The notes beneath the pieces were generated by a model that had not been told where the DNA came from, ran no database searches, and saw only the letters and a list, made by a program, of their open reading frames with translations. From the NCBI RefSeq assembly GCF_023238445.1, contig NZ_CP096658.1, positions 2,232,001 through 2,296,000 of the forward strand: 64,000 bases of DNA, given 5' to 3'. The stretch is from Halorussus gelatinilyticus (lineage in GTDB: Archaea; Halobacteriota; Halobacteria; Halobacteriales; Haladaptataceae). Below are positions 1 to 64,000 of this stretch, piece after piece (within the stretch, counting starts at the first letter, position 1; every line of letters starts with the position of its first letter). The translations under genes and the position numbers were made by a program.

Positions 1-355
1 GGTCGTCCTCCCACATCTCGTCGTAGGGCACCGACTCGTAGTCGAACCACGCGGGGTCGGCCTCCGGGGTCGATTCCGGCTCTCCGGCGAACTCCTCGGT
101 GCGGAAGACGTGGACGAACATCCGCGGTTCCTCGCCGAAGACGAAGCGGAACTCGCCGACCTTCTCGGGGTCGCGGGGCATCACGCGAATCTCCTCTTCG
201 ACCTCGCGGACGACGCACTCGCGGGGCGTCTCGCCGTCCTCGACCTTCCCGCCGGGTCCGACGAACTTTCCTTCGCCGAGGCCGCGCTTCTTCCGGATGA
301 GCAGGACCTCCTCGCGCTCGGGCCGCAGGAGATAGCAGAGCGTCGCGGACTGCAT
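1..355 (-). CDS. NUDIX hydrolase, MutT/8-oxo-dGTPase-like (3' end cut off)
   Basis: The gene starts at the ATG on the minus strand at 355 and runs off the left edge, so only the first 118 residues are visible. They begin MQSATLCYLLRPEREEVLL and carry a NUDIX box at about residues 36-58 (GKVEDGE, then REVEEE). These enzymes hydrolyse nucleoside diphosphates linked to another group; the closest style is MutT/MTH1, which removes oxidised dGTP. The glycine that normally closes the box (REUxEExGU) is Arg here. The gene is divergent from a second NUDIX gene with 79 bp between them. Family is clear; substrate is inferred. Confidence 0.85.
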   Translation of the reverse strand, partial: MQSATLCYLLRPEREEVLLIRKKRGLGEGKFVGPGGKVEDGETPRECVVREVEEEIRVMPRDPEKVGEFRFVFGEEPRMFVHVFRTEEFAGEPESTPEADPAWFDYESVPYDEMWEDD

Positions 356-403
356 GGTCGTCCGGTCGGACTACGCCGAGATAGAACTGTCGGAGGCTTG
401 TGG

Positions 404-410
404 TTTATAT
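404..410 (+). promoter_or_regulatory. TATA box of the NUDIX gene at 435
   Basis: TTTATAT lies about 28 nt before the ATG at 435. This spacing is typical of leaderless haloarchaeal mRNAs and is why I place the start at 435 and not at the in-frame ATG at 354, which lies upstream of the box. Confidence 0.6.
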
Positions 411-434
411 CGGTTCGATTCGACCGTCCAGACG

Positions 435-953
435 ATGATAGGCGTCTCCGCCGACTACTGTCCGGACTGCGGCGCGGAACTGACGACAGTCGAATTCGAG
501 GGGAGAGACCGGAACCGCTGCTCGTCGTGCGAGCGGACGTGGTGGCACCAATCGGTGCCGACGACGAGCGTGACCGTTCGGGACGGGGACCGCGTGTTAC
601 TCGTCCAGCGCGGCGGTGGCCGAGACGCCGGTCGGTGGGACCTCCCGGCGGGACACCCCGAGTACGACGAACCCGCGCGCGAGGCGGCCGCCCGCGAACT
701 CCGGGAAGAGACCGGACTCGTCGCGGACCCCGACGCGCTGTCCCTCGTCGGAACGGTCCTCTCGGAGGGACCGAGGGCGACCTATCGCTCGATAAACTAC
801 CGCATCGACCGCGCTTCGACCGAGGGCGAGGTAGCGGCCGGGTCGGACGCGGCCGACGCCCGCTTCGTCTCGGTCGAGTCGGTCCGAGCCGGAGACGTGT
901 ACGTTCGGAAACTCGGCCGCCAGCGACTCCGGGACAGCGCGGTCTTAGAGTAG
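435..953 (+). CDS. NUDIX hydrolase with N-terminal zinc ribbon
   Basis: This 172-residue protein has a small zinc ribbon (Cys9, Cys12, Cys29, Cys32) followed by a NUDIX fold; the NUDIX box (GHPEYDE ... RELREETGL) is complete at about residues 73-95. Zinc-ribbon NUDIX proteins of this layout resemble NADH pyrophosphatase-like enzymes, but the substrate cannot be read from the sequence. The start is chosen from the TATA box at 404-410. It is transcribed divergently from another NUDIX gene and is followed by a flavin reductase with its own promoter. Confidence 0.85.
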   Translation: MIGVSADYCPDCGAELTTVEFEGRDRNRCSSCERTWWHQSVPTTSVTVRDGDRVLLVQRGGGRDAGRWDLPAGHPEYDEPAREAAARELREETGLVADPDALSLVGTVLSEGPRATYRSINYRIDRASTEGEVAAGSDAADARFVSVESVRAGDVYVRKLGRQRLRDSAVLE

Positions 954-1017
954 CCCGCGATGTGTCTATCGGCCACCCGAATTATCGGGGCGTCGGTCGT
1001 AGCATCTCCGACTCACG

Positions 1018-1779
1018 ATGACCGACACTCACGACGTCACGGTCACGTCCGTCCACCAGATGACGCCGACTGTCAAGCAGTTCGTTCTCGAATCCGACGG
1101 CTACCAGTTCGACTTCGACCCCGGCCAACACACCCACGTCCACTTCCCCCGTTCCGAGAGTCCGGCGGCGGACGGGACCTCGGGCGACGAAGACGACGAG
1201 GTGGTCCGGCCCTACACCGCGACGGCGATGCCCGGAAGCGACACGATTACGCTCGCCATCAAGCGCTACCCCGACGGCATCGCCTCGACGTGGATGCACG
1301 AGCGGACGCCGGGCGACACCGTCGAAATCGAGGAGCTGGGCGGGAACCTCTACCTCCGGGACCTCGACAGGGACGTGGCGTTCGTCTCGACCGGAACCGG
1401 CATCACGCCGATGATAGCGATGGCCAAGCAGTACGTCCGGGAGGGGACCGGCCGCGCGCACTTCTTCTTCGGCGAGAAGGACGAGGAACACGTCGTCTAC
1501 CGCGAGACGCTGGACCAGATGGCGGCCGACTATCCGGACTTCGACGTGACCTACGTCCTCTCGGAGGCCGACGAGGGCTGGCCGGGACCGGAGGGCCACG
1601 TGCAGGACCACCTCGCCGACTATCTGGACGACTTCGACGGTCGGGACTTCTACGTCTGCGGGGTGCCCCAGATGGTCGTGGACACGCAGGACTACCTCGA
1701 CGAGCGGGGCGTGGACGACGACAGTGTGTACGTCGAGGGCTGGGAGGGCGACGAAGTGTCCGACGACGAGGAGAGTTAG
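1018..1779 (+). CDS. FAD/NAD(P)-binding oxidoreductase (ferredoxin-NADP reductase fold)
   Basis: The 253-residue protein has the two-domain layout of ferredoxin-NADP reductase. An N-terminal FAD-binding barrel contains RPYTATA (the RxYS/T flavin motif, about residue 64). The NAD(P)-binding domain contains STGTGITPM (about residue 124) and a C-terminal YVCGVPQM segment. It should move electrons between NAD(P)H and a protein or small-molecule partner; no fused ferredoxin domain is seen, so the partner is unknown. A TATA-like element (AATTATC) lies near 980. Its stop codon overlaps that of the convergent downstream gene. Confidence 0.88.
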   Translation: MTDTHDVTVTSVHQMTPTVKQFVLESDGYQFDFDPGQHTHVHFPRSESPAADGTSGDEDDEVVRPYTATAMPGSDTITLAIKRYPDGIASTWMHERTPGDTVEIEELGGNLYLRDLDRDVAFVSTGTGITPMIAMAKQYVREGTGRAHFFFGEKDEEHVVYRETLDQMAADYPDFDVTYVLSEADEGWPGPEGHVQDHLADYLDDFDGRDFYVCGVPQMVVDTQDYLDERGVDDDSVYVEGWEGDEVSDDEES

Positions 1780-2315
1780 TCGTCAGCGCGTTCGACGGCG
1801 AACGGACTCTCGCTCTCCCGCCAGTCCCACCCCGGCAGTCGCGTCTGGAACCCGGCCGCCAAGGCGGCGTCCAAGTCGTCCTCGCCCGCGGTCTCGCGGG
1901 CGTCGCCCGCTCGTTCTCCCGAGGCGCTTCGCGCCTCGCCGCCCTCGTCGGCGTGGACGCTCACGTCGGCGTAGTGGAACGTCGCCTCGCCCAGCAGTCG
2001 GAGCGGCTGAGTCCCGGCGATGGTTCCGGCGAGTTCGCGGCCCAGAAACTCGTCTACGACGAATCCCGGATAGTCGCCCTCCACGTCCAACTCGCGGAGG
2101 ACGGCGACCAGCGCGGCGACGTTGACCGCGCGGTCGCCGTCCGCGAAGACCGTATCGACCTCCTCGCGGTAGGCGTCGGCGGTCACGTCGTCCACGTCGG
2201 TCTCGAACAGGTCGCCGAGACCGGCCCGGACCTCGTTGATCACGGGGACCACCGCGTCGGCCCGGCCGCGGATCCACTCGTACTCGTCGGCGACGCGCTC
2301 GGGAGTCAGTCGCAT
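1776..2315 (-). CDS. conserved haloarchaeal protein of unknown function
   Basis: This 179-residue acidic protein starts MRLTPERVADEYEWIRGRAD at 2315; an upstream in-frame start at 2405 would add a basic, unlikely extension. I recognise no domain. It looks mostly helical, has no membrane segment, and carries an Asp/Glu/Ala-rich stretch (about residues 125-155) before a short C-terminal block ending in GWDWRESESPFAVERADD. Its stop shares bases with the stop of the convergent flavin reductase (TTAG). It is divergent from fttA with about 400 bp between. Function unknown. Confidence 0.7.
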   Translation of the reverse strand: MRLTPERVADEYEWIRGRADAVVPVINEVRAGLGDLFETDVDDVTADAYREEVDTVFADGDRAVNVAALVAVLRELDVEGDYPGFVVDEFLGRELAGTIAGTQPLRLLGEATFHYADVSVHADEGGEARSASGERAGDARETAGEDDLDAALAAGFQTRLPGWDWRESESPFAVERADD

Positions 2316-2722
2316 GGACGGGAAAACGACGCGCGCCGACTTGGAGGTGGGTGGTCGGCGACGAACGGACGGGTCGAAACCGGTCGGTTTCTCACCCCCG
2401 GCCAAACGGCGTCGTTGCCCGCATTGAGAAGGCTTTTATAACATCGGCAACTAATGGCGCGTAAGCGGGTTTTCCTGCGTCCCCGAGTGAGCGTCCGGTC
2501 TTCCCCGGTAGTCCGGGGACGTGGACGACTCGCCGACGCGCGAGTTTCACATCCCGCGGAGAAGGAAATCTATGCTGTGCTGTACTCTGCATCGTAGTCC
2601 TGACGGCGCTTCGACCGGTCCGACGAGTGACCGTGACCGAGTAGCGCCCGGTGGCCCGCGACCGGTCGGCCGAGAGACGCGAGCGCAGCGACAGCACGGA
2701 CAGACGCAACCCCTTTTTCACT
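2316..2722 (+). other. long upstream region of fttA with a strong distal promoter; possible 5' UTR or small RNA
   Basis: No convincing protein gene lies in these 407 bp; the open frames encode Arg-rich peptides unlike haloarchaeal proteins. A strong TATA box (CTTTTATA, 2433-2440) would start RNA near 2466. The RNA could fold a stem around 2480-2520 (GTCCCCG pairing with CGGGGAC, inner CCCCGG/CCGGGG) and a second stem, ACTCGC-loop-GCGAGT, ending near 2548 and followed by TTTCACA. A second weak T-rich stretch (CCCCTTTTTCAC) lies directly before the fttA start. Confidence 0.45.
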
Positions 2723-4642
2723 ATGAGTAAAGTAGACCAGCAGTTAGAAGACCTGCGAGCAGAGATTACGAGCGAGCTACCGAGCGACATCTCGGTCTCC
2801 GACGTGAAGTACGAAGGCCCTGAACTGGTCGTGTACACGCGCGACCCCAAGAAGTTCGCCCGGAACGGCGACCTCATCCGGCAGTTGGCCAGCCAACTTC
2901 GCAAGCGCATCACCGTCCGCCCCGACCCCGACGTGCTGTCGCGGCCCCAAGACGCCCGCGAGAAGGTGATGGACGTCATCCCCGAGGAAGCCGGGGTCAC
3001 GGACCTCGACTTCCACGCCGACACCGGCGAGGTCGTCATCGAGGCCGAGAAGCCCGGTATGGTCATCGGCAAGCACGGTTCGACCTTGCGCGAAATCACA
3101 CAAGAGGTCGGCTGGACGCCCGAAGTCGTCCGGACGCCGCCCATCGAGTCCTCGACGGTCTCGAACGTCCGGAACTTCCTGAAGCAGGAGCGCGACGAGC
3201 GCCGGGACATCCTCGAAAAGGTGGGTCGCCAGATTCACCGCGAGGAGATGTCGAACGACGAGTACGTCCGCATCACGACCCTCGGCTGCTGCCGGGAGGT
3301 CGGCCGCGCCTCGTTCATCCTCTCGACGCCCGAGACCCGCGTCCTCATCGACTGCGGCGACAAGCCGGGCGCGGAGGACGAGGTGCCCTACCTCCAAGTC
3401 GAGGAGGCGCTGGGCGCGGGCGCGAACACCATCGACGCGGTGGTGCTGACCCACGCTCACCTCGACCACTCGGCGCTGATTCCGCTCCTGTTCAAGTACG
3501 GCTACGACGGTCCCATCTACACGACGGAACCGACCCGCGACCTGATGGGCCTGCTCCAACTCGACTACCTCGACGTGGCCGCCAAGGAGGGCCGGACGCC
3601 GCCCTACGATTCCGAGATGGTCCGGGAGGCCATCAAGCACACCATCCCGCTGGAGTACGGCGACGTGACCGACATCGCGCCCGACGTGAAGCTCACGCTC
3701 CACAACGCGGGCCACATCCTCGGGAGCGCGGTCTCGCACTTCCACATCGGCGACGGCCTCTACAACGTCGCGTTCTCGGGCGACATCCACTACGACGACA
3801 CGCGCCTGTTCAACGGCGCGGTCAACGACTTCCCGCGAGTCGAGACGCTCGTGCTGGAGTCCACCTACGGCGGTCGCAACGACTACCAGACCGACCAAGA
3901 GGACTCCGAACGACGCCTCAAGGAGGTCATCAACGACACCCACGAGAAGGGCGGGAAGGTCGTCATCCCGGCCTTCGCGGTGGGTCGCTCCCAGGAGATG
4001 ATGCTCGTCATCGAGGAGGCGATGCGCAACGGCGACATCCCCGAAATGCCGGTCCACCTCGACGGCATGATCTGGGAGGCGACGGCCATCCACACCACCT
4101 ACCCCGAGTACCTGCGCGACGACCTCCGGGACCGCATCTTCCACGAGGACGAGAACCCCTTCCTCGCCGACCAGTTCAACCACATCGACGGCGGCGAGGA
4201 GGAGCGCCAAGACGTCGCCGACGGCGACCAGTGCATCATCCTCTCGACCTCGGGCATGGTCACGGGCGGCCCCATCATGTCGTGGCTCGAACACCTCGGC
4301 GGCGACCCCGACAACACGATGACGTTCGTCGGCTATCAGGCGCAGGGGACGCTCGGCCGACGCATCCAGAACGGCTGGGACGAGATTCCGATGAACCGCG
4401 GCGGCGGCCGGAACGGCAAACTCTCGCTCAAACTCGACGTGGAGACGGTGGACGGCTTCTCCGGCCACGCCGACCGTCAGGGCCTGATGAACTTCGTGAA
4501 GACCATGAATCCGCGGCCCGAGAAGGTGCTGTGCGTTCACGGCGACGAGTCTTCGACCCAAGACCTCTCGTCGTCGCTCTACCACGAGTTCAACATGCGG
4601 ACGTTCGCGCCCAAGAATCTGGAGACGTTCCGGTTCAAGTGA
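2723..4642 (+). CDS. fttA: KH-domain beta-CASP ribonuclease FttA/aCPSF1, transcription termination factor
   Basis: The 639-residue protein has the full aCPSF1 layout. N-terminal KH-type domains contain GKHG at residues 116-119. They are followed by a metallo-beta-lactamase domain with the zinc motif HAHLDH at 244-249 and a beta-CASP domain, then a conserved end with SGHADRQGL. In other archaea this nuclease cuts nascent RNA and ends transcription together with Spt4/5; spt5 lies about 12 kb away here. The start MSKVDQQLED matches the family's usual N-terminus; the longer in-frame start at 2651 adds an Arg-rich piece and is rejected. Confidence 0.96.
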   Translation: MSKVDQQLEDLRAEITSELPSDISVSDVKYEGPELVVYTRDPKKFARNGDLIRQLASQLRKRITVRPDPDVLSRPQDAREKVMDVIPEEAGVTDLDFHADTGEVVIEAEKPGMVIGKHGSTLREITQEVGWTPEVVRTPPIESSTVSNVRNFLKQERDERRDILEKVGRQIHREEMSNDEYVRITTLGCCREVGRASFILSTPETRVLIDCGDKPGAEDEVPYLQVEEALGAGANTIDAVVLTHAHLDHSALIPLLFKYGYDGPIYTTEPTRDLMGLLQLDYLDVAAKEGRTPPYDSEMVREAIKHTIPLEYGDVTDIAPDVKLTLHNAGHILGSAVSHFHIGDGLYNVAFSGDIHYDDTRLFNGAVNDFPRVETLVLESTYGGRNDYQTDQEDSERRLKEVINDTHEKGGKVVIPAFAVGRSQEMMLVIEEAMRNGDIPEMPVHLDGMIWEATAIHTTYPEYLRDDLRDRIFHEDENPFLADQFNHIDGGEEERQDVADGDQCIILSTSGMVTGGPIMSWLEHLGGDPDNTMTFVGYQAQGTLGRRIQNGWDEIPMNRGGGRNGKLSLKLDVETVDGFSGHADRQGLMNFVKTMNPRPEKVLCVHGDESSTQDLSSSLYHEFNMRTFAPKNLETFRFK

Positions 4643-4859
4643 GGTGAGTCCGCGGCGGTTCGCAGGTTTTCCCTTTCTCCGGTCTTCGGGGTTCGGTAGC
4701 GATGGGTATCCGCGGAGTCAGTCCGGTCGTGTGCGCTCGGCCGAGTTCGTTGCTCTCGGTTGTCGGAGTCGTTCTCGCGGAAGGGCTGGAAAACCCGAAC
4801 GAAACTAGCTACTGCCGACGCGACGGCGCTTCCCGCACCACACGAAACCGACGCGCCGA

Positions 4860-5879
4860 CTACCGCAACTCGAACTCGAAGCCGTCCACGTCGCCGCGGT
4901 CCTCGCCGCCGAGCGCGCTGGCGACGCCCGCGCCGAAGGCGTAGGCCACCGCTCGGGACCCGCCGCGGAGTCGCTCCATCACGCCGCGCTCCGGTTCGAA
5001 CTCCTCGACTTCGACCGTCTCGACGCCGAGGTCGTCGGCGAGTCGGTCCTCGACCTGCCGCTTCGTGGCGAGGTCGTCCACCAGTCCGATGGACGCCGCG
5101 TCGTCGCCCAGATAGACTCTGGCCTCGGTGTCCCGGACCTGCTCGTCGCTCAACTCTCGACCGTCGGTCACGCGCTCGACGAACTCCTCGTAGTAGCCGT
5201 CGATGATGCCCTGGAGGTACTCGCGTTCGTCCTCGGACATCTCCTTGAGCGAACTGCCCGCGTCCTTGTACTTGCCCGCCGCGAGGCGCTCGTACTCCAG
5301 CCCGAGCTTGTCGGCCATCCCCTTGGCGTTGACCCGCGAGCCGATGACGCCGATGGAGCCGACGATGCTCCCCTCGCGGGCGTAGATGGCGTCACAGCCG
5401 CTGGCTATCCAGTAGCCGCCGCTGGCGCAGACGTCCGTCGCGTAGGCGACCGTCGGCCCGTCGAAGCGCTCGGCCGCGAGGCGGATGTCGTCGCTCGGCA
5501 CCACCTCGCCGCCGGGCGTGTTGAGACGCAGGAGGAGCGCTCGGGCGGCGTCGTCCTCGTCGGCGCGCTCTATCTGCTCCACGACGTCGTCGGCCGGCGT
5601 CCCGCGGGGTCGGGGCGGAATCGAACTCCCGCCGCCGTCGCGGGTGATGGGACCTTCGACGGCGACTTCCGCCACGTCGTACTCGGCGAACCACCCCGAC
5701 GCGAGGGTCCCGGCCGCTCGCGCGCCGAGGACGCCCGCCAGCACGGCCAGCACCACGCCGAGCAGTCTGGCGAGGTTCCCCTCCGGCACCTCCACGAACA
5801 GGACCCACCCGAGCGCCACCGTCACGGCGACGGCGACGAGGACGACGAGTCCCTGCACGACCCGCGAGCTATCCGCCAC
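4860..5879 (-). CDS. sppA: signal peptide peptidase SppA-like membrane serine protease (S49)
   Basis: The 339-residue protein has two N-terminal membrane helices (about 8-29 and 37-58) and then an S49 protease domain. The nucleophile is predicted as Ser153 (CASGGYW) and the base as Lys205 (GKYKDAGSS). The 52-residue spacing equals that of the Ser/Lys pair in Bacillus SppA. It probably degrades leftover signal peptides or membrane protein fragments. The start is a GTG at 5879 with a Shine-Dalgarno-like GAGGTGAG just upstream. It is convergent with fttA. Confidence 0.92.
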   Translation of the reverse strand: MADSSRVVQGLVVLVAVAVTVALGWVLFVEVPEGNLARLLGVVLAVLAGVLGARAAGTLASGWFAEYDVAEVAVEGPITRDGGGSSIPPRPRGTPADDVVEQIERADEDDAARALLLRLNTPGGEVVPSDDIRLAAERFDGPTVAYATDVCASGGYWIASGCDAIYAREGSIVGSIGVIGSRVNAKGMADKLGLEYERLAAGKYKDAGSSLKEMSEDEREYLQGIIDGYYEEFVERVTDGRELSDEQVRDTEARVYLGDDAASIGLVDDLATKRQVEDRLADDLGVETVEVEEFEPERGVMERLRGGSRAVAYAFGAGVASALGGEDRGDVDGFEFELR

Positions 5880-6052
5880 CGCCGCTCACCTCGATGCACT
5901 GCATACCACGGTTTCGGGCCGGATTGCCCGTAAGTCTTCGGCGACGACGGGGAACGGGGGCCGCGCGCGGCGGTGTTCGTCTCCTCGCTCCTCGACTTCT
6001 CGGTTCCGCCGGCGCGTCTCTCCTCGACCGCCAGTCGGGCGTGCCACCCGAA

Positions 6053-6090
6053 CGCTTATATTAGCTAATCCTAATATTAGCATGTGCTAA
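6053..6090 (+). promoter_or_regulatory. ars promoter and tandem palindromic operator
   Basis: A TATA element (CTTATATTA, about 6055-6063) is followed by three touching palindromes up to the arsR start: TTAGCTAA (6061-6068), CTAATATTAG (6071-6080) and TTAGCATGTGCTAA (6077-6090, 6-bp arms with a 2-bp centre). ArsR repressors bind such dyads as dimers, and sites over and beyond the TATA box would block transcription. This is inferred from sequence; no binding data are available. Confidence 0.7.
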
Positions 6091-6091
6091 A

Positions 6092-6466
6092 ATGAGTGGG
6101 CAACAGACAGGCGGTCAGACACCCGACGAGAACGACCCCGAGGCGACCGGTTGCTGCTCGGTCGGCCACTCGCTGCCGGAATCGGAGGTCGCCGACGACG
6201 TCGAGACGCTCGCGACCTTGGGCAACGATACCCGGTACGAAGCGCTTCGACACATCGCCGAGGCCGACGAGGACGTCTGCGTCTGCGAGTTGGAACCCGC
6301 ACTCGGCGTGAGCCAAGGCGCGGTCAGCCAGGCGCTCTCGCGACTCTTCAGCGCCGGACTGGTCGAGCGCCGGAAGGAGGGTCGCTGGAGATACTACACC
6401 GCGGCGCCGCGCGCGCAGCGACTCCTCGGCGTCCTCGACGACACGAGGTCACTCGACGATGAGTGA
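6092..6466 (+). CDS. arsR: ArsR-family metalloid-responsive repressor
   Basis: This 124-residue winged-helix protein of the ArsR/SmtB family has the helix-turn-helix at about residues 70-95 (SQGAVSQALSRLFSAGLVERRKEGR) and the arsenic-sensing type Cys pair CVCEL just before it (about residue 61). An extra GCC pair lies near the N-terminus (about residue 21). It should repress its own operon and release DNA when arsenite or antimonite binds the cysteines. It overlaps arsM by 8 nt, and the palindromic operator lies directly upstream. Confidence 0.9.
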   Translation: MSGQQTGGQTPDENDPEATGCCSVGHSLPESEVADDVETLATLGNDTRYEALRHIAEADEDVCVCELEPALGVSQGAVSQALSRLFSAGLVERRKEGRWRYYTAAPRAQRLLGVLDDTRSLDDE

Positions 6467-7343
6467 CGACGCGTCCGCCGCCGACGCCGACGGCCTCGAC
6501 GGTGACGGCCTCGACGCCGCGGACCAGCGTTCCGCAGTGCGCGAGCGATACGCGAGAATCGCGACGGAGGAGTCGTCGTGTTGCGACACCGACGACTGTC
6601 GGAGCGACGACACCGACAGCGATCCGGACGACGTCACCGACCGGGCGCACGAGCGCGGCTACTCCGACGACGACCTCGCTGCCGTCGACGCGGGAGCGGA
6701 CGTGAGCCTCGGTTGCGGCAATCCGACCGCGATAGCCGGCTTGGAGGAGGGCGACACCGTCCTCGACCTCGGCTCGGGCGGCGGATTCGACTGCTTCCTC
6801 GCGGCCCGAGAGGTCGGGTCGGCCGGTCGGGTCGTGGGCGTCGATATGACGCCCGAGATGGTCGAGAAGGCCCGCGAGAACGCCGCGACGAACGACGCGT
6901 CGAACGTCGAGTTCCGACTCGGAGAAATCGAACACCTGCCGGTCGCCGACGCGTCCGTCGACGTGATTCTCTCGAACTGCGTCGTCAACCTCTCGCCCGA
7001 CAAACGCCGCGTGTTCCGCGAGGCGTATCGCGTCCTCCGGCCGGGCGGACGCCTCGCCGTCTCGGACGTCGTGTTGACCGCCGAGCTACCGGCCGACCTG
7101 CGGGCCGACCCGACGTCGGTGGCGGCCTGTATCGGCGGCGCGTCGCCGATTCCCGCGCTCGAATCGATGTTGGCCGACGCCGGATTCGCGGACGTGTCGG
7201 TCGAACCGAAGCCGGACAGCGAGGAGTTCGTCCGCGAGTGGGACGACGAGCACGACGTGAGCGATTACGTCGTCGCGGCGACTATCGAGGGGAGGAAACC
7301 GTCGTCGGAGCCTCGCGCGTCGCGCGGAGGTCGGTCTGCGTGA
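6459..7343 (+). CDS. arsM: arsenite methyltransferase
   Basis: The 294-residue SAM-dependent methyltransferase has the ArsM signature: SLGCGNP (Cys86), the SAM loop DLGSGGGFDCFLA (about 103-115), SNCVVNLSPDK (Cys174) and AACIGGA (Cys224). Cys174 and Cys224 correspond to the arsenic-binding pair known from algal ArsM, and the N-terminal SSCCDTDDC adds further thiols. It converts As(III) to methylated arsenicals. The N-terminal 25 residues are an acidic extension. It is co-transcribed with arsR. Confidence 0.95.
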   Translation: MSDDASAADADGLDGDGLDAADQRSAVRERYARIATEESSCCDTDDCRSDDTDSDPDDVTDRAHERGYSDDDLAAVDAGADVSLGCGNPTAIAGLEEGDTVLDLGSGGGFDCFLAAREVGSAGRVVGVDMTPEMVEKARENAATNDASNVEFRLGEIEHLPVADASVDVILSNCVVNLSPDKRRVFREAYRVLRPGGRLAVSDVVLTAELPADLRADPTSVAACIGGASPIPALESMLADAGFADVSVEPKPDSEEFVREWDDEHDVSDYVVAATIEGRKPSSEPRASRGGRSA

Positions 7344-7441
7344 CCGCAGTCGTCGGAGGACGGAACCGAGCGAAACCGAACGACGCGCCGACCGCGTCGC
7401 GGCGCGGAGCAGCGATTCGCCGACGGGAGACCGGATAACCG

Positions 7442-7732
7442 ATGCACGGACCACTACCGGACTCGCGATTCCGTTTCGCGCACAGGCACCTCACGTGGCT
7501 GGACGTCCTCGTGAGCTACGCGATGATGCTCGCGATTCCCGTCGCGATGTGGGCCGCCAGCAACCTCGTGACCGGCGGTATCGCCGTCGCGGCCACCGCG
7601 GGTCTGCTCGTCGTCGGCCGACGCGCCTACGAACTGGCCCGCTGTTTCAGCGAGTGCGGAGGGTTCGCCCTCGACGTGGGCGGAAAGGCTCGAATTACGG
7701 TCGCATGGACTCATACCGATGACTCGTGCTGA
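7442..7732 (+). CDS. small Cys-containing membrane protein of the arsenic operon
   Basis: This 96-residue protein has two likely membrane helices (about 19-41 and 46-60), a following ARCFSECGG segment with two cysteines three residues apart, and a third Cys as its last residue. It lies 98 bp after arsM on the same strand, with no obvious promoter or terminator between them. I recognise no family. Position and thiols suggest a role in metalloid handling, for example binding or export of arsenite or methylated arsenic, but this is inference. Confidence 0.65.
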   Translation: MHGPLPDSRFRFAHRHLTWLDVLVSYAMMLAIPVAMWAASNLVTGGIAVAATAGLLVVGRRAYELARCFSECGGFALDVGGKARITVAWTHTDDSC

Positions 7733-7845
7733 CCGACGCTGCGGATACGAAGAGATCGAGCGGGAGCGAGCGCCGACGAGCGTCCGGCGAACGACCGAGT
7801 TCGGCGACCTGCATGAGAACTGAGCTGTGAGCGAGCGTCGGTCGG

Positions 7846-8427
7846 TCAGAGCGCGTAGACCGTCGAACCGACGAGGAAGAGGGTGACGAGCAGGCGGCCC
7901 ACGCTCCCGGCGAACGTCGCCAGCGCGAACTTCAGGTAGTTCTCTTCGAGGACCGCGAACGCGTAGATGGAGAGCGTGTCGGGGAAGAACGGCACCGAGA
8001 GCGCGAGCGCCATCCCGAGGTAGCCCCACTTCCGGGCGAGTTGGAGCGTCTTGTTCTCGGACCACTCGATGACGTCGAAGCGCGATTGGCGGAGAAACCG
8101 AATGACCGGACCGGACTCCTTGGCCTCTTGGCCGATGTGGAACGCGAAGACGCTCCCGACAGCCTTGCCGACGCCGCTGACGAGGATGATGAGCGCGAGT
8201 CGCCCGGCCTGCGAGAGACCCAAATCGAGCGGCGCGGCCAGCACCACCTCGCTCACGCCGGGGAGCGCGAACGCGATGAGAAACGAGTAGACGAAGATGA
8301 TGGCCAGCCCCGCCCACCCCGTCGTGGTCTCGACGACGTGCTCTAACCACTCGAACGACCCGAGAGCGACGCCGTCGAGAAGTGCGGGGGCGAGGATGCC
8401 GAACACAGGTGGATAGGAGCGCAGCAC
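7846..8427 (-). CDS. VTT/SNARE-associated (DedA/YqaA-like) membrane protein
   Basis: The 193-residue protein has about four to five hydrophobic segments and the features of the VTT fold shared by DedA, YqaA and TMEM41/VMP1: the loop FALPGVSEVVLAAPLDLG (about 54-71), a Gly-rich SGVGKAVGSVFAFHIGQ, and RKWGYLGMALALSVPFFPD. Relatives move lipids across membranes or affect proton-driven homeostasis; the function here is unknown. Both possible starts are GTG (8427 or 8406). A CATAAT element near 8431 would fit the shorter form. Confidence 0.8.
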   Translation of the reverse strand: MLRSYPPVFGILAPALLDGVALGSFEWLEHVVETTTGWAGLAIIFVYSFLIAFALPGVSEVVLAAPLDLGLSQAGRLALIILVSGVGKAVGSVFAFHIGQEAKESGPVIRFLRQSRFDVIEWSENKTLQLARKWGYLGMALALSVPFFPDTLSIYAFAVLEENYLKFALATFAGSVGRLLVTLFLVGSTVYAL

Positions 8428-8537
8428 GATTATGAGCTTTTTGTCTTCGTTTCCCCGGAAACTCCGTGAGGGAATCTCCCCGCCTGCGGAACGCTACGGC
8501 AAACAGACTCAAGCGCGTCGGGCCGCTACAGCAGTCC

Positions 8538-9230
8538 ATGTTCGACCACGAGTACACCCTCGTCGCACATCCGCGACTCCGCGCTCGACTCTCGTACCGG
8601 AGCGACGACGCCGACCTCGCGGCGGCGACCGTCGAACTCGACTACCGGCGCGACGAGACGTGGACCGAGGAAGGAACCGCAGTCGAACCGCCCGAATCGC
8701 CCGAGACCGACGGCGTCGAGTGGCAGGGTCTCTCGATTTCGCTTTACCGGGACGGAGAGCGCGTGCTGGTCCGGGAGTTCTCGTCGTCCTCGCTGATGTC
8801 GGACGCGTTCGACGCACTCGACACCGTCGAACGCGTCGCCCCCTCGCTGGTCCGCAAGGGGAGGACCGCGGCCAAGCGGTCCGTCCGGCGGTGGACCGGC
8901 GGTCGGGTCGGGATGCGTCAACTCGACGGCTCGACCGTCGAGGCGCTCGAACCGCCCGCGAAGGCCTCCTTCGAGGTCTACGAGGGCAAGGACGGCAAGT
9001 GGCGCTGGCGACTCGTCCACGATAACGGCAACACCATCGCCGACTCGGGACAGGGCTACTCGTCGCGGCGGGCCGCCGAGAAGGGTCTCCGGAGCGTCAA
9101 GCGCAACGCACTGGGCGCGGCGGTAGAGCGCGTCGGCGGCGACGCCGAGCGCGACGTCCGGTCGAGTTCCGACGCCGAGGGCGACCCCGGAACCGACGCG
9201 GGGTCCGACGCCGGGACGGCGGAGTCCTGA
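8538..9230 (+). CDS. haloarchaeal protein with C-terminal YegP-type (DUF1508) domain
   Basis: This 230-residue soluble protein begins MFDHEYTLVAHPRLRARLSY. The C-terminal part contains a YegP/DUF1508-type repeat (ASFEVYEGKDGKWRWRLVHD followed by SGQGYSSRRAAEKGLRSVKR, about residues 128-175), a small beta-rich module of unknown role often found alone in haloarchaea. An acidic, Gly/Asp/Ser-rich tail follows. The N-terminal part is unrecognised. The start at 8538 is preferred over the in-frame ATG at 8466, which adds a basic leader. Confidence 0.75.
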   Translation: MFDHEYTLVAHPRLRARLSYRSDDADLAAATVELDYRRDETWTEEGTAVEPPESPETDGVEWQGLSISLYRDGERVLVREFSSSSLMSDAFDALDTVERVAPSLVRKGRTAAKRSVRRWTGGRVGMRQLDGSTVEALEPPAKASFEVYEGKDGKWRWRLVHDNGNTIADSGQGYSSRRAAEKGLRSVKRNALGAAVERVGGDAERDVRSSSDAEGDPGTDAGSDAGTAES

Positions 9231-9255
9231 GCGTCGGCGTCCGCCCGAGCGACGC

Positions 9256-9891
9256 TCACGTCTCGGGGTAGTAGACGTAGGAGTGGCGGATGTCCACGTC
9301 GTAGAGCAGGGTGCCCTCCGGCATCCGGAGGATTCGCCACGAGAGATAGAGGTCGCCGATAGCGCCCGCGGTGTTCACCACGAGGACGAGGAACGCCGCG
9401 AGCGCGACCACAAGTGGTCCCGCGAGCAGGGGCGTCAGGACCGCGGTGAAGACGACCAGCGGCGCGAGTCCGACGGCCAGATTGTCCCGGCGCGTCTGGA
9501 ACTGCCCGAAGGCGGCGGCGTAGGCCGCGCCCATGTTCAGCGCGAGACCGTACTGGACCCGGTAGCCCAGCCAGCGGTAGACCGCCCCGTGGACGAGTTC
9601 GTGGACGACGACGGTGCCGACCGTCAGGAGCGCGACGACCCCTATTCCGGTCGGGCCGACCGTGAACTCCAGCGCGGCGTCGGACCGGAGTGCGTTCATC
9701 AGTCGCTCGAAGCCGAGGAACGCGGCGACGAACAGCACGAGCGACCCGGCCGACAGCCACAGCGAAGGGTACGAGAACGCGACCGGTTCCCGATACCCCT
9801 CCGGCGGGTCCGGCGGGTCAGGCGTCGGCGGTTTCGGGGCGCGGGATTCGGGCCGAGAGGACTCGGTGGCGGCGGAGTCGGGCGAGTTCAT
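9256..9891 (-). CDS. DUF3267-type membrane zinc metalloprotease
   Basis: The 211-residue protein has a Pro-rich N-terminal tail (PPTPDPPDPPEG) and about four membrane helices. The first pair flanks the zinc motif HELVHG (about residue 97), and a later part holds GAIGDLYLSWRI, where an Asp can act as third ligand. This matches the DUF3267 family, which resembles site-2-type intramembrane proteases. Substrate unknown. The start at 9891 is an ATG. It ends just downstream of, and convergent to, the YegP-type gene. Confidence 0.83.
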   Translation of the reverse strand: MNSPDSAATESSRPESRAPKPPTPDPPDPPEGYREPVAFSYPSLWLSAGSLVLFVAAFLGFERLMNALRSDAALEFTVGPTGIGVVALLTVGTVVVHELVHGAVYRWLGYRVQYGLALNMGAAYAAAFGQFQTRRDNLAVGLAPLVVFTAVLTPLLAGPLVVALAAFLVLVVNTAGAIGDLYLSWRILRMPEGTLLYDVDIRHSYVYYPET

Positions 9892-9935
9892 CGGTGTCCC
9901 ACGAACGACGACCGGGCAGAAAAGCGATGCGTCGC

Positions 9936-10985
9936 TCAGACCGAATCGAGGTCGGCGAGGAACTCCGTCAGCATCTCGCGGGTGACGTGGGGCATGCAGA
10001 CGATTCGCAGTTCGCCGGGCGAGGTGGGCGAGACTCGCCAGCCGGCCGACTGGAGCGCCGAGATCTTCTCGCGGGGGATGTCGGCGGCGACCAGCGGTAG
10101 GACCGGTTCGACCACCTCGTAGCCCCGCGAGTCGAGTTCGGCGGCGACCCACTCGGCGTTGGCCTGCCCGCGCTCGTAGTTCTCGCGGTAGCCCTCGGGC
10201 CAGAGGGCGTCCATCGCGGCTCTCGCGCCGGCCACGCCGGCCCCGCTCCGAGTGCCGGTCAGCGTCGCCTGCGAGGTCGATTCGAGGTAGGGCGTATCGA
10301 CCGCGAGCGCGTCGAGGATAGCCTCGTCGCGGGCGAGAAAGCCGCCCGCGGGGACCGGCGCGCGGCCCATCTTGTGCGGGTCGATGGCCATCGTATCGAC
10401 CGGCGCGTCCGCGAAGTCCCACTCGTGGTCGGTGAACGGGAGGACGAACCCGCCCCACGCGGCGTCCACGTGGAACAGCGCGCCCACCTCGCGGGCGACG
10501 TCGCCGAGGGCCGCAATCGGGTCCACGCGGCCGTACTCGGTGGTTCCGGCCACGCCCGCGACCAGCGCGGTCTCGTCGTCGGCGAGTCGCCGGACCGCCC
10601 CGAGGTCGGCGCGCCGGTCGTCGTCGGTGGGCGCGAGTCGCAACTCCACGTCCAGCACGTCGGCGGCCTTCTGGAAGCTGAAGTGGGCGCTCTCGGGCGC
10701 GACGACGTTCGGGTCCTCGGAGTCCGCGAGGTTGCGGGCCGCCCGGACCGCCTGGAGGTTGGCCTCGGTCCCGCCGCTGGCGACGTAGCCGTGCGGGTCG
10801 TCCAGCCCGGTCATCTCGCCGAGCAGCGCGACGGCTTCGCGCTCTAACTCGGCGACCGCGGGGTAGGTCGTCGGGTCGCCGGGGTTGTCCGCGAGGAACC
10901 GCTCGGCGGCCTCGCGGGCGTCGGGGTGGGGCACGGTACACATAGAGGAGAGGACGCGCCCGAAGTTCTGCGGCTCGCGCTCCAT
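9936..10985 (-). CDS. mfnA: tyrosine/aspartate decarboxylase MfnA
   Basis: The 349-residue group II PLP-dependent decarboxylase has the cofactor lysine in DPHKMG (Lys205), HVDAAWGGF before it, and SGGTEANL at about 70. In archaea MfnA makes tyramine or, from aspartate, beta-alanine. Organisms without methanofuran, such as haloarchaea, are expected to use the beta-alanine activity for coenzyme A, which fits the pantoate kinase at 52.5 kb. Substrate choice is inferred. It starts at an ATG and ends 44 bp before the protease start. Confidence 0.92.
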
Positions 10986-11067
10986 GCCTCTCGCTACTTA
11001 CGGCGCGCGTTTAGTGGTTCTGTTATCGGTCGCCGCGAAAATTGCTCGGCGGTGTGCCTCGCCGATC

Positions 11068-11556
11068 TCACAGCCCTTCGAGCGAGCGCAACTTCTGTTC
11101 GACGGCGGCGGGGGCGGCGCTCGGCCCGTCTCGGACCCTGTGGTCGGGAATCAACAGCGGCGCGGGGTTCTCGTCGAGCGCGGTCCGGACCAGGTTCAGG
11201 TCCTCCTCGTCGGTGTGGTCGATGTCGCTGGTCATCCGGGCCAGCGTCTCGACGTTTATCTGGTCGCCGTAGGGAATCCCGCGGACGCGCTCCAGCACGC
11301 GGCGCTGGTCGGTCGGGACCGTGAGCGCGATTTCGACGTCCGAGAAGTCCTCGTCGTCGATGCCGTCGAGGTAGTCGAAGATGCGGTCGAGCAGGTCGTG
11401 GTCCTCGCCGGCCTCCTCGTCGGGCACGTCGGGGAACGAGACGCTGAGAACCCGACCGCTCGCCACCCCGAGTTGAACGTAGCGTTCCAGATACGACGAC
11501 TCGCGCGCGAAGATGCCCGTGATACCGTCTCCACCTGCGTCGCCAATCTCGTCCAT
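11068..11556 (-). CDS. alkyltransferase-like protein (MGMT family) with Asp in place of the acceptor Cys
   Basis: The C-terminal half of this 162-residue protein aligns by motif to O6-alkylguanine-DNA alkyltransferases: [17 protein letters not shown] (about 92-108) matches the IPYGxxxxYGxLA helix-turn-helix region, and [12 protein letters not shown] (130-141) matches NPxPLLIPCHRV. The alkyl-accepting Cys is Asp138, so the normal one-step transfer is impossible. Known alkyltransferase-like proteins carry Trp or Ala there and flag lesions for repair. The N-terminal half is acidic and unrecognised. It is divergent from trpC. Confidence 0.8.
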
Positions 11557-11620
11557 GCCGCCCGATTCGGGCGGTCCGGACTTGAAGATTCCGCGGGCGA
11601 ACCGCGACCCCAGCGCAAGC

Positions 11621-11652
11621 CTTTTGTACAATTCCGTCCGTTGGTGTACAAC
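11621..11652 (+). promoter_or_regulatory. trp promoter with two TGTACA boxes
   Basis: CTTTTGTACAATT (11621-11633) sits where the TATA box of a leaderless trpC mRNA is expected. TGTACAA occurs at 11625-11631 and again at 11645-11651, exactly 20 bp (two helical turns) apart. TGTACA is the core of the TRP box bound by the repressor TrpY in Methanothermobacter, so these are candidate operators for a similar tryptophan-responsive regulator. Confidence 0.55.
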
Positions 11653-11653
11653 G

Positions 11654-12451
11654 ATGAACGACAGCGACGAACTCGCGCCCGCAGTCGCCGCCATCCTGCG
11701 GTCCGCCGAGGCCCGCGGCGACCCCGAGCGGGGGCCGGTCTCGGTGGACTCGCGGTCGCTCCCCGCGGCGCTGGCCGACGCCGAGACCGACGGGCGCGTG
11801 CCAGTCATCGCAGAGGTGAAACCGACGAGTCCGACCACGGAGGGCACCCGCGAGGAGGACCCCGTGGCACTCGCCGAGGCGATGGTCGAGGGCGGGGCCG
11901 CCGCCCTCTCGGTCCTCACGGAACCCGACCACTTCGGGGGGTCGCCCGAGAACCTGCGGCGAATCCGCGAGGCGGTGGACGTGCCGGTCCTCCGGAAGGA
12001 CTTCGTGCTACGCGAGGCGCAACTCGACACGGTGGAAGCCGACGTAATCTTGCTCATCGCTCGATTCGTCGGCGACGACCTGCCGGACCTCGTGGCGGCC
12101 GCGAGAGAGCGCGGCTTCCAACCGCTCGTGGAGGTCCACGACGAGGCGGAACTGCGAGCGGCCATCGACGCCGGCGCGGAAATCGTCGGCGTCAACAACC
12201 GCGACTTGGCCCGACTGGAGGTGGACCTCGAAACCTTCGAGAGCGTCGCGCCCCAAGCGCCGGACGACGTGACGCTGGTCGCGGAGAGCGGTATCGCCAC
12301 GCCCGACGACGCCCGCCGGATGGTCGCGGCGGGTGCGGACGGTCTGCTGGTCGGGAGCGCGATAATGGACGGACCGATTTCGGAGAACACGCGCGAACTG
12401 ACGCGAGCGCGACCGGACGAGACGCGGACATCCGAGGAGACACAGACATGA
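11654..12451 (+). CDS. trpC: indole-3-glycerol-phosphate synthase
   Basis: The 265-residue TIM barrel has [15 protein letters not shown] (about 54-68, catalytic Lys), [13 protein letters not shown] (catalytic Lys), [24 protein letters not shown] and AESGI, all typical of TrpC. It closes the indole ring of carboxyphenylamino-deoxyribulose phosphate. MNDSDELAP at 11654 is preferred over longer frames because the TATA element lies about 28 nt before it. TrpC and trpB overlap by 4 nt (ATGA). Confidence 0.96.
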
Positions 12452-13686
12452 GCAGCGAATCCAAGTTCGGCGAGTACGGCGGCCAGTACGTCCCCGAGGC
12501 GTTGATGCCCGCCATCGAAGAGTTGACCGACGCCTACGAGCGCTACGTCCTCGACAACGAGGACGGGTTCATGGACGAGTTCCGCGAGCGCCTGCGGGAC
12601 TTCGGCGGGCGGCCGACGCCGCTCCAGCGCGCGGACAGACTGAGCGAGCGATACGACCGGGAAGTCTACCTCAAGCGCGAGGACCTGCTCCACGGCGGCG
12701 CGCACAAACTGAACAACGCGCTCGGGCAGGTCCTGCTGGCGAAGTACATGGGCAAAGAGCGCATCGTCGCCGAGACGGGCGCGGGCCAGCACGGCACCGC
12801 GACCGCGATGGCCTGCGCGTACCTCGACGTGGACTGCGAAATCTACATGGGTCGGACCGACATCAACCGCCAGCGACCCAACGTCTTCCGGATGCGCATC
12901 CACGACGCCGCGGTCAACCCCGTGGACATCGGGTCGGGGACGCTCAAGGAGGCCATCAACGAGACGATGCGCGACTGGGCGACCAACGTCGAGGACACCC
13001 ACTACGTCATCGGTTCCGTCGTGGGGCCGCACCCGTTCCCCCGGATGGTCCGGGACTTCCAGTCGGTCATCAGCGAGGAGGCCCGCGAGCAGATTCGAGA
13101 GAAGGCGGGGAGACTCCCCGACAGCGTGGTCGCCTGCGCCGGCGGCGGGTCGAACACGATGGGCGCGTTCCACGAGTTCGTCGGCGACGACGAGGTGGAC
13201 CTCGTGGCCGTCGAGGCCGGTGGCTCCGCACTCACCATCGACGAGGAGGAGGGACTCGCGCCCCACTCGGCGTCGCTCTCGACCGGCGACGACGGCGTGT
13301 TGCACGGCGCGCGAACCAAACTCCTCCAGAACCCCGACGGCCAGATTCTCGAATCCCACAGCGTGAGCGCCGGACTCGACTACTCGGGCGTCGGCCCGGA
13401 ACTGGCCTACCTCGCCGACGAAGGGCGAGTGACGCCGGTCAACGTCGGCGACGACGCCGCGCTCGAAGCGTTCCACCGACTCTCGAAGACCGAGGGCATC
13501 ATCCCCGCGCTCGAATCCAGTCACGCGCTGGCGTATCTGGAGGAACACCCCGACGAACTGGGCGACCTCGTGGTCGTCAACGTCTCGGGCCGGGGCGACA
13601 AGGACCTCGACACGGTCATCGAGGAGAGCGAGAAGCGCGACTTGGACGCCGCGCCCTCGATGGAGGTGTTCGAAGGTGAGCAGTGA
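12448..13686 (+). CDS. trpB: tryptophan synthase beta subunit
   Basis: The 412-residue PLP enzyme has HKLNNALGQ with Lys87 as the Schiff-base lysine (same number as in enterobacteria), [13 protein letters not shown], the phosphate-binding loop GGGSNTMG and [12 protein letters not shown]. It is the TrpB1 type, which pairs with TrpA and joins indole to serine. The start overlaps the trpC stop (ATGA), and the end overlaps trpA by 11 nt, showing tight translational coupling. Length is normal. Confidence 0.97.
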
Positions 13687-14521
13687 AATCGAGGCGGCCT
13701 TCGCCGACGAACCGGCGCTGGTCTCCTACGTCGCGGCGGGCGACCCGGACGCCGAGAGTACGAAGGAGTACGTCCGGGCGCTGGTCCGTGGCGGGACCGA
13801 CGTGGTGGAACTCGGCCTGCCGTTCTCCGAACCCGTCGCGGAGGGACCGACCATCCAGCAGGCCATCCGCCGGGCGTTGGACGCCGGGATGACGCCCGAC
13901 CGGTACTTCGACCTCGTGGCGGAGTTGCGCGAGGAGGTCGACGTGCCGCTGGTCTGCATGACCTACTACAACCTCATCTACCAGTACGGTTCGGGAGAAG
14001 GAGGGGCAGACGACGGACGGGAGGGGCCCGAACCCTTCGTGGCGGCCGCCGCCGAGGCGGGCATCTCGGGTCTCATCGTCCCGGACCTGCCGGTGGACGA
14101 GAGCGACCCGCTGAAGGAGGCCTGCGAGACCCACGGTCTCGACCTGATCTTCATCGTCGCACCGACGACGACCGACGAGCGACTCGGGCGCATGCTCTCC
14201 CGCGCGAGCGGGTTCGTCTACGTGCAGGGGCGACTGGGCACGACCGGCGCGCGTTCGGACGTGAGCGACGACACCCACGGGAGCCTCGACCGACTCGCCG
14301 AGACCGACCTGCCGAAAGCGGTCGGGTTCGGCATCAGCGAGGGCGACCACGCCCGCGAAATCGTCGCGGGCGGCGCGGACGGCATCATCGTCGGGAGCGC
14401 GTTCGTGGACATCGTCGCGGAACAGGAGGACACCGCCGACCGCCTCGAAGCCAAGGCCCGAGAACTCAAGGCCGGCGCGCTCGACGGCGCGCCAGACCTT
14501 CCGGAACCGGAAAGCAAATAA
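13676..14521 (+). CDS. trpA: tryptophan synthase alpha subunit
   Basis: The 281-residue TIM barrel cleaves indole-glycerol phosphate and passes indole to TrpB. The motif [17 protein letters not shown] carries the catalytic Glu45; the second catalytic acid (Asp60 in Salmonella) is Glu56 here. A loop insertion of about 15 residues rich in Gly/Asp/Glu follows YYNLIYQYG. The start is a GTG inside the end of trpB. The last gene of the trpCBA unit; the next gene starts 27 bp later. Confidence 0.95.
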
Positions 14522-14548
14522 CCGCTCTTTGCCACATATTCACACACT

Positions 14549-15343
14549 ATGGACGCAGGAACTGCGGCACGACTCGAACGCATCGGCACAGACGGGACAC
14601 ACGTAATCGTCCCGATGGACCACGGCATCACGCTCGGCGCGGTGAAGGGTCTCGTGGACATCGAATCGACCATCGACGCGGTGACGCGCGGCGGCGCGGA
14701 CGCGGTGTTGACCCAGAAGGGTATCGCGCCGCGCGTCCACGACAACAAGAACGGCGCGGGCTACGTCGTCCACCTCAACGCCTCGACCTCCATCGGCCCG
14801 GACAACAACGACAAGCGCCTGACCGGCACCGTCAAGGAGGCCGTCCGGGCGGGCGCTGACGCGGTGTCGTTCCACATCAACGTCGGGAGCACGTACGAGC
14901 GCGAGCAGATGGAGCAACTGGCCGAGATAACCGACGATGCCGACGAGTACGGGATGCCCGTGCTGGCGATGGCCTACGCCCGCGGGCCGGGCGTGGACGA
15001 ACACGACGCCGAGAGTCTGGGCCACGCGGTCCGCCTCGCCGAGGAGGTCGGCAGCGACGTGGTGAAGACCGGCTACAGCGGCGACGCCGAGAGCTTCGAG
15101 CGCGTCGTGGAGTCGACCCGACTCCCGGTCGTCATCGCGGGGGGCGAACCGGAGGGCGACCGAGCGACCCTCGACGCGGTCCGCGGCGCGATGGACGCGG
15201 GCGCGGCGGGCGTCTCGATGGGCCGGTCGATATTCCAGCACGACGACCCCGAGGCCATCACGCGCGCCGTGACGAGCGTGGTTCACGACGGTCTCGCTAC
15301 GGAGGACGCCCTCCGCGAGGCGGGACTGGCCGTCGAAGCCTGA
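14549..15343 (+). CDS. 2-amino-3,7-dideoxy-D-threo-hept-6-ulosonate synthase (archaeal aromatic pathway aldolase)
   Basis: The 264-residue class I aldolase has VPMDHGITLG (Asp24), AYARGPG (Tyr143) and DVVKTGYSG with the predicted Schiff-base Lys173. This family starts the archaeal route to 3-dehydroquinate that bypasses DAHP synthase. Placement directly after trpCBA supports that role over glycolytic fructose-bisphosphate aldolase. The usual partner, dehydroquinate synthase II, is not next to it and is absent from the window. A TATA-like ACCGCTCTTT element precedes the ATG. Confidence 0.88.
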   Translation: MDAGTAARLERIGTDGTHVIVPMDHGITLGAVKGLVDIESTIDAVTRGGADAVLTQKGIAPRVHDNKNGAGYVVHLNASTSIGPDNNDKRLTGTVKEAVRAGADAVSFHINVGSTYEREQMEQLAEITDDADEYGMPVLAMAYARGPGVDEHDAESLGHAVRLAEEVGSDVVKTGYSGDAESFERVVESTRLPVVIAGGEPEGDRATLDAVRGAMDAGAAGVSMGRSIFQHDDPEAITRAVTSVVHDGLATEDALREAGLAVEA

Positions 15344-15450
15344 AGTCCGGATTCGGCCCGGAGCGTTTCTGCTATCGCGCTTCTGACGTCTTCCTCGCTC
15401 GAAGATAGACAGCGTCTTCGACGGTAGCACTGTTCACGGAGAGACGGAAT

Positions 15451-15467
15451 CGGGGCACGCGTCCCCG
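15451..15467 (+). terminator. GC-rich hairpin between the aromatic operon and the lipoprotein gene
   Basis: CGGGG and CCCCG pair around a 7-nt loop about 110 nt after the aldolase stop. It could be a terminator-like or processing stem; archaeal termination does not require hairpins, so this is weak. Confidence 0.25.
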
Positions 15468-15536
15468 GAACCGTGCGTGCACACCGCCAGTTGGTAAAAT
15501 CAACATTTTTGGTTGTCGCGGTCACCTGAACTAAAT

Positions 15537-16748
15537 ATGCGATGTGCCCCTCTCGCGTGCGTGCTTCTAATCGTTCTCTCGGGCTGTGCTGCACCGATAA
15601 CGTCCGGGCCGGAGACGGACTCGTCCGCGCTCGAAACGCAGACGCCCAGCACAGGGCCGAACGCGCTCCCGACGAACGAGAGTCGCGTGTACGACCGAGT
15701 CGCGACGTTACTCGACAGTAACGTCTCCCAACCGTCTCTCCGAACCGTCAACGCGTCGAGACTCGGTGAAACCCAGTATCGCCTCCAGCAACCGTTCTAC
15801 AGCCTGCTCCTCAACGTGAGCGACACTACGGTGAAGCCTCCGGCGGCGTATTACAACTCCGACTCCCACGAGGTCGTCGTCGTCCTTCACCGCGGCGTCC
15901 CCGCTAACGCGACGAACGAATCCCGGTTGGAACTCGTTCTCGCCCACGAATACGCACACGCGATGACGATGAACGACCCCCGGTATCGACAGACGATGAT
16001 GAGTTCCGTCGCGGACGACACGACCGATGCATTACAGATACGCCGGATGATGAAAGAGGGAACGGGGGTGTACGTCGCCGAGGCGTACGCTGACCGGTAT
16101 CTCGGGAACGTAAGCTCGATTAGACGACTCGCTCGGGAGTATCGCCAGTCGCGGCCGCTCATGCGGTACGTTCTCGGCCCCTACGTGTTCGGCGCACGGT
16201 ACTTCGACCGAAACCTCGACTCGCCGACGAACCTGCCGGACGTGTATCGACGCCCGCCGGAGACGACCGAGCAACTGATACACGGCTACGACATCTCCGA
16301 GGAACGTCCCGCGCCGCTCGACGTGACGGTCGAATCGAGAAACGGTGACACCACCGGGCAGCGAGACACCCTCGGTGAACTGTTCGTCCGGGATATGCTC
16401 GGTGGACAACTCGACGAGTCGCGAGCGGCGCGTGCGGCGAGCGGTTGGGGGAACGACAGCATCGTCACCGTCTGGAACTACGATTCGAACGAGTCGAATC
16501 AGCGGAGCTACGCCTGGACGATTCGGTGGGACGACGAACGGAACGCGACAGAATTCACCCGAGCGTTCGCGGAGTACATGGACCGTCGCGGCCAGCGCAT
16601 CGGCGAAGGCAAATGGAAGGCCGGCGACAGACGGTTCCGCTTCGAGCGGGTGAGCGACGAGACGGTCGTCGTGTTCATCGGCGGGGCGGACGCCGTCAAC
16701 CGACTGAGTGCGACGGGAACCGACGCCAACGTCTCGGTGGCGGGGTGA
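15537..16748 (+). CDS. secreted lipoprotein with gluzincin-type HEXXH zinc-peptidase motif
   Basis: The 403-residue protein begins with a short hydrophobic signal and a lipobox (LSGC, Cys17), so it should be lipid-anchored outside the cell. The mature part has HEYAH at 137-141 and a glutamate at 174 in MMKEGTGVYVAEAYADRY, 33 residues later. This spacing fits gluzincin-type metallopeptidases. The C-terminal 150 residues are unrecognised. The start at 15537 is chosen because it gives a clean signal peptide; an AT-rich stretch lies at 15497-15512. Substrate unknown. Confidence 0.75.
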   Translation: MRCAPLACVLLIVLSGCAAPITSGPETDSSALETQTPSTGPNALPTNESRVYDRVATLLDSNVSQPSLRTVNASRLGETQYRLQQPFYSLLLNVSDTTVKPPAAYYNSDSHEVVVVLHRGVPANATNESRLELVLAHEYAHAMTMNDPRYRQTMMSSVADDTTDALQIRRMMKEGTGVYVAEAYADRYLGNVSSIRRLAREYRQSRPLMRYVLGPYVFGARYFDRNLDSPTNLPDVYRRPPETTEQLIHGYDISEERPAPLDVTVESRNGDTTGQRDTLGELFVRDMLGGQLDESRAARAASGWGNDSIVTVWNYDSNESNQRSYAWTIRWDDERNATEFTRAFAEYMDRRGQRIGEGKWKAGDRRFRFERVSDETVVVFIGGADAVNRLSATGTDANVSVAG

Positions 16749-16947
16749 CTCGTCTCCGGAATCCGGTTCGGGAGAGGTCGCCAGCACGGTGACGGGCCAC
16801 CCGAACAGCGGACTCCGCGTGCGGTCGTAGTGGTCGTCAGGGATTTCCCGAGAAGTTCGTTATAGAAAGAGCGGTCCCAACCTCCCGAGCGGCGTTACCG
16901 TTCTTCGAAGTCCGCTCACGGCTCCGCCGTTCGCGTGGTCCGAGGAA

Positions 16948-17385
16948 CTACCGTTCCTCGCTGTCCAGCACGCGAATCTGGTCGCCTCGAACCGTCACCG
17001 GAATCGGAACCGTCGCCTCGTACAGTTCGACCGTCACCTGGTCCTTGCCTTCGTCGATGCGTTGGACCTGCGCCTTCTCGCCCTTGAACGGTCCGGCGAT
17101 GAGTTCCACGATGTCGCCCTCGGCGATGCCCTCCACGTCGGGGGTCGGCGAGAGGAAGTGTTCGACCTCGGAGATATCGCTCGCACCGGGCACCATGCTC
17201 CGGGCGTGGGGAATCTCTTCGAGGACGCGGCTGATGACGGCGTCGTTGTCGGCCTCGACCATCACGTAACTCGTCAGCGAGTCGGGCGCGAGCGCGGCGT
17301 GAATCTCCGGCTCCTCGCGGTTGATTATCATGTCCGCCACTGTGCGCTCCTGACTCGCGGTCGTCTTGACTGCGTACATTGCCAT
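16948..17385 (-). CDS. spt5: transcription elongation factor Spt5 (NusG)
   Basis: The 145-residue protein has an NGN domain (MAMYAVKTTASQERTVADMI onward) and a C-terminal KOW domain (EGDIVELIAGPFKGEKAQV, about 90-108). With Spt4 it binds RNA polymerase, keeps it processive and, with FttA, supports termination. It is the second gene of a secE-spt5 pair, 10 bp after secE, the classic archaeal arrangement. A second ATG two codons inside is also possible. Confidence 0.96.
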   Translation of the reverse strand: MAMYAVKTTASQERTVADMIINREEPEIHAALAPDSLTSYVMVEADNDAVISRVLEEIPHARSMVPGASDISEVEHFLSPTPDVEGIAEGDIVELIAGPFKGEKAQVQRIDEGKDQVTVELYEATVPIPVTVRGDQIRVLDSEER

Positions 17386-17395
17386 TCTGAATCAC

Positions 17396-17563
17396 CTACG
17401 CTGGGAGGAAACTCATGGCGGCGAAGATGATAAAGCCGAGCAGTCCCACCAAGATGATTCCGGCACCCGCAATCTTCGAAATCTTCGAGAACTCCTCCCA
17501 CGATGGCGTGCTGGCGAGCTTGAGGACCCGCACGTACGACGAGAGATCGAGCTTTACGTCCAT
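17396..17563 (-). CDS. secE: protein translocase subunit SecE (Sec61 gamma)
   Basis: This small gene encodes 55 residues: an amphipathic N-terminal helix (VRVLKLASTPSWEEFSKISK, residues 11-30) followed by one membrane helix (IAGAGIILVGLLGFIIFAAM, 31-50). This is the standard SecE/Sec61-gamma layout, and the position just before spt5 is conserved in archaea. It clamps the SecY protein-conducting channel. An AT-rich promoter (ATAGATAGAAAAAG) lies about 25-35 nt upstream on the minus strand. Confidence 0.93.
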   Translation of the reverse strand: MDVKLDLSSYVRVLKLASTPSWEEFSKISKIAGAGIILVGLLGFIIFAAMSFLPA

Positions 17564-17842
17564 GTTATCGGGGGTTAGAGAGCGTCCTTTTTCTATCTAT
17601 TGCTTCGAGCCGTCCGTGAGAGCAGTGAGAGGCACAGAGAGGTTTCGGAGGTTTCGTCACGAAACCGGAGGCCGTCGGAGCGACTGTCGAGACCACAATC
17701 GCAAAGACGTAGAGAGTCCCCGTCCGTTCGCGGTCGCTCCGCGGGAGAGACCTGCCCGACCATCGCCACACCGGTCGCTCCCGAGTCTGCGAGCGGGGAG
17801 AGAACGGGGCAGGGCGGCCCCTTAACTCCCGAGATCTACCGA

Positions 17843-18991
17843 CTACTCCACGTAGTCGATGTCTTGAAGTCGCTTGTTGGCCTTGGCCTGCTGGGCCTCG
17901 TTGCGGCCGTAAATCTGGGGCGACTCGACGCCCGTGACGACGATCATCGTCCGCATCTCGCCCTCCAGTTCCTCGTCGATGGAGGTCCCCCAGATGATGC
18001 GGGCGTCCGGGTCGATGCGGTCGTAGATCTCCTCCACGACGCCCTCGGCCTCCTCGATGGACATGTCGTTGCCCCCCGTGACGTTCACGAGCGCGGAGTT
18101 CGCGCCCGAGATGTCCACGTCCAGCAGCGGCGAGCGCATCGCGGACTTGACCGAATCCTGGGCCTTGGCGTCCGAATCGCTCTCGCCGAGGCCTATCATC
18201 GCCACGCCGCCCTTCTCCATGACGGTCCGAACGTCGGCGAAGTCGAGGTTGACCAGTCCGGGCTTGGTGATGAGTTCGGTGATGCCCTTGACCGAGCGCA
18301 TCAGCACCTCGTCGGCGACCTTGAACGCCTGCCGGACGGGGAGCTTCCCCACGGAGTCGAGCAGGCGGTCGTTGGGCACGACGATGACGGTGTCGCTCAC
18401 GTCGCGCAGGCGTTCTAGTCCCGCCTCGGCGTTGGTCCGGCGGACCTCGCCCTCGGCGGTGAACGGCGTCGTCACGATGGAGATGGTCAGCGCGCCCGAC
18501 TCGCGGGCGGCCTTGGCGACGACCGGCGCGGAACCGGTCCCCGTCCCGCCGCCCAACCCGGCGGTGACGAACACCATGTCCGAGCCCTGAATGGCGTCGT
18601 AGATCTCCTCCTGACTTTCGAGGGCGGCTTCCTCGCCGACCTGCGGGAGCGAGCCGGCGCCCCGACCTTGGGTCTTCTGCTCGCCCATCAGAATCTTCGT
18701 GTCTGCCTCTATCTCCACGAGGTGCTGTACGTCCGTGTTGGCCGCCACGAGCTTCGCGCCGTGGATGCCTTCCTCGGCCATGCGGTTGACCGTGTTACCA
18801 CCGGCCCCGCCGCAACCCACGACGGTGATGTCGGTCTGGAGGTCTTGCAGGACGTCTTTCAGTTCTTCGTCGGTCATCGTCCCCGACGCATTCGCCGCCT
18901 GCGTCTGTGCCCCAGCCCCCGAGCTGGCCTGCCGGGAGTCCTGCTGCCCTCCCTCGGCTTCCTCGATGGCGTCTTCGACTAACGAGTCCAT
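17843..18991 (-). CDS. ftsZ1: cell division GTPase FtsZ (FtsZ1 type by context)
   Basis: The 382-residue tubulin-family GTPase has the nucleotide motif GGGTGTGS at 147-154, [13 protein letters not shown] at about 59-71 and the T7 synergy loop NLDFAD at 248-253, so it should form filaments. The N-terminal 50 residues are an acidic/Gln-rich linker. Haloarchaea have two FtsZ proteins; the copy near secE-spt5 is normally FtsZ1, which recruits and stabilises the division ring. The paralogue assignment is from context. Confidence 0.95.
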
Positions 18992-19088
18992 TCTGAACTT
19001 GCCTTGAGAACGGAGCGTAATTATCTTTCCCCTCTTTGTCGGACGAATGTCTGACGATCGGTAGCATATCGCGTATCGGGCCCCGTCG

Positions 19089-20513
19089 CTACGGGTCGAA
19101 CCGGCGAACGCGCTCGGACTGGACCGTCTCGGGAGCGATCTCCTCGCCGCCCACCGTGACCGACTGGCCCGCCGAGAGCTTGCCGAACGCCGGCCCCTCG
19201 GGCACTCCCAGCGTGCGGGCCTTCTCCGGGTCGAAGGTGGTCGCGCGCGCGACGACCGCGCCGTCCTCGCGCGCGACCGAATCGTACTTTACCCGGAGCA
19301 GGTCGGCCAGCGCATCGACCAGCGCCTCGCGGTCGTCCGGCGCGCGGACCGCGGCCCGCCCCGCCGCGCGGGTCCCGTTCTGCTCGGTCTCGAACGCCAG
19401 CATGTTCGCGGCGACCGCCTCGCGGGTCGCCTCGGGGTCGATGCCCTGCACTTCCACGAGCAGGTCGTCGGGCAGGTCCACGACCTCGTACTCCGGGGCG
19501 CTCTCGGCGTCGCCCTCGGTCGCCGTCGCGGAGTCGGCCGCCCCGGCGGCCGACTCCGGGGTGCGGTCTCCGAACCGCAACCCGTCTTCGACGCCCGAGA
19601 GGTCGTCTTCGAGGCGCTCGACCTGCGCGAGCGGGACGCCGGTCGTCTCCCGGACCCACGTCTCGCCGACCACGCGATAGCCCAACTCCTCGACGACGCG
19701 CTTCAGTTCGGGGGCGTCGCCGTCCACGACCGCGCGCTCGGCCCGACTCGCCTCGAAGGCCCGCCGAAGCACGTCGCGGTTGGCCTCGGGCGCGCCCATT
19801 GCGTCTAGCACCCAGTCGGCCGCGACGTGGCCGACCGCCCAGTCGGTCTCGCGCTCGATGCGCTCGAACCGGGGGACGTAGTGGCCGCCGCCGAAGCCGA
19901 CTACCTGCCTGTCGCGGTGGGGTTCGACGCCGGCCAGATCGAGGATGGCCCGCGCCACTGCGCGCGCTCCCTCAGGGTCGTCCCACTGTTCCTCGTCGCT
20001 TCCCAACTCCGCGAACAGCGAGGGGACCCCGACCGCCGAGGGACCGTGGTGGGTACACTCCATGCCGACCTCGTAGCTCTCGGGCGCGTGCTTCTCGAAG
20101 GCGTCGAGCAGGCGCGCGTGGGCGTTCGGGCACGCTTCCGCGAGTTCACCCGCGACCCCGCCGTACTCCGCCGGGCCGAAGTTGCCCGTGAAGTGGGCGG
20201 TGAGAAGCGGCCCGGTGTCCCCCGAGTGCCGGGAGGCGAAGACCAGCAGGTCCGGAGCGTCGAACGCCGCGGCCGCGTCCTCGATTTCGAGGTGGAGCGC
20301 TTCGAACTCCCGGAGTTCGAAGCGCCCGTCGTCGGACGCCGCTGCGTCCGACGACTCGACGGAGGTCTCTCGGTCGAGGCGGTAGAACGTCCCGCCACCC
20401 TCGGCGTCAGGCCGCGAGTCGTCCTCGCGGACCTCCCAGTCGGCGAGGTCCAGCAGGTGGTCGCCGATACGTTCGGAGGCCGAGTCGGCTCTGCTGACGA
20501 CGATGGCAATCAC
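19089..20513 (-). CDS. dtdA: archaeal D-aminoacyl-tRNA deacylase (DTD2/GEK1)
   Basis: The 474-residue protein has [18 protein letters not shown] (about 93-110), ECTHHGPSA and [11 protein letters not shown], all diagnostic of the archaeal/plant deacylase that removes D-amino acids from tRNA. After this core comes a C-terminal extension of about 200 residues with Ala/Asp/Glu-rich linkers, usual in haloarchaeal members. The start is a GTG at 20513. A block of tandem repeats lies between it and the next gene upstream. Confidence 0.92.
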
Positions 20514-20553
20514 GGCCGGAACTACGGCAGGACCGGGAGAAAAGCGCGTCGGA

Positions 20554-20648
20554 TAGCGTCGTCGGAGACGACGGGAAATAGCGTCGTCGGGTAGCGTCGT
20601 CGGAGACGACGGGAAATAGCGTCGTCGGGTAGCGTCGTCGGAGACGAC
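20554..20648 (-). repeat. 2.5 tandem copies of a 38-bp hairpin-forming unit
   Basis: Two exact 38-bp units (20554-20591 and 20592-20629) are followed by a half copy (20630-20648). Each contains GTCGTC-GGA-GACGAC, a perfect 6-bp stem, and successive units can also pair with each other. It sits after the stop of an exchanger gene and before dtdA on the same strand. It may act as a terminator or as an mRNA structure between the genes. Confidence 0.85.
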
Positions 20649-20655
20649 AGCAGTC

Positions 20656-21999
20656 TCAGTCTGCGTGTTCGACCTGCTCGGACCCGCCGGGCAGGGCGTT
20701 GCGCGCGTTCGCGGCGGTCCGGTCGAAGATGGCTCGGAGTTCGTCGCGCCGCGTGACGAACAGTCCCACGCCGAGGACCACGTAGACCGCGGTGTAGGCG
20801 TAGAGGATGAGCATGCTGAGTTCGTGGGCCTGCGGGTCGGTCATCGTCTGGATGACCCAGAACTCGGCGACGACCTGCGAGACGAACAGCACGAGGAGGA
20901 CGACCGCCTCTCGGACGCTGATCTCGAAGTTCGCCAGCACGCCGAGCGCGAAGAAGCTCTGGGCCGCGGTAATCCAGATTTCGGCCTGCTGTTTCTCGTC
21001 GAACGGGAGCGCTCCGATGGACCCCGCGGCGATGCTGTAGACGACCGCGAGCGTCCCGATGAGCAGCGTCCACTGGTTGAGCTTCGAGGAGATGAGCGCG
21101 TTGAACCCGGCGGTCGAGCGTGCCTTGTTGACGAGGTACGCGACCACGATGAGTTCGGGCGACTCGGAAGCCAGCGGGGCGATCCACTGAATCATGAAGA
21201 ACGGCGGGATGCCGAGGCTGGTGCCGAGATGTTCGAGACCCTCGGCGAACGGGTGGACCGCGGTGTAAATCATCGCACCCGAGTAGCTGAACATGAGCAG
21301 TACCGACGCGATACGGAGGAGTTTCGGGAGCGACTGGAAGTACCCCGGAACCCCGACCTGCTCCTCGTGTTCCTCGATTTCGCCACGGATGACGATGCCG
21401 ATGTAAATCGCGTACAGGCTGACGAGCACGACCGTGTCGAGCATGCCGATACCGTGGCCCAGAGGCACGAAGAAGGCGTAAGCGGTCGCGGCGAGCAGGA
21501 ACGCGATTTCGGTCGCGAGGTCGCGGTCGATTCTGACTTTGCTCTTCATGAACCCGGCCGTCTGGACCACGGCGGGGTCCTCGGAACTGCGGGACCGATA
21601 CACCGTGAACAGCGCGATTCCCGACCAGCCGAGACCGATGAGGATGCGGTTCGCGCCGGTCATGTTAGCGACAGCGAGGTTCGCCTTGTCGGCCCCGAGC
21701 GCCGTTCCGGCGTTCGCACCCGCCTGCCACGCGTAGAGCGCGTCGACCGCGTACTCCGGTGCGACTGCGAGGACGGCGAGAACCGCCAGCGCGAACGCAC
21801 GCGGGACGTCTTTTTCGGCGGTTTCGGCGGCCCATGCGAGCATGAAGGAAGCTCCGAGGACGGCGAGACCGCTCAGTGCAACCGTCTGGAGGTCGCCCAA
21901 CGAGTGGGCCGACCCAGTCGCCCAGACGAAGACCCACGGGAGCGTGAGCGCCGTCGTCGCGCCGACTGCGGCGAGAGGATGTCGTAAACGACTCAACAT
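20656..21999 (-). CDS. sodium/calcium-exchanger-family membrane protein (long form)
   Basis: The 447-residue protein has about 11-12 membrane helices. Two inverted-repeat halves resemble the CaCA ion sites: LAVAPEYAVDALYAWQAG with ADKANLAVANMTGANRILIG in the first half, and PLASESPELIVVAYLVNKARS with GFNALISSKLNQWTLLIG in the second. The ion motifs are diverged from the classic GN-GSN-N forms, so the transported ion is uncertain. MLSRLRHPLAAVG at 21999 is chosen over an upstream start. A classic CaCA exchanger gene lies just upstream. Confidence 0.82.
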   Translation of the reverse strand: MLSRLRHPLAAVGATTALTLPWVFVWATGSAHSLGDLQTVALSGLAVLGASFMLAWAAETAEKDVPRAFALAVLAVLAVAPEYAVDALYAWQAGANAGTALGADKANLAVANMTGANRILIGLGWSGIALFTVYRSRSSEDPAVVQTAGFMKSKVRIDRDLATEIAFLLAATAYAFFVPLGHGIGMLDTVVLVSLYAIYIGIVIRGEIEEHEEQVGVPGYFQSLPKLLRIASVLLMFSYSGAMIYTAVHPFAEGLEHLGTSLGIPPFFMIQWIAPLASESPELIVVAYLVNKARSTAGFNALISSKLNQWTLLIGTLAVVYSIAAGSIGALPFDEKQQAEIWITAAQSFFALGVLANFEISVREAVVLLVLFVSQVVAEFWVIQTMTDPQAHELSMLILYAYTAVYVVLGVGLFVTRRDELRAIFDRTAANARNALPGGSEQVEHAD

Positions 22000-22046
22000 T
22001 CTGTCCGAGGTTAGCTCACCCCGGAAAGTAGGTCTTGCGTTATCCC

Positions 22047-23024
22047 TCAAGGGAGCAGGAGGTAGATGAACCCGCCGTAGGCCCCGACGAGCGCGACCCC
22101 GCTTGGCCGCGAGACGCGGCGACCGACGGCCATCAGCGCCATCGCGCCGACCGTGAACGCGAGCATCACCGGGAAGTGGAGCGTCTGGACGCTGGCGTTC
22201 ACCGTGAGTGGGTGGACGAGCGCGAGCAGGCCGACGACCGCGAGGACGTTGTAGATGTTCGACCCGACGACGTTGCCGATGGAGAACTCGGCCTCGTCGC
22301 GGAGCGAACTCACGAGCGAGGTCGCCAGCTCGGGCAGCGACGTGCCGAACGCGATGATGGTGATACCGATGAAGAGGTCGCTGAAGCCGAACGACCGCAA
22401 CAGCCCGGTGCCCCCCTGAACGAGTCCGATGGAGCCGCCGAGGAGACAGACGCCCGCGCCGACCAGTAAGGCGATTTGGCGTGCGTTCGCCGACGTCGAC
22501 TCCGACTCGACCTGCATCTCGTCGGGGACGACCTCGTCGTCCGACGACCGGGACTGGTAGATCATGTACCCGGTGAAAACCGCCAGCAGGGCGAGCATCC
22601 CGACGCCGTCGAGTTGACCGAGCATCCCGTCGCTCCCGAGGACGACGAGAAGGACCGCGGCCGCGAGCATGAACGGGCCGTGTCGCCAGAGCAGTTTCGA
22701 ATCCACCGACAGCGGTTGGACGAGCGCCGACGCGCCGAGGACCAACCCGAGGTTGGCGATGTTCGACCCGATGATGTTGCCCAGTCCGATGTCGTCGGAG
22801 ATGCCGATGCCGCCGACCATACTGACGAACAGTTCGGGCGCGGTCGTCGAGAAGGCGACGACGGTGACGCCGACCGTCGCGGGCGCGATGCCGTAGCCGA
22901 CCGCCAGCGACGAGGCGCTGTCCACCAGCAGTTCCGCGCCGAGATACAGCAGGAGGATGCCACCGAGAAGGTACAGCGCATCAACCGAAACGAGTAGTTC
23001 AGCCGACGTTTGGAGCGGTATCAT
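22047..23024 (-). CDS. calcium/sodium antiporter (CaCA family)
   Basis: The 325-residue protein has about 10 membrane helices in two inverted halves with the alpha-repeat motifs AFSTTAPELFVS plus GNIIGSNIANLGLVLG, and AFGTSLPELATS plus GNVVGSNIYNVLAVVG. These match the archaeal exchanger NCX_Mj, including the Glu that binds calcium in each repeat. It should export calcium in exchange for sodium. The hydrophilic loop between halves is acidic. It is separated from the long exchanger by only 47 bp and may be co-transcribed. Confidence 0.93.
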   Translation of the reverse strand: MIPLQTSAELLVSVDALYLLGGILLLYLGAELLVDSASSLAVGYGIAPATVGVTVVAFSTTAPELFVSMVGGIGISDDIGLGNIIGSNIANLGLVLGASALVQPLSVDSKLLWRHGPFMLAAAVLLVVLGSDGMLGQLDGVGMLALLAVFTGYMIYQSRSSDDEVVPDEMQVESESTSANARQIALLVGAGVCLLGGSIGLVQGGTGLLRSFGFSDLFIGITIIAFGTSLPELATSLVSSLRDEAEFSIGNVVGSNIYNVLAVVGLLALVHPLTVNASVQTLHFPVMLAFTVGAMALMAVGRRVSRPSGVALVGAYGGFIYLLLP

Positions 23025-23147
23025 CTGTTCTCTACTGCCGTCCGAATCAGAGAAACCAGATAAGTACTTGGATGATTATATATCCTGAGAACCGGCCGCG
23101 AGTCCCAGAACCCAGTCGTTAACCCGTTCGCCGACCTCGCACCCGAC

Positions 23148-23996
23148 ATGGACGTGTTCGGACTCCTCGGCAACCCCGTCGGCCACTCGCTGTCGCCGCC
23201 GATGCACGAGGCGGCCTACGACGAACTCGGGACGGACGCCCGCTACGTCACCTTCGAACCGGCTCCCGACGACCTCGAAGCAGCAATCGAGGGGGCGCAG
23301 GCGCTCGGTATCACGGGCCTGAACGTCACCATTCCGTTCAAACAGGACGCGCTGGCCCACGTCGAACCCGACGACCTCGCGGCCCGCATCGGCGCGGTCA
23401 ACACCATCGACTTCCCGGACGGCGACGGTGACGACTCGGCGGACGACCCGCCGACCGGCCACAACACCGACGCTGCGGGCGTCCGTCGGTCGTTCTCGCA
23501 CCACGACGTGACGCTCGCGGACCGCGACGCCGTGGTCGTCGGTGCCGGCGGCGCGGCCCGCGCGGCCGTCTTCGCGCTCGCGGACGCCGGCGCGACGGTC
23601 CACGTCGCCAACCGGACGGTCGAACGCGCCGAGCGACTCGTCGCGGACCTCGGCGGCGCGTCCGACGACGACGCCGAGCGTGCGACCGCCGGCAGTCTCG
23701 ACTCGCTCGAAACCCGCGTCCCAGCGGCCGACGTGCTGGTCAACGCGACCAGCGTCGGCATGGAGGAGGACCGGTCGCCGGTTCCGGCAGAGACCCTCCA
23801 CGGCGATCTCGCGGTGCTGGACGCGGTGTATCGGCCGCTCGACACGCGGCTCCTGCGCGAGGCCCGCGAGCGCGGCGCGACGACCATCGACGGCGCGTGG
23901 ATGCTGTTGTATCAGGGCGTCGAGGCGTTCGAGCTGTGGACCGGCCGCGACGCGCCCGTGAACGCGATGAACGAGGCGCTTCGGGCACGGCTTTAA
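23148..23996 (+). CDS. aroE: shikimate dehydrogenase
   Basis: The 282-residue enzyme begins [20 protein letters not shown] and has the catalytic Lys65 in [17 protein letters not shown] with the second catalytic Asp, the NADP-binding loop [11 protein letters not shown] (about 125-135) and a NATSVGM motif. It reduces 3-dehydroshikimate with NADPH in aromatic amino acid synthesis, linking it to the trp/aldolase cluster 8 kb upstream. An acidic insertion ([11 protein letters not shown]) is typical of haloarchaea. Confidence 0.95.
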
Positions 23997-24023
23997 GTGG
24001 TACGCCCGTCTACTGTCGCGCAA

Positions 24024-24794
24024 ATGGGACTGCTCACTAAGCTGAAGTCGTTGCTTGGACTCGAGGACGACCGCTCGCAGGTACGCCGGACGGAGTCCGG
24101 GGTGACCATCGAGCGCGAACCCGGCGAGTCGGCCGAACCAAACGTGGAAGCCGAGAGCGCCGTCAAAGGCGTCGATACCGGCGCGGAGGAGTCCACCGAC
24201 GCGACCGAGACCGCCGACGCGACCGAATCCGACGACGTTCCGGACATCGAAGAAGCCGAACCGACCGAGACCGAAACCGCGGACGAAAGCGAATCGACCG
24301 AGACCGACGCGGTCGAGGAAACTGGCGACGTCGAGACGACCGAGGACGCCGACGAGACCGAAGTCGAAGAAGTTGGGGCTGAGGCCGAAGACGCCGAGGC
24401 AGGCATCTCGACCGAAGACGTGACGACGGCGCCCGAAGGGAGCGAGAGCGTCGAGACCGGACTCGACGACGCGGCCGAACCTGCGGAGGCGGTCCAACCC
24501 TCGACGGACGCGGCCGAACCCGACCAGTCTGCCGGCGACGAACCCGAACCGACCCCCGAGGACACCGAGAGCGAGGAACCCGAACCAGACGCGGCCGACG
24601 AGGAACCGGTCGGCGAGGGCGAAGCGCTCGAAGCGGTCAAGGGCATCGGCCCGGCCTACGCCGAACGCCTCCGAGACGCGGGGGTCGCCGACGTGACCGA
24701 ACTGGCGAAGGCCGACGCAGGCCAACTCGCCGACGAGACGGGTCTCTCGGACAAGCGCATCTCGTCGTGGATAGATCGAGCGCAGGCCCGCTGA
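24024..24794 (+). CDS. acidic-linker protein with C-terminal helix-hairpin-helix domain
   Basis: The 256-residue protein has three parts: a short amphipathic N-terminus (MGLLTKLKSLLGL), about 170 residues of extremely acidic Glu/Asp/Thr-rich low complexity, and a C-terminal helix-hairpin-helix domain (LEAVKGIGPAYAERLRDAGV then ETGLSDKRISSWIDRAQAR) like those in DNA-binding and repair proteins. A TATA-like CTTTAAG at 23992-23998 supports the start at 24024. No catalytic domain is seen. Possibly a DNA- or protein-tethering factor; unknown. Confidence 0.72.
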   Translation: MGLLTKLKSLLGLEDDRSQVRRTESGVTIEREPGESAEPNVEAESAVKGVDTGAEESTDATETADATESDDVPDIEEAEPTETETADESESTETDAVEETGDVETTEDADETEVEEVGAEAEDAEAGISTEDVTTAPEGSESVETGLDDAAEPAEAVQPSTDAAEPDQSAGDEPEPTPEDTESEEPEPDAADEEPVGEGEALEAVKGIGPAYAERLRDAGVADVTELAKADAGQLADETGLSDKRISSWIDRAQAR

Positions 24795-24851
24795 CTCGGC
24801 CCGCACACGAGTCTCGACTCTTCTCCGAGGTATTACCGGACGGAGCCGCCG

Positions 24852-25205
24852 CTACACCTCGTCGCGGTCGGTGTAGGTCCACCGCTCCGCGATGTCGCCG
24901 TCGTCGTCGAACCGGTGGAAGTCCGCGAAGCCGAACGCGACCTCCTCGCCGTCCTGCGTACCGGTGAACCGCCCGCGGACGGCGACCGTGTCGCCGTCCG
25001 CGACCAATCGGTGAATCTCGTGCTCGCCGTCTTCGAGCGGTCGGCCGTCGAGGTAGAACTCGCGGAACTCGTCCATGCCGTCGAGGCGCTGGCCGGTTCG
25101 TTCGTAGGTCACGTCGTCGGCGAACAGCGCGAACACCGCCTCGTACTCCTCGGCGTCGATGTGGTCGTAGTAGGCGCGGACCGCGTCCGGGTCTGCGTTC
25201 GTCAT
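24852..25205 (-). CDS. SnoaL/NTF2-like fold protein
   Basis: This 117-residue protein fits the nuclear transport factor 2/SnoaL fold: DPDAVRAYYDHIDAEEYEAVFALFADDVTYER (about 5-36) followed by beta strands with GDTVAVRGRFTGTQDGEEV and FADFHRFDDDGDIAERWTYTD. Members are small cone-shaped barrels used as isomerases, hydrolases or ligand binders; the substrate cannot be told. It is convergent with the HhH protein gene and divergent from the aminotransferase gene. Confidence 0.82.
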   Translation of the reverse strand: MTNADPDAVRAYYDHIDAEEYEAVFALFADDVTYERTGQRLDGMDEFREFYLDGRPLEDGEHEIHRLVADGDTVAVRGRFTGTQDGEEVAFGFADFHRFDDDGDIAERWTYTDRDEV

Positions 25206-25298
25206 GCCTCTCAGCTATCGTCTCGTCCAAGTTAATTTCGGGGGTTGCGAGACTCGGCGGTCGAAAGAAAGACCTACGCGGCGTCCGAGTGTCGGCGT

Positions 25299-26399
25299 AT
25301 GGACTACGACACGCCGTTGTTCTTCCACGTGATGCAGTACGCGGCCGACGCCGACCGGGACGTGGTGGACATGGTGAGCGGGAACCCCGACTGGGGGTCG
25401 CCCGACGCCATTGGCGAGGGTCTCCACGAGTACGCCGACTTGGGCGGCGCGGACTTCCAGTACCCGCCGAGCGAGGGACTGGCCGCGCTCCGCGAGGAGA
25501 TCGCCGAACGCCGGAACGTTCACGAATCGCAGGTCGTCGTGACCAACGGCGGCGGCGAAGCGAACTACCTCGCCATGGCCCGCGCGCTGGAACGCGAGCG
25601 CGGGTCGGAGTTCGTGCTGACCGACCCCGTGTACCCGTACTATCCGGGCAAGACGACGATGCTCGGCGCGAGCGCGCGGTACGTCGCCACCGAGGCGGAC
25701 GGCACCCTCGACCCCGAGGACGTGCGCGAGGCCGCCAGCGAGGAGACCGCCGGAATCGTCGTCAACACGCCGAACAACCCGACCGGCGCGGTCTACGACG
25801 AGGAGACGATGCGCGAACTCGTGGCTATCGCCGAGGAGTACGACGCCCTGCTCGTCAGCGACGAGGTGTACGACCACTTCGACTTCTCGGGCGAGTTCAC
25901 CTCGGCGCTGTCGTTCGACTCGGACCACCGAATCGTGACGAACTCCTACTCGAAGACGTTCGCCATCACCGGGTTCCGGGTCGGATACGCCGTCTTCCCC
26001 GAGTCGCTGGTGGACGTGGCCAAGACCCGCCACATGCTGACCAACGTCGCCACTACCCGGCCTGGCCAGTACGCGGTCCTCCACGCGCTCCGGAACACCG
26101 ACCCGGCCTACTACGAGGCGAACCGCGAACTGTTGCGCGAGCGCGTCGCCACCTTCACCGACGCGCTGGACGAGGCCGGCGCTGACTACTCCTCGCCGGA
26201 CGGCGCGTTCTACGTGATGGCGCGGTTCCCCGACTTCCCCGGCACGCTGGAGAACGTCGAGCGCCTCGTGGACGAGGCGGGCGTCGCGGGCATGCCCGGC
26301 GAGGCGTTCGGCGAATCCCGAAGCGACTGGCTCCGGTTCGCGCTCGTCAGTCCGCGCGTCGAGGAAGCCGCCGAGCGGTTGGCCGACTACTTCGCGTAG
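25299..26399 (+). CDS. class I/II PLP-dependent aminotransferase
   Basis: The 366-residue aminotransferase has NPDWGSP near residue 30, TPNNPTG (157-163), SDEVYDHF, the PLP lysine Lys219 in SYSKTFAITGFRVGY, and a C-terminal RFALVSPR. It belongs to the aspartate aminotransferase superfamily. Neighbours do not identify the amino donor. The start MDYDTPLFF at 25299 is preferred over an upstream in-frame start at 25245, which would add a charged, non-conserved leader. Confidence 0.88.
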   Translation: MDYDTPLFFHVMQYAADADRDVVDMVSGNPDWGSPDAIGEGLHEYADLGGADFQYPPSEGLAALREEIAERRNVHESQVVVTNGGGEANYLAMARALERERGSEFVLTDPVYPYYPGKTTMLGASARYVATEADGTLDPEDVREAASEETAGIVVNTPNNPTGAVYDEETMRELVAIAEEYDALLVSDEVYDHFDFSGEFTSALSFDSDHRIVTNSYSKTFAITGFRVGYAVFPESLVDVAKTRHMLTNVATTRPGQYAVLHALRNTDPAYYEANRELLRERVATFTDALDEAGADYSSPDGAFYVMARFPDFPGTLENVERLVDEAGVAGMPGEAFGESRSDWLRFALVSPRVEEAAERLADYFA

Positions 26400-26910
26400 C
26401 CGTTCTCCGCCGTCGGCACGGTCCGATTTGCTCCGTCCTTTCGGATTAGTCGGACTGGCAGTCACGGGGGAGGGCGGCTCTGCCGCCAGCGAGGCGGTGT
26501 CACCGCCGAGCGACACTGGTGACTGACTCGCCACCTCCCTGCCCGTAACCGCGCGAGACGTCCGGCCGAGGTTCGTCCCGGCCTCGTATTTCAACCTTCG
26601 CGTGAGCTACCCGGCTGTCCACTACGGATGCGCCGCGCACTCGGTCGCGCTCGCGGTTCCGCGCGACCGAGCTCGCAGGCGGGGAGGTTCGGGGGCGCGG
26701 TCGCGGTGCTGTGCGGCGGCGGTGTGGGACGGTGCGGGAGACTCCGTGGAGTCGGTGATAGACTGCTGTGCCGTTGCGGTCGCAGTGCGGTCTCGACTAG
26801 CTCGAACCGACAGCCCCGAGTACGTTCCAGATTCGCGTCACCCCGGCCCCAACTCTTCGCTCTCCGTTCCCGAACAACTAAGCCCCCGCGAGAACCCTAC
26901 CTGATAACGA
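26400..26910. other. non-coding gap with a structured element
   Basis: No supported gene in these 511 bp. The open frames across 26600-26900 give Arg/Cys-rich peptides unlike haloarchaeal proteins. The first part holds the multi-stem element listed separately at 26459-26525. The last part leads to the promoter of the next gene. Confidence 0.6.
26459..26525. repeat. three-stem inverted-repeat element
   Basis: CAGTCAC (26459-26465) pairs with GTGACTG (26519-26525). Inside are two further perfect hairpins with 3-nt loops: GGCGGC/GCCGCC (26473-26487) and GGCGGT/ACCGCC (26493-26507). Together they can form a three-way junction in RNA or a cruciform in DNA, 60 bp after the aminotransferase stop. 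Confidence 0.7.
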
Positions 26911-27396
26911 ATGGCCGACACGAAAGACGAACTCGCAGGCGTGGTAGACCTGTTCGGCGGTCTCGCCCGCGACGAACTCGAACAGGCGCTGGTCGAACTC
27001 GCGTTCAAGCAGGGCAAGAAGGTCGAGCGCGAGGCGTTCGCGGCCGAAATCGAGCGTGCGGTCGAGGACTACTACCTCGTGAAAGCCGAGTACGCCGCGG
27101 ACGGCGGTGCCGAAGCCACCGACACCCTGCTCGTCGCCGGCCCGGCCGCGTTTCCCACCGTGCCGGAGAACGGCGAGGACCTGCCCCACATCCTCGACGT
27201 GCCCGACCGCGAGTTGGACCGCGAGGGACTGGGCGAGGCGGTCGCCGACCGACTGTACGAGGAAGCGCGGACGGTCGCGGCGACGGGCGACGCCGACCGC
27301 GCGCAGGCGCTCCTCGACGTGAGCTACGACCTCGAAGCGTGGGCACCCGTCGAGACCGACGAAGTACGCGAGACGCTGGACCGGGCGTTCGAGTAG
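26911..27396 (+). CDS. conserved haloarchaeal protein of unknown function
   Basis: The 161-residue acidic soluble protein begins MADTKDELAGVVDLFGGLAR. The N-terminal half looks like a helical winged-helix or helix-turn-helix arrangement (LTRDELEQ-like LARDELEQALVELAFKQG, then AFAAEIERAVEDYYLV). A middle PAAFPTVPENGEDLPHILDVP stretch and a helical C-terminus follow. No catalytic motif, no membrane segment. It precedes a CoA-type NUDIX gene on the same strand, which has its own TATA box. Function unknown. Confidence 0.7.
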   Translation: MADTKDELAGVVDLFGGLARDELEQALVELAFKQGKKVEREAFAAEIERAVEDYYLVKAEYAADGGAEATDTLLVAGPAAFPTVPENGEDLPHILDVPDRELDREGLGEAVADRLYEEARTVAATGDADRAQALLDVSYDLEAWAPVETDEVRETLDRAFE

Positions 27397-27472
27397 TGCT
27401 ACCACTGCCCGAACCGCCGCAGGTCCGTCCGCGGACGGACGAATTAAGGCGACGGGGTACGACGTTCCGGGT

Positions 27473-28075
27473 ATGGAGTTGGGTCGCGTGGCCGACCACG
27501 TGCCACAGACTGTCGCCGACGAGGACCACGACGCGGCGGTGTTAGCGCCGGTCGTGACCCGCGGCGGCGATTACCACCTGCTGTTCACCAAGCGGGCCGA
27601 CCACCTCGGCGAGCACGCCGGCCAGATGAGTTTCCCCGGCGGCGGCCGCGAACCGAGCGACGCCGACCTCCGGGCCACCGCGCTCCGCGAGGCCGAGGAG
27701 GAGATCGGCCTCCGCGCCGACGAGGCCGACCTGGTGGGGCAACTCGACGACATCCGAACCACGAGCAGGTACGCGGTCACGCCCTACGTCGCCCGCGTGC
27801 CGGACCGCGAGTACACCCCCGACGAGCGCGAGGTGGCCGAAATCGCCGTCCTCCCGGTCGCGGACCTGCTCGACTCCGAGAACTACGAGGTCGAGCGGCG
27901 CGAGCATCCCCAGTACGGCGAGGCAATCGTCCACTTCTTCCACGTCGACGGGTACACGGTCTGGGGCGCGACGGCCCGAATTTTGGTGCAGTTACTGGAG
28001 TTGACGACCGACTGGCGCGCGCCCGAGCAGGTGGACAGGGTCGTGGACCCCGACGCCGACGTTCGGCAAGACTGA
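27473..28075 (+). CDS. NUDIX hydrolase, probable CoA pyrophosphatase
   Basis: The 200-residue protein has a NUDIX box at about 57-80 and, just before it, the LLFTKRADHLGEHAGQMSFPGG segment that marks the CoA diphosphatase (UPF0035-type) group. These enzymes cut coenzyme A or its esters to phosphopantetheine and 3',5'-ADP. A TATA-like GAATTAAGG at 27441-27449 lies about 28 nt before the ATG, supporting this start. Substrate is inferred from the motif. Confidence 0.88.
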   Translation: MELGRVADHVPQTVADEDHDAAVLAPVVTRGGDYHLLFTKRADHLGEHAGQMSFPGGGREPSDADLRATALREAEEEIGLRADEADLVGQLDDIRTTSRYAVTPYVARVPDREYTPDEREVAEIAVLPVADLLDSENYEVERREHPQYGEAIVHFFHVDGYTVWGATARILVQLLELTTDWRAPEQVDRVVDPDADVRQD

Positions 28076-28389
28076 GGTTTTTCGACCGGAGATTCGGAGA
28101 CGAGACGGCGGGAAACTGCGCCGAACGACGGTGAGCGTGGTGGGGAGTGAGCGACTGCCGACGCCATCAGACCGCGACCGCACGCGCCGGGTCGTTCGCG
28201 GAGCCGAGCGCACTCGGTTCGCTGGGTCGGGAAATCGCCGCCGTCCCCGGTAAGTTTCGACCGCGCCGATACGTTTTTGACCCTCCCGCGGGTACGAGTG
28301 GCTACATGGTCGCACAGACGATGGATCGCGTTCCGCACGAGCAGTAGAACCGCACGACGACGAGCGACTGTTACTGGAGGTGTTCGCGC
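28076..28389 (+). other. upstream region of the gene at 28390, with a promoter and short leader ORF
   Basis: Most of this 314-bp stretch shows nothing I can support. A T-rich promoter-like element (ACGTTTTTGA, 28271-28280) lies about 28 nt before an ATG at 28306 that opens a 13-codon frame. A Shine-Dalgarno sequence (TGGAGGTG, 28375-28382) precedes the real gene at 28390. Confidence 0.45.
28306..28347 (+). CDS. possible 13-residue leader peptide
   Basis: The frame MVAQTMDRVPHEQ starts where a leaderless transcript from the element at 28271-28280 would begin and stops 42 nt before the Shine-Dalgarno-led gene at 28390. It may be an upstream ORF that tunes translation of that gene, or chance. 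There is no direct support beyond spacing. Confidence 0.3.
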   Translation: MVAQTMDRVPHEQ

Positions 28390-29172
28390 ATGTTGACCAC
28401 TGGTGAGACTATCGCAGAGACTGGACTGGACGCCGCCGCGCTCAAGCCCGCCGAGTGCGACGTATCGCGCGCGGCAGAGTTACCCTTCGAGACGGTGGCT
28501 ATCGACTACGAGGGCCGCGAACACCTGCCGGACGCCGAGACGCTGGCGGGACTCGCAGACGAGGTGGAGGTCCGCCTGACCACGCCCGTCCGCGCCGAGG
28601 GGTTCGACCCCCTCGGCGACGACTCGGGGTACGACGACGTTCCCGAGGCGGTCCAACGGGTCGCCGTGGCCGGGCACGCCGCCTACCTCTCGGAAGACGA
28701 GCGCCGGAAGGCGGTCGCGCCCCGCCTGCGCGCCGCGGTCGAGCGCGACCCCGCGGCGTGGGTCGGCACCGAGGGCGTCGAGCGCCTCGCGCTGGCCACC
28801 GGCGCGACCCAGTTCGAACTCCTCTCCAGAACCACCGAGGGCGACCTGCGCGCCCTGCGGGCCGCCGGATTCGACGGCGAACTCGCCGTCTACGCGCCCA
28901 CCGTCCTCACCGACGACGACGACGCGGTGCTGGACGCGGTGGGCGGGTACGCCGCCCGTCGCGGTCCCGTCGCCAGCGCGCTCCCCGAGGGCGCGGCCAC
29001 GGACGCGGCCGCGACAGGCCGAGCGCGCGAGGTCCTCTCGGCCGCGACGCGGGACTACGCGCTGGCCGGGTCGCCCGCGAACGTCGGCGAGCGCGTCGCC
29101 GACCTGAAGGACGCGGGTGCCGACCTCGTGGTCGGCTACCCCGCGCGCGGTCTCGACGAGTTCCTGCACTGA
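28390..29172 (+). CDS. conserved haloarchaeal protein, possibly TIM-barrel-like
   Basis: The 260-residue acidic protein begins MLTTGETIAETGLDAAALKP. The regular alternation of beta strands and helices (TVAIDYEG, VEVRLTTPV, AWVGTEGVERLAL, FELLSRTTEG, LAVYAPTVL) and an end like luciferase-family reductases (ALAGSPANVGERVADLKDAGADLVVGYPARG) suggest a TIM barrel. I cannot assign a reaction. The start is supported by a Shine-Dalgarno sequence 7 nt upstream, uncommon among the leaderless genes around it. Confidence 0.72.
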   Translation: MLTTGETIAETGLDAAALKPAECDVSRAAELPFETVAIDYEGREHLPDAETLAGLADEVEVRLTTPVRAEGFDPLGDDSGYDDVPEAVQRVAVAGHAAYLSEDERRKAVAPRLRAAVERDPAAWVGTEGVERLALATGATQFELLSRTTEGDLRALRAAGFDGELAVYAPTVLTDDDDAVLDAVGGYAARRGPVASALPEGAATDAAATGRAREVLSAATRDYALAGSPANVGERVADLKDAGADLVVGYPARGLDEFLH

Positions 29173-29257
29173 GTTCGACACGGCCGCCGGCGTGCCGGGA
29201 CCGACCGCCGAATTCCGGAGTCGGTATTTCTTTGCCGCGCAGTTCCGAAGTCCAGCC

Positions 29258-29977
29258 ATGCGACTCGCACGCTTGCTCACGCCGGAGGGACCGGTCTCCG
29301 GCCGCTACGACGACGGGACGCTCCTCACCGACGACGGCACCTACGAAGTCGGCCGCGACGGGCGACTCCTCCCGCCGTGTGAGCCGTCGGCGCTCTACTG
29401 CGTCGGCCGAAACTACGCCGAGACGCTGGACCAGATGGAGTACGAGCGCCCCGAGGAGCCGGACTTCTTCATCAAACCGCCGACCGCCCTGCTCGCCCAC
29501 GAGCAGTCGATTCCCTACCCCGATTTCACCGACGAACTGACGTACGCGGGCGAGTTGGCGGCGGTCGTCGACGAGCGATGCCGGAACGTCGCCCCCGAGG
29601 AAGTCTCCGAAGTCGTCCGCGGCTACACCGTGATGAACGACGTGGACGCGCTCGACCAGCCGGGCCGGACCGCCCGGAAGGCCTTCGACGCCTCGGGACC
29701 GCTCGGCCCGTGGATGGAGACCGACGTGGACCCGACCGGCATCGACATGTGGACAGACGTGTCCGGCGAGCGCCGACAGGAGGCCAACACCGAACTGATG
29801 CTGTTCGGTCCCGACGAAGTCGTCTCCTATCTATCCGAGCGGTTCACGCTCCAACCGGGCGACGTAATCGCGTTCGGCAGTCCGGCGAATCCGGGACTGG
29901 TCGAACCCGGCGACGAGGTCGAAATCACCTACGAAGGCGTCGGCACGCTCCGGAACGACGTCGTCTCGACGGAGTAG
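29258..29977 (+). CDS. fumarylacetoacetate hydrolase family protein
   Basis: The 239-residue protein has the FAH fold: YCVGRNYAETLDQM (about 44-57), FFIKPPTALLAHEQSIPYP, the metal-site acids in DELTYAGELAAVVDERCRN, GYTVMNDVDALD, and a C-terminal FGSPANPGLVEPGDEVEI. Members hydrolyse or decarboxylate 2,4-diketo acids in aromatic or sugar breakdown. A TATA-like GGTATTTCTT at 29223-29232 supports the start. It is followed by a creatininase-family gene and an FAD oxidase, suggesting a small catabolic group. Confidence 0.9.
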   Translation: MRLARLLTPEGPVSGRYDDGTLLTDDGTYEVGRDGRLLPPCEPSALYCVGRNYAETLDQMEYERPEEPDFFIKPPTALLAHEQSIPYPDFTDELTYAGELAAVVDERCRNVAPEEVSEVVRGYTVMNDVDALDQPGRTARKAFDASGPLGPWMETDVDPTGIDMWTDVSGERRQEANTELMLFGPDEVVSYLSERFTLQPGDVIAFGSPANPGLVEPGDEVEITYEGVGTLRNDVVSTE

Positions 29978-30044
29978 CGCAGGCGCCTCTGCGTCGTTTT
30001 CCTCCGGGCACACCTCTAAGTGCCCGCTGTCCCTTCTCCCGGCC

Positions 30045-30815
30045 ATGAGTCGGACCTACCTCTACGAACACACCACGACCACGGCGGCCGAGGCCTTCGA
30101 GGACGCCACGGTCGCGGTTCTCCCGACCGGAAGCGTCGAACAGCACGGCCCCGCGCTCCCGCTGGGCACCGACCTGCTGTCGGCCCGCGCGGTCGCCGAG
30201 ACCGTCGCCGACCACCCCGAGACGGTCCTCCTCCCGCCGATTCCGGTCGGCGTCAGCGCCCACCACCGCCAGTTCGACGGAACGCTCTGGACCGACCCGG
30301 AAATCTTCGAGCGCTACGTCGCCGACGTCGTTGCGAGCGTGGCCTTCCACGGCGTGAAGAAGGCGGTCCTCGTCAACGGTCACGGCGGCAACTCCGGGGC
30401 GCTCCGGCGCGCGGCCCGCACCGTCCGCGACGAGGAGGTCGCCTTCGCCGCGCCGTGGAACTGGTGGTCGAACTTGGACGCGCTCATCGAGGAAGAACTC
30501 GACACCTCGCTGGGTCACGCGGACGCGGTGGAGACGAGCATGATGCTCGCTATCGCCGAAGACCTCGTGCGCGAGTCCGACCTCGAAGCCGCGGAGGAGA
30601 ACGGCGGCGACTCGTGGGGCGAGTCGGTCCGCGGCGCGTCGGTCGGCTTCGACGCCATCGACTTCACCGAGAGCGGTGCGGTGGGCGAACCCACCGCGGG
30701 GAGCCGGGAGGTCGGCGAGACGCTGCTCGACCACGCGAGCGACGACCTCGCCGCGCTGGTGGAGTGGCTGGCCGGGCAGGAGATGGACGACCTCTGGCCG
30801 CGGGAGCACAAATGA
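30045..30815 (+). CDS. creatininase-family amidohydrolase
   Basis: The 256-residue protein has the metal site GSVEQHGPALPLGTD (Glu32, His34, Asp43) and LVNGHGGNSGALR (about 109-121), the hallmarks of the creatininase family. Members open cyclic amides or deformylate intermediates; one archaeal branch (ArfB) acts in riboflavin/F420 synthesis, so the substrate is open. It overlaps the following FAD oxidase gene by 4 nt (ATGA), which argues they work together. Confidence 0.88.
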   Translation: MSRTYLYEHTTTTAAEAFEDATVAVLPTGSVEQHGPALPLGTDLLSARAVAETVADHPETVLLPPIPVGVSAHHRQFDGTLWTDPEIFERYVADVVASVAFHGVKKAVLVNGHGGNSGALRRAARTVRDEEVAFAAPWNWWSNLDALIEEELDTSLGHADAVETSMMLAIAEDLVRESDLEAAEENGGDSWGESVRGASVGFDAIDFTESGAVGEPTAGSREVGETLLDHASDDLAALVEWLAGQEMDDLWPREHK

Positions 30816-31972
30816 GTGGGGACGAGCGAGGGACGCGAGTCGCAGTAATCGGCGGCGGCGCGGTCGGCGTCACCGCGGCCTACGACCTCGCGCGGCGGGG
30901 CGAGGAGGTCGTCGTCTACGAGAAGGACCGAATCGCCGGCGGTAGCACCGGCCGGGCCGCGGGCGTCCTCTACGACGCCTACGCCGCGCCGGAGGACGCC
31001 CGCGTCGGCGACCGAGCGATGGCGCGCTTCCGGGAGTTCTCCGGCGAGGCCGACTTCGAGTTCCGCGAGACGCCCTACGTCTGGTTCGCTCACGAGGGCG
31101 ACGAGCGACGCGCCGACGCCATCCGCGACCAGGTGCCCCGGATGCGGGAGGCCGGACGGGAGGTCGCGCTCACGACCCCCGACGAACTGCGAGAGCGGTT
31201 CCCGGCGGTGGACTGGTCGGACGTCGGCGTCGCCGCCGTCGCGGAGAACGCCGGCCACACCGACCCGGAGGGCTACGCTCGCCTGCTCGCTCGGAAGGCC
31301 GAGGACGCGGGCGCGGAGATTCGAACCGACACGGAGGTCCGACTCGACGCCGACGCGCTCGCGGTCGAGCGCGTCGAGGCGGAAGCCGGCGAGGACGGCG
31401 GCGACTCGGAGTCCTTCGACGCGATTCTGGTCACGGCGGGTGCCCACACCAAGCGACTCCTCGCGGTCGCCGGGATTCCGGTTCCGCTCAAACCCTACCG
31501 CGTGCAGGCGCTGACGGCCGGGTTCGACGCCGACCGCCGGGCCGACCTCCCGATGTGCTACGACACGACCTCGGGGTACTACCTCCGGCCCCACCCGGAG
31601 GGACTGCTGGCGGGCGACGGTACCGAGGAGGTAGAGAGCGACCCCGACGACTGGACCCGCGAGGCCGACCGCGAGTTCTGCGAGGTGACCCGCGACCGAT
31701 TGGGTCGCCGCCTCGGGGAGTTCGGCGCGGTCCGCGAGGCGTGGGCCGGCCTCTGCGTGGCGACGCCCGACCGCGACCCGCTCGTCGGCGAGTTGCGCGA
31801 CGGCCTCTTCGTCGCGGCCGGATGGCAGGGCCACGGCTTCATGCGCGCCCCGGCGCTCGGCGAGGCGGTTGCCGAGGCGATGGCCGGCGAGAACCCCCTG
31901 CCGGAGTTCGCCCCGACCCGATTCGACGGCGACGAGGAGTTCGAGGTTGTCGAGGGGATGACGGTAGAGTAG
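30812..31972 (+). CDS. FAD-dependent amine/D-amino acid oxidase-type oxidoreductase
   Basis: The 386-residue DAO-fold flavoprotein has the dinucleotide motif VAVIGGGAVGVTAAYDLARRG (residues about 10-30), VVVYEKDRIAGGSTGRAAG, and the C-terminal FVAAGWQGHGFMRAPALGEAVAE that closes the FAD site. Relatives oxidise sarcosine, glycine or other amines. Coupling to a creatininase-family gene recalls creatine/sarcosine-type breakdown, but the actual substrate is unknown. Confidence 0.88.
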   Translation: MSGDERGTRVAVIGGGAVGVTAAYDLARRGEEVVVYEKDRIAGGSTGRAAGVLYDAYAAPEDARVGDRAMARFREFSGEADFEFRETPYVWFAHEGDERRADAIRDQVPRMREAGREVALTTPDELRERFPAVDWSDVGVAAVAENAGHTDPEGYARLLARKAEDAGAEIRTDTEVRLDADALAVERVEAEAGEDGGDSESFDAILVTAGAHTKRLLAVAGIPVPLKPYRVQALTAGFDADRRADLPMCYDTTSGYYLRPHPEGLLAGDGTEEVESDPDDWTREADREFCEVTRDRLGRRLGEFGAVREAWAGLCVATPDRDPLVGELRDGLFVAAGWQGHGFMRAPALGEAVAEAMAGENPLPEFAPTRFDGDEEFEVVEGMTVE

Positions 31973-32002
31973 CGAGAGGGCCCGCGAAAACGCGCTTCTC
32001 GC

Positions 32003-34147
32003 CTACCGTTCCACCTCGACCGTCGTCCGAACGTCCCGCGAGGACCGGGCCACCTCGACGGTGTAGGTCCCGTCGTCGGTGACCCACCCGTCGTCGGGGG
32101 CGTAGCGGGCGAACGCCCGGTCGCCGAACTCGACTTCAACGGTCCGAGTCTCCCCCGCGTCCAGACCGACCGCGGCGGCACCGGCGAGTTCCCGGACCGG
32201 TCGCTCGACGCCGTCGGGGGCTTCGGGCGGTCGGACGTACGCCTGCACGACCTCGCGGCCGGGTCGCTCCGCGCGGTTCTCGACGGTGACTCGGACCGAC
32301 TCGCCGTCCGACTCGGCCTCGCCGTACCGGAAGTCGGCGTAGGAGCGGCCGTGGCCGAACGGGTAGGTCGGCTCGGCGTCCGCGGCGTCGAAGTGGCGGT
32401 AGCCGACGAACGGCCCCTCCGAGTAGTCGGCCGCTCCATCGACGCCGGGGTACTGGGCTTCGTCGGTCGCGGGGTAGGCGTCCTCGGGCGCGAAACTGAC
32501 CGGGAGCCGTCCGGCCGGGTCGCGGTCGCCGTACAGCACGTCGGCGAGCGCGGTGCCGTGGGCCTGTCCGGGGTACCACGCCGCGAGCAGCGCGTCCACC
32601 TCCTCGCGCCACGGCAGTTCCACCGGTCCGCTGGCGTTGACCGCGACGACCGTTCGGTCGGCCGCCTCGGCGACCGCCTCGACCAGTTCGTCCTGCCGAC
32701 CCGGCAGTCGGAGGTCGTCGCGGTCCCGAGCCTCGGTGGTGGCGTCGCGCACGGCGACCACGGCGACGTCGGCCGCGTCGGCGGCCGCGACCGCCTCGTC
32801 TATCGAGACATCTGAGTCGGCGTCCGGGTCGCCGTCTTCGTCTGCGTCGTAATCGATGTACGGGAGCAGGTCGAACAGCGAAACGTCCTCGATTTCGGGG
32901 ACGCCGTGTGCGACGGTTACCTCGCCCTCGGCGCGGGCGGTGACGCCCTCCTCGGGGCTGACCGCCCGGAACGGCGTCGTCTCCGAGGAGCCGCCACCGC
33001 CCACGGTCGCCTCGTGGACGTTCGGCCCGACGAGCGCGACGTCCGTCCCGTCGTCGAGCGGCAGGACGCCGTCGTTTTCGAGTAGGACCGTCCCGCGCGC
33101 GGCGATGCGCTCGGCGAGGTCCCGGTGTTCGGGCGTGTCGAGCGCGCCCTCGTCCCGGTCGCCGTCGAGTAGCCCGATGCGCTCCATCTGGCCGAGGACG
33201 CGGGCGACCATGTCGTCGAGACGCTCGGCGGGGACCGTCCCGTCGGTGACCGCCTCGGCCAGCGGGTCGCCGAAGAGACCGGCCTTCGTCGGGTCGGGGA
33301 TGCCGTCGATGGCGCCGAGGTCGGCGTCCGCGTCGTCCGGATTCCCTTCGTCCGTCTCGCTGGCTCCGTCCGGGGCGTCTTCGAGGTCCGCCACCGAGAC
33401 GCCGGGCATCTCGACGTCGAGGCCGGCGGTAGCCGCGCCGACGGTGCTCTCGACTCCGTACCAGTCCGAGACGACGTACCCGTCGAACCCCCACTCCTCT
33501 TTGAGGACGTCGGTGACCAGTCGGCGGTGGTCGCTCATGTGGGTGCCGTTCACCCGGTTGTAGGCGGTCATCACCGACCCGACGCCGGCCTCGACCGCGG
33601 CGCGGAACGCCGGCAGGTAGAGTTCGCGGAGCGTCCGCTCGCCGACGTCGGCGCTGACCTCCGTGCGGTGTTGCTCTTGGTTGTTGGCGACGTAGTGCTT
33701 CACGGTGGCGACCACGTCCTCGTTCTGGATTCCCTCGACGACGCCCGCGGTCACGTCGGCCGCCAGTCGGGGGTCCTCGGAGAAGTACTCGAAACTGCGG
33801 CCGCAGTGGGGTACTCGGAGGAGGTTGGTCCCCGGCGCGAGCAGCGCGTCTTGGTCGTGCGCCTTCGCCTCGCGCGCCATCGCCGCGCCCTGCTCGCGCG
33901 CGAGGTCCGGGTCGAACGTCGCCGCCAGCGCGACCGAGGCGGGGAACGCGGTGGCGCGCTCGCCCTCGGCGCGCACGCCGAGCGGCCCATCGACCAGTCG
34001 GAACTCGGGGACGTCGAGGCGGTCGATGCCGGGCAGGTAGCCCGTCGCGGTTCCCGCCGGGTCCGTGGTGCCCCGAACTAATCTCAGCTTCTCGTCGCGT
34101 GTGAGTTCGCCTACCAACTGCTCGACTCGGTCGGTCGTGTCGGCCAT
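32003..34147 (-). CDS. glycoside hydrolase family 3 beta-glucosidase-like enzyme
   Basis: The 714-residue protein has the full GH3 layout: an N-terminal barrel with KHYVANNQEQHRTEVSADV (149-167) and the nucleophile Asp228 in GYVVSDWYG, a second alpha/beta sandwich (VALVGPNVHEATVGGGGSS), and a C-terminal fibronectin-III-like domain (PFGHGRSYADFRY onward). No signal peptide is seen, so it is probably intracellular and acts on short sugars or glycosides. An Asp-rich loop of about 30 residues follows the nucleophile region. It stands alone. Confidence 0.93.
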   Translation of the reverse strand: MADTTDRVEQLVGELTRDEKLRLVRGTTDPAGTATGYLPGIDRLDVPEFRLVDGPLGVRAEGERATAFPASVALAATFDPDLAREQGAAMAREAKAHDQDALLAPGTNLLRVPHCGRSFEYFSEDPRLAADVTAGVVEGIQNEDVVATVKHYVANNQEQHRTEVSADVGERTLRELYLPAFRAAVEAGVGSVMTAYNRVNGTHMSDHRRLVTDVLKEEWGFDGYVVSDWYGVESTVGAATAGLDVEMPGVSVADLEDAPDGASETDEGNPDDADADLGAIDGIPDPTKAGLFGDPLAEAVTDGTVPAERLDDMVARVLGQMERIGLLDGDRDEGALDTPEHRDLAERIAARGTVLLENDGVLPLDDGTDVALVGPNVHEATVGGGGSSETTPFRAVSPEEGVTARAEGEVTVAHGVPEIEDVSLFDLLPYIDYDADEDGDPDADSDVSIDEAVAAADAADVAVVAVRDATTEARDRDDLRLPGRQDELVEAVAEAADRTVVAVNASGPVELPWREEVDALLAAWYPGQAHGTALADVLYGDRDPAGRLPVSFAPEDAYPATDEAQYPGVDGAADYSEGPFVGYRHFDAADAEPTYPFGHGRSYADFRYGEAESDGESVRVTVENRAERPGREVVQAYVRPPEAPDGVERPVRELAGAAAVGLDAGETRTVEVEFGDRAFARYAPDDGWVTDDGTYTVEVARSSRDVRTTVEVER

Positions 34148-34432
34148 ACGTAACGGTCCGTCGGCGGAGGGTTAGATGTTGGCGTAGACGCAAAAGGGTG
34201 GAAACCCCGGCGGTTCGGGGTTCGAACGGCGACGGCGAGGCGGTCGCGGACGCGGTAATGCAGACCTCACATCCACTACTGGCGAACGAGCGCGTTTCAG
34301 TTCTCGAGGTGGCAGTCCGGCGGACGGATGGGAGACCGGACCGATGGGTGGTCGCTGCGTACGAGGCCCAGTACTGGTTTTAAAACGGCAAAACAGTCAT
34401 ACGTAGCGTGTGAGCACGACCGCCAAATCGCG

Positions 34433-34849
34433 CTACGCTTCCGTGGACACGGCGTCCGTCACTTCTGTCTCCTCACCGCGCTTGGGCACGCGAACGCGGA
34501 GCGTCCCGTTCTCGGTCAGGGTCGCCGTCGCCTCCTCGGCGTTTACCACGGCGTCGGCGGGCAGGTCGGCCTTCCCGTCGAGCGAGAGGCCACGACCGGG
34601 AAACAGCATCTCGAACCCCTCGTAGAAGTCCCGGAAGCGGTCGATGCGGACGTGGACCGCGCCGTCGGCGTACCGGACCTGCACGTCGCTACCCGTCGCG
34701 CCCGGCGCGTCGAACACCACGAGGTAGGCGTCGTCGCTCTCCAGCAGGTCCACGGGGAGCGGCTTGGACTCTTGGACCTTGCTCGCAGCCCGGCCGACGC
34801 GCTGGAGGACGGCGTTCCCGACCGAGCGACCGATGTCTCGTATGGTCAT
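34433..34849 (-). CDS. Hsp20/alpha-crystallin-type small chaperone
   Basis: The 138-residue protein begins MTIRDIGRSVGNAVLQRVGR and contains an alpha-crystallin domain: PVDLLESDDAYLVVFDAPGA (about 32-51), VQVRYADGAVHVRIDRF, LSLDGKADLPADAVVNAEEATATLTENGTLRVRVPK. The closing motif GTLRVRVPK matches the family's G-x-L-x-V-x-V-P. It should hold unfolding proteins under stress. It overlaps the upstream zinc-ribbon gene by 4 nt, so the two are co-translated. Confidence 0.9.
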   Translation of the reverse strand: MTIRDIGRSVGNAVLQRVGRAASKVQESKPLPVDLLESDDAYLVVFDAPGATGSDVQVRYADGAVHVRIDRFRDFYEGFEMLFPGRGLSLDGKADLPADAVVNAEEATATLTENGTLRVRVPKRGEETEVTDAVSTEA

Positions 34850-35004
34850 AGCTCGATGGCTTCCAGACAGTCGGTTCCGCCGCAGTACGGACACTGGAAG
34901 TCCGAGACCCCCACGTCGTCGGGCATGTCGTAGGTGTAGTGCATCTCGAACATGTCCATCTCGCAGTCGTCGTTCGTACACTTCACTTCGAGCGTCGCGG
35001 GCAT
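34846..35004 (-). CDS. small zinc-ribbon protein co-transcribed with hsp20
   Basis: This 52-residue protein (MPATLEVKCTNDDCEMDMFE at its start) has two Cys pairs, CTNDDC and CPYCGGTDC, that can bind one zinc. A TATA box (GTTTATGG, minus strand near 35030) lies about 27 nt before this ATG, so the longer frame from 35031 is rejected. Function unknown; such small zinc fingers are common in haloarchaea and may be protein- or nucleic-acid-binding. ATGA overlap with hsp20. Confidence 0.82.
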   Translation of the reverse strand: MPATLEVKCTNDDCEMDMFEMHYTYDMPDDVGVSDFQCPYCGGTDCLEAIEL

Positions 35005-35102
35005 ATCCGAAACTAACGCCCGAGCGACCATAAACGGGAGGGCTTCGGCGATTCTCTGCCGGGTCGAGTCGCCGAATTCCCCGCCGTCGTATCAGACTGC
35101 CG

Positions 35103-36590
35103 TTAGTCGTCGTCTCCCTCGTCTCGCCCCTTTTCGCCGTGCCCGTTTCCGCGTCCGTGCCCGTTTCCGCGGTCTTTCCCCCGGCCGCGGTCCTCGCCGT
35201 TTCCGAGTCCACGGCCGTTTCCGCCTCCCTTCCCCCTGCCGTGACCTTTTCCGGGATGCCCGTCGGAGTCTTCGTCTTCCGCTTCCTCGGCGTCACCTGT
35301 TTCCTTGCCGTCTCCTGTCTCGCTGTCGGCTTCTGACTCCTCTTTGTCGTCTCCCTTCGCTTCGCCGCCGTCCGCTCCGTTCTCCTTGCTCTCGTCCGCC
35401 TCGTTCGCTTCTCCCTCGCCCCGGTCGTCTCCCTCTTTTTCGTCACCGCCCCGCGTGACCAGTTCCACGTCGGCAGTTCCGACGACCTCCCGCCCGGCCT
35501 CGGTTCTGGCCGTCAGTTCCGCATCGTCGGTGTCCCAGCCGATGCCCGTCGAATCGAGTCGGAAGAGGAGTTTCAGGTCGGTCCGACCGTCGCCGTCGGC
35601 GTCCGTCCGGATGCGCTTCGCCGGGGTCGCGCCGTTCGGCCCGAACCGGACGCTCCCGCGGGCCACCTCGGTCGCGTCGAACTCGGCGGTCGAGCGGACG
35701 ACGACCGGCAGACGACCGTGGCTCCGGGGGTTGACCTTGCCGGGGAGTATCGACACCTCGGCCGAGACCGGCCCGGCGTCTTCTTCGGCCGTCCCTTCTC
35801 GTGCGTCGCTCGTGGTCTCCTCGTCAGTGATTTCGGACGGTGTGGTCGTCGTAGTCGTCGTACTCCCGCAGGTCCCGGCACGAATCGTGACCGGACGGTC
35901 GAGCGCCAGCGAGAGCCGTTTCGGGTCGCTCCGGTCGCCCGAGAGGACCTGCCAGTCGGTGACTTCGCCCTCGTAGTGGTCGCCGTAGAGCGCGGCAGCC
36001 TCGTTGAATCGCGGGTCGATAGTGATCGCGAACTCGTCGCCGAGCGGTCGAAGGACGCCGCCGTCCGAGCGGCCTTCGGTCCACGTCCAATCGACGGTCC
36101 ATCCCGCGTCGGTCCGGGTGAACTCGTCGTAGTTCGTCGGGGCGTCGTAGTCGTCGTCGCCGACGACCCACGTCGCGCCGTCGGGGTTCGCCAGTTCGAG
36201 GTCGAAGGTCACGGCACCCCCGGACGTGCCGTCGTTCAGTTCGTCGTGGACCACGACTAAACTCAGGCCCGCCGGTCCCTCGTAGAGGAAGCAGATGCTC
36301 GTCTCCGGCCGCTGGAGGTCGGTCGTGCCGTAGGAGCTGTAGGCCGCACCGGACGGCGAGGTGTAGGGCGTCCGGTAGTCGTAGAAGGCCTCGACGCGCT
36401 CCTCGCCCGAGAGCGGCGTAATCGGGATACACCGGTCGCCCTGCTCGACGACGTACCGCGTCGCGTCCAGCGGAGCGGTTTCGCGGGCGAGCGAGCTGCG
36501 GGCGACGCCGACGCTGCCGAGACCGGTCGCCAGCGCCGCGAGGACGCCGCGACGTTCGATGCCGTCGTCGGGAGAATCTGGTTCGGACAT
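35103..36590 (-). CDS. Tat-exported surface protein with Gly/Arg-rich C-terminal tail
   Basis: The 495-residue protein starts with a twin-arginine-type signal (IERRGVLAALATGLGSVGVA, residues 11-30). A beta-rich N-terminal domain (about 40-245) is followed by a Thr/Glu-rich linker, a second domain with DADGDGRTDLKLLFRLD (about 340-356) resembling a calcium-binding loop, an acidic Glu/Asp stretch, and a last about 45 residues of GHGRGKGGGNGRG-like repeats. The basic Gly tail is unusual in this acidic proteome. No enzyme motif seen; probably extracellular. Confidence 0.78.
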   Translation of the reverse strand: MSEPDSPDDGIERRGVLAALATGLGSVGVARSSLARETAPLDATRYVVEQGDRCIPITPLSGEERVEAFYDYRTPYTSPSGAAYSSYGTTDLQRPETSICFLYEGPAGLSLVVVHDELNDGTSGGAVTFDLELANPDGATWVVGDDDYDAPTNYDEFTRTDAGWTVDWTWTEGRSDGGVLRPLGDEFAITIDPRFNEAAALYGDHYEGEVTDWQVLSGDRSDPKRLSLALDRPVTIRAGTCGSTTTTTTTPSEITDEETTSDAREGTAEEDAGPVSAEVSILPGKVNPRSHGRLPVVVRSTAEFDATEVARGSVRFGPNGATPAKRIRTDADGDGRTDLKLLFRLDSTGIGWDTDDAELTARTEAGREVVGTADVELVTRGGDEKEGDDRGEGEANEADESKENGADGGEAKGDDKEESEADSETGDGKETGDAEEAEDEDSDGHPGKGHGRGKGGGNGRGLGNGEDRGRGKDRGNGHGRGNGHGEKGRDEGDDD

Positions 36591-37036
36591 GCGAATCGTC
36601 GGTCGTCGGTTGGACCGAATCGGCCATTGTTCCGCGGCGCTTACTCTCGCACCGCTAACAAATCAGTGTGACCGGACCGAGCGGCGTCGCATCAATCGCC
36701 GCGTGAACGGAATTAAATCGTCTGAACGGTCGGGTCGGGATGGGTGCGACGAGACGAGAAGGCGCGCCTCAGAACCTAAGGATGGAACTTTCCGACGGGT
36801 GGAGCGAATCTGAGAGGCCTCTATCGAAGTGTTTTTCGCGGGACGAATCGAAGAAACGAACCGGTCGTACACGCTGTCTACTGCCGGGCCGACACCGCAG
36901 ACTGGTCTCGTCGCCACCGACGACCGCCCACTGTTCCACCACGGCGAAGGGTGGGGCGGCGTCGTTCCGGCGCGCGAGGGGACTCTCGACGTGCCGTGTA
37001 GTCACCGTTTTACCCGTCGAGAAGCAACGCTCTCCC
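36591..37036. other. intergenic region with divergent promoters
   Basis: No supported gene in 446 bp; the open frames give basic peptides. The T-rich element CCGTTTTACC (37002-37011) lies about 28 nt before the radical SAM start and is its likely TATA box. I see no strong repeat or stem here. Confidence 0.55.
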
Positions 37037-38764
37037 ATGACCGACTTCGCGGACCTCGACGTGACCCTCGTGGACGGGTACGTCGACGAACCGGCACACT
37101 TCGGCGTGCCGCCCTACATCTCGACGTATCCGCGGTACACCGCCGGGGCCATCGTGGACGCCGGCGTCCCGCGGGAGAACGTCACGTACCACACCATCGA
37201 CGAGTTGCGCGACGACTCCGGGAAGTGGCGCGACGTGGAGGACGCAGACCTGTTCGTCTACATCGGCGGGATGACCGTACCCGGCAAGTACGTGGGGGGA
37301 ACCCCGGCGGAACCCGACGAAGTGCGCAAGATGGCGTGGACCGCACAGGGAACCAGTCTGATGGGCGGTCCCGTCAAGTTCGGCGTCGGCGACGAGAACG
37401 CGGGCGCGACCGAGACCGAGCGCGACGACTTGGACTTCGACTTCGTGGCGAAGGGCGACGTGGAAGCCGCGGCCTACGACCTGCTCGAAAGCGGTCTGGA
37501 GGGGTTCAACAACCGGATGCGCGACAACGCCGAAATCGACCGGTGGGCCGCCGACGGCGCGTTCGTCATCGAACAGCACCCCAACCATCCCGACTACCTC
37601 ATCTGCGAGATGGAGACCTCCCGAGGGTGTCCCTACCGGTGTTCGTTCTGCACGGAACCGCTGTACGGCAACCCGTCGTTCCGGCGACCGCCGTCCGTCG
37701 TCAGCGAGGTCCAGACGCTCTACGAGCGCGGCGCGCGACACTTCCGACTCGGACGCCAGGCCGACATCCTCGCGTACGGCGGCGACGGCGAGAAGCCCAA
37801 CCCCGACGCGCTCCGGAACCTCTACGGCGGGATTCGGGAGGTCGCGCCCGACCTCGGCACGCTCCACCTCGACAACATGAACCCCATCACGGTGGTCGAG
37901 TGGCCCGAGTTGGCCCGCGAGGGCATCCGGGTCATCGCCGAGCACAACACGCCGGGCGACACCGCCGCGTTCGGTCTCGAATCGGCCGACCCCAGAGTCC
38001 AGGACGAGAACAACCTCAACGTGACCGCCGACGAGTGTTTCGAGGCCGTCAAAATAGTCAACGAGGAAGCCGGGTGGCGACCGGGAGAGGACCCGGCCGA
38101 CGCCCCGAGCCACGGCGAGTCGGCCGCGAATCGCCTGCCGAAACTCCTGCCGGGCATCAACCTGCTCCACGGACTGAAGGGCGAACGCGAGGAGACGTTC
38201 GACCACAACAAGCGGTTCCTCGAACGGGTCTACGACGAGGGACTGATGCTCCGCCGGGTCAACATCCGGCAGGTCATGGCCTTCGACGGCACGGAGATGA
38301 GCGACGTGGGCGCGGACATCGCCAAGGACCACAAGCGCCTGTTCAAGCAGTACAAGACCGAGGTCCGCGAGGAGATAGATAACCCGATGCTCCAGCGTCT
38401 CGCACCGGCGGGCACGATTCTGCCGAACGTCCACCTCGAATACCACGAGGGCGGCCGGACGTTCGGCCGCCAACTCGGGACCTACCCTCTGCTCGTGGGG
38501 ATTCCGGGCGAGCGCGAACTCGGCCGGACGGTGGACGTGGCGGTCGTGGACCACGGCTACCGATCGGTGACGGGCGTCGTCCACCCGCTCGACCTGAACA
38601 GCGCGACGATGGACGAACTCACCGCAATTCCGGGTCTCGGCAAGCAGCGCGCCGGAAACGTCATCGTGAACCGACCGTACGACTCGCCCGCGGACCTCGA
38701 CGCCGACGTGGGCGTGGACCTGACGGAGTTCACCACCGCGGAGCGACCGGAAGGCGCGGACTGA
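37037..38764 (+). CDS. radical SAM protein with C-terminal helix-hairpin-helix domain
   Basis: The 575-residue protein has an N-terminal cobalamin-binding-like alpha/beta region (about 1-150, without an obvious DxHxxG), the iron-sulfur motif CPYRCSFC (Cys198, Cys202, Cys205), a radical SAM barrel, a TRAM-like beta segment before the end, and a helix-hairpin-helix (LNSATMDELTAIPGLGKQRA, about 517-536). The HhH suggests contact with nucleic acid, so RNA or DNA modification is plausible. Substrate unknown. The start fits a TATA element about 28 nt upstream. Confidence 0.85.
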   Translation: MTDFADLDVTLVDGYVDEPAHFGVPPYISTYPRYTAGAIVDAGVPRENVTYHTIDELRDDSGKWRDVEDADLFVYIGGMTVPGKYVGGTPAEPDEVRKMAWTAQGTSLMGGPVKFGVGDENAGATETERDDLDFDFVAKGDVEAAAYDLLESGLEGFNNRMRDNAEIDRWAADGAFVIEQHPNHPDYLICEMETSRGCPYRCSFCTEPLYGNPSFRRPPSVVSEVQTLYERGARHFRLGRQADILAYGGDGEKPNPDALRNLYGGIREVAPDLGTLHLDNMNPITVVEWPELAREGIRVIAEHNTPGDTAAFGLESADPRVQDENNLNVTADECFEAVKIVNEEAGWRPGEDPADAPSHGESAANRLPKLLPGINLLHGLKGEREETFDHNKRFLERVYDEGLMLRRVNIRQVMAFDGTEMSDVGADIAKDHKRLFKQYKTEVREEIDNPMLQRLAPAGTILPNVHLEYHEGGRTFGRQLGTYPLLVGIPGERELGRTVDVAVVDHGYRSVTGVVHPLDLNSATMDELTAIPGLGKQRAGNVIVNRPYDSPADLDADVGVDLTEFTTAERPEGAD

Positions 38765-38858
38765 CGGCCGTCACGGTCGCGGTTGCGGTGCGGTCGCGTC
38801 GCGGTTGCGGTCCACAGCGAGCGAGGGAACGAAGTGACCGAGCGAGCGGTCCGAGGAG

Positions 38859-38891
38859 CCCTCGAAGAAGCGCCGCAGGCGCTTCTGAGGG
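38859..38891 (+). terminator. strong stem-loop after the radical SAM gene
   Basis: AGAAGCGCC (38866-38874) and GGCGCTTCT (38878-38886) form a perfect 9-bp stem with a 3-nt loop, extended by CCCTC/GAGGG with a 2-nt bulge. It lies about 95 nt after the stop codon. Archaeal termination usually needs T-rich RNA and not stems, so it could be an RNA-processing or stability element. Confidence 0.4.
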
Positions 38892-38910
38892 GGTAACGAC
38901 GGATTTTGAT

Positions 38911-38978
38911 CGACCTTTTGCCAGCGAGGGAGGGCGCGCGCCAACGGCGCGCGGCCGACCGAGCGCAGCAAAAGGTCG
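38911..38978. repeat. 11-bp inverted repeat with nested GC stem
   Basis: CGACCTTTTGC (38911-38921) is repeated inverted as GCAAAAGGTCG (38968-38978), enclosing a GCGCGC-CAACG-GCGCGC stem. The left arm ends in T-rich sequence when read on the plus strand. It may serve as a bidirectional terminator or be a small element remnant between two same-strand genes. Confidence 0.6.
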
Positions 38979-39033
38979 TTGAGTAAAATTCTTTACGCGC
39001 TGACCACTTGGGTTCGAACGGAGGCATATAACC

Positions 39034-39453
39034 TTGGAGATCTCTGACAAACTCCTGTGTCTGTTCAGTGCTGACGTGACTATCGAGGACGACAAGTACG
39101 TCGTCGAAGTACCGCGCCGAGAAATCGAAACCGGGTCGGTCGAACCGGGCGAAACCTACCGCGTTGCGCTCATCTCGGACGATTCGGATTCGTCTCAGCA
39201 GTCCGAGTCGAAGTCTCAATCGGAATCCAAGAGCAGCGGCGCACCGTCCGAACCGCAACCCCCCGTCGAGGAGGGCGAAGTCCGCTACGTCGAAGTCGAG
39301 GACATCGGCAAGCAGGGCGACGGCATCGCTCGCGTCGAGCGTGGCTACGTCATCATCGTCCCCGACGCCGAAATCGGCGAGCGCGTCAAGGTCGAGATTA
39401 CGGAAGTCAAGTCCAACTTCGCGGTCGGCGAAATCATCGAAGAGGACTTCTGA
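39034..39453 (+). CDS. TRAM-domain RNA-binding protein
   Basis: The 139-residue protein has an N-terminal acidic part, a Ser/Gln/Glu-rich linker (about 50-80) and a C-terminal TRAM domain (VEDIGKQGDGIARVERGYVIIVPDAEIGERVKVEITEVKSNFAVG, about 88-133). Archaeal TRAM proteins bind RNA and have been proposed as cold-shock-like RNA chaperones. The start is a TTG at 39034, chosen because a perfect Shine-Dalgarno GGAGG (39020-39024) lies 9 nt before it. A CTTTAC promoter element lies near 38991. Confidence 0.83.
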   Translation: MEISDKLLCLFSADVTIEDDKYVVEVPRREIETGSVEPGETYRVALISDDSDSSQQSESKSQSESKSSGAPSEPQPPVEEGEVRYVEVEDIGKQGDGIARVERGYVIIVPDAEIGERVKVEITEVKSNFAVGEIIEEDF

Positions 39454-39571
39454 GACCCCCATTCTTTGCTGCTCGTGCGGTCGCTAGCGGCGACTGCGCG
39501 CTCCTCGACGTTCGACCTGCGGGCGTCGGGTTCGTTCGCGGTCTCTCGAACCCGTCTGCGGTGAGGATTGG

Positions 39572-39607
39572 AGACAACTTTATATTGTCTTTAGATACCC
39601 GTATCTA
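39572..39607 (+). promoter_or_regulatory. orphan promoter with two inverted repeats
   Basis: A TATA box (CTTTATA, 39578-39584) is enclosed by AGACAA (39572-39577) and TTGTCT (39585-39590). Directly after it comes TAGATAC-CC-GTATCTA (39592-39607), a perfect 7-bp-arm palindrome covering the expected start region. Such symmetric sites on and behind a TATA box look like regulator binding sites. Confidence 0.6.
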
Positions 39608-39611
39608 CTCT

Positions 39612-39656
39612 ATGAGTTGCTATACAATCCCCAACGCACAAACTACCTGTTTCTAG
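39612..39656 (+). CDS. possible 14-residue peptide or transcript start downstream of the orphan promoter
   Basis: The ATG is about 30 nt after the TATA box, as in leaderless genes. It opens the frame MSCYTIPNAQTTCF and then a stop. The peptide has two cysteines and no acidic residues. It could be a tiny gene, a leader peptide, or just the 5' end of a non-coding RNA. Confidence 0.25.
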   Translation: MSCYTIPNAQTTCF

Positions 39657-39837
39657 GGGGAATTCTCGACCTACGCGTCGGTCGCCGAGTCGCGCGAAGG
39701 TTCAAGTACCGGCACGGGACGAACCGCTCGCGTGTCGATTCATCGACCGAATCTCGGCCCGCTTTGGATGACCGTTCGCGCAGTGACGGTTGCTACGGTC
39801 GGCCGCGCAATTGCGTGTCCGATTGCGCTCGCGGAGG

Positions 39838-40500
39838 TCACCCGTCGTAGACCGACCCGTCCGGGCGCTTCGCGCCCTCGGAATCGTGGACTACGACGCC
39901 CTCGTCGGGGTCGGCGGGTTCGTACTCGTCGCGGACCGCGATGGCCTCCCGTAGTTCCCGGACCGCGCGCTCTTTGAGCGCCGCCGCGAGGTCCTCCGCG
40001 GCCTCCCGAGAGATATCTCTGCCCAGTCCCTCGCACTCGTGGGCGCGGACGACGCCCTCCTCGTCGACGGGTTCGCCCATCGGCTGACTCGTCCCGCCGA
40101 GCGCGACCGAGAACGGGTAGGTCTCGCAGATGAGCGGCCGGTCGCCGTGGACCGAGCAGGCACCCGTGCCGTCGTCGGACTCCTCGTAGAAGGTACAGTC
40201 GCCGCAGGTGTCGGTCTGAAGCGCCCACTCGAAGGTCTCGCCGGTGACAGCATCGTCGGTCCCCTCACCGTCGAGACCGTACGGCATCGGACGTGCGACG
40301 TCTCGCCAGTCGTACTCCGTGGCGTCTTGGAGGTCCCGCACCTCGTCGGGGAAGACGGTCGCGGTGTGGGGGTCGTCAGCCTCGGCTTTGCAACACGCCC
40401 CGCACCGCGTACACTCGAAGCCGATAGTTTCGATGGCGTCCGCGAGGTCGTCGGTGTCGAGGGCTTCGGCGTTTTCGAGTTCCGCTTCGAGGCTCTGCAC
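39838..40500 (-). CDS. YkgJ-family Cys-cluster protein
   Basis: The 220-residue protein has the Cys pattern of the YkgJ family: FECTRCGACCKAE (about 29-41), CGDCTFYEE, CSVHGDRPLICETYPF (about 114-129). Clustered cysteines bind zinc or an iron-sulfur group; the family's function is unsettled, with some members linked to metal-dependent modification. The start is a GTG at 40500. The C-terminal third is acidic and helical. Confidence 0.88.
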   Translation of the reverse strand: MQSLEAELENAEALDTDDLADAIETIGFECTRCGACCKAEADDPHTATVFPDEVRDLQDATEYDWRDVARPMPYGLDGEGTDDAVTGETFEWALQTDTCGDCTFYEESDDGTGACSVHGDRPLICETYPFSVALGGTSQPMGEPVDEEGVVRAHECEGLGRDISREAAEDLAAALKERAVRELREAIAVRDEYEPADPDEGVVVHDSEGAKRPDGSVYDG

Positions 40501-40647
40501 ACGTTTGCGTTGGTGTTGGTGGGCAAAAGGGTGTTCGTTGCGTCGGTGGCGTTCGGTGTGAGAGACTCGTTGGTCCTGCGAAATCGACCGCCACGACCGC
40601 TATCGAGGAGTCCTCGAAAGCCCCCGCCCGCGGCCCGTCGGCCGCGG

Positions 40648-41424
40648 TTACTCGTCGGAGCCCGCTATTTTCGCCCGTTCATCGTCCCACGCGACCTTGC
40701 CTTCGACGGCCAACTTTTCGAGGTGCGCGGCGGTCGTGGTTCGCGCGAGGTCCCGGACGCCCGAGAGGTCTTTGTCGTAGGCGAAGTCGAGTATTTCGTC
40801 CAGTGCGGTCGCGCCGTCGCGGACTGCGCCGAGGATTTTTCGCTCGCGGTCGAGTCGGTGGCGAATCAGGCGCTCGATTTCGGCGCGGGGGTCCTCGATG
40901 ACGGGTCCGTGACCCGGATAGAGTTCGTCCGGATTTCGGGCGTAAAGTCGCCGGAGCGAGGTGAGGTAGGCGCGCACGTCGCCCTCGTCGGCACCGACGA
41001 CGACGCTCCCGGCCGAGACAACGAGGTCGCCGGTCAGCATCGCGCCGTCCGCGGCGAGCGCGACGTGGTCGGGCGCGTGGCCCGGCGTCTCCACGACGGT
41101 CGCGTCTTCGATGACGGTACCTTCGCGGAAGGTCCGGTCCGGCGCGATTCCGGTGGCACGCTCGAAGCGCTCCTCGCGGCCCGCGCGCGCCCAGACGGTC
41201 GCGTCGCACGAGTCTGCGTAGTGGGCGACCGCGCCCACGTGGTCCGGATGAGCGTGCGTGACGAGGACGTGTTCGACCGAGACCGACGCGACCGCGGCGT
41301 CGAGGTCGTCGGTGCGGTTCGCGGGGTCCACGAGAATCGCCGCCTCGTCGCCGACGAGATAGGCGTTGGTCGAACCAGTGGGCGCGAGCGTCTCGGCCGG
41401 GACCGAGACCTGCTGGATGGTCAT
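40648..41424 (-). CDS. MBL-fold metallohydrolase (LACTB2-like)
   Basis: The 258-residue protein has the zinc motif THAHPDHVGA (about 56-65), TPGHAPDHVAL and TGDLVVSAGSVVVG, then YPGHGPVIEDP and a C-terminal winged-helix-like segment (ILDFAYDKDLSGVRDLARTTTAAHLEKLAVEGKV). This layout is that of the LACTB2/beta-lactamase-like 2 group, some of which cut RNA, others hydrolyse thioesters. Substrate is uncertain. No partner gene is evident. Confidence 0.88.
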   Translation of the reverse strand: MTIQQVSVPAETLAPTGSTNAYLVGDEAAILVDPANRTDDLDAAVASVSVEHVLVTHAHPDHVGAVAHYADSCDATVWARAGREERFERATGIAPDRTFREGTVIEDATVVETPGHAPDHVALAADGAMLTGDLVVSAGSVVVGADEGDVRAYLTSLRRLYARNPDELYPGHGPVIEDPRAEIERLIRHRLDRERKILGAVRDGATALDEILDFAYDKDLSGVRDLARTTTAAHLEKLAVEGKVAWDDERAKIAGSDE

Positions 41425-41484
41425 GCGAGAGGCGAGGTCGGCCGAGCAGAAAAGCGAGGCGGGTCGCAGTCGAGGCGAAGACCG

Positions 41485-41754
41485 TCAGCGGTCGAGGAAG
41501 TAGACCTGCTTGCGGGCGTCTTGGAAGCTGTACCGGGAGTCTACGAGGTCTTCTTCTTCGAGGCGGTTCAGGGCGTAGCGGACCGTCCGGTCGGGCAGCA
41601 GCGACTCCTCGGCGAGTTGGCCCTGCGAGAGGGGCGCGTCGGTCTCCAGCACCTTGGCGACCAGCTTGGCGCTCGGGGGGAGTTCGCGCAGGCGGTCGCG
41701 GAAGTCGTCTGATAACTGTTCGGCTACGGGTGGCTCGTCCGTGGTCGTACTCAT
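41485..41754 (-). CDS. MarR-like winged-helix regulator
   Basis: The 89-residue protein is almost only a winged helix: LPPSAKLVAKVLETDAPLSQGQLAEESLLPDRTVRYALNRLEEEDLVDSRY (about 25-75). It lacks an effector domain. MSTTTDEPP at 41754 is preferred because a promoter-like ATTTACC lies about 30 nt upstream. It is divergent from a PPOX-family gene; the shared AT-rich region of about 150 bp contains CCTTAAGG and GCCTTAAA, possible binding sites. Confidence 0.83.
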   Translation of the reverse strand: MSTTTDEPPVAEQLSDDFRDRLRELPPSAKLVAKVLETDAPLSQGQLAEESLLPDRTVRYALNRLEEEDLVDSRYSFQDARKQVYFLDR

Positions 41755-41906
41755 ACCTAACCTCACTCCGGAAGAGACGGGTAAATGTTGGCTATATGTT
41801 TATCAGTACACTCTTAACTCCTTAAGGCCATATAATGTCGCCTTAAATTCGTTTCTTGCCTTCCGGGGCGGCAATTATTACGTCGCCCGAGTCCGTCTGG
41901 TCCGGC

Positions 41907-42311
41907 ATGGAGTCGATTCCCGAGTCGTTCCGCGACCTGTTCGAGCGCGAGACGTTCGCCAACTTCGCCACCCTGATGCCGGAGGGCACGCCGCAGGTGA
42001 CGCCGGTCTGGATAGACCGCGACGAGGAGGGTCACCTGCTGGTCAACACCGCACGCGGCCGCCAGAAGGCGAAGAACGTCGAGCGCGACCCGAAGGTCGG
42101 GGTCTGCGTGATGGACCCCGACGACCCGTACCGCTACGTCTCTGTCCGCGGTGAAGTGGTCGAGGTCACCGAGGACGGCGCGGTCGAACACATCGACGAA
42201 CTCGCGCGCCGCTACATGGACGTCGAGGAGTATCCCAACCACGGCGAGGAGTCCGGCTCGCGGGTAGTAATCCGGATTCGACCCGACCGCGTGGTCACGA
42301 GCGGCGAGTAG
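41907..42311 (+). CDS. pyridoxamine 5'-phosphate oxidase-family (PPOX) F420/flavin-binding protein
   Basis: This 134-residue split-barrel protein (FRDLFERETFANFATLMPEGTPQVTPVWID near the start, NTARGRQKAKNVERDPKVGVCVMDPDDPYRYVSVRGEV in the middle) matches the PPOX class that binds F420 or FMN. Haloarchaea make F420. It may reduce a small molecule or bind cofactor for stress defence. The start is supported by an AATTATTAC element at 41873-41881. Divergent from a MarR-like gene that may regulate it. Confidence 0.86.
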   Translation: MESIPESFRDLFERETFANFATLMPEGTPQVTPVWIDRDEEGHLLVNTARGRQKAKNVERDPKVGVCVMDPDDPYRYVSVRGEVVEVTEDGAVEHIDELARRYMDVEEYPNHGEESGSRVVIRIRPDRVVTSGE

Positions 42312-42491
42312 CGTTCACGCCCGCAACGGTCGGTCCGCGGCGTCGAGGTGCCGACCGTCCCTCGCAGGTAATCGTCGTCCCGGTTCGTCCGGCCGAGCGA
42401 ACCGGCGTCCTCTCGGCGCACGAAGAAGTCGGCGACGAGACGGTTCCAATACCGTTTTAGTCCCCCCGCGAACTAGATTGAAAGGAGAATC

Positions 42492-43199
42492 GTGAAAGGA
42501 GCGGAGTGGTATCAGGCCGACGAAGTCGCCGAGGAGTACGAAGACAAGCGATTCTCCCGCGGTGGACGCCTCATCGACCGCCGGGAGAAACAGGCCGTCC
42601 TCGACGCTATCGGCCCGCTCGAGGACCAGAACGTCTTGGAGATAGCGTGCGGTACCGGTAGGTTCACCGTCATGCTGGCCGAACGCGGTGCCGACATCGT
42701 CGGGTTGGACATATCGGCCGCGATGCTCCAACAAGGCCGGAAGAAGGCTCAAAACGCCGGAGTCGCCGATCATCTCGAGTTCATGCGCGGTGACGCGGGC
42801 CGACTCCCGTTCCCCGACGACCACTTCGACACCGTGTTCGCCATGCGCTTTTTCCATCTGGCGGACACGCCCGCGACCTTCCTCTCGGAGATGCGCCGGG
42901 TCGCCAAGGAGCGAGTCGTCTTCGACACGTTCAACGCCCGCAGCACCCGGAGCGTCTACAACTGGTTGCTCCCGATGGGGTCGCACCTCTACTCGCGGGC
43001 CGACGTGGACAAACTGCTGGACGAGGCCGACCTCCACCTCGTGGACGCCGAACACGATTGGATTCTGCCCTACGGCTTCTACCGCAAGATTCCGGGGGCC
43101 GTCGCGGGACCGATTCGGGACCTCGACACGACCATCGGCGAGTCGCCCGTCGGCGACTACTTCGCGTCGGTCTCCTACTGGAACACGCGCGTCGAGTAG
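42492..43199 (+). CDS. class I SAM-dependent methyltransferase
   Basis: The 235-residue protein has the SAM loop VLEIACGTGRFTVMLAERG (about 48-66), GLDISAAMLQQGRKKA and LPFPDDHFDTVFAMRFFHL, a type 11 methyltransferase. The substrate is not evident; the next gene is a glycosyltransferase with its own promoter, so a role in glycan or lipid modification is only a guess. The start is a GTG about 30 nt after CCGTTTTAG, a likely TATA box. Confidence 0.86.
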   Translation: MKGAEWYQADEVAEEYEDKRFSRGGRLIDRREKQAVLDAIGPLEDQNVLEIACGTGRFTVMLAERGADIVGLDISAAMLQQGRKKAQNAGVADHLEFMRGDAGRLPFPDDHFDTVFAMRFFHLADTPATFLSEMRRVAKERVVFDTFNARSTRSVYNWLLPMGSHLYSRADVDKLLDEADLHLVDAEHDWILPYGFYRKIPGAVAGPIRDLDTTIGESPVGDYFASVSYWNTRVE

Positions 43200-43278
43200 A
43201 CCACGACGTGTTATCCTCCCGACTCGTCGGTGCCAGAGGCCGAACCGTTTTTAACCCTCGGGCGGGAGATTCGGGGGT

Positions 43279-44223
43279 ATGGAGCTATCCGTGGTGGTTC
43301 CGACACTCAACGGCCGCGAGCGCCTCGCGTCGTGTCTCGACGCGCTCGCGGCCCACGCTCCCGACGCCGAGGTCGTCGTCGTCAACGGCCCGTCGGCCGA
43401 CGGAACCACCGGGATGATTCGAGAGCGCGACGACGTGGACGTGCTGGTCGAGGTTTCGGACCGGAAACTCAACGTCGCGCGCAACGCCGGCCTCTCGACG
43501 GCCAGCGGCGACGCCGTCGCGCTGGTCGGGCAGGACAACGCGGTCGAACCCTCGTGGAGCGAGGGCGTCCGCGAGGCCTTGGCGGACCCGGACACCGATG
43601 CGGTGACGGGGCCGGTCCACCGCTCGGTCCGGGCGGGCGTGACCGCCGAAACTGAGGAGTCTCGGACCATCGACGGACGAGAGGTGACTTACTTCGAGGG
43701 CGGGAACGTCGCGTTCACCCGCGAGGCTATCGAGGCCGTGGACGGTTTCGACGAGTACCTCGTGACCGGCGGCGCGCGCGACTGCGCCCACCGACTCGCC
43801 GCCAACGATTACGAAGTCGAGTGGTCCCCGTCGGTCTGCGTGATTCACGACAGCGAGGAGGACGACGAGGACCGGGACTGGGGGTGGAAGTACCGCGCGC
43901 TGGCGTACCGACTCGTGAAGACCTACGGCCCGCGGCCCGGCATCCTCGGGCGGACGCTCCGTGACGCGATCTGGGACGGCGCGTCGAACGCGGCCGACGT
44001 GATTCGGGGCGAACAGGCGCCTTCGGGGTGGATAGGGAGCGGCAAGCGCGTGGCGAAGAGCATGGCAATCGGGTGCAAGGACGGTCTCTGGTCGCGGCTC
44101 CGCGACCGGAGCGACGCCAGAAACCCGTCGGGTCTCTCGGCGCGCGCCGACCGTGCGGTCGAGATGTACGACTGGCGGACGGAGGAGTCCTGCGACGAAG
44201 CCGTCGAGGAACCCGAGCAGTAA
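43279..44223 (+). CDS. family 2 glycosyltransferase
   Basis: The 314-residue protein begins MELSVVVPTLNGRERLASCLDAL, typical of GT2, with VVVNGPSADGTTG, a VGQDNAVEPSW segment in the metal-site region, and YFEGGNVAFTREAIEAVDGFDEYLVTGGARDCAHRL, the acceptor-side motif. No membrane helix is obvious; it is probably peripheral. It would add a sugar to a lipid or protein. GTTTTTAACC at 43247-43256 is a likely TATA box for this start. Confidence 0.9.
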   Translation: MELSVVVPTLNGRERLASCLDALAAHAPDAEVVVVNGPSADGTTGMIRERDDVDVLVEVSDRKLNVARNAGLSTASGDAVALVGQDNAVEPSWSEGVREALADPDTDAVTGPVHRSVRAGVTAETEESRTIDGREVTYFEGGNVAFTREAIEAVDGFDEYLVTGGARDCAHRLAANDYEVEWSPSVCVIHDSEEDDEDRDWGWKYRALAYRLVKTYGPRPGILGRTLRDAIWDGASNAADVIRGEQAPSGWIGSGKRVAKSMAIGCKDGLWSRLRDRSDARNPSGLSARADRAVEMYDWRTEESCDEAVEEPEQ

Positions 44224-44248
44224 CCTCGCTCGCCGGAGGTGGTTGGGC

Positions 44249-44917
44249 TCACTTTTCGGGGTCGGTCGCGCCGCCTTCGCGGAAGATGGTCGCCCGGACC
44301 AGCGCCTCGGTCGCACGCCGGAGTCGCTCGGAGACCGCCTGTCTGGAGACGCCCAGTTGCTCGGCGAGGTCCTCCAGCTCGACCGCTCTGGGCACGTCGA
44401 AGTATCCCATCTCGGCCGCGGTCCGGAGCGTCTCGTACTGTCGGTCGGTCAGGCCGAGCGAGTCGTCGTCTCGCTCGCTCGCGTCGTACAACTGCCGGAG
44501 TTCGAAGGTCAGCCCGTGGTCTTCGCAGAACGTCACGTAGTTTCGGAGGCTCTCGCGGTCGGGAAACCGGATGCGAGCGCGCCACCCGTCGCCCGCCCGC
44601 TCCGAGGAGACGAACACGCCGCCTTGGTCGGCCCACGAGTGGTAGGTCATCTGCTCGTCGCCCTTGTCGGTCAACTCGACCTGATACAGTCGCTGGTCGG
44701 GCAACTCCGCGAGGACGGTCACGTCGCTGATAGTCGGGTCGTCGGCCAGTCCGGCGTCGAACGTCTCGAAGTCGCCGTTCGACGCCCAGAACGCCAGTGC
44801 GAACGGTTTGGACTCCCGAGAGGTCTGCTGTTCGATAGTGACCTCCATCTCCGGGGCGGCGTCCACCGCAAGTCGAAGGACCGGTGTTTCTAAATAGAAG
44901 TCCGCAATGAGAGTCAT
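44249..44917 (-). CDS. HTH-10 (bacterio-opsin activator-type) transcription regulator
   Basis: The 222-residue protein has a diverged N-terminal sensor-like domain (about 1-135) and a C-terminal HTH-10 domain: LTDRQYETLRTAAEMGYFDVPRAVELEDLAEQLGVSRQAVSERLRRATEAL (about 155-205). These Bat-type regulators are widespread in haloarchaea. Targets unknown. It is convergent with the glycosyltransferase gene and divergent from a DUF7344-like winged-helix gene. Confidence 0.9.
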   Translation of the reverse strand: MTLIADFYLETPVLRLAVDAAPEMEVTIEQQTSRESKPFALAFWASNGDFETFDAGLADDPTISDVTVLAELPDQRLYQVELTDKGDEQMTYHSWADQGGVFVSSERAGDGWRARIRFPDRESLRNYVTFCEDHGLTFELRQLYDASERDDDSLGLTDRQYETLRTAAEMGYFDVPRAVELEDLAEQLGVSRQAVSERLRRATEALVRATIFREGGATDPEK

Positions 44918-45058
44918 AGCTCCGCTACCACGTCAGGAAATTTAACGGTACGGTTCGCCAGCGACCGGCTGAAACGGTTGCAACGGTCCGAAATAAAATG
45001 CAAAACGGTACGGGAACGAATCTCCGCTTTAAGTCCGTAGTGGTCGAACTCCCAGGCG

Positions 45059-45451
45059 ATGGTACACCAAGACAGGACAACTGTCAGCGAGCGAATCGAC
45101 CGCTCGTGTGAACTTCTCCGTAGCGCGTATCGACGTCGCATCATCTACGCTCTCCGGCGAGGCGGTCCGGCCTCCGTCGGCGAACTCGCAGACGTCGTCA
45201 CTGCCGTCGGTCTCGTCGAGGACCGACAGCGCGCGATAGCTTCGCTGGTCCACACGCATCTCCCGAAACTTTCGGAAGCGGGCGTAATCGAGTACGAGGG
45301 TGCCGAAGAGACGGTGTCGCTCGCCGAGAGCGTCGAGGAACTCGAACCGCTTCTCACGGTCGCCGCGCGACAGGAAGTCGATAACGAGCATCTGCCGTTC
45401 TCCGGGGGGAATCGACGCACCGACGCCGTCGCGGGAAAGGTTCCCGAGTAG
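45059..45451 (+). CDS. winged-helix protein, DUF7344-like
   Basis: The 130-residue protein consists mainly of a winged-helix domain (LLRSAYRRRIIYALRRGGPASVGELADVV ... HLPKLSEAGVIEYEG, about 19-82), the layout of the haloarchaeal DUF7344 group of small DNA-binding regulators. A TATA-like GCTTTAAG at 45026-45033 lies about 27 nt before the ATG. It is convergent with a related gene at 45528, making a tail-to-tail pair. Confidence 0.82.
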   Translation: MVHQDRTTVSERIDRSCELLRSAYRRRIIYALRRGGPASVGELADVVTAVGLVEDRQRAIASLVHTHLPKLSEAGVIEYEGAEETVSLAESVEELEPLLTVAARQEVDNEHLPFSGGNRRTDAVAGKVPE

Positions 45452-45527
45452 CCGTCGAACACCGCGTCATCGTACGCCGCATCGTCGTCGAACGTCGCGT
45501 CGCCGGTGTCACCGAAGCGCGATGCGG

Positions 45528-45968
45528 TCAGCTCTCGTTGCGCTCGATGCGGTCGTGCCACGTTTCGAGCCGCTCGCTCCCCCAGTAGCGGACTTCCTCG
45601 GTGCGGGCGTCGTAATCGACCACCCCTGCGTCCACGAGCTTCGGAATGTGGATGTGGTAGAGCGTCGAGTAGACGTGACTCTGCCCCGGTCGCTCGCCGG
45701 TCCGTTCGGCGCGTCGCTCAACGAGGTGGTCGCTGAGTTCGCTTACCGTCGCGGTCCGGTCCGAGGCGTCCCGGAGGTAGGCGACGATAGCTCGCCGGTC
45801 GTGGTTGGCGAGGAGTTCGAGCGTCGCGTCGAGCGAGAGGGTCACGCTCCCGGCCGGTCGGTCGTCGTGCGCTTTCGCTCGGTCCCGTCCGTCGTCGCAC
45901 TCGGCCGGTGCGTCGTCTCGGTCGCCGTCGTTCCCATCGCTCTCGTCGTTTCCACCGTTTTCTGACAT
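45528..45968 (-). CDS. winged-helix protein, DUF7344-like, with acidic N-terminal tail
   Basis: The 146-residue protein has an acidic Asn/Asp/Gly tail (about 1-40) and a winged-helix domain related to its convergent neighbour: TLELLANHDRRAIVAYLRDA, then STLYHIHIPKLVDAGVVDYDARTEEVRYWG. MSENGGNDES at 45968 is used; a GTG at 45989 is an alternative that sits better relative to an AT-rich element near 46010. Targets unknown. Confidence 0.8.
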   Translation of the reverse strand: MSENGGNDESDGNDGDRDDAPAECDDGRDRAKAHDDRPAGSVTLSLDATLELLANHDRRAIVAYLRDASDRTATVSELSDHLVERRAERTGERPGQSHVYSTLYHIHIPKLVDAGVVDYDARTEEVRYWGSERLETWHDRIERNES

Positions 45969-46079
45969 CCGGTTCCGCCTCGCGTACACATCGACGGGGC
46001 AACCCTAATGATTTTGCATAGTATTAGACGGACGGACAGCTTCGAACGAAGAGAGGCCCCGCGGGCGAAGTGACGGCGC

Positions 46080-46904
46080 TCAGAAGTCGCCGGGCAACGA
46101 GTCGCCGAGGACGCGACGGGCGTTCTTGTCGAACACCTTCCGCATGGCGTCCTCGGGCACGTCGAGGGTCAGAATCTCCATGACCGCGACGTTGGGGTGG
46201 GAACTCGGGGCACCGCTCCCGAACAGCACGCGGTCGGGGTGTTCCATCATCGCGCGCTCCAAGAGGTCCCGATACCGGACGTAGCTCGTGTCGAGGTAGC
46301 ACTCGTCGTGGTTCTCCAGCAGGTCAACCGCCTCGGACATCAGGTCGCGGTCGAGCGGGTGGCCGCCGAAGTGGGCCAACACGACCGGCAGCGACCGCGA
46401 GAGCAGGGTCTCCTCGGCCGCGGCGGGTGTGAACCCTTCGCCGCCGTGGACCACGACCGGCAGGCCGACGTCCTCCAGTTGGTCCAAGGTCTCCTCGTCG
46501 GGGAGTCCGTCCTCGGCGGGGTTCAGCTTGAACCCGTGGAATCGGTCGTCGTAGGCGTACTGCTCTACGTCCTCCGGCGAGGTGTGGTGGTCCTTCCGGC
46601 GCGCGGCGAGGTTCCGCAGGCGCGAGGAGGCGCGCTCGCCGGGGTCGCGCGGCCCGTTGATGCGGGCGAACGCGAGGAACGGTCGGTCCACGCTCCGGCG
46701 CGCGACGGCGTTGTTCGCGCTGACGTAACTGCCGCCGTCGCGCGCGCCGGGGAACACCACCGACCTGACGACGCCCGCCTGATGCATCTCCCGTTCTAAC
46801 CTGTCGGGACTTATCGCCCGCCCGCGGGTCTGGACGCTGCCGGCGTCGGCGTCGAGGCGCGCGTGTACGTCCACCACCCGGAAGCGATGCTCCAACTCCA
46901 GCAT
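46080..46904 (-). CDS. amidohydrolase-2-type metal-dependent hydrolase
   Basis: The 274-residue TIM-barrel protein resembles the amidohydrolase 2 group: RVVDVHARLDADAG near the N-terminus (HxR in place of the common HxH), FHGFKLNPAEDGL, VVVHGGEG, VVLAHFGGHPL, and LFGSGAPSSHPNVAVMEI near the end. The first metal motif is altered, so metal use or activity may be changed. An AAAAATACC element about 28 nt upstream is a likely TATA box. Substrate unknown. Confidence 0.82.
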   Translation of the reverse strand: MLELEHRFRVVDVHARLDADAGSVQTRGRAISPDRLEREMHQAGVVRSVVFPGARDGGSYVSANNAVARRSVDRPFLAFARINGPRDPGERASSRLRNLAARRKDHHTSPEDVEQYAYDDRFHGFKLNPAEDGLPDEETLDQLEDVGLPVVVHGGEGFTPAAAEETLLSRSLPVVLAHFGGHPLDRDLMSEAVDLLENHDECYLDTSYVRYRDLLERAMMEHPDRVLFGSGAPSSHPNVAVMEILTLDVPEDAMRKVFDKNARRVLGDSLPGDF

Positions 46905-47085
46905 TGGAGGACGGTTCGGAACTCCGGTATTTTTCAGTGTCGGTTGCGCTCGGCGGGGAGATTCGGAAGCGCCGCGCGAGTAGCGGCCGCGATTCGCACC
47001 GACTCCGCGGTTCGCGGCGACTACGCGACCACTCGAACAGTCGCAAAAGAGGAGAAGAGACAGGTAAGAGAAACGGACGAGAGCG

Positions 47086-49284
<2,199 letters not shown>

Positions 49285-49440
49285 CTATTACAAAAAGGAG
49301 GTGGTTTTAGGCAGACTTGTGTTCCGGTACCAAGAAATAATATTCCCGATTCGCAAAGTAAGTCAAATATCGCCTTCGTGTTGCCGGGTCCAGATGGGGG
49401 CTCCTACGCTTGGCGTACCACTTCGACCACGGAAGAAAAA

Positions 49441-49448
49441 TTTATATA
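49441..49448 (+). promoter_or_regulatory. TATA box of the thermosome gene
   Basis: TTTATATA is preceded by the A-rich GAAGAAAAA, a good BRE. It predicts a start near 49472 and a leader of about 8-10 nt before the ATG at 49482. The strength of the element fits a highly expressed, heat-inducible chaperonin gene. Confidence 0.7.
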
Positions 49449-49481
49449 GAAGTTTAAACATCTTTTAGACGGGGAGTAATC

Positions 49482-51074
49482 ATGAGCGAATCACAGTCCG
49501 GACAGCGACGCATGGGCGGACGACCGATGTTCATCCTCGCGGACGAGACCGAGCGAACGCAGGGCCGAGACGCCCAGTCCTCGAACATCTCCGCCGGAAA
49601 GGCGGTCAGCGAGGCCGTACGCACGACGCTCGGGCCGCGCGGGATGGACAAGATGCTGGTGACCGACACCGGCGACGTGACCATCACCAACGACGGCGCG
49701 ACCATCCTGAACACGATGGACATCGAACACCCCGCGGCCCAGATGATAGTCGAGGTCGCGGACGCACAGGAAGAGGAGGTGGGCGACGGCACGACCACGG
49801 CCGCGGTTCTCGCCGGCGAACTCCTCTCGAAGGCCGAGACCCTGTTGGACGACGACGTGCATCCGACGACCATCGTGGAGGGCTACGCCGAGGCCCGCGA
49901 CATCGCGCTCGACGCCATCGACGGTCTCGTGCTGGACGAGGAGTTGGACGACGACGTCCTGACGAACGTCGCCCAGTCGAGCATGACCGGCAAGGGAACC
50001 GCCGACGTGACGACCGAGAAGTTGGCCGAGGAGGTCGTCAGTGCGGTCCGCCACGTCGAGGGCGAGGAAGGCGTCGTCCGCGACGACGTCCGCGTCCACA
50101 CTCAGACCGGCGGGTCGTCGTCGGCGACCGAACTCGTGGAGGGCGTCATCAGCGAGGCCGAACCGGTCCACGCCAACATGCCCCGCGAGGTTTCGGACGC
50201 AACCATCGCGGTCGTGGACGAGAAGTTCGGGGTCCGCGAGGCGAACGTCGACGCCGAGTACAGCGTCGACAGCGTGGACCAGCTCACCGCCGCGATGGAC
50301 GCAGAGGACCGCGAACTGCGGGAGTACGCCGACGCGCTCTCGTCTGCGGGCGTGGACGTCGTCTTCTCGACCGACTCCATCGACGACCGCCCGGCCGCCT
50401 ACCTCGCCGACGCGGGCATCCTCGCGTTCGAGAATGTGAGCGACGACGAGGCCCGCGCCGTCGCGTCGGCGACCGGCGCGAGTCGGACGAGCAAGGTCGA
50501 AGACGTCGAAGACGCCGACCTCGGGTGGGCCGAGACCGTCCGGGTCCGGACCTTCGCCGACGAGGACCTCGCGTTCGTGGAGGGCGGCGCGGCCGCGGAA
50601 GCGGTCACGATGCTCGTTCGGGGCGGTACGGAACACGTCGTGGACGAACTGGAGCGCGCCCTCTCGGACGCCCTCGACGTGGTGACCGCGGCGCTCGACT
50701 TCGGCGGCGTGGTCGCGGGGGCGGGTGCGACCGAGATCGTCGTCGCCGACCGGGTCCGCGAGGAGGCGGCGAGCATCGAGGGCCGCAAGCAACTCGCGGT
50801 CGAGGCGTTCGCCGACGCGGTGGACGTCCTCCCGCGCACGCTCGCGGAGAACACCGGCATGGACCCCATCGACGGACTCGTCGATCTGCGGGCCGCGAAC
50901 GACGAGCGCGAGGGCCGGTCCGGTATCATCGCGACCGGCCAGCACGGCGAAATCGGCGACCCCGTGGAGTCGGGCGTCCTCGACCCCGTTGCGGTCAAGC
51001 GCGAGGCGTTCGAGTCCGCGACCGAGGCCGCGACGATGATCGCTCGCATCGACGACGTCATCGCCGCGGAGTAA
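49482..51074 (+). CDS. thermosome (group II chaperonin) subunit
   Basis: The 530-residue protein begins [19 protein letters not shown] and has [13 protein letters not shown], the ATP loop [16 protein letters not shown] and [20 protein letters not shown], typical of CCT/thermosome subunits that fold proteins in a double ring. It ends in IDDVIAAE without the Gly-Gly-Met tail of many thermosome subunits. Haloarchaea have two or three subunits; this short-tailed form resembles the Cct3 type, but the paralogue is not certain. Confidence 0.95.
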
Positions 51075-51108
51075 CGGCGTAGCCGCCTCGGATTTCGGGT
51101 CTCCCTCC

Positions 51109-52191
51109 TCACCTCGTCCGCGGCGGAGACTCGACGGACCGCCGCGTCTCCGTCTCGCGCTCGCGTGACTCCTCGCTCCGGCGCTTCGACCGAGAGCGGG
51201 CGAACAGCGCGAGTCCGACCGCGCCGAGGCCCGCGAGCGCCAGACCGGTCAGACTCCGGCGCTGCGTGGTCCGGGTGTACGCGCTCTCCTTCGAGACGTG
51301 CCGGTCGATGTCGCCGCGTTCCTCCAGTTCTCCGGTCGGTTCCTCGATGTTGTTCGGCGCGTCCCGGCGAGGAGACTCCGACTCCTTCTGCATCGGGACG
51401 AACAGCTTCTCCATCACGGTGTCGAGAACCCCCGCGGCGTAGTGGCCGAGCGCGGCCATGCCCTTGGCTCCGCCGCCGACGAACACGTCGCGCTGGGGGT
51501 TCTCCGCGGCGTCGAGGATAGCGCGGGCAACCGTCTCGGGCGTGTAGACCGGCGGCGGGAGCGTGGCCTCCTCGTCCATGTAGTTCTTCGCGTGTTCCGG
51601 GTACGGCGTGTCGATGGAGGCGGGTTTGACCAGCGTAACCGAGACGGGCGCGCCCTCCTGCTCCAGTTCCATCCGGAGCGCGTCGGTAAAGCCCTTGACG
51701 GCGTGCTTACTCGCCGAGTAGCTCCCCTGAAGCGGGATTGCCCGGTCCGAGGCGACGCTCCCGATGTTGATTATCGCGCCGCCGCGCTCTTTCAGGAGGT
51801 TCGCGGCTTCGAGCGACCCGTAGAGCAGTCCCCAGACGTTCGTGTCGAACTGCTCGCGCATGTCCTCGACCGGCGTGTCCTCCAGTTTGCCGTAGAGGAA
51901 CGCCCCGGCGACGTTGACCCACGTGTCGAACCCGCCGTAGGCGTCGCGCGCGGTCGCCGCTATCTTCCGCACGTCGTCGCGGTCGCTCACGTCGGCGACG
52001 ACGTAGGTCGCCTCGCCGCCCGACTGTCGTATCTCGTCGGTCAACTCCCGGAGGGCGTCTTCGCTCCGGGCCGCGGCGACCACCCGCGCGCCGCGCTCGG
52101 CCGCCATCCGCGCGGTCGTCAGGCCGATGCCGGAGGACGCGCCGGTGACGACGACGACCTGCTCTTCGAGGGGTTTCAGGTCCACGCTCAT
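51109..52191 (-). CDS. SDR-family oxidoreductase with C-terminal membrane anchor
   Basis: The 360-residue protein has a classical short-chain dehydrogenase domain: VVVTGASSGIG (13-23), NVAGAF, and the catalytic GSYSASKHAVKG (Tyr and Lys). After about residue 260 it continues with a linker and one predicted membrane helix (SLTGLALAGLGAVGLALFA, about 315-333) followed by an Arg/Glu-rich end. The anchor is unusual for SDRs. Its ATG overlaps the stop of a possible small ORF upstream. Confidence 0.88.
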   Translation of the reverse strand: MSVDLKPLEEQVVVVTGASSGIGLTTARMAAERGARVVAAARSEDALRELTDEIRQSGGEATYVVADVSDRDDVRKIAATARDAYGGFDTWVNVAGAFLYGKLEDTPVEDMREQFDTNVWGLLYGSLEAANLLKERGGAIINIGSVASDRAIPLQGSYSASKHAVKGFTDALRMELEQEGAPVSVTLVKPASIDTPYPEHAKNYMDEEATLPPPVYTPETVARAILDAAENPQRDVFVGGGAKGMAALGHYAAGVLDTVMEKLFVPMQKESESPRRDAPNNIEEPTGELEERGDIDRHVSKESAYTRTTQRRSLTGLALAGLGAVGLALFARSRSKRRSEESRERETETRRSVESPPRTR

Positions 52192-52355
52192 CGCGAATCT
52201 CCCTCGGTACTGTCCCCTGCGTCGCCGCTGGCGCTAGTGCGTTTGTCGGTGCTAACGCGTGCGTCGGTGCTGGTGCGTGCCGTCGCGTCGAGGCGGACGG
52301 AAGCGGTCGCGCGCTCCTGTCCGACCGACCTCGCGTCGGTTTCGGTTCGTGTCAT
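52188..52355 (-). CDS. possible 55-residue ORF overlapping the SDR start
   Basis: The frame starts MTRTETDARSVGQERATASV and stops in an ATGA overlap with the SDR start, the arrangement seen in true operons here. It is rich in Thr/Ser/Asp/Arg with no hydrophobic core, and partly comes from a GCGTCGGTGCTGGTGCG-type repeat. It may be a disordered small protein or chance. No homology can be claimed. Confidence 0.35.
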   Translation of the reverse strand: MTRTETDARSVGQERATASVRLDATARTSTDARVSTDKRTSASGDAGDSTEGDSR

Positions 52356-52462
52356 GGTGGAAACTCCGACCCCCTGTCGGGATTCCTTACCAACATCACG
52401 ACGTCCTTAATCTCGGTGGCAGAACCGTGGGCGAGTCCAAGCGAGAGCGAGACGAGTGGGAG

Positions 52463-53257
52463 TCAGCGCAGTTCCGCGCCGCCGGAACAGACCTCGGTCC
52501 GGTTCTCCAGCACGCCCTCGACGCCCACCGCGAACACCGTCTCGCCGACCATCGCCATGCTCGCCGCTCCGCCGGCGGCTTCGACCGCCGCGACAGCCTC
52601 TCGAACGTCGTCGGTCGGCAGGTCGATGGCTTGGGCGAACTCCCACGAGTCGCGGGTCAGTCCGGCTAGCGACGGGTCCTCGGGGAGCGCGTCGAGGGTC
52701 GCCGACCCCTCGCGGGCGATTCGTTCCATCAGGTCCTCGTCGGCCAGCGCCTCCTCGGTGGCGATGGGGCCGAACGACGAGTACTCGACGGGCGTCTCGC
52801 GTTCGAACTTCCGGGGGTCGCCGCCGTCGCCGACGACCAGTCCGCCGCGGTTCTGGACGAACACGTCGCCGAGACCCGTCCCGGCCTCGACCTCCGCGCG
52901 GTGGGCGAGTTCGACCAACTCCTCGCGGGAGTAGTCGAGTCCGAACTCGGCGTTCGCGGCGATGAGGGTTGCGAGGGTCGCGGCACCGCTCGCGCCGAAC
53001 CCGCGCCCGATGGGAACCTCGGCGGTCAAGTCGGCGCGAGCGGCCACGTCCAACTCGCGGAGCGCGAGTTCGACCGGTTCGAAGTCGGTCGGCTCGCCGC
53101 CCAACCTGACGACCGGTTCCGTCGGGTCCTGTGCGTCTACTCTCCGTACGTCCGCGATTACGCCGTCGGCGATGGCCACGCTCGCGCCCTTCGACCGGTC
53201 TGCGGTCTCGGCGGGCGCGAAGACGGCGGTGACGCTTCCGGGGGCGAACGCTCGCAT
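52463..53257 (-). CDS. pantoate kinase (archaeal coenzyme A biosynthesis)
   Basis: The 264-residue GHMP kinase begins MRAFAPGSVTAVFAP and has the phosphate loop VPIGRGFGASGAATLA (81-96) and a GTGLGDVFVQNRGGLVV motif typical of archaeal pantoate kinase. In archaea this enzyme phosphorylates pantoate before it is joined to beta-alanine, replacing the bacterial order. MfnA at 9.9 kb could supply the beta-alanine. Start ATG at 53257. Confidence 0.92.
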   Translation of the reverse strand: MRAFAPGSVTAVFAPAETADRSKGASVAIADGVIADVRRVDAQDPTEPVVRLGGEPTDFEPVELALRELDVAARADLTAEVPIGRGFGASGAATLATLIAANAEFGLDYSREELVELAHRAEVEAGTGLGDVFVQNRGGLVVGDGGDPRKFERETPVEYSSFGPIATEEALADEDLMERIAREGSATLDALPEDPSLAGLTRDSWEFAQAIDLPTDDVREAVAAVEAAGGAASMAMVGETVFAVGVEGVLENRTEVCSGGAELR

Positions 53258-53359
53258 ACCCGAGAGTGGGCGCGAGTCCCATTTGAACCCTCGGGACGCG
53301 GCGACCGGCCGACGACCGTTTACCGCTCGGGCGGGTAAGTGCCCGGCGTGACCGAACGC

Positions 53360-54361
53360 ATGCACGCGGTCGCCATCGAGGAGTTCGGCGACCCGGAGGT
53401 CTTCGAGGACCGCGAGTTCGACCGACCCGACCCCGACGCCGCGGAGGTGCTGGTCCGGGTCGAGGCGTCGAGCGTCAACCCGGTCGAGTACAAGATTCGG
53501 CGCGGCGACCTGCCGCCGTTCGCGCCCGACTTCCCCGCGATTTTGGGATGCGACGCCGCGGGCGTCGTCGAGGCGGTCGGCGACGACGTGACCGCCTTCG
53601 AGGAGGGTGACGAGGTGTACGGCATGGTCGGCGGCGTCACCGGCGCGCAGGGAGCCTACGCCGAGTACGTCCCCGCTCACGCCGACCTGCTCGCGCCCGT
53701 GCCCGACTCGCTGTCGTTCGCCGAGGCCGCCGCGCTCCCCGTCGTGGGTCTCACCGCGTGGGAGATGCTGGTGGACAAGGCCGACGCGGGCGACGGCGAC
53801 TCGGCGCTCGTCTACGGCGGTGCGGGCGGCGTCGGCCACGTCGGCGTCCAACTGGCCGACTGGCTCGGCGCGGACGTGTACGCGACCGGTTCGACCGAGC
53901 GCAAGCGCGAGTTAGCCGCCGACCTCGGCGCGTCGGCGACCATCGACTACACCGAGACCGACCCCGACGAGTACGTCGCCGAACACGCCGACGGTGAGGG
54001 GTTCGACGTTGTGTTCGACCCGGTGGGCGACGACCACCTCCAGACCGCATTCGAGGCGGTCGCGCCGTTCGAGCGCGTCGTCACTACTGAGTCGAGTTCG
54101 ACGCAGGACCTCTCGGCGTTGCACCAGAAGGCGCTCTCGCTCGGCGTCGTCCTGTCGATTCTGCCCGTCCTCCGCGGGCAGGGCCGCGAGCGCGTCGGCG
54201 AGCGCTTCCGGCGAATCAACGAGGTCGTGGCCGATGGTGGTCTGAAACCGGTACTGGACGACGAACAGTTCGCGCTGACCGCCGAGGGCGTCGCCGACGC
54301 CCACCGGTACGCCGAGGAGGAAGATCACATCGGCAAGATTTCGCTCGTCCGGAAGGCGTGA
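53360..54361 (+). CDS. zinc-independent quinone oxidoreductase-type MDR protein
   Basis: The 333-residue protein of the medium-chain dehydrogenase/reductase family begins MHAVAIEEFGDPEVF, as quinone reductases do, with NPVEYKIRRGDLP, GCDAAGVVEAVG, the NADPH loop YGGAGGVGHVGVQLADWLG (about 152-170) and no structural zinc cysteines. It probably reduces quinones or enones. GTG codons at 53339 and 53348 would give slightly longer forms; the ATG at 53360 matches the family N-terminus. Confidence 0.88.
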   Translation: MHAVAIEEFGDPEVFEDREFDRPDPDAAEVLVRVEASSVNPVEYKIRRGDLPPFAPDFPAILGCDAAGVVEAVGDDVTAFEEGDEVYGMVGGVTGAQGAYAEYVPAHADLLAPVPDSLSFAEAAALPVVGLTAWEMLVDKADAGDGDSALVYGGAGGVGHVGVQLADWLGADVYATGSTERKRELAADLGASATIDYTETDPDEYVAEHADGEGFDVVFDPVGDDHLQTAFEAVAPFERVVTTESSSTQDLSALHQKALSLGVVLSILPVLRGQGRERVGERFRRINEVVADGGLKPVLDDEQFALTAEGVADAHRYAEEEDHIGKISLVRKA

Positions 54362-54441
54362 GACAACACTCCGCTTTCGAGAATCCGGCCCGTCGTTTCG
54401 AGTAGCAACCTTTGTATCCGCACCCGCAGAACCCCGGAGCA

Positions 54442-55251
54442 ATGACCGCGTTCTTCGACCGCCTCGCCGACCGTATCGAGCGAATCGACAGCATCGTCTC
54501 GGTCGGGTTGGACCCCGACACCGACCGCCTGCCCGACGACGTTCGGGACGCCGACCTGCCTCGCTGGGAGTTCAACCGCCGCATCATCGACGCGACCTGC
54601 GACCACGCCGCGGTCTTCAAGCCCAACGCGGCGTTCTACGAGGACCCGGACGGCTGGCGCGCCTTGGAGAAGACGGTCGAACACGCCCGCGACGCGGGGG
54701 TTCCGGTCCTGCTCGACGCCAAGCGCGCCGACATCGGCAACACCTCTCGGCAGTACGCGACGGTTCTGGACTCGGTGGACGCCATCACGCTCAACCCCTT
54801 CCTCGGACGGGACTCGCTCGCGCCGTTCCTCGACCGAGATGAAGCGGGATGCTTCCTGCTCTGTCGGACCTCGAACCCCGGCGGCGCGGACGTGCAAGAG
54901 TTGGAACTCGCCGACGGCGACCTCGTGTACGAGCGCGTCGCCGACCTCGCCAGCGAGTGGAGCGCGGCCGGCAACCGGAACGTCGGGTTGGTCGTCGGTG
55001 CGACGACGCCGGACGAACTTCGGACCGTCCGCGAGCGCGTGCCGGACCTCCCGTTCCTCGTCCCCGGCGTCGGCGCGCAGGGCGGCGACGCCGAGGCCGC
55101 CGCGACGTACGCCACCGCGACCAACGGCGCGGGTCTGGTCAACTCCACCCGCGGCATCATCTTCGCCGGCGAGGACTCCGACCGGTCGTACGCCGACGCC
55201 GCCGGAGACGCCGCGCGCGACCTGAAAGAGCGTCTGAACCAGTATCGCTGA
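54442..55251 (+). CDS. pyrF: orotidine 5'-phosphate decarboxylase
   Basis: The 269-residue enzyme has FDRLADRIERIDSIVSVGLDPD near the start, Lys60 in FKPNAAF, the catalytic network LLDAKRADIGNT (Asp92, Lys94, Asp97) and VPGVGAQGGD. It is the long PyrF type and makes UMP in pyrimidine synthesis. AACCTTTGTATCC at about 54408-54420 is a likely TATA element for this start; the in-frame ATG at 54412 would be too close. Confidence 0.95.
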   Translation: MTAFFDRLADRIERIDSIVSVGLDPDTDRLPDDVRDADLPRWEFNRRIIDATCDHAAVFKPNAAFYEDPDGWRALEKTVEHARDAGVPVLLDAKRADIGNTSRQYATVLDSVDAITLNPFLGRDSLAPFLDRDEAGCFLLCRTSNPGGADVQELELADGDLVYERVADLASEWSAAGNRNVGLVVGATTPDELRTVRERVPDLPFLVPGVGAQGGDAEAAATYATATNGAGLVNSTRGIIFAGEDSDRSYADAAGDAARDLKERLNQYR

Positions 55252-55551
55252 GCTACCAGCAAGCGCTCGGTGACGCCTTCAACCGGCGAACGCTCTGCCG
55301 ATCAAATCACACCTCTGGGTGGACTGAAAGGGGCCGCCCGCTCGCGGTCACGCGAGCGAAGCGAGGTTTCTGCCGAAGATATGTCGCTGAGCGACCGCGA
55401 TCGGGCGGGGGCTTTCGACGCGTTCTCCTCATTGTTTTCGACAGTCATTCTCGTGGCCGTCGCCGAAGCATCTTCGGTTAGGGCGAAATCCAGAATATCA
55501 ATGCGGCCTAGTACCGACACGCCTAATCGCCACCGCTCCTAATCGCCGACC
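55252..55551. other. intergenic stretch, possible dispersed haloarchaeal repeat
   Basis: No convincing gene in 300 bp. GGTGGACTGAAAGGGGCCG near 55319 and CGGGCGGGGGCTTTCGA (55402-55418) look like fragments of a non-coding repeat; the inverse of the second, 17 nt, also occurs at 40614-40630. Before the next gene CCTAATCGCC occurs twice, 16 bp apart. Confidence 0.45.
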
Positions 55552-55824
55552 GTGACTTCCGACTCGACGATTTCGAGCCGACCCATCTTCGCCGGCGTCT
55601 CCGTCGTCGTCGTCCTCGTGGCGGGCGGTATCGGCGCTATCGTCGGCGCGTCCGGACAGAAGCGCGAGGTGGCGATGAACCTGCTGGGCGTGGTGTCGTT
55701 CCAGATGTCGCCGGTCGTGATGGCCGCGTTCGGCATGGTCCTGACCGCGAGCGTGCTGGCGCTCCTGTTCGGTCTCGTCAGCGTCGCGTCCCGGTACGAC
55801 GACGAGACCGGCGAGCGCGCCTGA
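55552..55824 (+). CDS. small two-helix membrane protein
   Basis: The 90-residue protein has two membrane helices (about 12-31 and 51-77) joined by a loop GASGQKREVAMNLLGVVSFQMS, and a short acidic tail. It starts with GTG. No known domain; small membrane proteins of this form are common and uncharacterised in haloarchaea. A transporter gene follows with its own start, so the link is unclear. Confidence 0.68.
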   Translation: MTSDSTISSRPIFAGVSVVVVLVAGGIGAIVGASGQKREVAMNLLGVVSFQMSPVVMAAFGMVLTASVLALLFGLVSVASRYDDETGERA

Positions 55825-55947
55825 GGCGGGACGAGCGAACGCGCTTCCGATTCTGCGACGACTGTGGACCGAACGCCGAGCCGAAGCCACAACACTGATA
55901 GAGGCGACCAAGGCTGAAACTCGCCCGGCACCTACGTGTCGAACGGA

Positions 55948-57258
55948 ATGTCTGACGACCTCGGACTAACGGAGGCCGTGTCGATGGCCCTCGGAGGGAT
56001 GATCGGCGGTGGCATCTACGCCGTCCTCGGGGTTGTGGTCAAGGTCAGCGGTCCGCTCGCGTGGCTGGCGTTCGTGCTGGCCGGTTTCGTCGCCCTCTGT
56101 GCGGGCCACTCGTACGTGAAACTGAACGAACTCACCGACGCGCAGGGCGGGTCACCGACGTACATCGAGTCGCTGACGCACAACGACACGCTCGCGGGGA
56201 TGGCGGGGTGGACTCTGCTGTTCGGTTACATCGGGTCGATGGCGATGTACGCCTACGCCTTCGGGAGCTACTTCACCGACCTCGTCGGTATCGACCACGT
56301 CGTGGGCCTGCCGGTGCGCGCGCTGGCGTCGGTCGTCGTCGTCGCGGCGTTCGTCGGCCTCAACGCCGTGGGCGTCAGCGAGACCGGCGAGGTCGAGGTC
56401 GTCCTCGTCGTTATCAAGGTCGCAATCCTCGTCGGCTTCGCGGCGCTCGGCCTCTACTACGGCGCACGGCGCGGTCAGCTTCGGAGCGGAGCGGGGTCGC
56501 TCGGCGTCGGCCCCGTCATGGCGGCGGCCGTGTCGTTCGTGGCGTTCCAAGGCTGGCAACTCCTGATGTACGACCAGTCAACCATCAAGAACGCCGGCGA
56601 CACCATCAGGAAGGCTATCTACGTCTCGATTCCCACCGCCGTGGTCATCTACATCGGCGTCGCGGTGGTGACGACCAGCCTCGTGAGCATCGGCTTCGTC
56701 TCGAAACACCCCGAGACCGCGCTTGCCGTGGCCGCCCGGAAGTTCAGCGGGCACCTCGGCTACCTCGTCATCTCGTTGTCGGCGCTGTTCTCGACCGCGA
56801 GCGCCATCAACGCCACGCTGTTCAGCAGCACCCTGTTCTCGAACGGCCTGATATCGGACGGGCTACTGCCCGACCGACTCGGCGACGACTCGTCGGAGAT
56901 GCCGACGAAGCCCGTGCTCGTCGTCGGCGTGCTGACCGCGGCGTTCACCCTCTTCGGCAGTCTCGAGGGAATCACGTCGTTCGCGTCGTTGACGTTCATC
57001 GTGGTGTTCGGCGGCATGAGCTACCTCGCCTTCCGGCAGCGCGACCGACCGGAGGTCAGGGCGGTCGTCCCCGCCGTCGGCATGGTCGGCACGGGGCTGT
57101 TCCTCCCGCTGATGGTCTGGCACCTCTACACCGCCGAACGGCGCGTCTTCTACTCGGTCGGGGTCATCGCGGTCCTCGTGCTCGCGGTCGAACTCGTGTA
57201 CTTCGAGACCGACATCTTCGGCCACCAGTCCGGACGCGCCAGCAGCGGAAAAGGCTAA
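55948..57258 (+). CDS. APC-superfamily amino acid permease
   Basis: The 436-residue protein has about 12 membrane helices. The first holds the APC signature GGMIGGGIYAVLGVVV (unwound helix 1), helix 6 has AAAVSFVAFQGWQLLMYDQSTIKNAGDTIRKAI, and helix 8 contains SALFSTASAINATLFSS. It should be a secondary transporter for amino acids or amines. The ATG at 55948 places helix 1 at the usual distance; a GTG at 55936 adds four residues. Confidence 0.9.
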   Translation: MSDDLGLTEAVSMALGGMIGGGIYAVLGVVVKVSGPLAWLAFVLAGFVALCAGHSYVKLNELTDAQGGSPTYIESLTHNDTLAGMAGWTLLFGYIGSMAMYAYAFGSYFTDLVGIDHVVGLPVRALASVVVVAAFVGLNAVGVSETGEVEVVLVVIKVAILVGFAALGLYYGARRGQLRSGAGSLGVGPVMAAAVSFVAFQGWQLLMYDQSTIKNAGDTIRKAIYVSIPTAVVIYIGVAVVTTSLVSIGFVSKHPETALAVAARKFSGHLGYLVISLSALFSTASAINATLFSSTLFSNGLISDGLLPDRLGDDSSEMPTKPVLVVGVLTAAFTLFGSLEGITSFASLTFIVVFGGMSYLAFRQRDRPEVRAVVPAVGMVGTGLFLPLMVWHLYTAERRVFYSVGVIAVLVLAVELVYFETDIFGHQSGRASSGKG

Positions 57259-57264
57259 CCGGGC

Positions 57265-58050
57265 CTACTCGATTCTCACGTCGTCGCCGACGGAGACGCC
57301 GAAGGCCTCGTCGCCGCGGCCGCGGTTGACCGCCAACTCGACGTTGCCGTGGCTCCCGACCGTGACCAGGCGGTCGCCCGCGGGCAGTTCCGCGTAGGCC
57401 CGTGCGACGGGGGCGGACTCGCCGTTCACCGTCACCGAGTCGCGGCCGGTCACGAGTTCGCCGGGGAGATTCGTGACGACGTTGCCGAAGCCATCCACGA
57501 CCAGCACCTCGCCGAGTGCGGCCCCGTCGCCGAGTGTGGTCCCGTCCTCGATTTCCGGTTCGGGAAAGCGGAGGTCCTCGTACTCGCCGACCGGAGCCAC
57601 GTCCTCGAGCTCGTGGAACTCCTCGACGCCCGCCTCGTGAATCTCGGCGGCGGCGGGCGCGAAGACGTCCCGGCCGTGGAACGTCGTACTCTCGGTGTTC
57701 GCGTCGTCGTACGCGACCTCGAAGACCTCGATTTCGGTCGCGTCGGTGCGCTCCGCGAGTTCCCGGGCCGCCGGGAGCAAAACGCCGTTGTCGGGTCCGA
57801 CGAGCGCGTGGTCGCCCGCCCGAACCGCCAGCGCGGCCCGGTCGGTGCCGACGCCGGGATCCACGACGACGAGGTGGACCGCGGGCGGGAAGTAGGGCAG
57901 GACCTCGCGGAGCCAGAACGCCGCGGTCCGCACGTCCTGCCGGGGGAAGTCGTGACCGACGTCCACCAATCGCGCGTCGGTTCGCTGTAGCATCACGCCC
58001 TTCATCGCCGCCGGGTAGGGCGTGCCGAAGTCCGAAGCGAGCGTTATCAT
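57265..58050 (-). CDS. SAM hydroxide adenosyltransferase (DUF62 family)
   Basis: The 261-residue protein begins MITLASDFGTPYPAAMKGVM and has VVDPGVGTDRAALAVRAGDHALVGPDNGVLLPAA (about 65-98) and VLVVDGFGNVVTNLP, the two-domain layout of the fluorinase/chlorinase family. Archaeal DUF62 members use water in place of halide and cleave SAM to adenosine and methionine. It is convergent with the permease gene. Confidence 0.92.
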   Translation of the reverse strand: MITLASDFGTPYPAAMKGVMLQRTDARLVDVGHDFPRQDVRTAAFWLREVLPYFPPAVHLVVVDPGVGTDRAALAVRAGDHALVGPDNGVLLPAARELAERTDATEIEVFEVAYDDANTESTTFHGRDVFAPAAAEIHEAGVEEFHELEDVAPVGEYEDLRFPEPEIEDGTTLGDGAALGEVLVVDGFGNVVTNLPGELVTGRDSVTVNGESAPVARAYAELPAGDRLVTVGSHGNVELAVNRGRGDEAFGVSVGDDVRIE

Positions 58051-58145
58051 GGTCGGCAATTCCGAGATGGTTCGGCAAAAATGATTGGAACACGAGTTTC
58101 CGGAACGGTCGGGTAGGGCGGGCGTTTTCTCGACACGTCCGACCG

Positions 58146-58733
58146 TCAAGTCGTGAGTCGCCCATCAGTCTCGATGTTCCACTCGCCGCCGAGTTCCCCC
58201 CGCGTGTACGTCTCGAACGTCCCCCGCTGGAAGACCGTCACGCGGCCGGTCTCCTCGCTCAGCGTCAGCGTCGAGACGACGTTCGGGCGCGCCGACGTGT
58301 CGAGCGCGCTCATGTGACGCGCCCCCATCCAGTCCTCGTAGTCGGCGATTTCCGCGGTTGACGGGCCGGAATCGTCGGGCTTCAGGTCCCGGAACCGAAC
58401 CATCTGGCGCTGAAGCACGTCGTCGACGCTGACGACGACGGCTCCGTCCCGCGTCCGGGCGACGTCGCGTGCGGTTTCGTAGAAGCTGTCTAACCCGTCG
58501 CAGACCGTTCGACACCTGCTCACCGGCCAGTGGTTGTTCCCCATCGGGTCGGCGAACTCAGCCACGGTCGGCCCGGTCACGACAGCGACGTAGAGACCCG
58601 GACCTTTCACGTGTCGCGTGTCCCACTTCTCGAACTCCAGGCTGATACCTTCGAGCACGAAGGTGAGACAGTCGAGCAGTTCTCTGACGTTGGAGTGTGA
58701 CTCGTAATCGATGTGAAGGTCGCCGTAGCCCAT
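58146..58733 (-). CDS. dacZ: diadenylate cyclase DacZ (c-di-AMP synthesis)
   Basis: The 195-residue protein has an N-terminal helical region and a C-terminal DAC domain with DGAVVVSVDDV (96-106) and GARHMSALDTSARPNVVSTLTLSEETGRVTVFQRG (137-171). These align with the DGA and RHR motifs of diadenylate cyclases; the third residue of the second motif is Met here. C-di-AMP controls osmotic and potassium balance in haloarchaea. It is followed on the same strand, across 95 bp, by the SAM hydrolase. Confidence 0.85.
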   Translation of the reverse strand: MGYGDLHIDYESHSNVRELLDCLTFVLEGISLEFEKWDTRHVKGPGLYVAVVTGPTVAEFADPMGNNHWPVSRCRTVCDGLDSFYETARDVARTRDGAVVVSVDDVLQRQMVRFRDLKPDDSGPSTAEIADYEDWMGARHMSALDTSARPNVVSTLTLSEETGRVTVFQRGTFETYTRGELGGEWNIETDGRLTT

Positions 58734-58793
58734 GCAGCGTCTATCGGACGAACACGCATAATCGGCGTGCCCGTCGAAACGCGTATCGCTCGC

Positions 58794-59312
58794 TCACTCC
58801 CCGTTGCTGTCGGAGTCGCTCACGCGCTGAATCCGCTCCAGTCCGCCGGTTTCCTCTACGACCTCGACCACTGCGTCCGGGACCAGCGACTCCCAGTCGT
58901 CGCCCGCTATCATCCGGTCGCGGACTTCGGTCCCCTCCAAGACGTGCCGGTCGTACATCGGCGACTGGCGCACCTCGACGCCCGCCTCCTCGAAGAGGCG
59001 GATGACGAGCGGATTGTTCGAATAAGCCACGTCGAAGTCCGGACTCATGCTCTGGACGTGGCTAACCCACACCGAGTTGCGGTCCAGGTCCTCGATGGGA
59101 ACCGCGTAGGTCACGAGGTCCGAGTCCACCAGCGACTTGGTTATCATCATGATGCGCTCGCCCGCCGTGAACGGGTCGTGTTGGCTGTGGGAGTCGCCCG
59201 CACTCCCGATGCCGAGGACTAACTCGTCTACCTCCTCGGCGATGCTCTGGACCACGTTGTGGTGGCCGTTGTGGTAGGGTTGGAACCGACCGATGTAGAA
59301 CCCGCGAGTCAT
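58794..59312 (-). CDS. nadM: nicotinamide-nucleotide adenylyltransferase
   Basis: The 172-residue protein has the nucleotidyltransferase motif FYIGRFQPYHNGHH (residues 5-18, HxGH 14-17) and, near the end, a substitute for the ISTxxxR loop (EGTEVRDRMIAGDDW). It makes NAD from nicotinamide mononucleotide and ATP. A TATA box (TTATAAAA on the minus strand, 59335-59342) is about 27 nt before this ATG, so the five-residue-longer frame is rejected. Confidence 0.94.
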   Translation of the reverse strand: MTRGFYIGRFQPYHNGHHNVVQSIAEEVDELVLGIGSAGDSHSQHDPFTAGERIMMITKSLVDSDLVTYAVPIEDLDRNSVWVSHVQSMSPDFDVAYSNNPLVIRLFEEAGVEVRQSPMYDRHVLEGTEVRDRMIAGDDWESLVPDAVVEVVEETGGLERIQRVSDSDSNGE

Positions 59313-59483
59313 ACAATAGCGTTCCACGGTGAGGTTTTATAAGCGTGGCGAGTCGTCGCGTTCCGACGAAAGCCGGTTTTCAGCCCGTATCGCGGTGAGT
59401 TGGACGTAACCGCCTCGGGCGAATCGAGGGAGAAAGTATATCAATTCTCCAGCCCTGCATTCAGACACGTACAGGACAGTTCT

Positions 59484-61496
59484 ATGAGCAAGGACACCGA
59501 TAACGAGACTCCGCCGCAGGAGCAAGCGTCCGAGCAGGGGGGCTCGGCGTTCGAAGACCTCGGCAGCGATGTCGAACCCGACATCGCAGACGACGAAGCC
59601 GTCGAGGCCGACCTGCTGGGCGGGCTTGACATCGAGACCACCGAAGAGATAGAGATTCCCGACCGACTGGTGGATCAGGTCATCGGTCAGGACCACGCCC
59701 GTGACGTGGTTCAGAAGGCGGCGAAACAGCGCCGTCACGTGATGATGATCGGCACGCCCGGTACGGGCAAGTCGATGCTGGCGAAAGCGATGAGCGAACT
59801 CCTGCCGAAGGAGGACTTGCAGGACGTACTCGTCTATCACAACCCCGACGACGGCAACGAACCGAAGGTCCGGACCGTCCCGGCGGGGAAAGGCGAGCAG
59901 ATTATCGAGGCCCACAAGGAAGAGGCCCGCAAGCGCAACCAGATGCGCTCGTTTTTGATGTGGGTCATCATCGCCATCGTGGTGGGCTACTCGCTTCTCA
60001 TCGCTACCCGACCGCTGCTGGGCATCCTCGCGGCCGGCGTCATCTACCTCGCGTTCCGCTACGGCTCGCGGGGCAACGACGCGATGATTCCGAACCTGCT
60101 GGTCAACCACGCCGACCAGACCGCCGCGCCCTTCGAGGACGCGACCGGTGCCCACGCCGGCGCGCTGCTGGGCGACGTCCGCCACGACCCCTTCCAGTCC
60201 GGCGGGATGGAGACCCCGAGCCACGACCGCGTGGAGCCGGGAGCCATCCACAAGGCCAACAAGGGCGTGCTGTTCGTGGACGAGATAAACACCCTCGACA
60301 TCCGCAGTCAGCAGAAGCTGATGACCGCGATTCAGGAGGGCGAGTTCTCCATCACGGGCCAGTCCGAGCGCTCCTCGGGCGCGATGGTCCAGACCGAACC
60401 CGTCCCCTGTGACTTCATCATGATCGCGGCGGGGAACATGGACGCGATGGAGAACATGCACCCCGCGCTCCGGAGCCGTATCAAGGGGTACGGCTACGAG
60501 GTGTACATGGACGACACCATCGACGACACCCCGGAGATGCGCCGGAAGTACACCCGGTTCATCGCTCAGGAGGTCGAGAAGGACGGCCGCCTGCCTCACT
60601 TCGACGAGCAGGCGGTCGAGGAGGTAATTCTCGAGGCCCAGCGTCGCTCGGGCCGCAAGGACCACCTCACGCTCAAACTCCGCGACCTCGGCGGTCTCGT
60701 TCGCGTGGCGGGCGACATCGCTCGCGCCGCGAACAAGGACCAGACCGAGCGCGAGGACGTGCTGCAGGCCAAGCGCCGCAGTCGCTCCATCGAGCAGCAG
60801 GTCGCCGACGACTACATCGAGCGCCGCAAGGACTACGAACTCACCGTCAATCAGGGCGAGGTCGTCGGCCGCGTCAACGGACTCGCGGTCATGGGCGAGG
60901 ACTCCGGTATCGTCCTGCCCGTGATGGCCGAAGTGACGCCCTCGCAGGGTCCCGGTGAGGTCATCGCCACGGGGCAGCTCAAAGAGATGGCCATGGAGGC
61001 AGTCCAGAACGTCTCGGCCATCATCAAGAAGTTCAGCGACGAGGACATCACCGAGCGCGACGTTCACATCCAGTTCGTCCAGGCCGGTCAACAGGGCGTG
61101 GACGGCGACTCGGCCTCCATCACGGTCGCCACGGCCGTCATTAGCGCGCTGGAGGACATCCCGGTCGGGCAGGACCTCGCCATGACCGGGTCGCTGTCGG
61201 TTCGGGGCGACGTGCTCCCGGTCGGCGGCGTCACGCACAAGATCGAGGCCGCCGCGAAGGCGGGTCTCGACCGCGTCATCATCCCGGCGGCCAACGAGGA
61301 CGACGTGATGATCGAAGAGGAGTACGAGGACCAGATCGAGATCATCCCCGTCTCCCACATCAGCGAAGTGCTGGAAGTCGCCCTCGCGGGCGAGGCCGAG
61401 AAGGACAGCCTCGTGGACCGCCTGAAGAACATCACCGGGTCGGCGCTCGAACGGCAGGTCGGCCGCTCGGGTACCGGCAGTCCCAGCCCGCAGTAA
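59484..61496 (+). CDS. lon: membrane-bound ATP-dependent protease LonB
   Basis: The 670-residue protease has an AAA+ domain with Walker A GTPGTGKS (90-97), two membrane helices inserted in it (about 152-193), a sensor region NMDAMENMHPALRSRIKGYGYEV and a C-terminal protease domain. The predicted catalytic pair is Ser543 (GDSASI) and Lys586 (THKIEAA), 43 residues apart as in E. coli Lon. It degrades regulatory and damaged proteins at the membrane. TATATCA at 59437-59443 is a likely promoter with a short leader. Confidence 0.96.
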   Translation: MSKDTDNETPPQEQASEQGGSAFEDLGSDVEPDIADDEAVEADLLGGLDIETTEEIEIPDRLVDQVIGQDHARDVVQKAAKQRRHVMMIGTPGTGKSMLAKAMSELLPKEDLQDVLVYHNPDDGNEPKVRTVPAGKGEQIIEAHKEEARKRNQMRSFLMWVIIAIVVGYSLLIATRPLLGILAAGVIYLAFRYGSRGNDAMIPNLLVNHADQTAAPFEDATGAHAGALLGDVRHDPFQSGGMETPSHDRVEPGAIHKANKGVLFVDEINTLDIRSQQKLMTAIQEGEFSITGQSERSSGAMVQTEPVPCDFIMIAAGNMDAMENMHPALRSRIKGYGYEVYMDDTIDDTPEMRRKYTRFIAQEVEKDGRLPHFDEQAVEEVILEAQRRSGRKDHLTLKLRDLGGLVRVAGDIARAANKDQTEREDVLQAKRRSRSIEQQVADDYIERRKDYELTVNQGEVVGRVNGLAVMGEDSGIVLPVMAEVTPSQGPGEVIATGQLKEMAMEAVQNVSAIIKKFSDEDITERDVHIQFVQAGQQGVDGDSASITVATAVISALEDIPVGQDLAMTGSLSVRGDVLPVGGVTHKIEAAAKAGLDRVIIPAANEDDVMIEEEYEDQIEIIPVSHISEVLEVALAGEAEKDSLVDRLKNITGSALERQVGRSGTGSPSPQ

Positions 61497-61640
61497 CGTC
61501 TCCGACGCCGTTTTTCGTATTTTTCACCGAGCGCGAGAGCGGCGGCGTTCCTCGGCACGTCGGCCGCTCGGCCGTGCCAGCGGTCCCCACTCCTCGGGCG
61601 GATAGACATCTCTTTTACGCGACCAGTCGTAGCGTGATTC

Positions 61641-61832
61641 ATGGGACTCACAAAGAGCCTCCTCCGCGGTATCGTCGCGTTCGTGGTCGCCGCCCTCGTC
61701 GCCCGCGCGTTCGGCGGGAACGGGACGAAGATCGGTCTGCTGACCGGCGGCTCCGTCGCAGTGACGACGTGGCTGTTCGGGCGGGACGACAGTACCGAAA
61801 TCGAGTTCGAGGACGAAGTCGTCGCCGAGTAG
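61641..61832 (+). CDS. small membrane protein
   Basis: The 63-residue protein has two short hydrophobic segments (about 5-23 and 29-46) and an acidic end (RDDSTEIEFEDEVVAE). CTCTTTTACG at about 61609-61618 is a plausible TATA element for a leaderless mRNA. No known domain. It follows lon by 144 bp on the same strand but probably has its own promoter. Confidence 0.7.
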   Translation: MGLTKSLLRGIVAFVVAALVARAFGGNGTKIGLLTGGSVAVTTWLFGRDDSTEIEFEDEVVAE

Positions 61833-61998
61833 CGGTAACTCCCGGCGCGGGCGACCGCGCGAGTTCGCAACTCGCAGTTTTCTTCGAGACGAGTCAGTCA
61901 GTAGCGTCGCGGCCGGGCGACGCCGCCGACCGAGGTCGTCGGTCCGGGTCTCGGTGAGAGAAGGCGACGAGCAACCGAGAAATACCGTCCGCGGTCGG

Positions 61999-62313
61999 TC
62001 AGATCTGCCACATCGGCGACCGGGTCGCACCGAACAGTTTGCGGTGGAGTTGCTGGACGAACCGATGGAGCACGTTGAACACGAGCATGATGGCGAGGAC
62101 CCCGGCGGCGAAGTAGACGGTCCGGGCCGCGCCTTCGAGGCCGAGTTGCGAACTGCCCCAGAAGATTACGCCGCCGGTGGCGACGACCGTCGGGAGACAG
62201 ACGGCCGCGCAGGCGACGGCGTAGATTGCTAACGCGGCGAACTCTCGGCCGTAGTGCACGGAGCGCTCTCGTAGGCGACGCGCGGCCGCCGTGGTCTTCT
62301 CGGCGAATGACAT
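61999..62313 (-). CDS. small membrane protein with two helices
   Basis: The 104-residue protein has a charged N-terminus (AARRLRERSVHYGREF), two membrane helices (about 25-53 and 62-82) and a basic amphipathic end. An ACTATTATG element about 30 nt upstream is a likely promoter. I recognise no domain. The short hydrophilic loop between helices lies at QLGLEGAAR. Confidence 0.7.
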   Translation of the reverse strand: MSFAEKTTAAARRLRERSVHYGREFAALAIYAVACAAVCLPTVVATGGVIFWGSSQLGLEGAARTVYFAAGVLAIMLVFNVLHRFVQQLHRKLFGATRSPMWQI

Positions 62314-62548
62314 TCCGACGGTACTTCCGGGGCGACTGACATAATAGTTCGGGTCTCGTTAGCAGGGTGAGGGGTTCGGCACGTCGTCGGTCCGCCGACA
62401 CCGACGCCGACCGAGGTGACCACCTGACACGTGGCCGAAAGCCACGAAAACGCGTTCGTAACATGACTATAGATTGCTAAAAGGAATCTACAGTGATGTC
62501 CATCCCCGAACCGACGCGACTTTTCGGACTCGCGCCCAACGCCCGAGC

Positions 62549-63334
62549 ATGGACGCACTGGGCGACCTCGTGACCCGCGAGCGGCGGAGCGACGACAGCG
62601 CCCTCCTCGCGCCGCGCGAGAACCGGCGCTACGACTACCACCGGTTCTGCACGACCGCGTGGAAGACCGGCAACTTCTGGCGGCGGCGCGGCGTTCACGC
62701 CGACGCCGCCGTCGCGGTCGCTGACGACCCCGAACCGGAGGCCGTCTTCTCGTTTCTCGGCGCGGCCCTGCTCGGCGCGACGACGCGGTTCGGCCTGCCC
62801 GACGCCGCGGACGCCGCCGACCTCGACGCCCGCGTCGTCGTCGCTCGCTCAGACGAAATCGGCGACTACGAGGTCCCGCCGGGATGCCAGCGCGTCGGCT
62901 ACGGCGGGCCGCCCGACGACCCCGCGATAGCGCACTTCGAGCGCGACGTGTGGAGCGAGAACCCCGCGTTCCCCGAGACGCCCGTCGAGAGCGAGGCGGT
63001 CGCGCTCGTCGCTCGCGACGAGCGCGATGAACGCGACGAGGCGAGGAACGCGGGGACCGACGCGGCCGACGGCCGCCGCGAGTTCTCGCACGCCGACCTC
63101 CTCGTGGCGGCGCGCGATATGGCCGACGACTGGAATCTCGCTACGGGCGACGCGGTGGCGGTCCGGGCACCGCTCGCTCGCCCCGGCACGGTCGTCGCGG
63201 GCGTGGTCGCGCCCCTGCTCGCGGGCGCGGCGGTGCTGTTCCCCGACGACGAGGCGACGGGCGACTTCGCGGTCGCCGAGGGCGACGCGCCCGAGGAGAC
63301 GGTCGTCCGACCGGCCGACGTTCGGATAAACTAA
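62549..63334 (+). CDS. degenerate acyl-CoA-synthetase-like protein without the AMP-binding loop
   Basis: The 261-residue protein resembles the N-terminal part of acyl-CoA/acetyl-CoA synthetases (FLGAALLGATTRFGLPDA, EFSHADLLVAARDMADDWNLATGDAVAVRAPLA, GVVAPLLAGAAVLFPD). The ATP-binding TSGTTGxPKG loop is missing; an Arg/Asp/Glu-rich stretch takes its place, and the C-terminal half of the enzyme is absent. It is unlikely to activate acids. The start at 62549 avoids a basic upstream extension. Possibly a regulatory or binding relic kept in haloarchaea. Confidence 0.72.
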   Translation: MDALGDLVTRERRSDDSALLAPRENRRYDYHRFCTTAWKTGNFWRRRGVHADAAVAVADDPEPEAVFSFLGAALLGATTRFGLPDAADAADLDARVVVARSDEIGDYEVPPGCQRVGYGGPPDDPAIAHFERDVWSENPAFPETPVESEAVALVARDERDERDEARNAGTDAADGRREFSHADLLVAARDMADDWNLATGDAVAVRAPLARPGTVVAGVVAPLLAGAAVLFPDDEATGDFAVAEGDAPEETVVRPADVRIN

Positions 63335-63358
63335 CTGTCCCGGCGCGAACCGGACCGT

Positions 63359-64000
63359 ATGAGCGACGACCCGCTGGCAGTGACGCCGAGGCTCGGACTC
63401 GGGACGATGGGTATCGACGACGCCGACCGCATCGCGGCGGCGATAGAGACGGGGTATCGCCACCTCGACACCGCCCAGATATACGACAACGAGGCGGTCG
63501 TGGGCCGGGGCGTCGAGCGCGCGTCGGTCGAGCGGGCGGACCTCTCGCTGGCGACGAAGGTCTGGGCCGACAGCCTCGCGCCCGAGGACGTGGCGGCCAG
63601 CACGCGCGAGAGCCTCGACAGACTCGGCGTCGACTACGTCGATCTGCTCTACGTCCACCGGCCCATCGACACCTACGACCCCGAGGCGACCCTGCCGGCG
63701 TTCGACCGCCTGCGCGACGAGGGCCGGGTCCGCGCCGTGGGCGTGAGTAACTTCGACGCCGAGCAGGTGGCCGAAGCCCGCGATATTCTGGACGCGCCGC
63801 TCGCGGCGAATCAGGTCGAGATGCATCCCCTCTACCAGCAGGAGACCCTCCTCGCCGACGCCCGACGCAACGGCTACGCGCTCGTCGCGTATTCGCCGCT
63901 CGCGCAGGGCGAGGTGTTCGATCTCCCCGAACTGGAGTCGGTCGCCGAGAAGCACGACGCGACGCCAGCGCAGGTCAGTCTGGCGTGGCTCGCGGGCAAG
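63359..64000 (+). CDS. aldo/keto reductase (3' end cut off)
   Basis: The visible 214 residues begin MSDDPLAVTPRLGLGTMGID and have the AKR catalytic residues: Asp and Tyr in YRHLDTAQIYDNEAVVG, Lys in LATKVW, His in LLYVHRP, plus GVSNFDAEQV and YSPLAQG. It reduces aldehydes or ketones with NADPH; substrate unknown. GATAAACTAAC (63326-63336), overlapping the end of the previous gene, is a likely TATA box. The gene continues past the window. Confidence 0.92.
   Translation, partial: MSDDPLAVTPRLGLGTMGIDDADRIAAAIETGYRHLDTAQIYDNEAVVGRGVERASVERADLSLATKVWADSLAPEDVAASTRESLDRLGVDYVDLLYVHRPIDTYDPEATLPAFDRLRDEGRVRAVGVSNFDAEQVAEARDILDAPLAANQVEMHPLYQQETLLADARRNGYALVAYSPLAQGEVFDLPELESVAEKHDATPAQVSLAWLAGK

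Follow-up and report, generated by a model that had tools for sequence, protein, structure and literature searches.

The trpCBA locus and its promoter

The window analysed here is the whole 64,000-nucleotide stretch of the Halorussus gelatinilyticus genome (contig NZ_CP096658.1, positions 2,232,001 to 2,296,000), and the feature under study lies directly ahead of a tryptophan biosynthesis gene cluster within it. The genes of this cluster, in window coordinates, are as follows:

11654..12451, plus strand: trpC, indole-3-glycerol phosphate synthase, first gene of the putatively controlled operon (NF041303, 431.7 bits against a cut-off of 380 bits)
12448..13686, plus strand: trpB, overlapping the end of trpC (TIGR00263, 609.6 bits)
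13676..14521, plus strand: trpA, with a GTG start and overlapping the end of trpB (TIGR00262, 255.6 bits)
14549..15343, plus strand: 2-amino-3,7-dideoxy-D-threo-hept-6-ulosonate synthase, first aromatic-pathway step (TIGR01949, 360.3 bits)

The last gene is probably co-transcribed with trpCBA, by analogy with Halobacterium salinarum, where the trpCBA operon includes its counterpart OE1472F (PMC4162585). Tryptophan itself is nearly absent from the trp enzymes of the genome (window 11654-15343 and L100:2335-6312), with none in TrpC, TrpA, TrpD, and TrpG, one each in TrpB and TrpF, and two in TrpE.

The promoter of trpC contains the following elements:

11614..11628, plus strand: putative BRE/TATA region, CGCAAGCC TTTTGTA, with the conserved form CGCAAGCCTTATGTA across the 32 haloarchaeal trpC promoters
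11625..11630, unstranded: box 1, TGTACA, a palindrome overlapping the 3' part of the TATA region (GxxC core in 32/32, 2.0 bits per column)
11635..11640, unstranded: box 2, CGTCCG, consensus [ACT]GTnC[GA], 10 bp to each neighbour (GxxC core in 32/32, 1.3 bits per column)
11645..11650, unstranded: box 3, TGTACA, a palindrome (GxxC core in 32/32, 1.6 bits per column)
11655..11660, unstranded: possible fourth in-phase box, TGAACG, over the trpC start codon (GxxC in 20 of 32 relatives)

The region assigned to BRE/TATA would extend from about -40 to -26 relative to the trpC ATG at 11654, and the two TGTACA words, each followed by an A on the plus strand, lie at -29 to -24 and -9 to -4. The initial annotation had described these two TGTACAA words, 20 bp apart, with one copy over the TATA region; both are present, at 11625 and 11645, and box 1 does overlap TTTTGTA. 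Its description of the site as a pair was accurate for these positions and incomplete for the set, because a degenerate box, CGTCCG (-19 to -14), lies in phase midway between the two TGTACA words; the trpC site therefore comprises three boxes at 10-bp steps. Whether TGAACG belongs to the array is uncertain, as the retention of its GxxC may reflect coding constraint. Leaderless transcripts are frequent in haloarchaea, and box 3 would abut the transcription start site if the trpC transcript is leaderless.

To describe conservation, the window was aligned with 31 upstream regions (from 32 haloarchaeal contigs, one fragment being left out), giving 32 sequences with the consensus CGCAAGCCTTATGTACAnATnnGTnCGTTAGTGTACAnTAATG. 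Information content averaged 1.47 bits per column at -40 to -1 against 0.13 bits at -90 to -41, so that conservation begins at about -40 and ends abruptly further upstream. The GxxC cores at -29, -19, and -9 were kept in 32 of 32 promoters at each box; the fixed spacing that the initial annotation had put forward for checking is thus retained, and the loss in relatives that would speak against it was not seen.

On the other side of the intergenic region, a divergent gene (window 11068-11556, minus strand, 162 aa) has no NCBIfam match, and its promoter, which has a CTTGAA motif, shows conservation in several relatives. The array is unlikely to be the operator of this gene, as the boxes adjoin trpC and persist where the upstream sequence differs.

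A second array at the trpDFEG promoter

The trpD-trpF-trpE-trpG cluster of the same genome lies apart from trpCBA, from G000:C1:440334 onwards, and its promoter carries TGTACG, TGTTCA, and AGTACA at 0, +10, and +30. Among 30 loci from this genome and its relatives, the GxxC core occurs at these three slots in 97, 100, and 97%, respectively, and in none at +20, bearing out the earlier expectation that the same boxes would be found at trpD/E. In one relative (G104), the trpD boxes have drifted. The array is situated farther downstream of a TATA-like CTTAAG than the trpC array is from its TATA region, and the core promoter therefore does not include the boxes as a fixed component. The +20 slot itself (L143-L172, about 29 bp before the trpD ATG) carries a conserved AAGACG or similar sequence and may mark the region where transcription starts. 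A second, diverged trpD, with its own box array directly upstream, is present in one genome (G040:C39:83940-84920).

A sequence-only profile trained on the trpC arrays was run on the own genome and on 117 Halobacteriales genomes, 97 of them good. In the own genome it gave one match (4.4e-6), and this search did not reach the trpD promoter. Across the good Halobacteriales genomes it matched 96 of 97, with no match in G104. Of 43 secondary or weak matches listed, 27 fall 0-38 bp upstream of trpD; among the rest are trpC promoters from genomes that diverge and matches probably due to chance. In other haloarchaea the profile's main secondary target is thus the trpDFEG promoter, and this share of trpD promoters among the listed matches indicates that the trpC and trpD arrays act as one operator class. 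A looser pattern search of the own genome, allowing three mismatches, returned mostly chance-like matches, one of which was the trpD promoter. The non-trp secondary matches that were inspected (L207-L212, L218) were unconvincing, and no further regulon members are claimed.

The TrpY-family protein of haloarchaea

The initial annotation had also raised the possibility of a TrpY-like protein, and the genome does encode one, a TrpY-family ACT-domain protein of 167 aa that is the single genome match to NF053754 (242.3 bits against a cut-off of 180):

G000:C1:1495744-1496232, minus strand: trpY, predicted helix-turn-helix and ACT domain (NF053754)

NF053754 was matched in 97 of 97 good Halobacteriales genomes, with one strong match per genome, and in 116 of 117 good genomes of the phylum sample; in one of these 116, G134 (lineage f26), the match has a value of 3e-4 and is far below the cut-off. 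One genome, G002, has boxes and no TrpY match, its assembly being 86% complete. No TGTACA was found in the 90 bp before 30 haloarchaeal trpY genes, and autoregulation of trpY was rejected because these promoters are without boxes.

Arrays and TrpY across the phylum

Trp-operon leaders were inspected in 60 non-haloarchaeal genomes of the phylum. Three-box arrays, often mixing TGTACA with TATACA, stand ahead of trp operons in most lineages (shuffle p about 0.01 or less), so that arrays at exactly 10 bp also lie ahead of the trp operons of methanogen-type relatives throughout the phylum. In the array-bearing lineages, which contribute 48 leaders and were separated from the others after the scores had been seen, 28 of 48 leaders score at least 14 of 18 at a spacing of 10 bp, against 0-2 at spacings of 7-9 and 11-14; within this group the spacing control is independent of that separation. 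Control hexamers put to the same test yielded 0-8 leaders, the maximum of 8 belonging to the AT-rich TATATA. The leaders of f30 were weak (p about 0.1), some f22 leaders had no array, and no arrays were found in the trp leaders of f21, f24, f26, and f32.

The distribution of the boxes follows that of TrpY and of its predicted recognition helix. Lineages without TrpY (f26, f32, and f16) were also without boxes in the trp leaders read; the genomes concerned are two of f26, 93-95% complete, and those of f32 and f16, 76-78% complete. The only lineages that have TrpY and yet clearly have no boxes are f21 and f24, and in both the predicted recognition helix is altered, reading DRKVVVxA (DRNVVVxA in one f24 sequence), whereas elsewhere it is always DRRVVDxT apart from minor variants. 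In the non-haloarchaeal genomes that were scored, arrays are present in 31 of 32 that have the RR helix and in 0 of 9 that have the changed helix (Fisher p 3e-8, with kinship ignored). The lineages f21 and f24 belong to a single clade, which reduces the helix change to one event, and the covariation of boxes with TrpY presence and helix rests on few independent events.

In f24, trpY is divergent from trpC and adjacent to it, much as Methanothermobacter trpY stands to trpE (PMC6737238), an arrangement that provides an independent link of the TrpY family to trp. The intergenic region between the two genes (L241, L242, L263, L264) contained no TGTACA arrays, and the f24 TrpY operator is probably a different sequence.

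Proposed operator function and alternative explanations

We consider it quite likely that the array is the operator of the haloarchaeal TrpY-family protein and that it mediates repression of trpCBA and trpDFEG when tryptophan is high; co-occurrence and recognition-helix covariation suggest TrpY as the binder. The initial proposal of TrpY-like control of trp genes in haloarchaea is supported to this extent, with the refinements that the boxes are conserved beyond haloarchaea and that haloarchaeal trpY is unlinked to trp and without boxes of its own. In the proposed mechanism, TrpY subunits would bind directly to GTAC-type boxes 10 bp apart on one helix face, covering the trpC core promoter from the TATA box to the start site. 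High tryptophan, the presumed effector, would be sensed by the ACT domain, and the bound protein would repress by occlusion, blocking TBP/TFB or RNA polymerase and switching trpCBA off. The same protein would act on trpDFEG through the boxes at 0/+10/+30, and with TrpY on both arrays the two halves of the pathway would respond together. Physiological support comes from H. salinarum, in which the absence of aromatic amino acids induces trpCBA as well as trpDFEG, the regulator not being named there (PMC4162585). Counter-evidence comes from Haloferax, whose trpCBA promoter is said not to be tightly regulated in the introduction of one paper, citing Large et al. 2007 (PMC13147458).

It is also conceivable, although we regard it as unlikely, that the array is a genuine operator of another regulator and that TrpY controls something else. 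The most plausible candidate would be of the Lrp/AsnC type, such as LrpA2: Lrp proteins can bind phased sites, and the near-universality of TrpY in the phylum weakens plain co-occurrence as an argument. LrpA2/trh1 of H. salinarum (OE2776F) shares the response to aromatic amino acids, being up 14.9-fold in their absence, and was put forward as the regulator of aromatic amino acid synthesis (PMC4162585). However, this induction may be an effect rather than a cause, and LrpA2 leaves the link between the TrpY helix and box presence unexplained, as box loss tracks both TrpY loss and the change in its recognition helix. TGTACA is, in addition, reportedly the box named for Methanothermobacter TrpY.

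Explanations that dispense with a specific DNA-binding regulator fare worse. With box 1 over the TATA region and box 3 next to the trpC start codon, the boxes might be taken for elements of the core promoter or initiator in strong promoters of haloarchaea; this is very unlikely, since the trpD boxes lie at 0/+10/+30 downstream of CTTAAG, in another register to the core promoter, the profile matches essentially only trp promoters, and the trpY promoters have no boxes. An attenuator or leader structure acting in RNA seems hardly credible: the trpD +30 box would fall in a 5' leader beside the ribosome binding site, but the trpC boxes would precede a leaderless transcript, two of them (boxes 1 and 3) form short palindromes in the DNA, and what is constrained is a helical phase of 10 bp, as is typical for DNA binding. 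The TGTACA word alone is common enough, with 4 occurrences in the window against 2.1 expected, for two of them to be thought a coincidence. The pair with a 14-base gap, however, occurs only once in the 3,668,365-bp genome, at the trpC promoter, and the array is conserved in 32 of 32 promoters and spacing-specific in other lineages, which refutes chance for practical purposes.

If TrpY is the regulator, this would give a precise answer to the role of the haloarchaeal protein and to the identity of the regulator behind the H. salinarum trp response, and the proposal is testable in genetically tractable species, e.g., Haloferax volcanii. More tentatively, and with slightly less than even confidence, the phased array may be the ancestral trp operator of the phylum, in haloarchaea and methanogen-type lineages alike, with TrpY assembling cooperatively into an oligomer on one face of the DNA; f21/f24 would then have been rewired through the recognition helix, and in haloarchaea trpY would have lost its linkage, its own boxes, and its Trp2 codon. 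Such a history would amount to a natural experiment on the joint change of a regulator and its binding site.

Comparison with known systems

To our knowledge, archaeal tryptophan control has been documented in one methanogen, through TrpY, and in one Thermococcus, through Tar. For Methanothermobacter TrpY, Xie and Reeve reportedly described in 2005 a TGTACA consensus and occlusion of TBP. Methanothermobacter thermautotrophicus (trpY-trpEGCFBAD) shares with the haloarchaea TGTACA-type boxes over a trp core promoter, a TrpY-family gene, and a trp target, and, by prediction, tryptophan-dependent repression. The haloarchaeal system differs in that two separate operons would be controlled, with arrays at 0/10/20 and 0/10/30. 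Membership of the family alone implies no such function, because TkTrpY (TK1227) of Thermococcus kodakarensis, which belongs to the same family as the haloarchaeal TrpY, was shown not to regulate trp, a role performed there by Tar (TK0271); what the universal haloarchaeal TrpY does could, according to the same paper, not be estimated (PMC6737238).

The haloarchaeal and Methanothermobacter systems differ further in the protein and in its gene. TrpY has Trp2 in 44 of 44 non-haloarchaeal members and Phe at this position in 30 of 30 haloarchaea, whose proteins are without any Trp. The Methanothermobacter protein is said to have a single Trp, at residue 2, which is thus replaced by Phe2 in haloarchaea, and control through the Trp2 codon, if any, would be lost there. 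In Methanothermobacter, trpY is divergent from trpE and adjacent to it (PMC6737238), whereas haloarchaeal trpY is unlinked and its promoter is without boxes. By the curated model NF053754 the haloarchaeal protein falls in the same family as Methanothermobacter TrpY; with linkage, boxes at trpY, and Trp2 all missing, we call the haloarchaeal system a variant. In the own genome the three loci are far apart, with trpY at 1.496 Mb, trpC at 2.244 Mb, and trpD at 0.440 Mb. Several haloarchaea (L115, L121, L122, L124, L141) have trpY directly after a reading frame ending in TPSTKGAL, which we take to be HisB-like.
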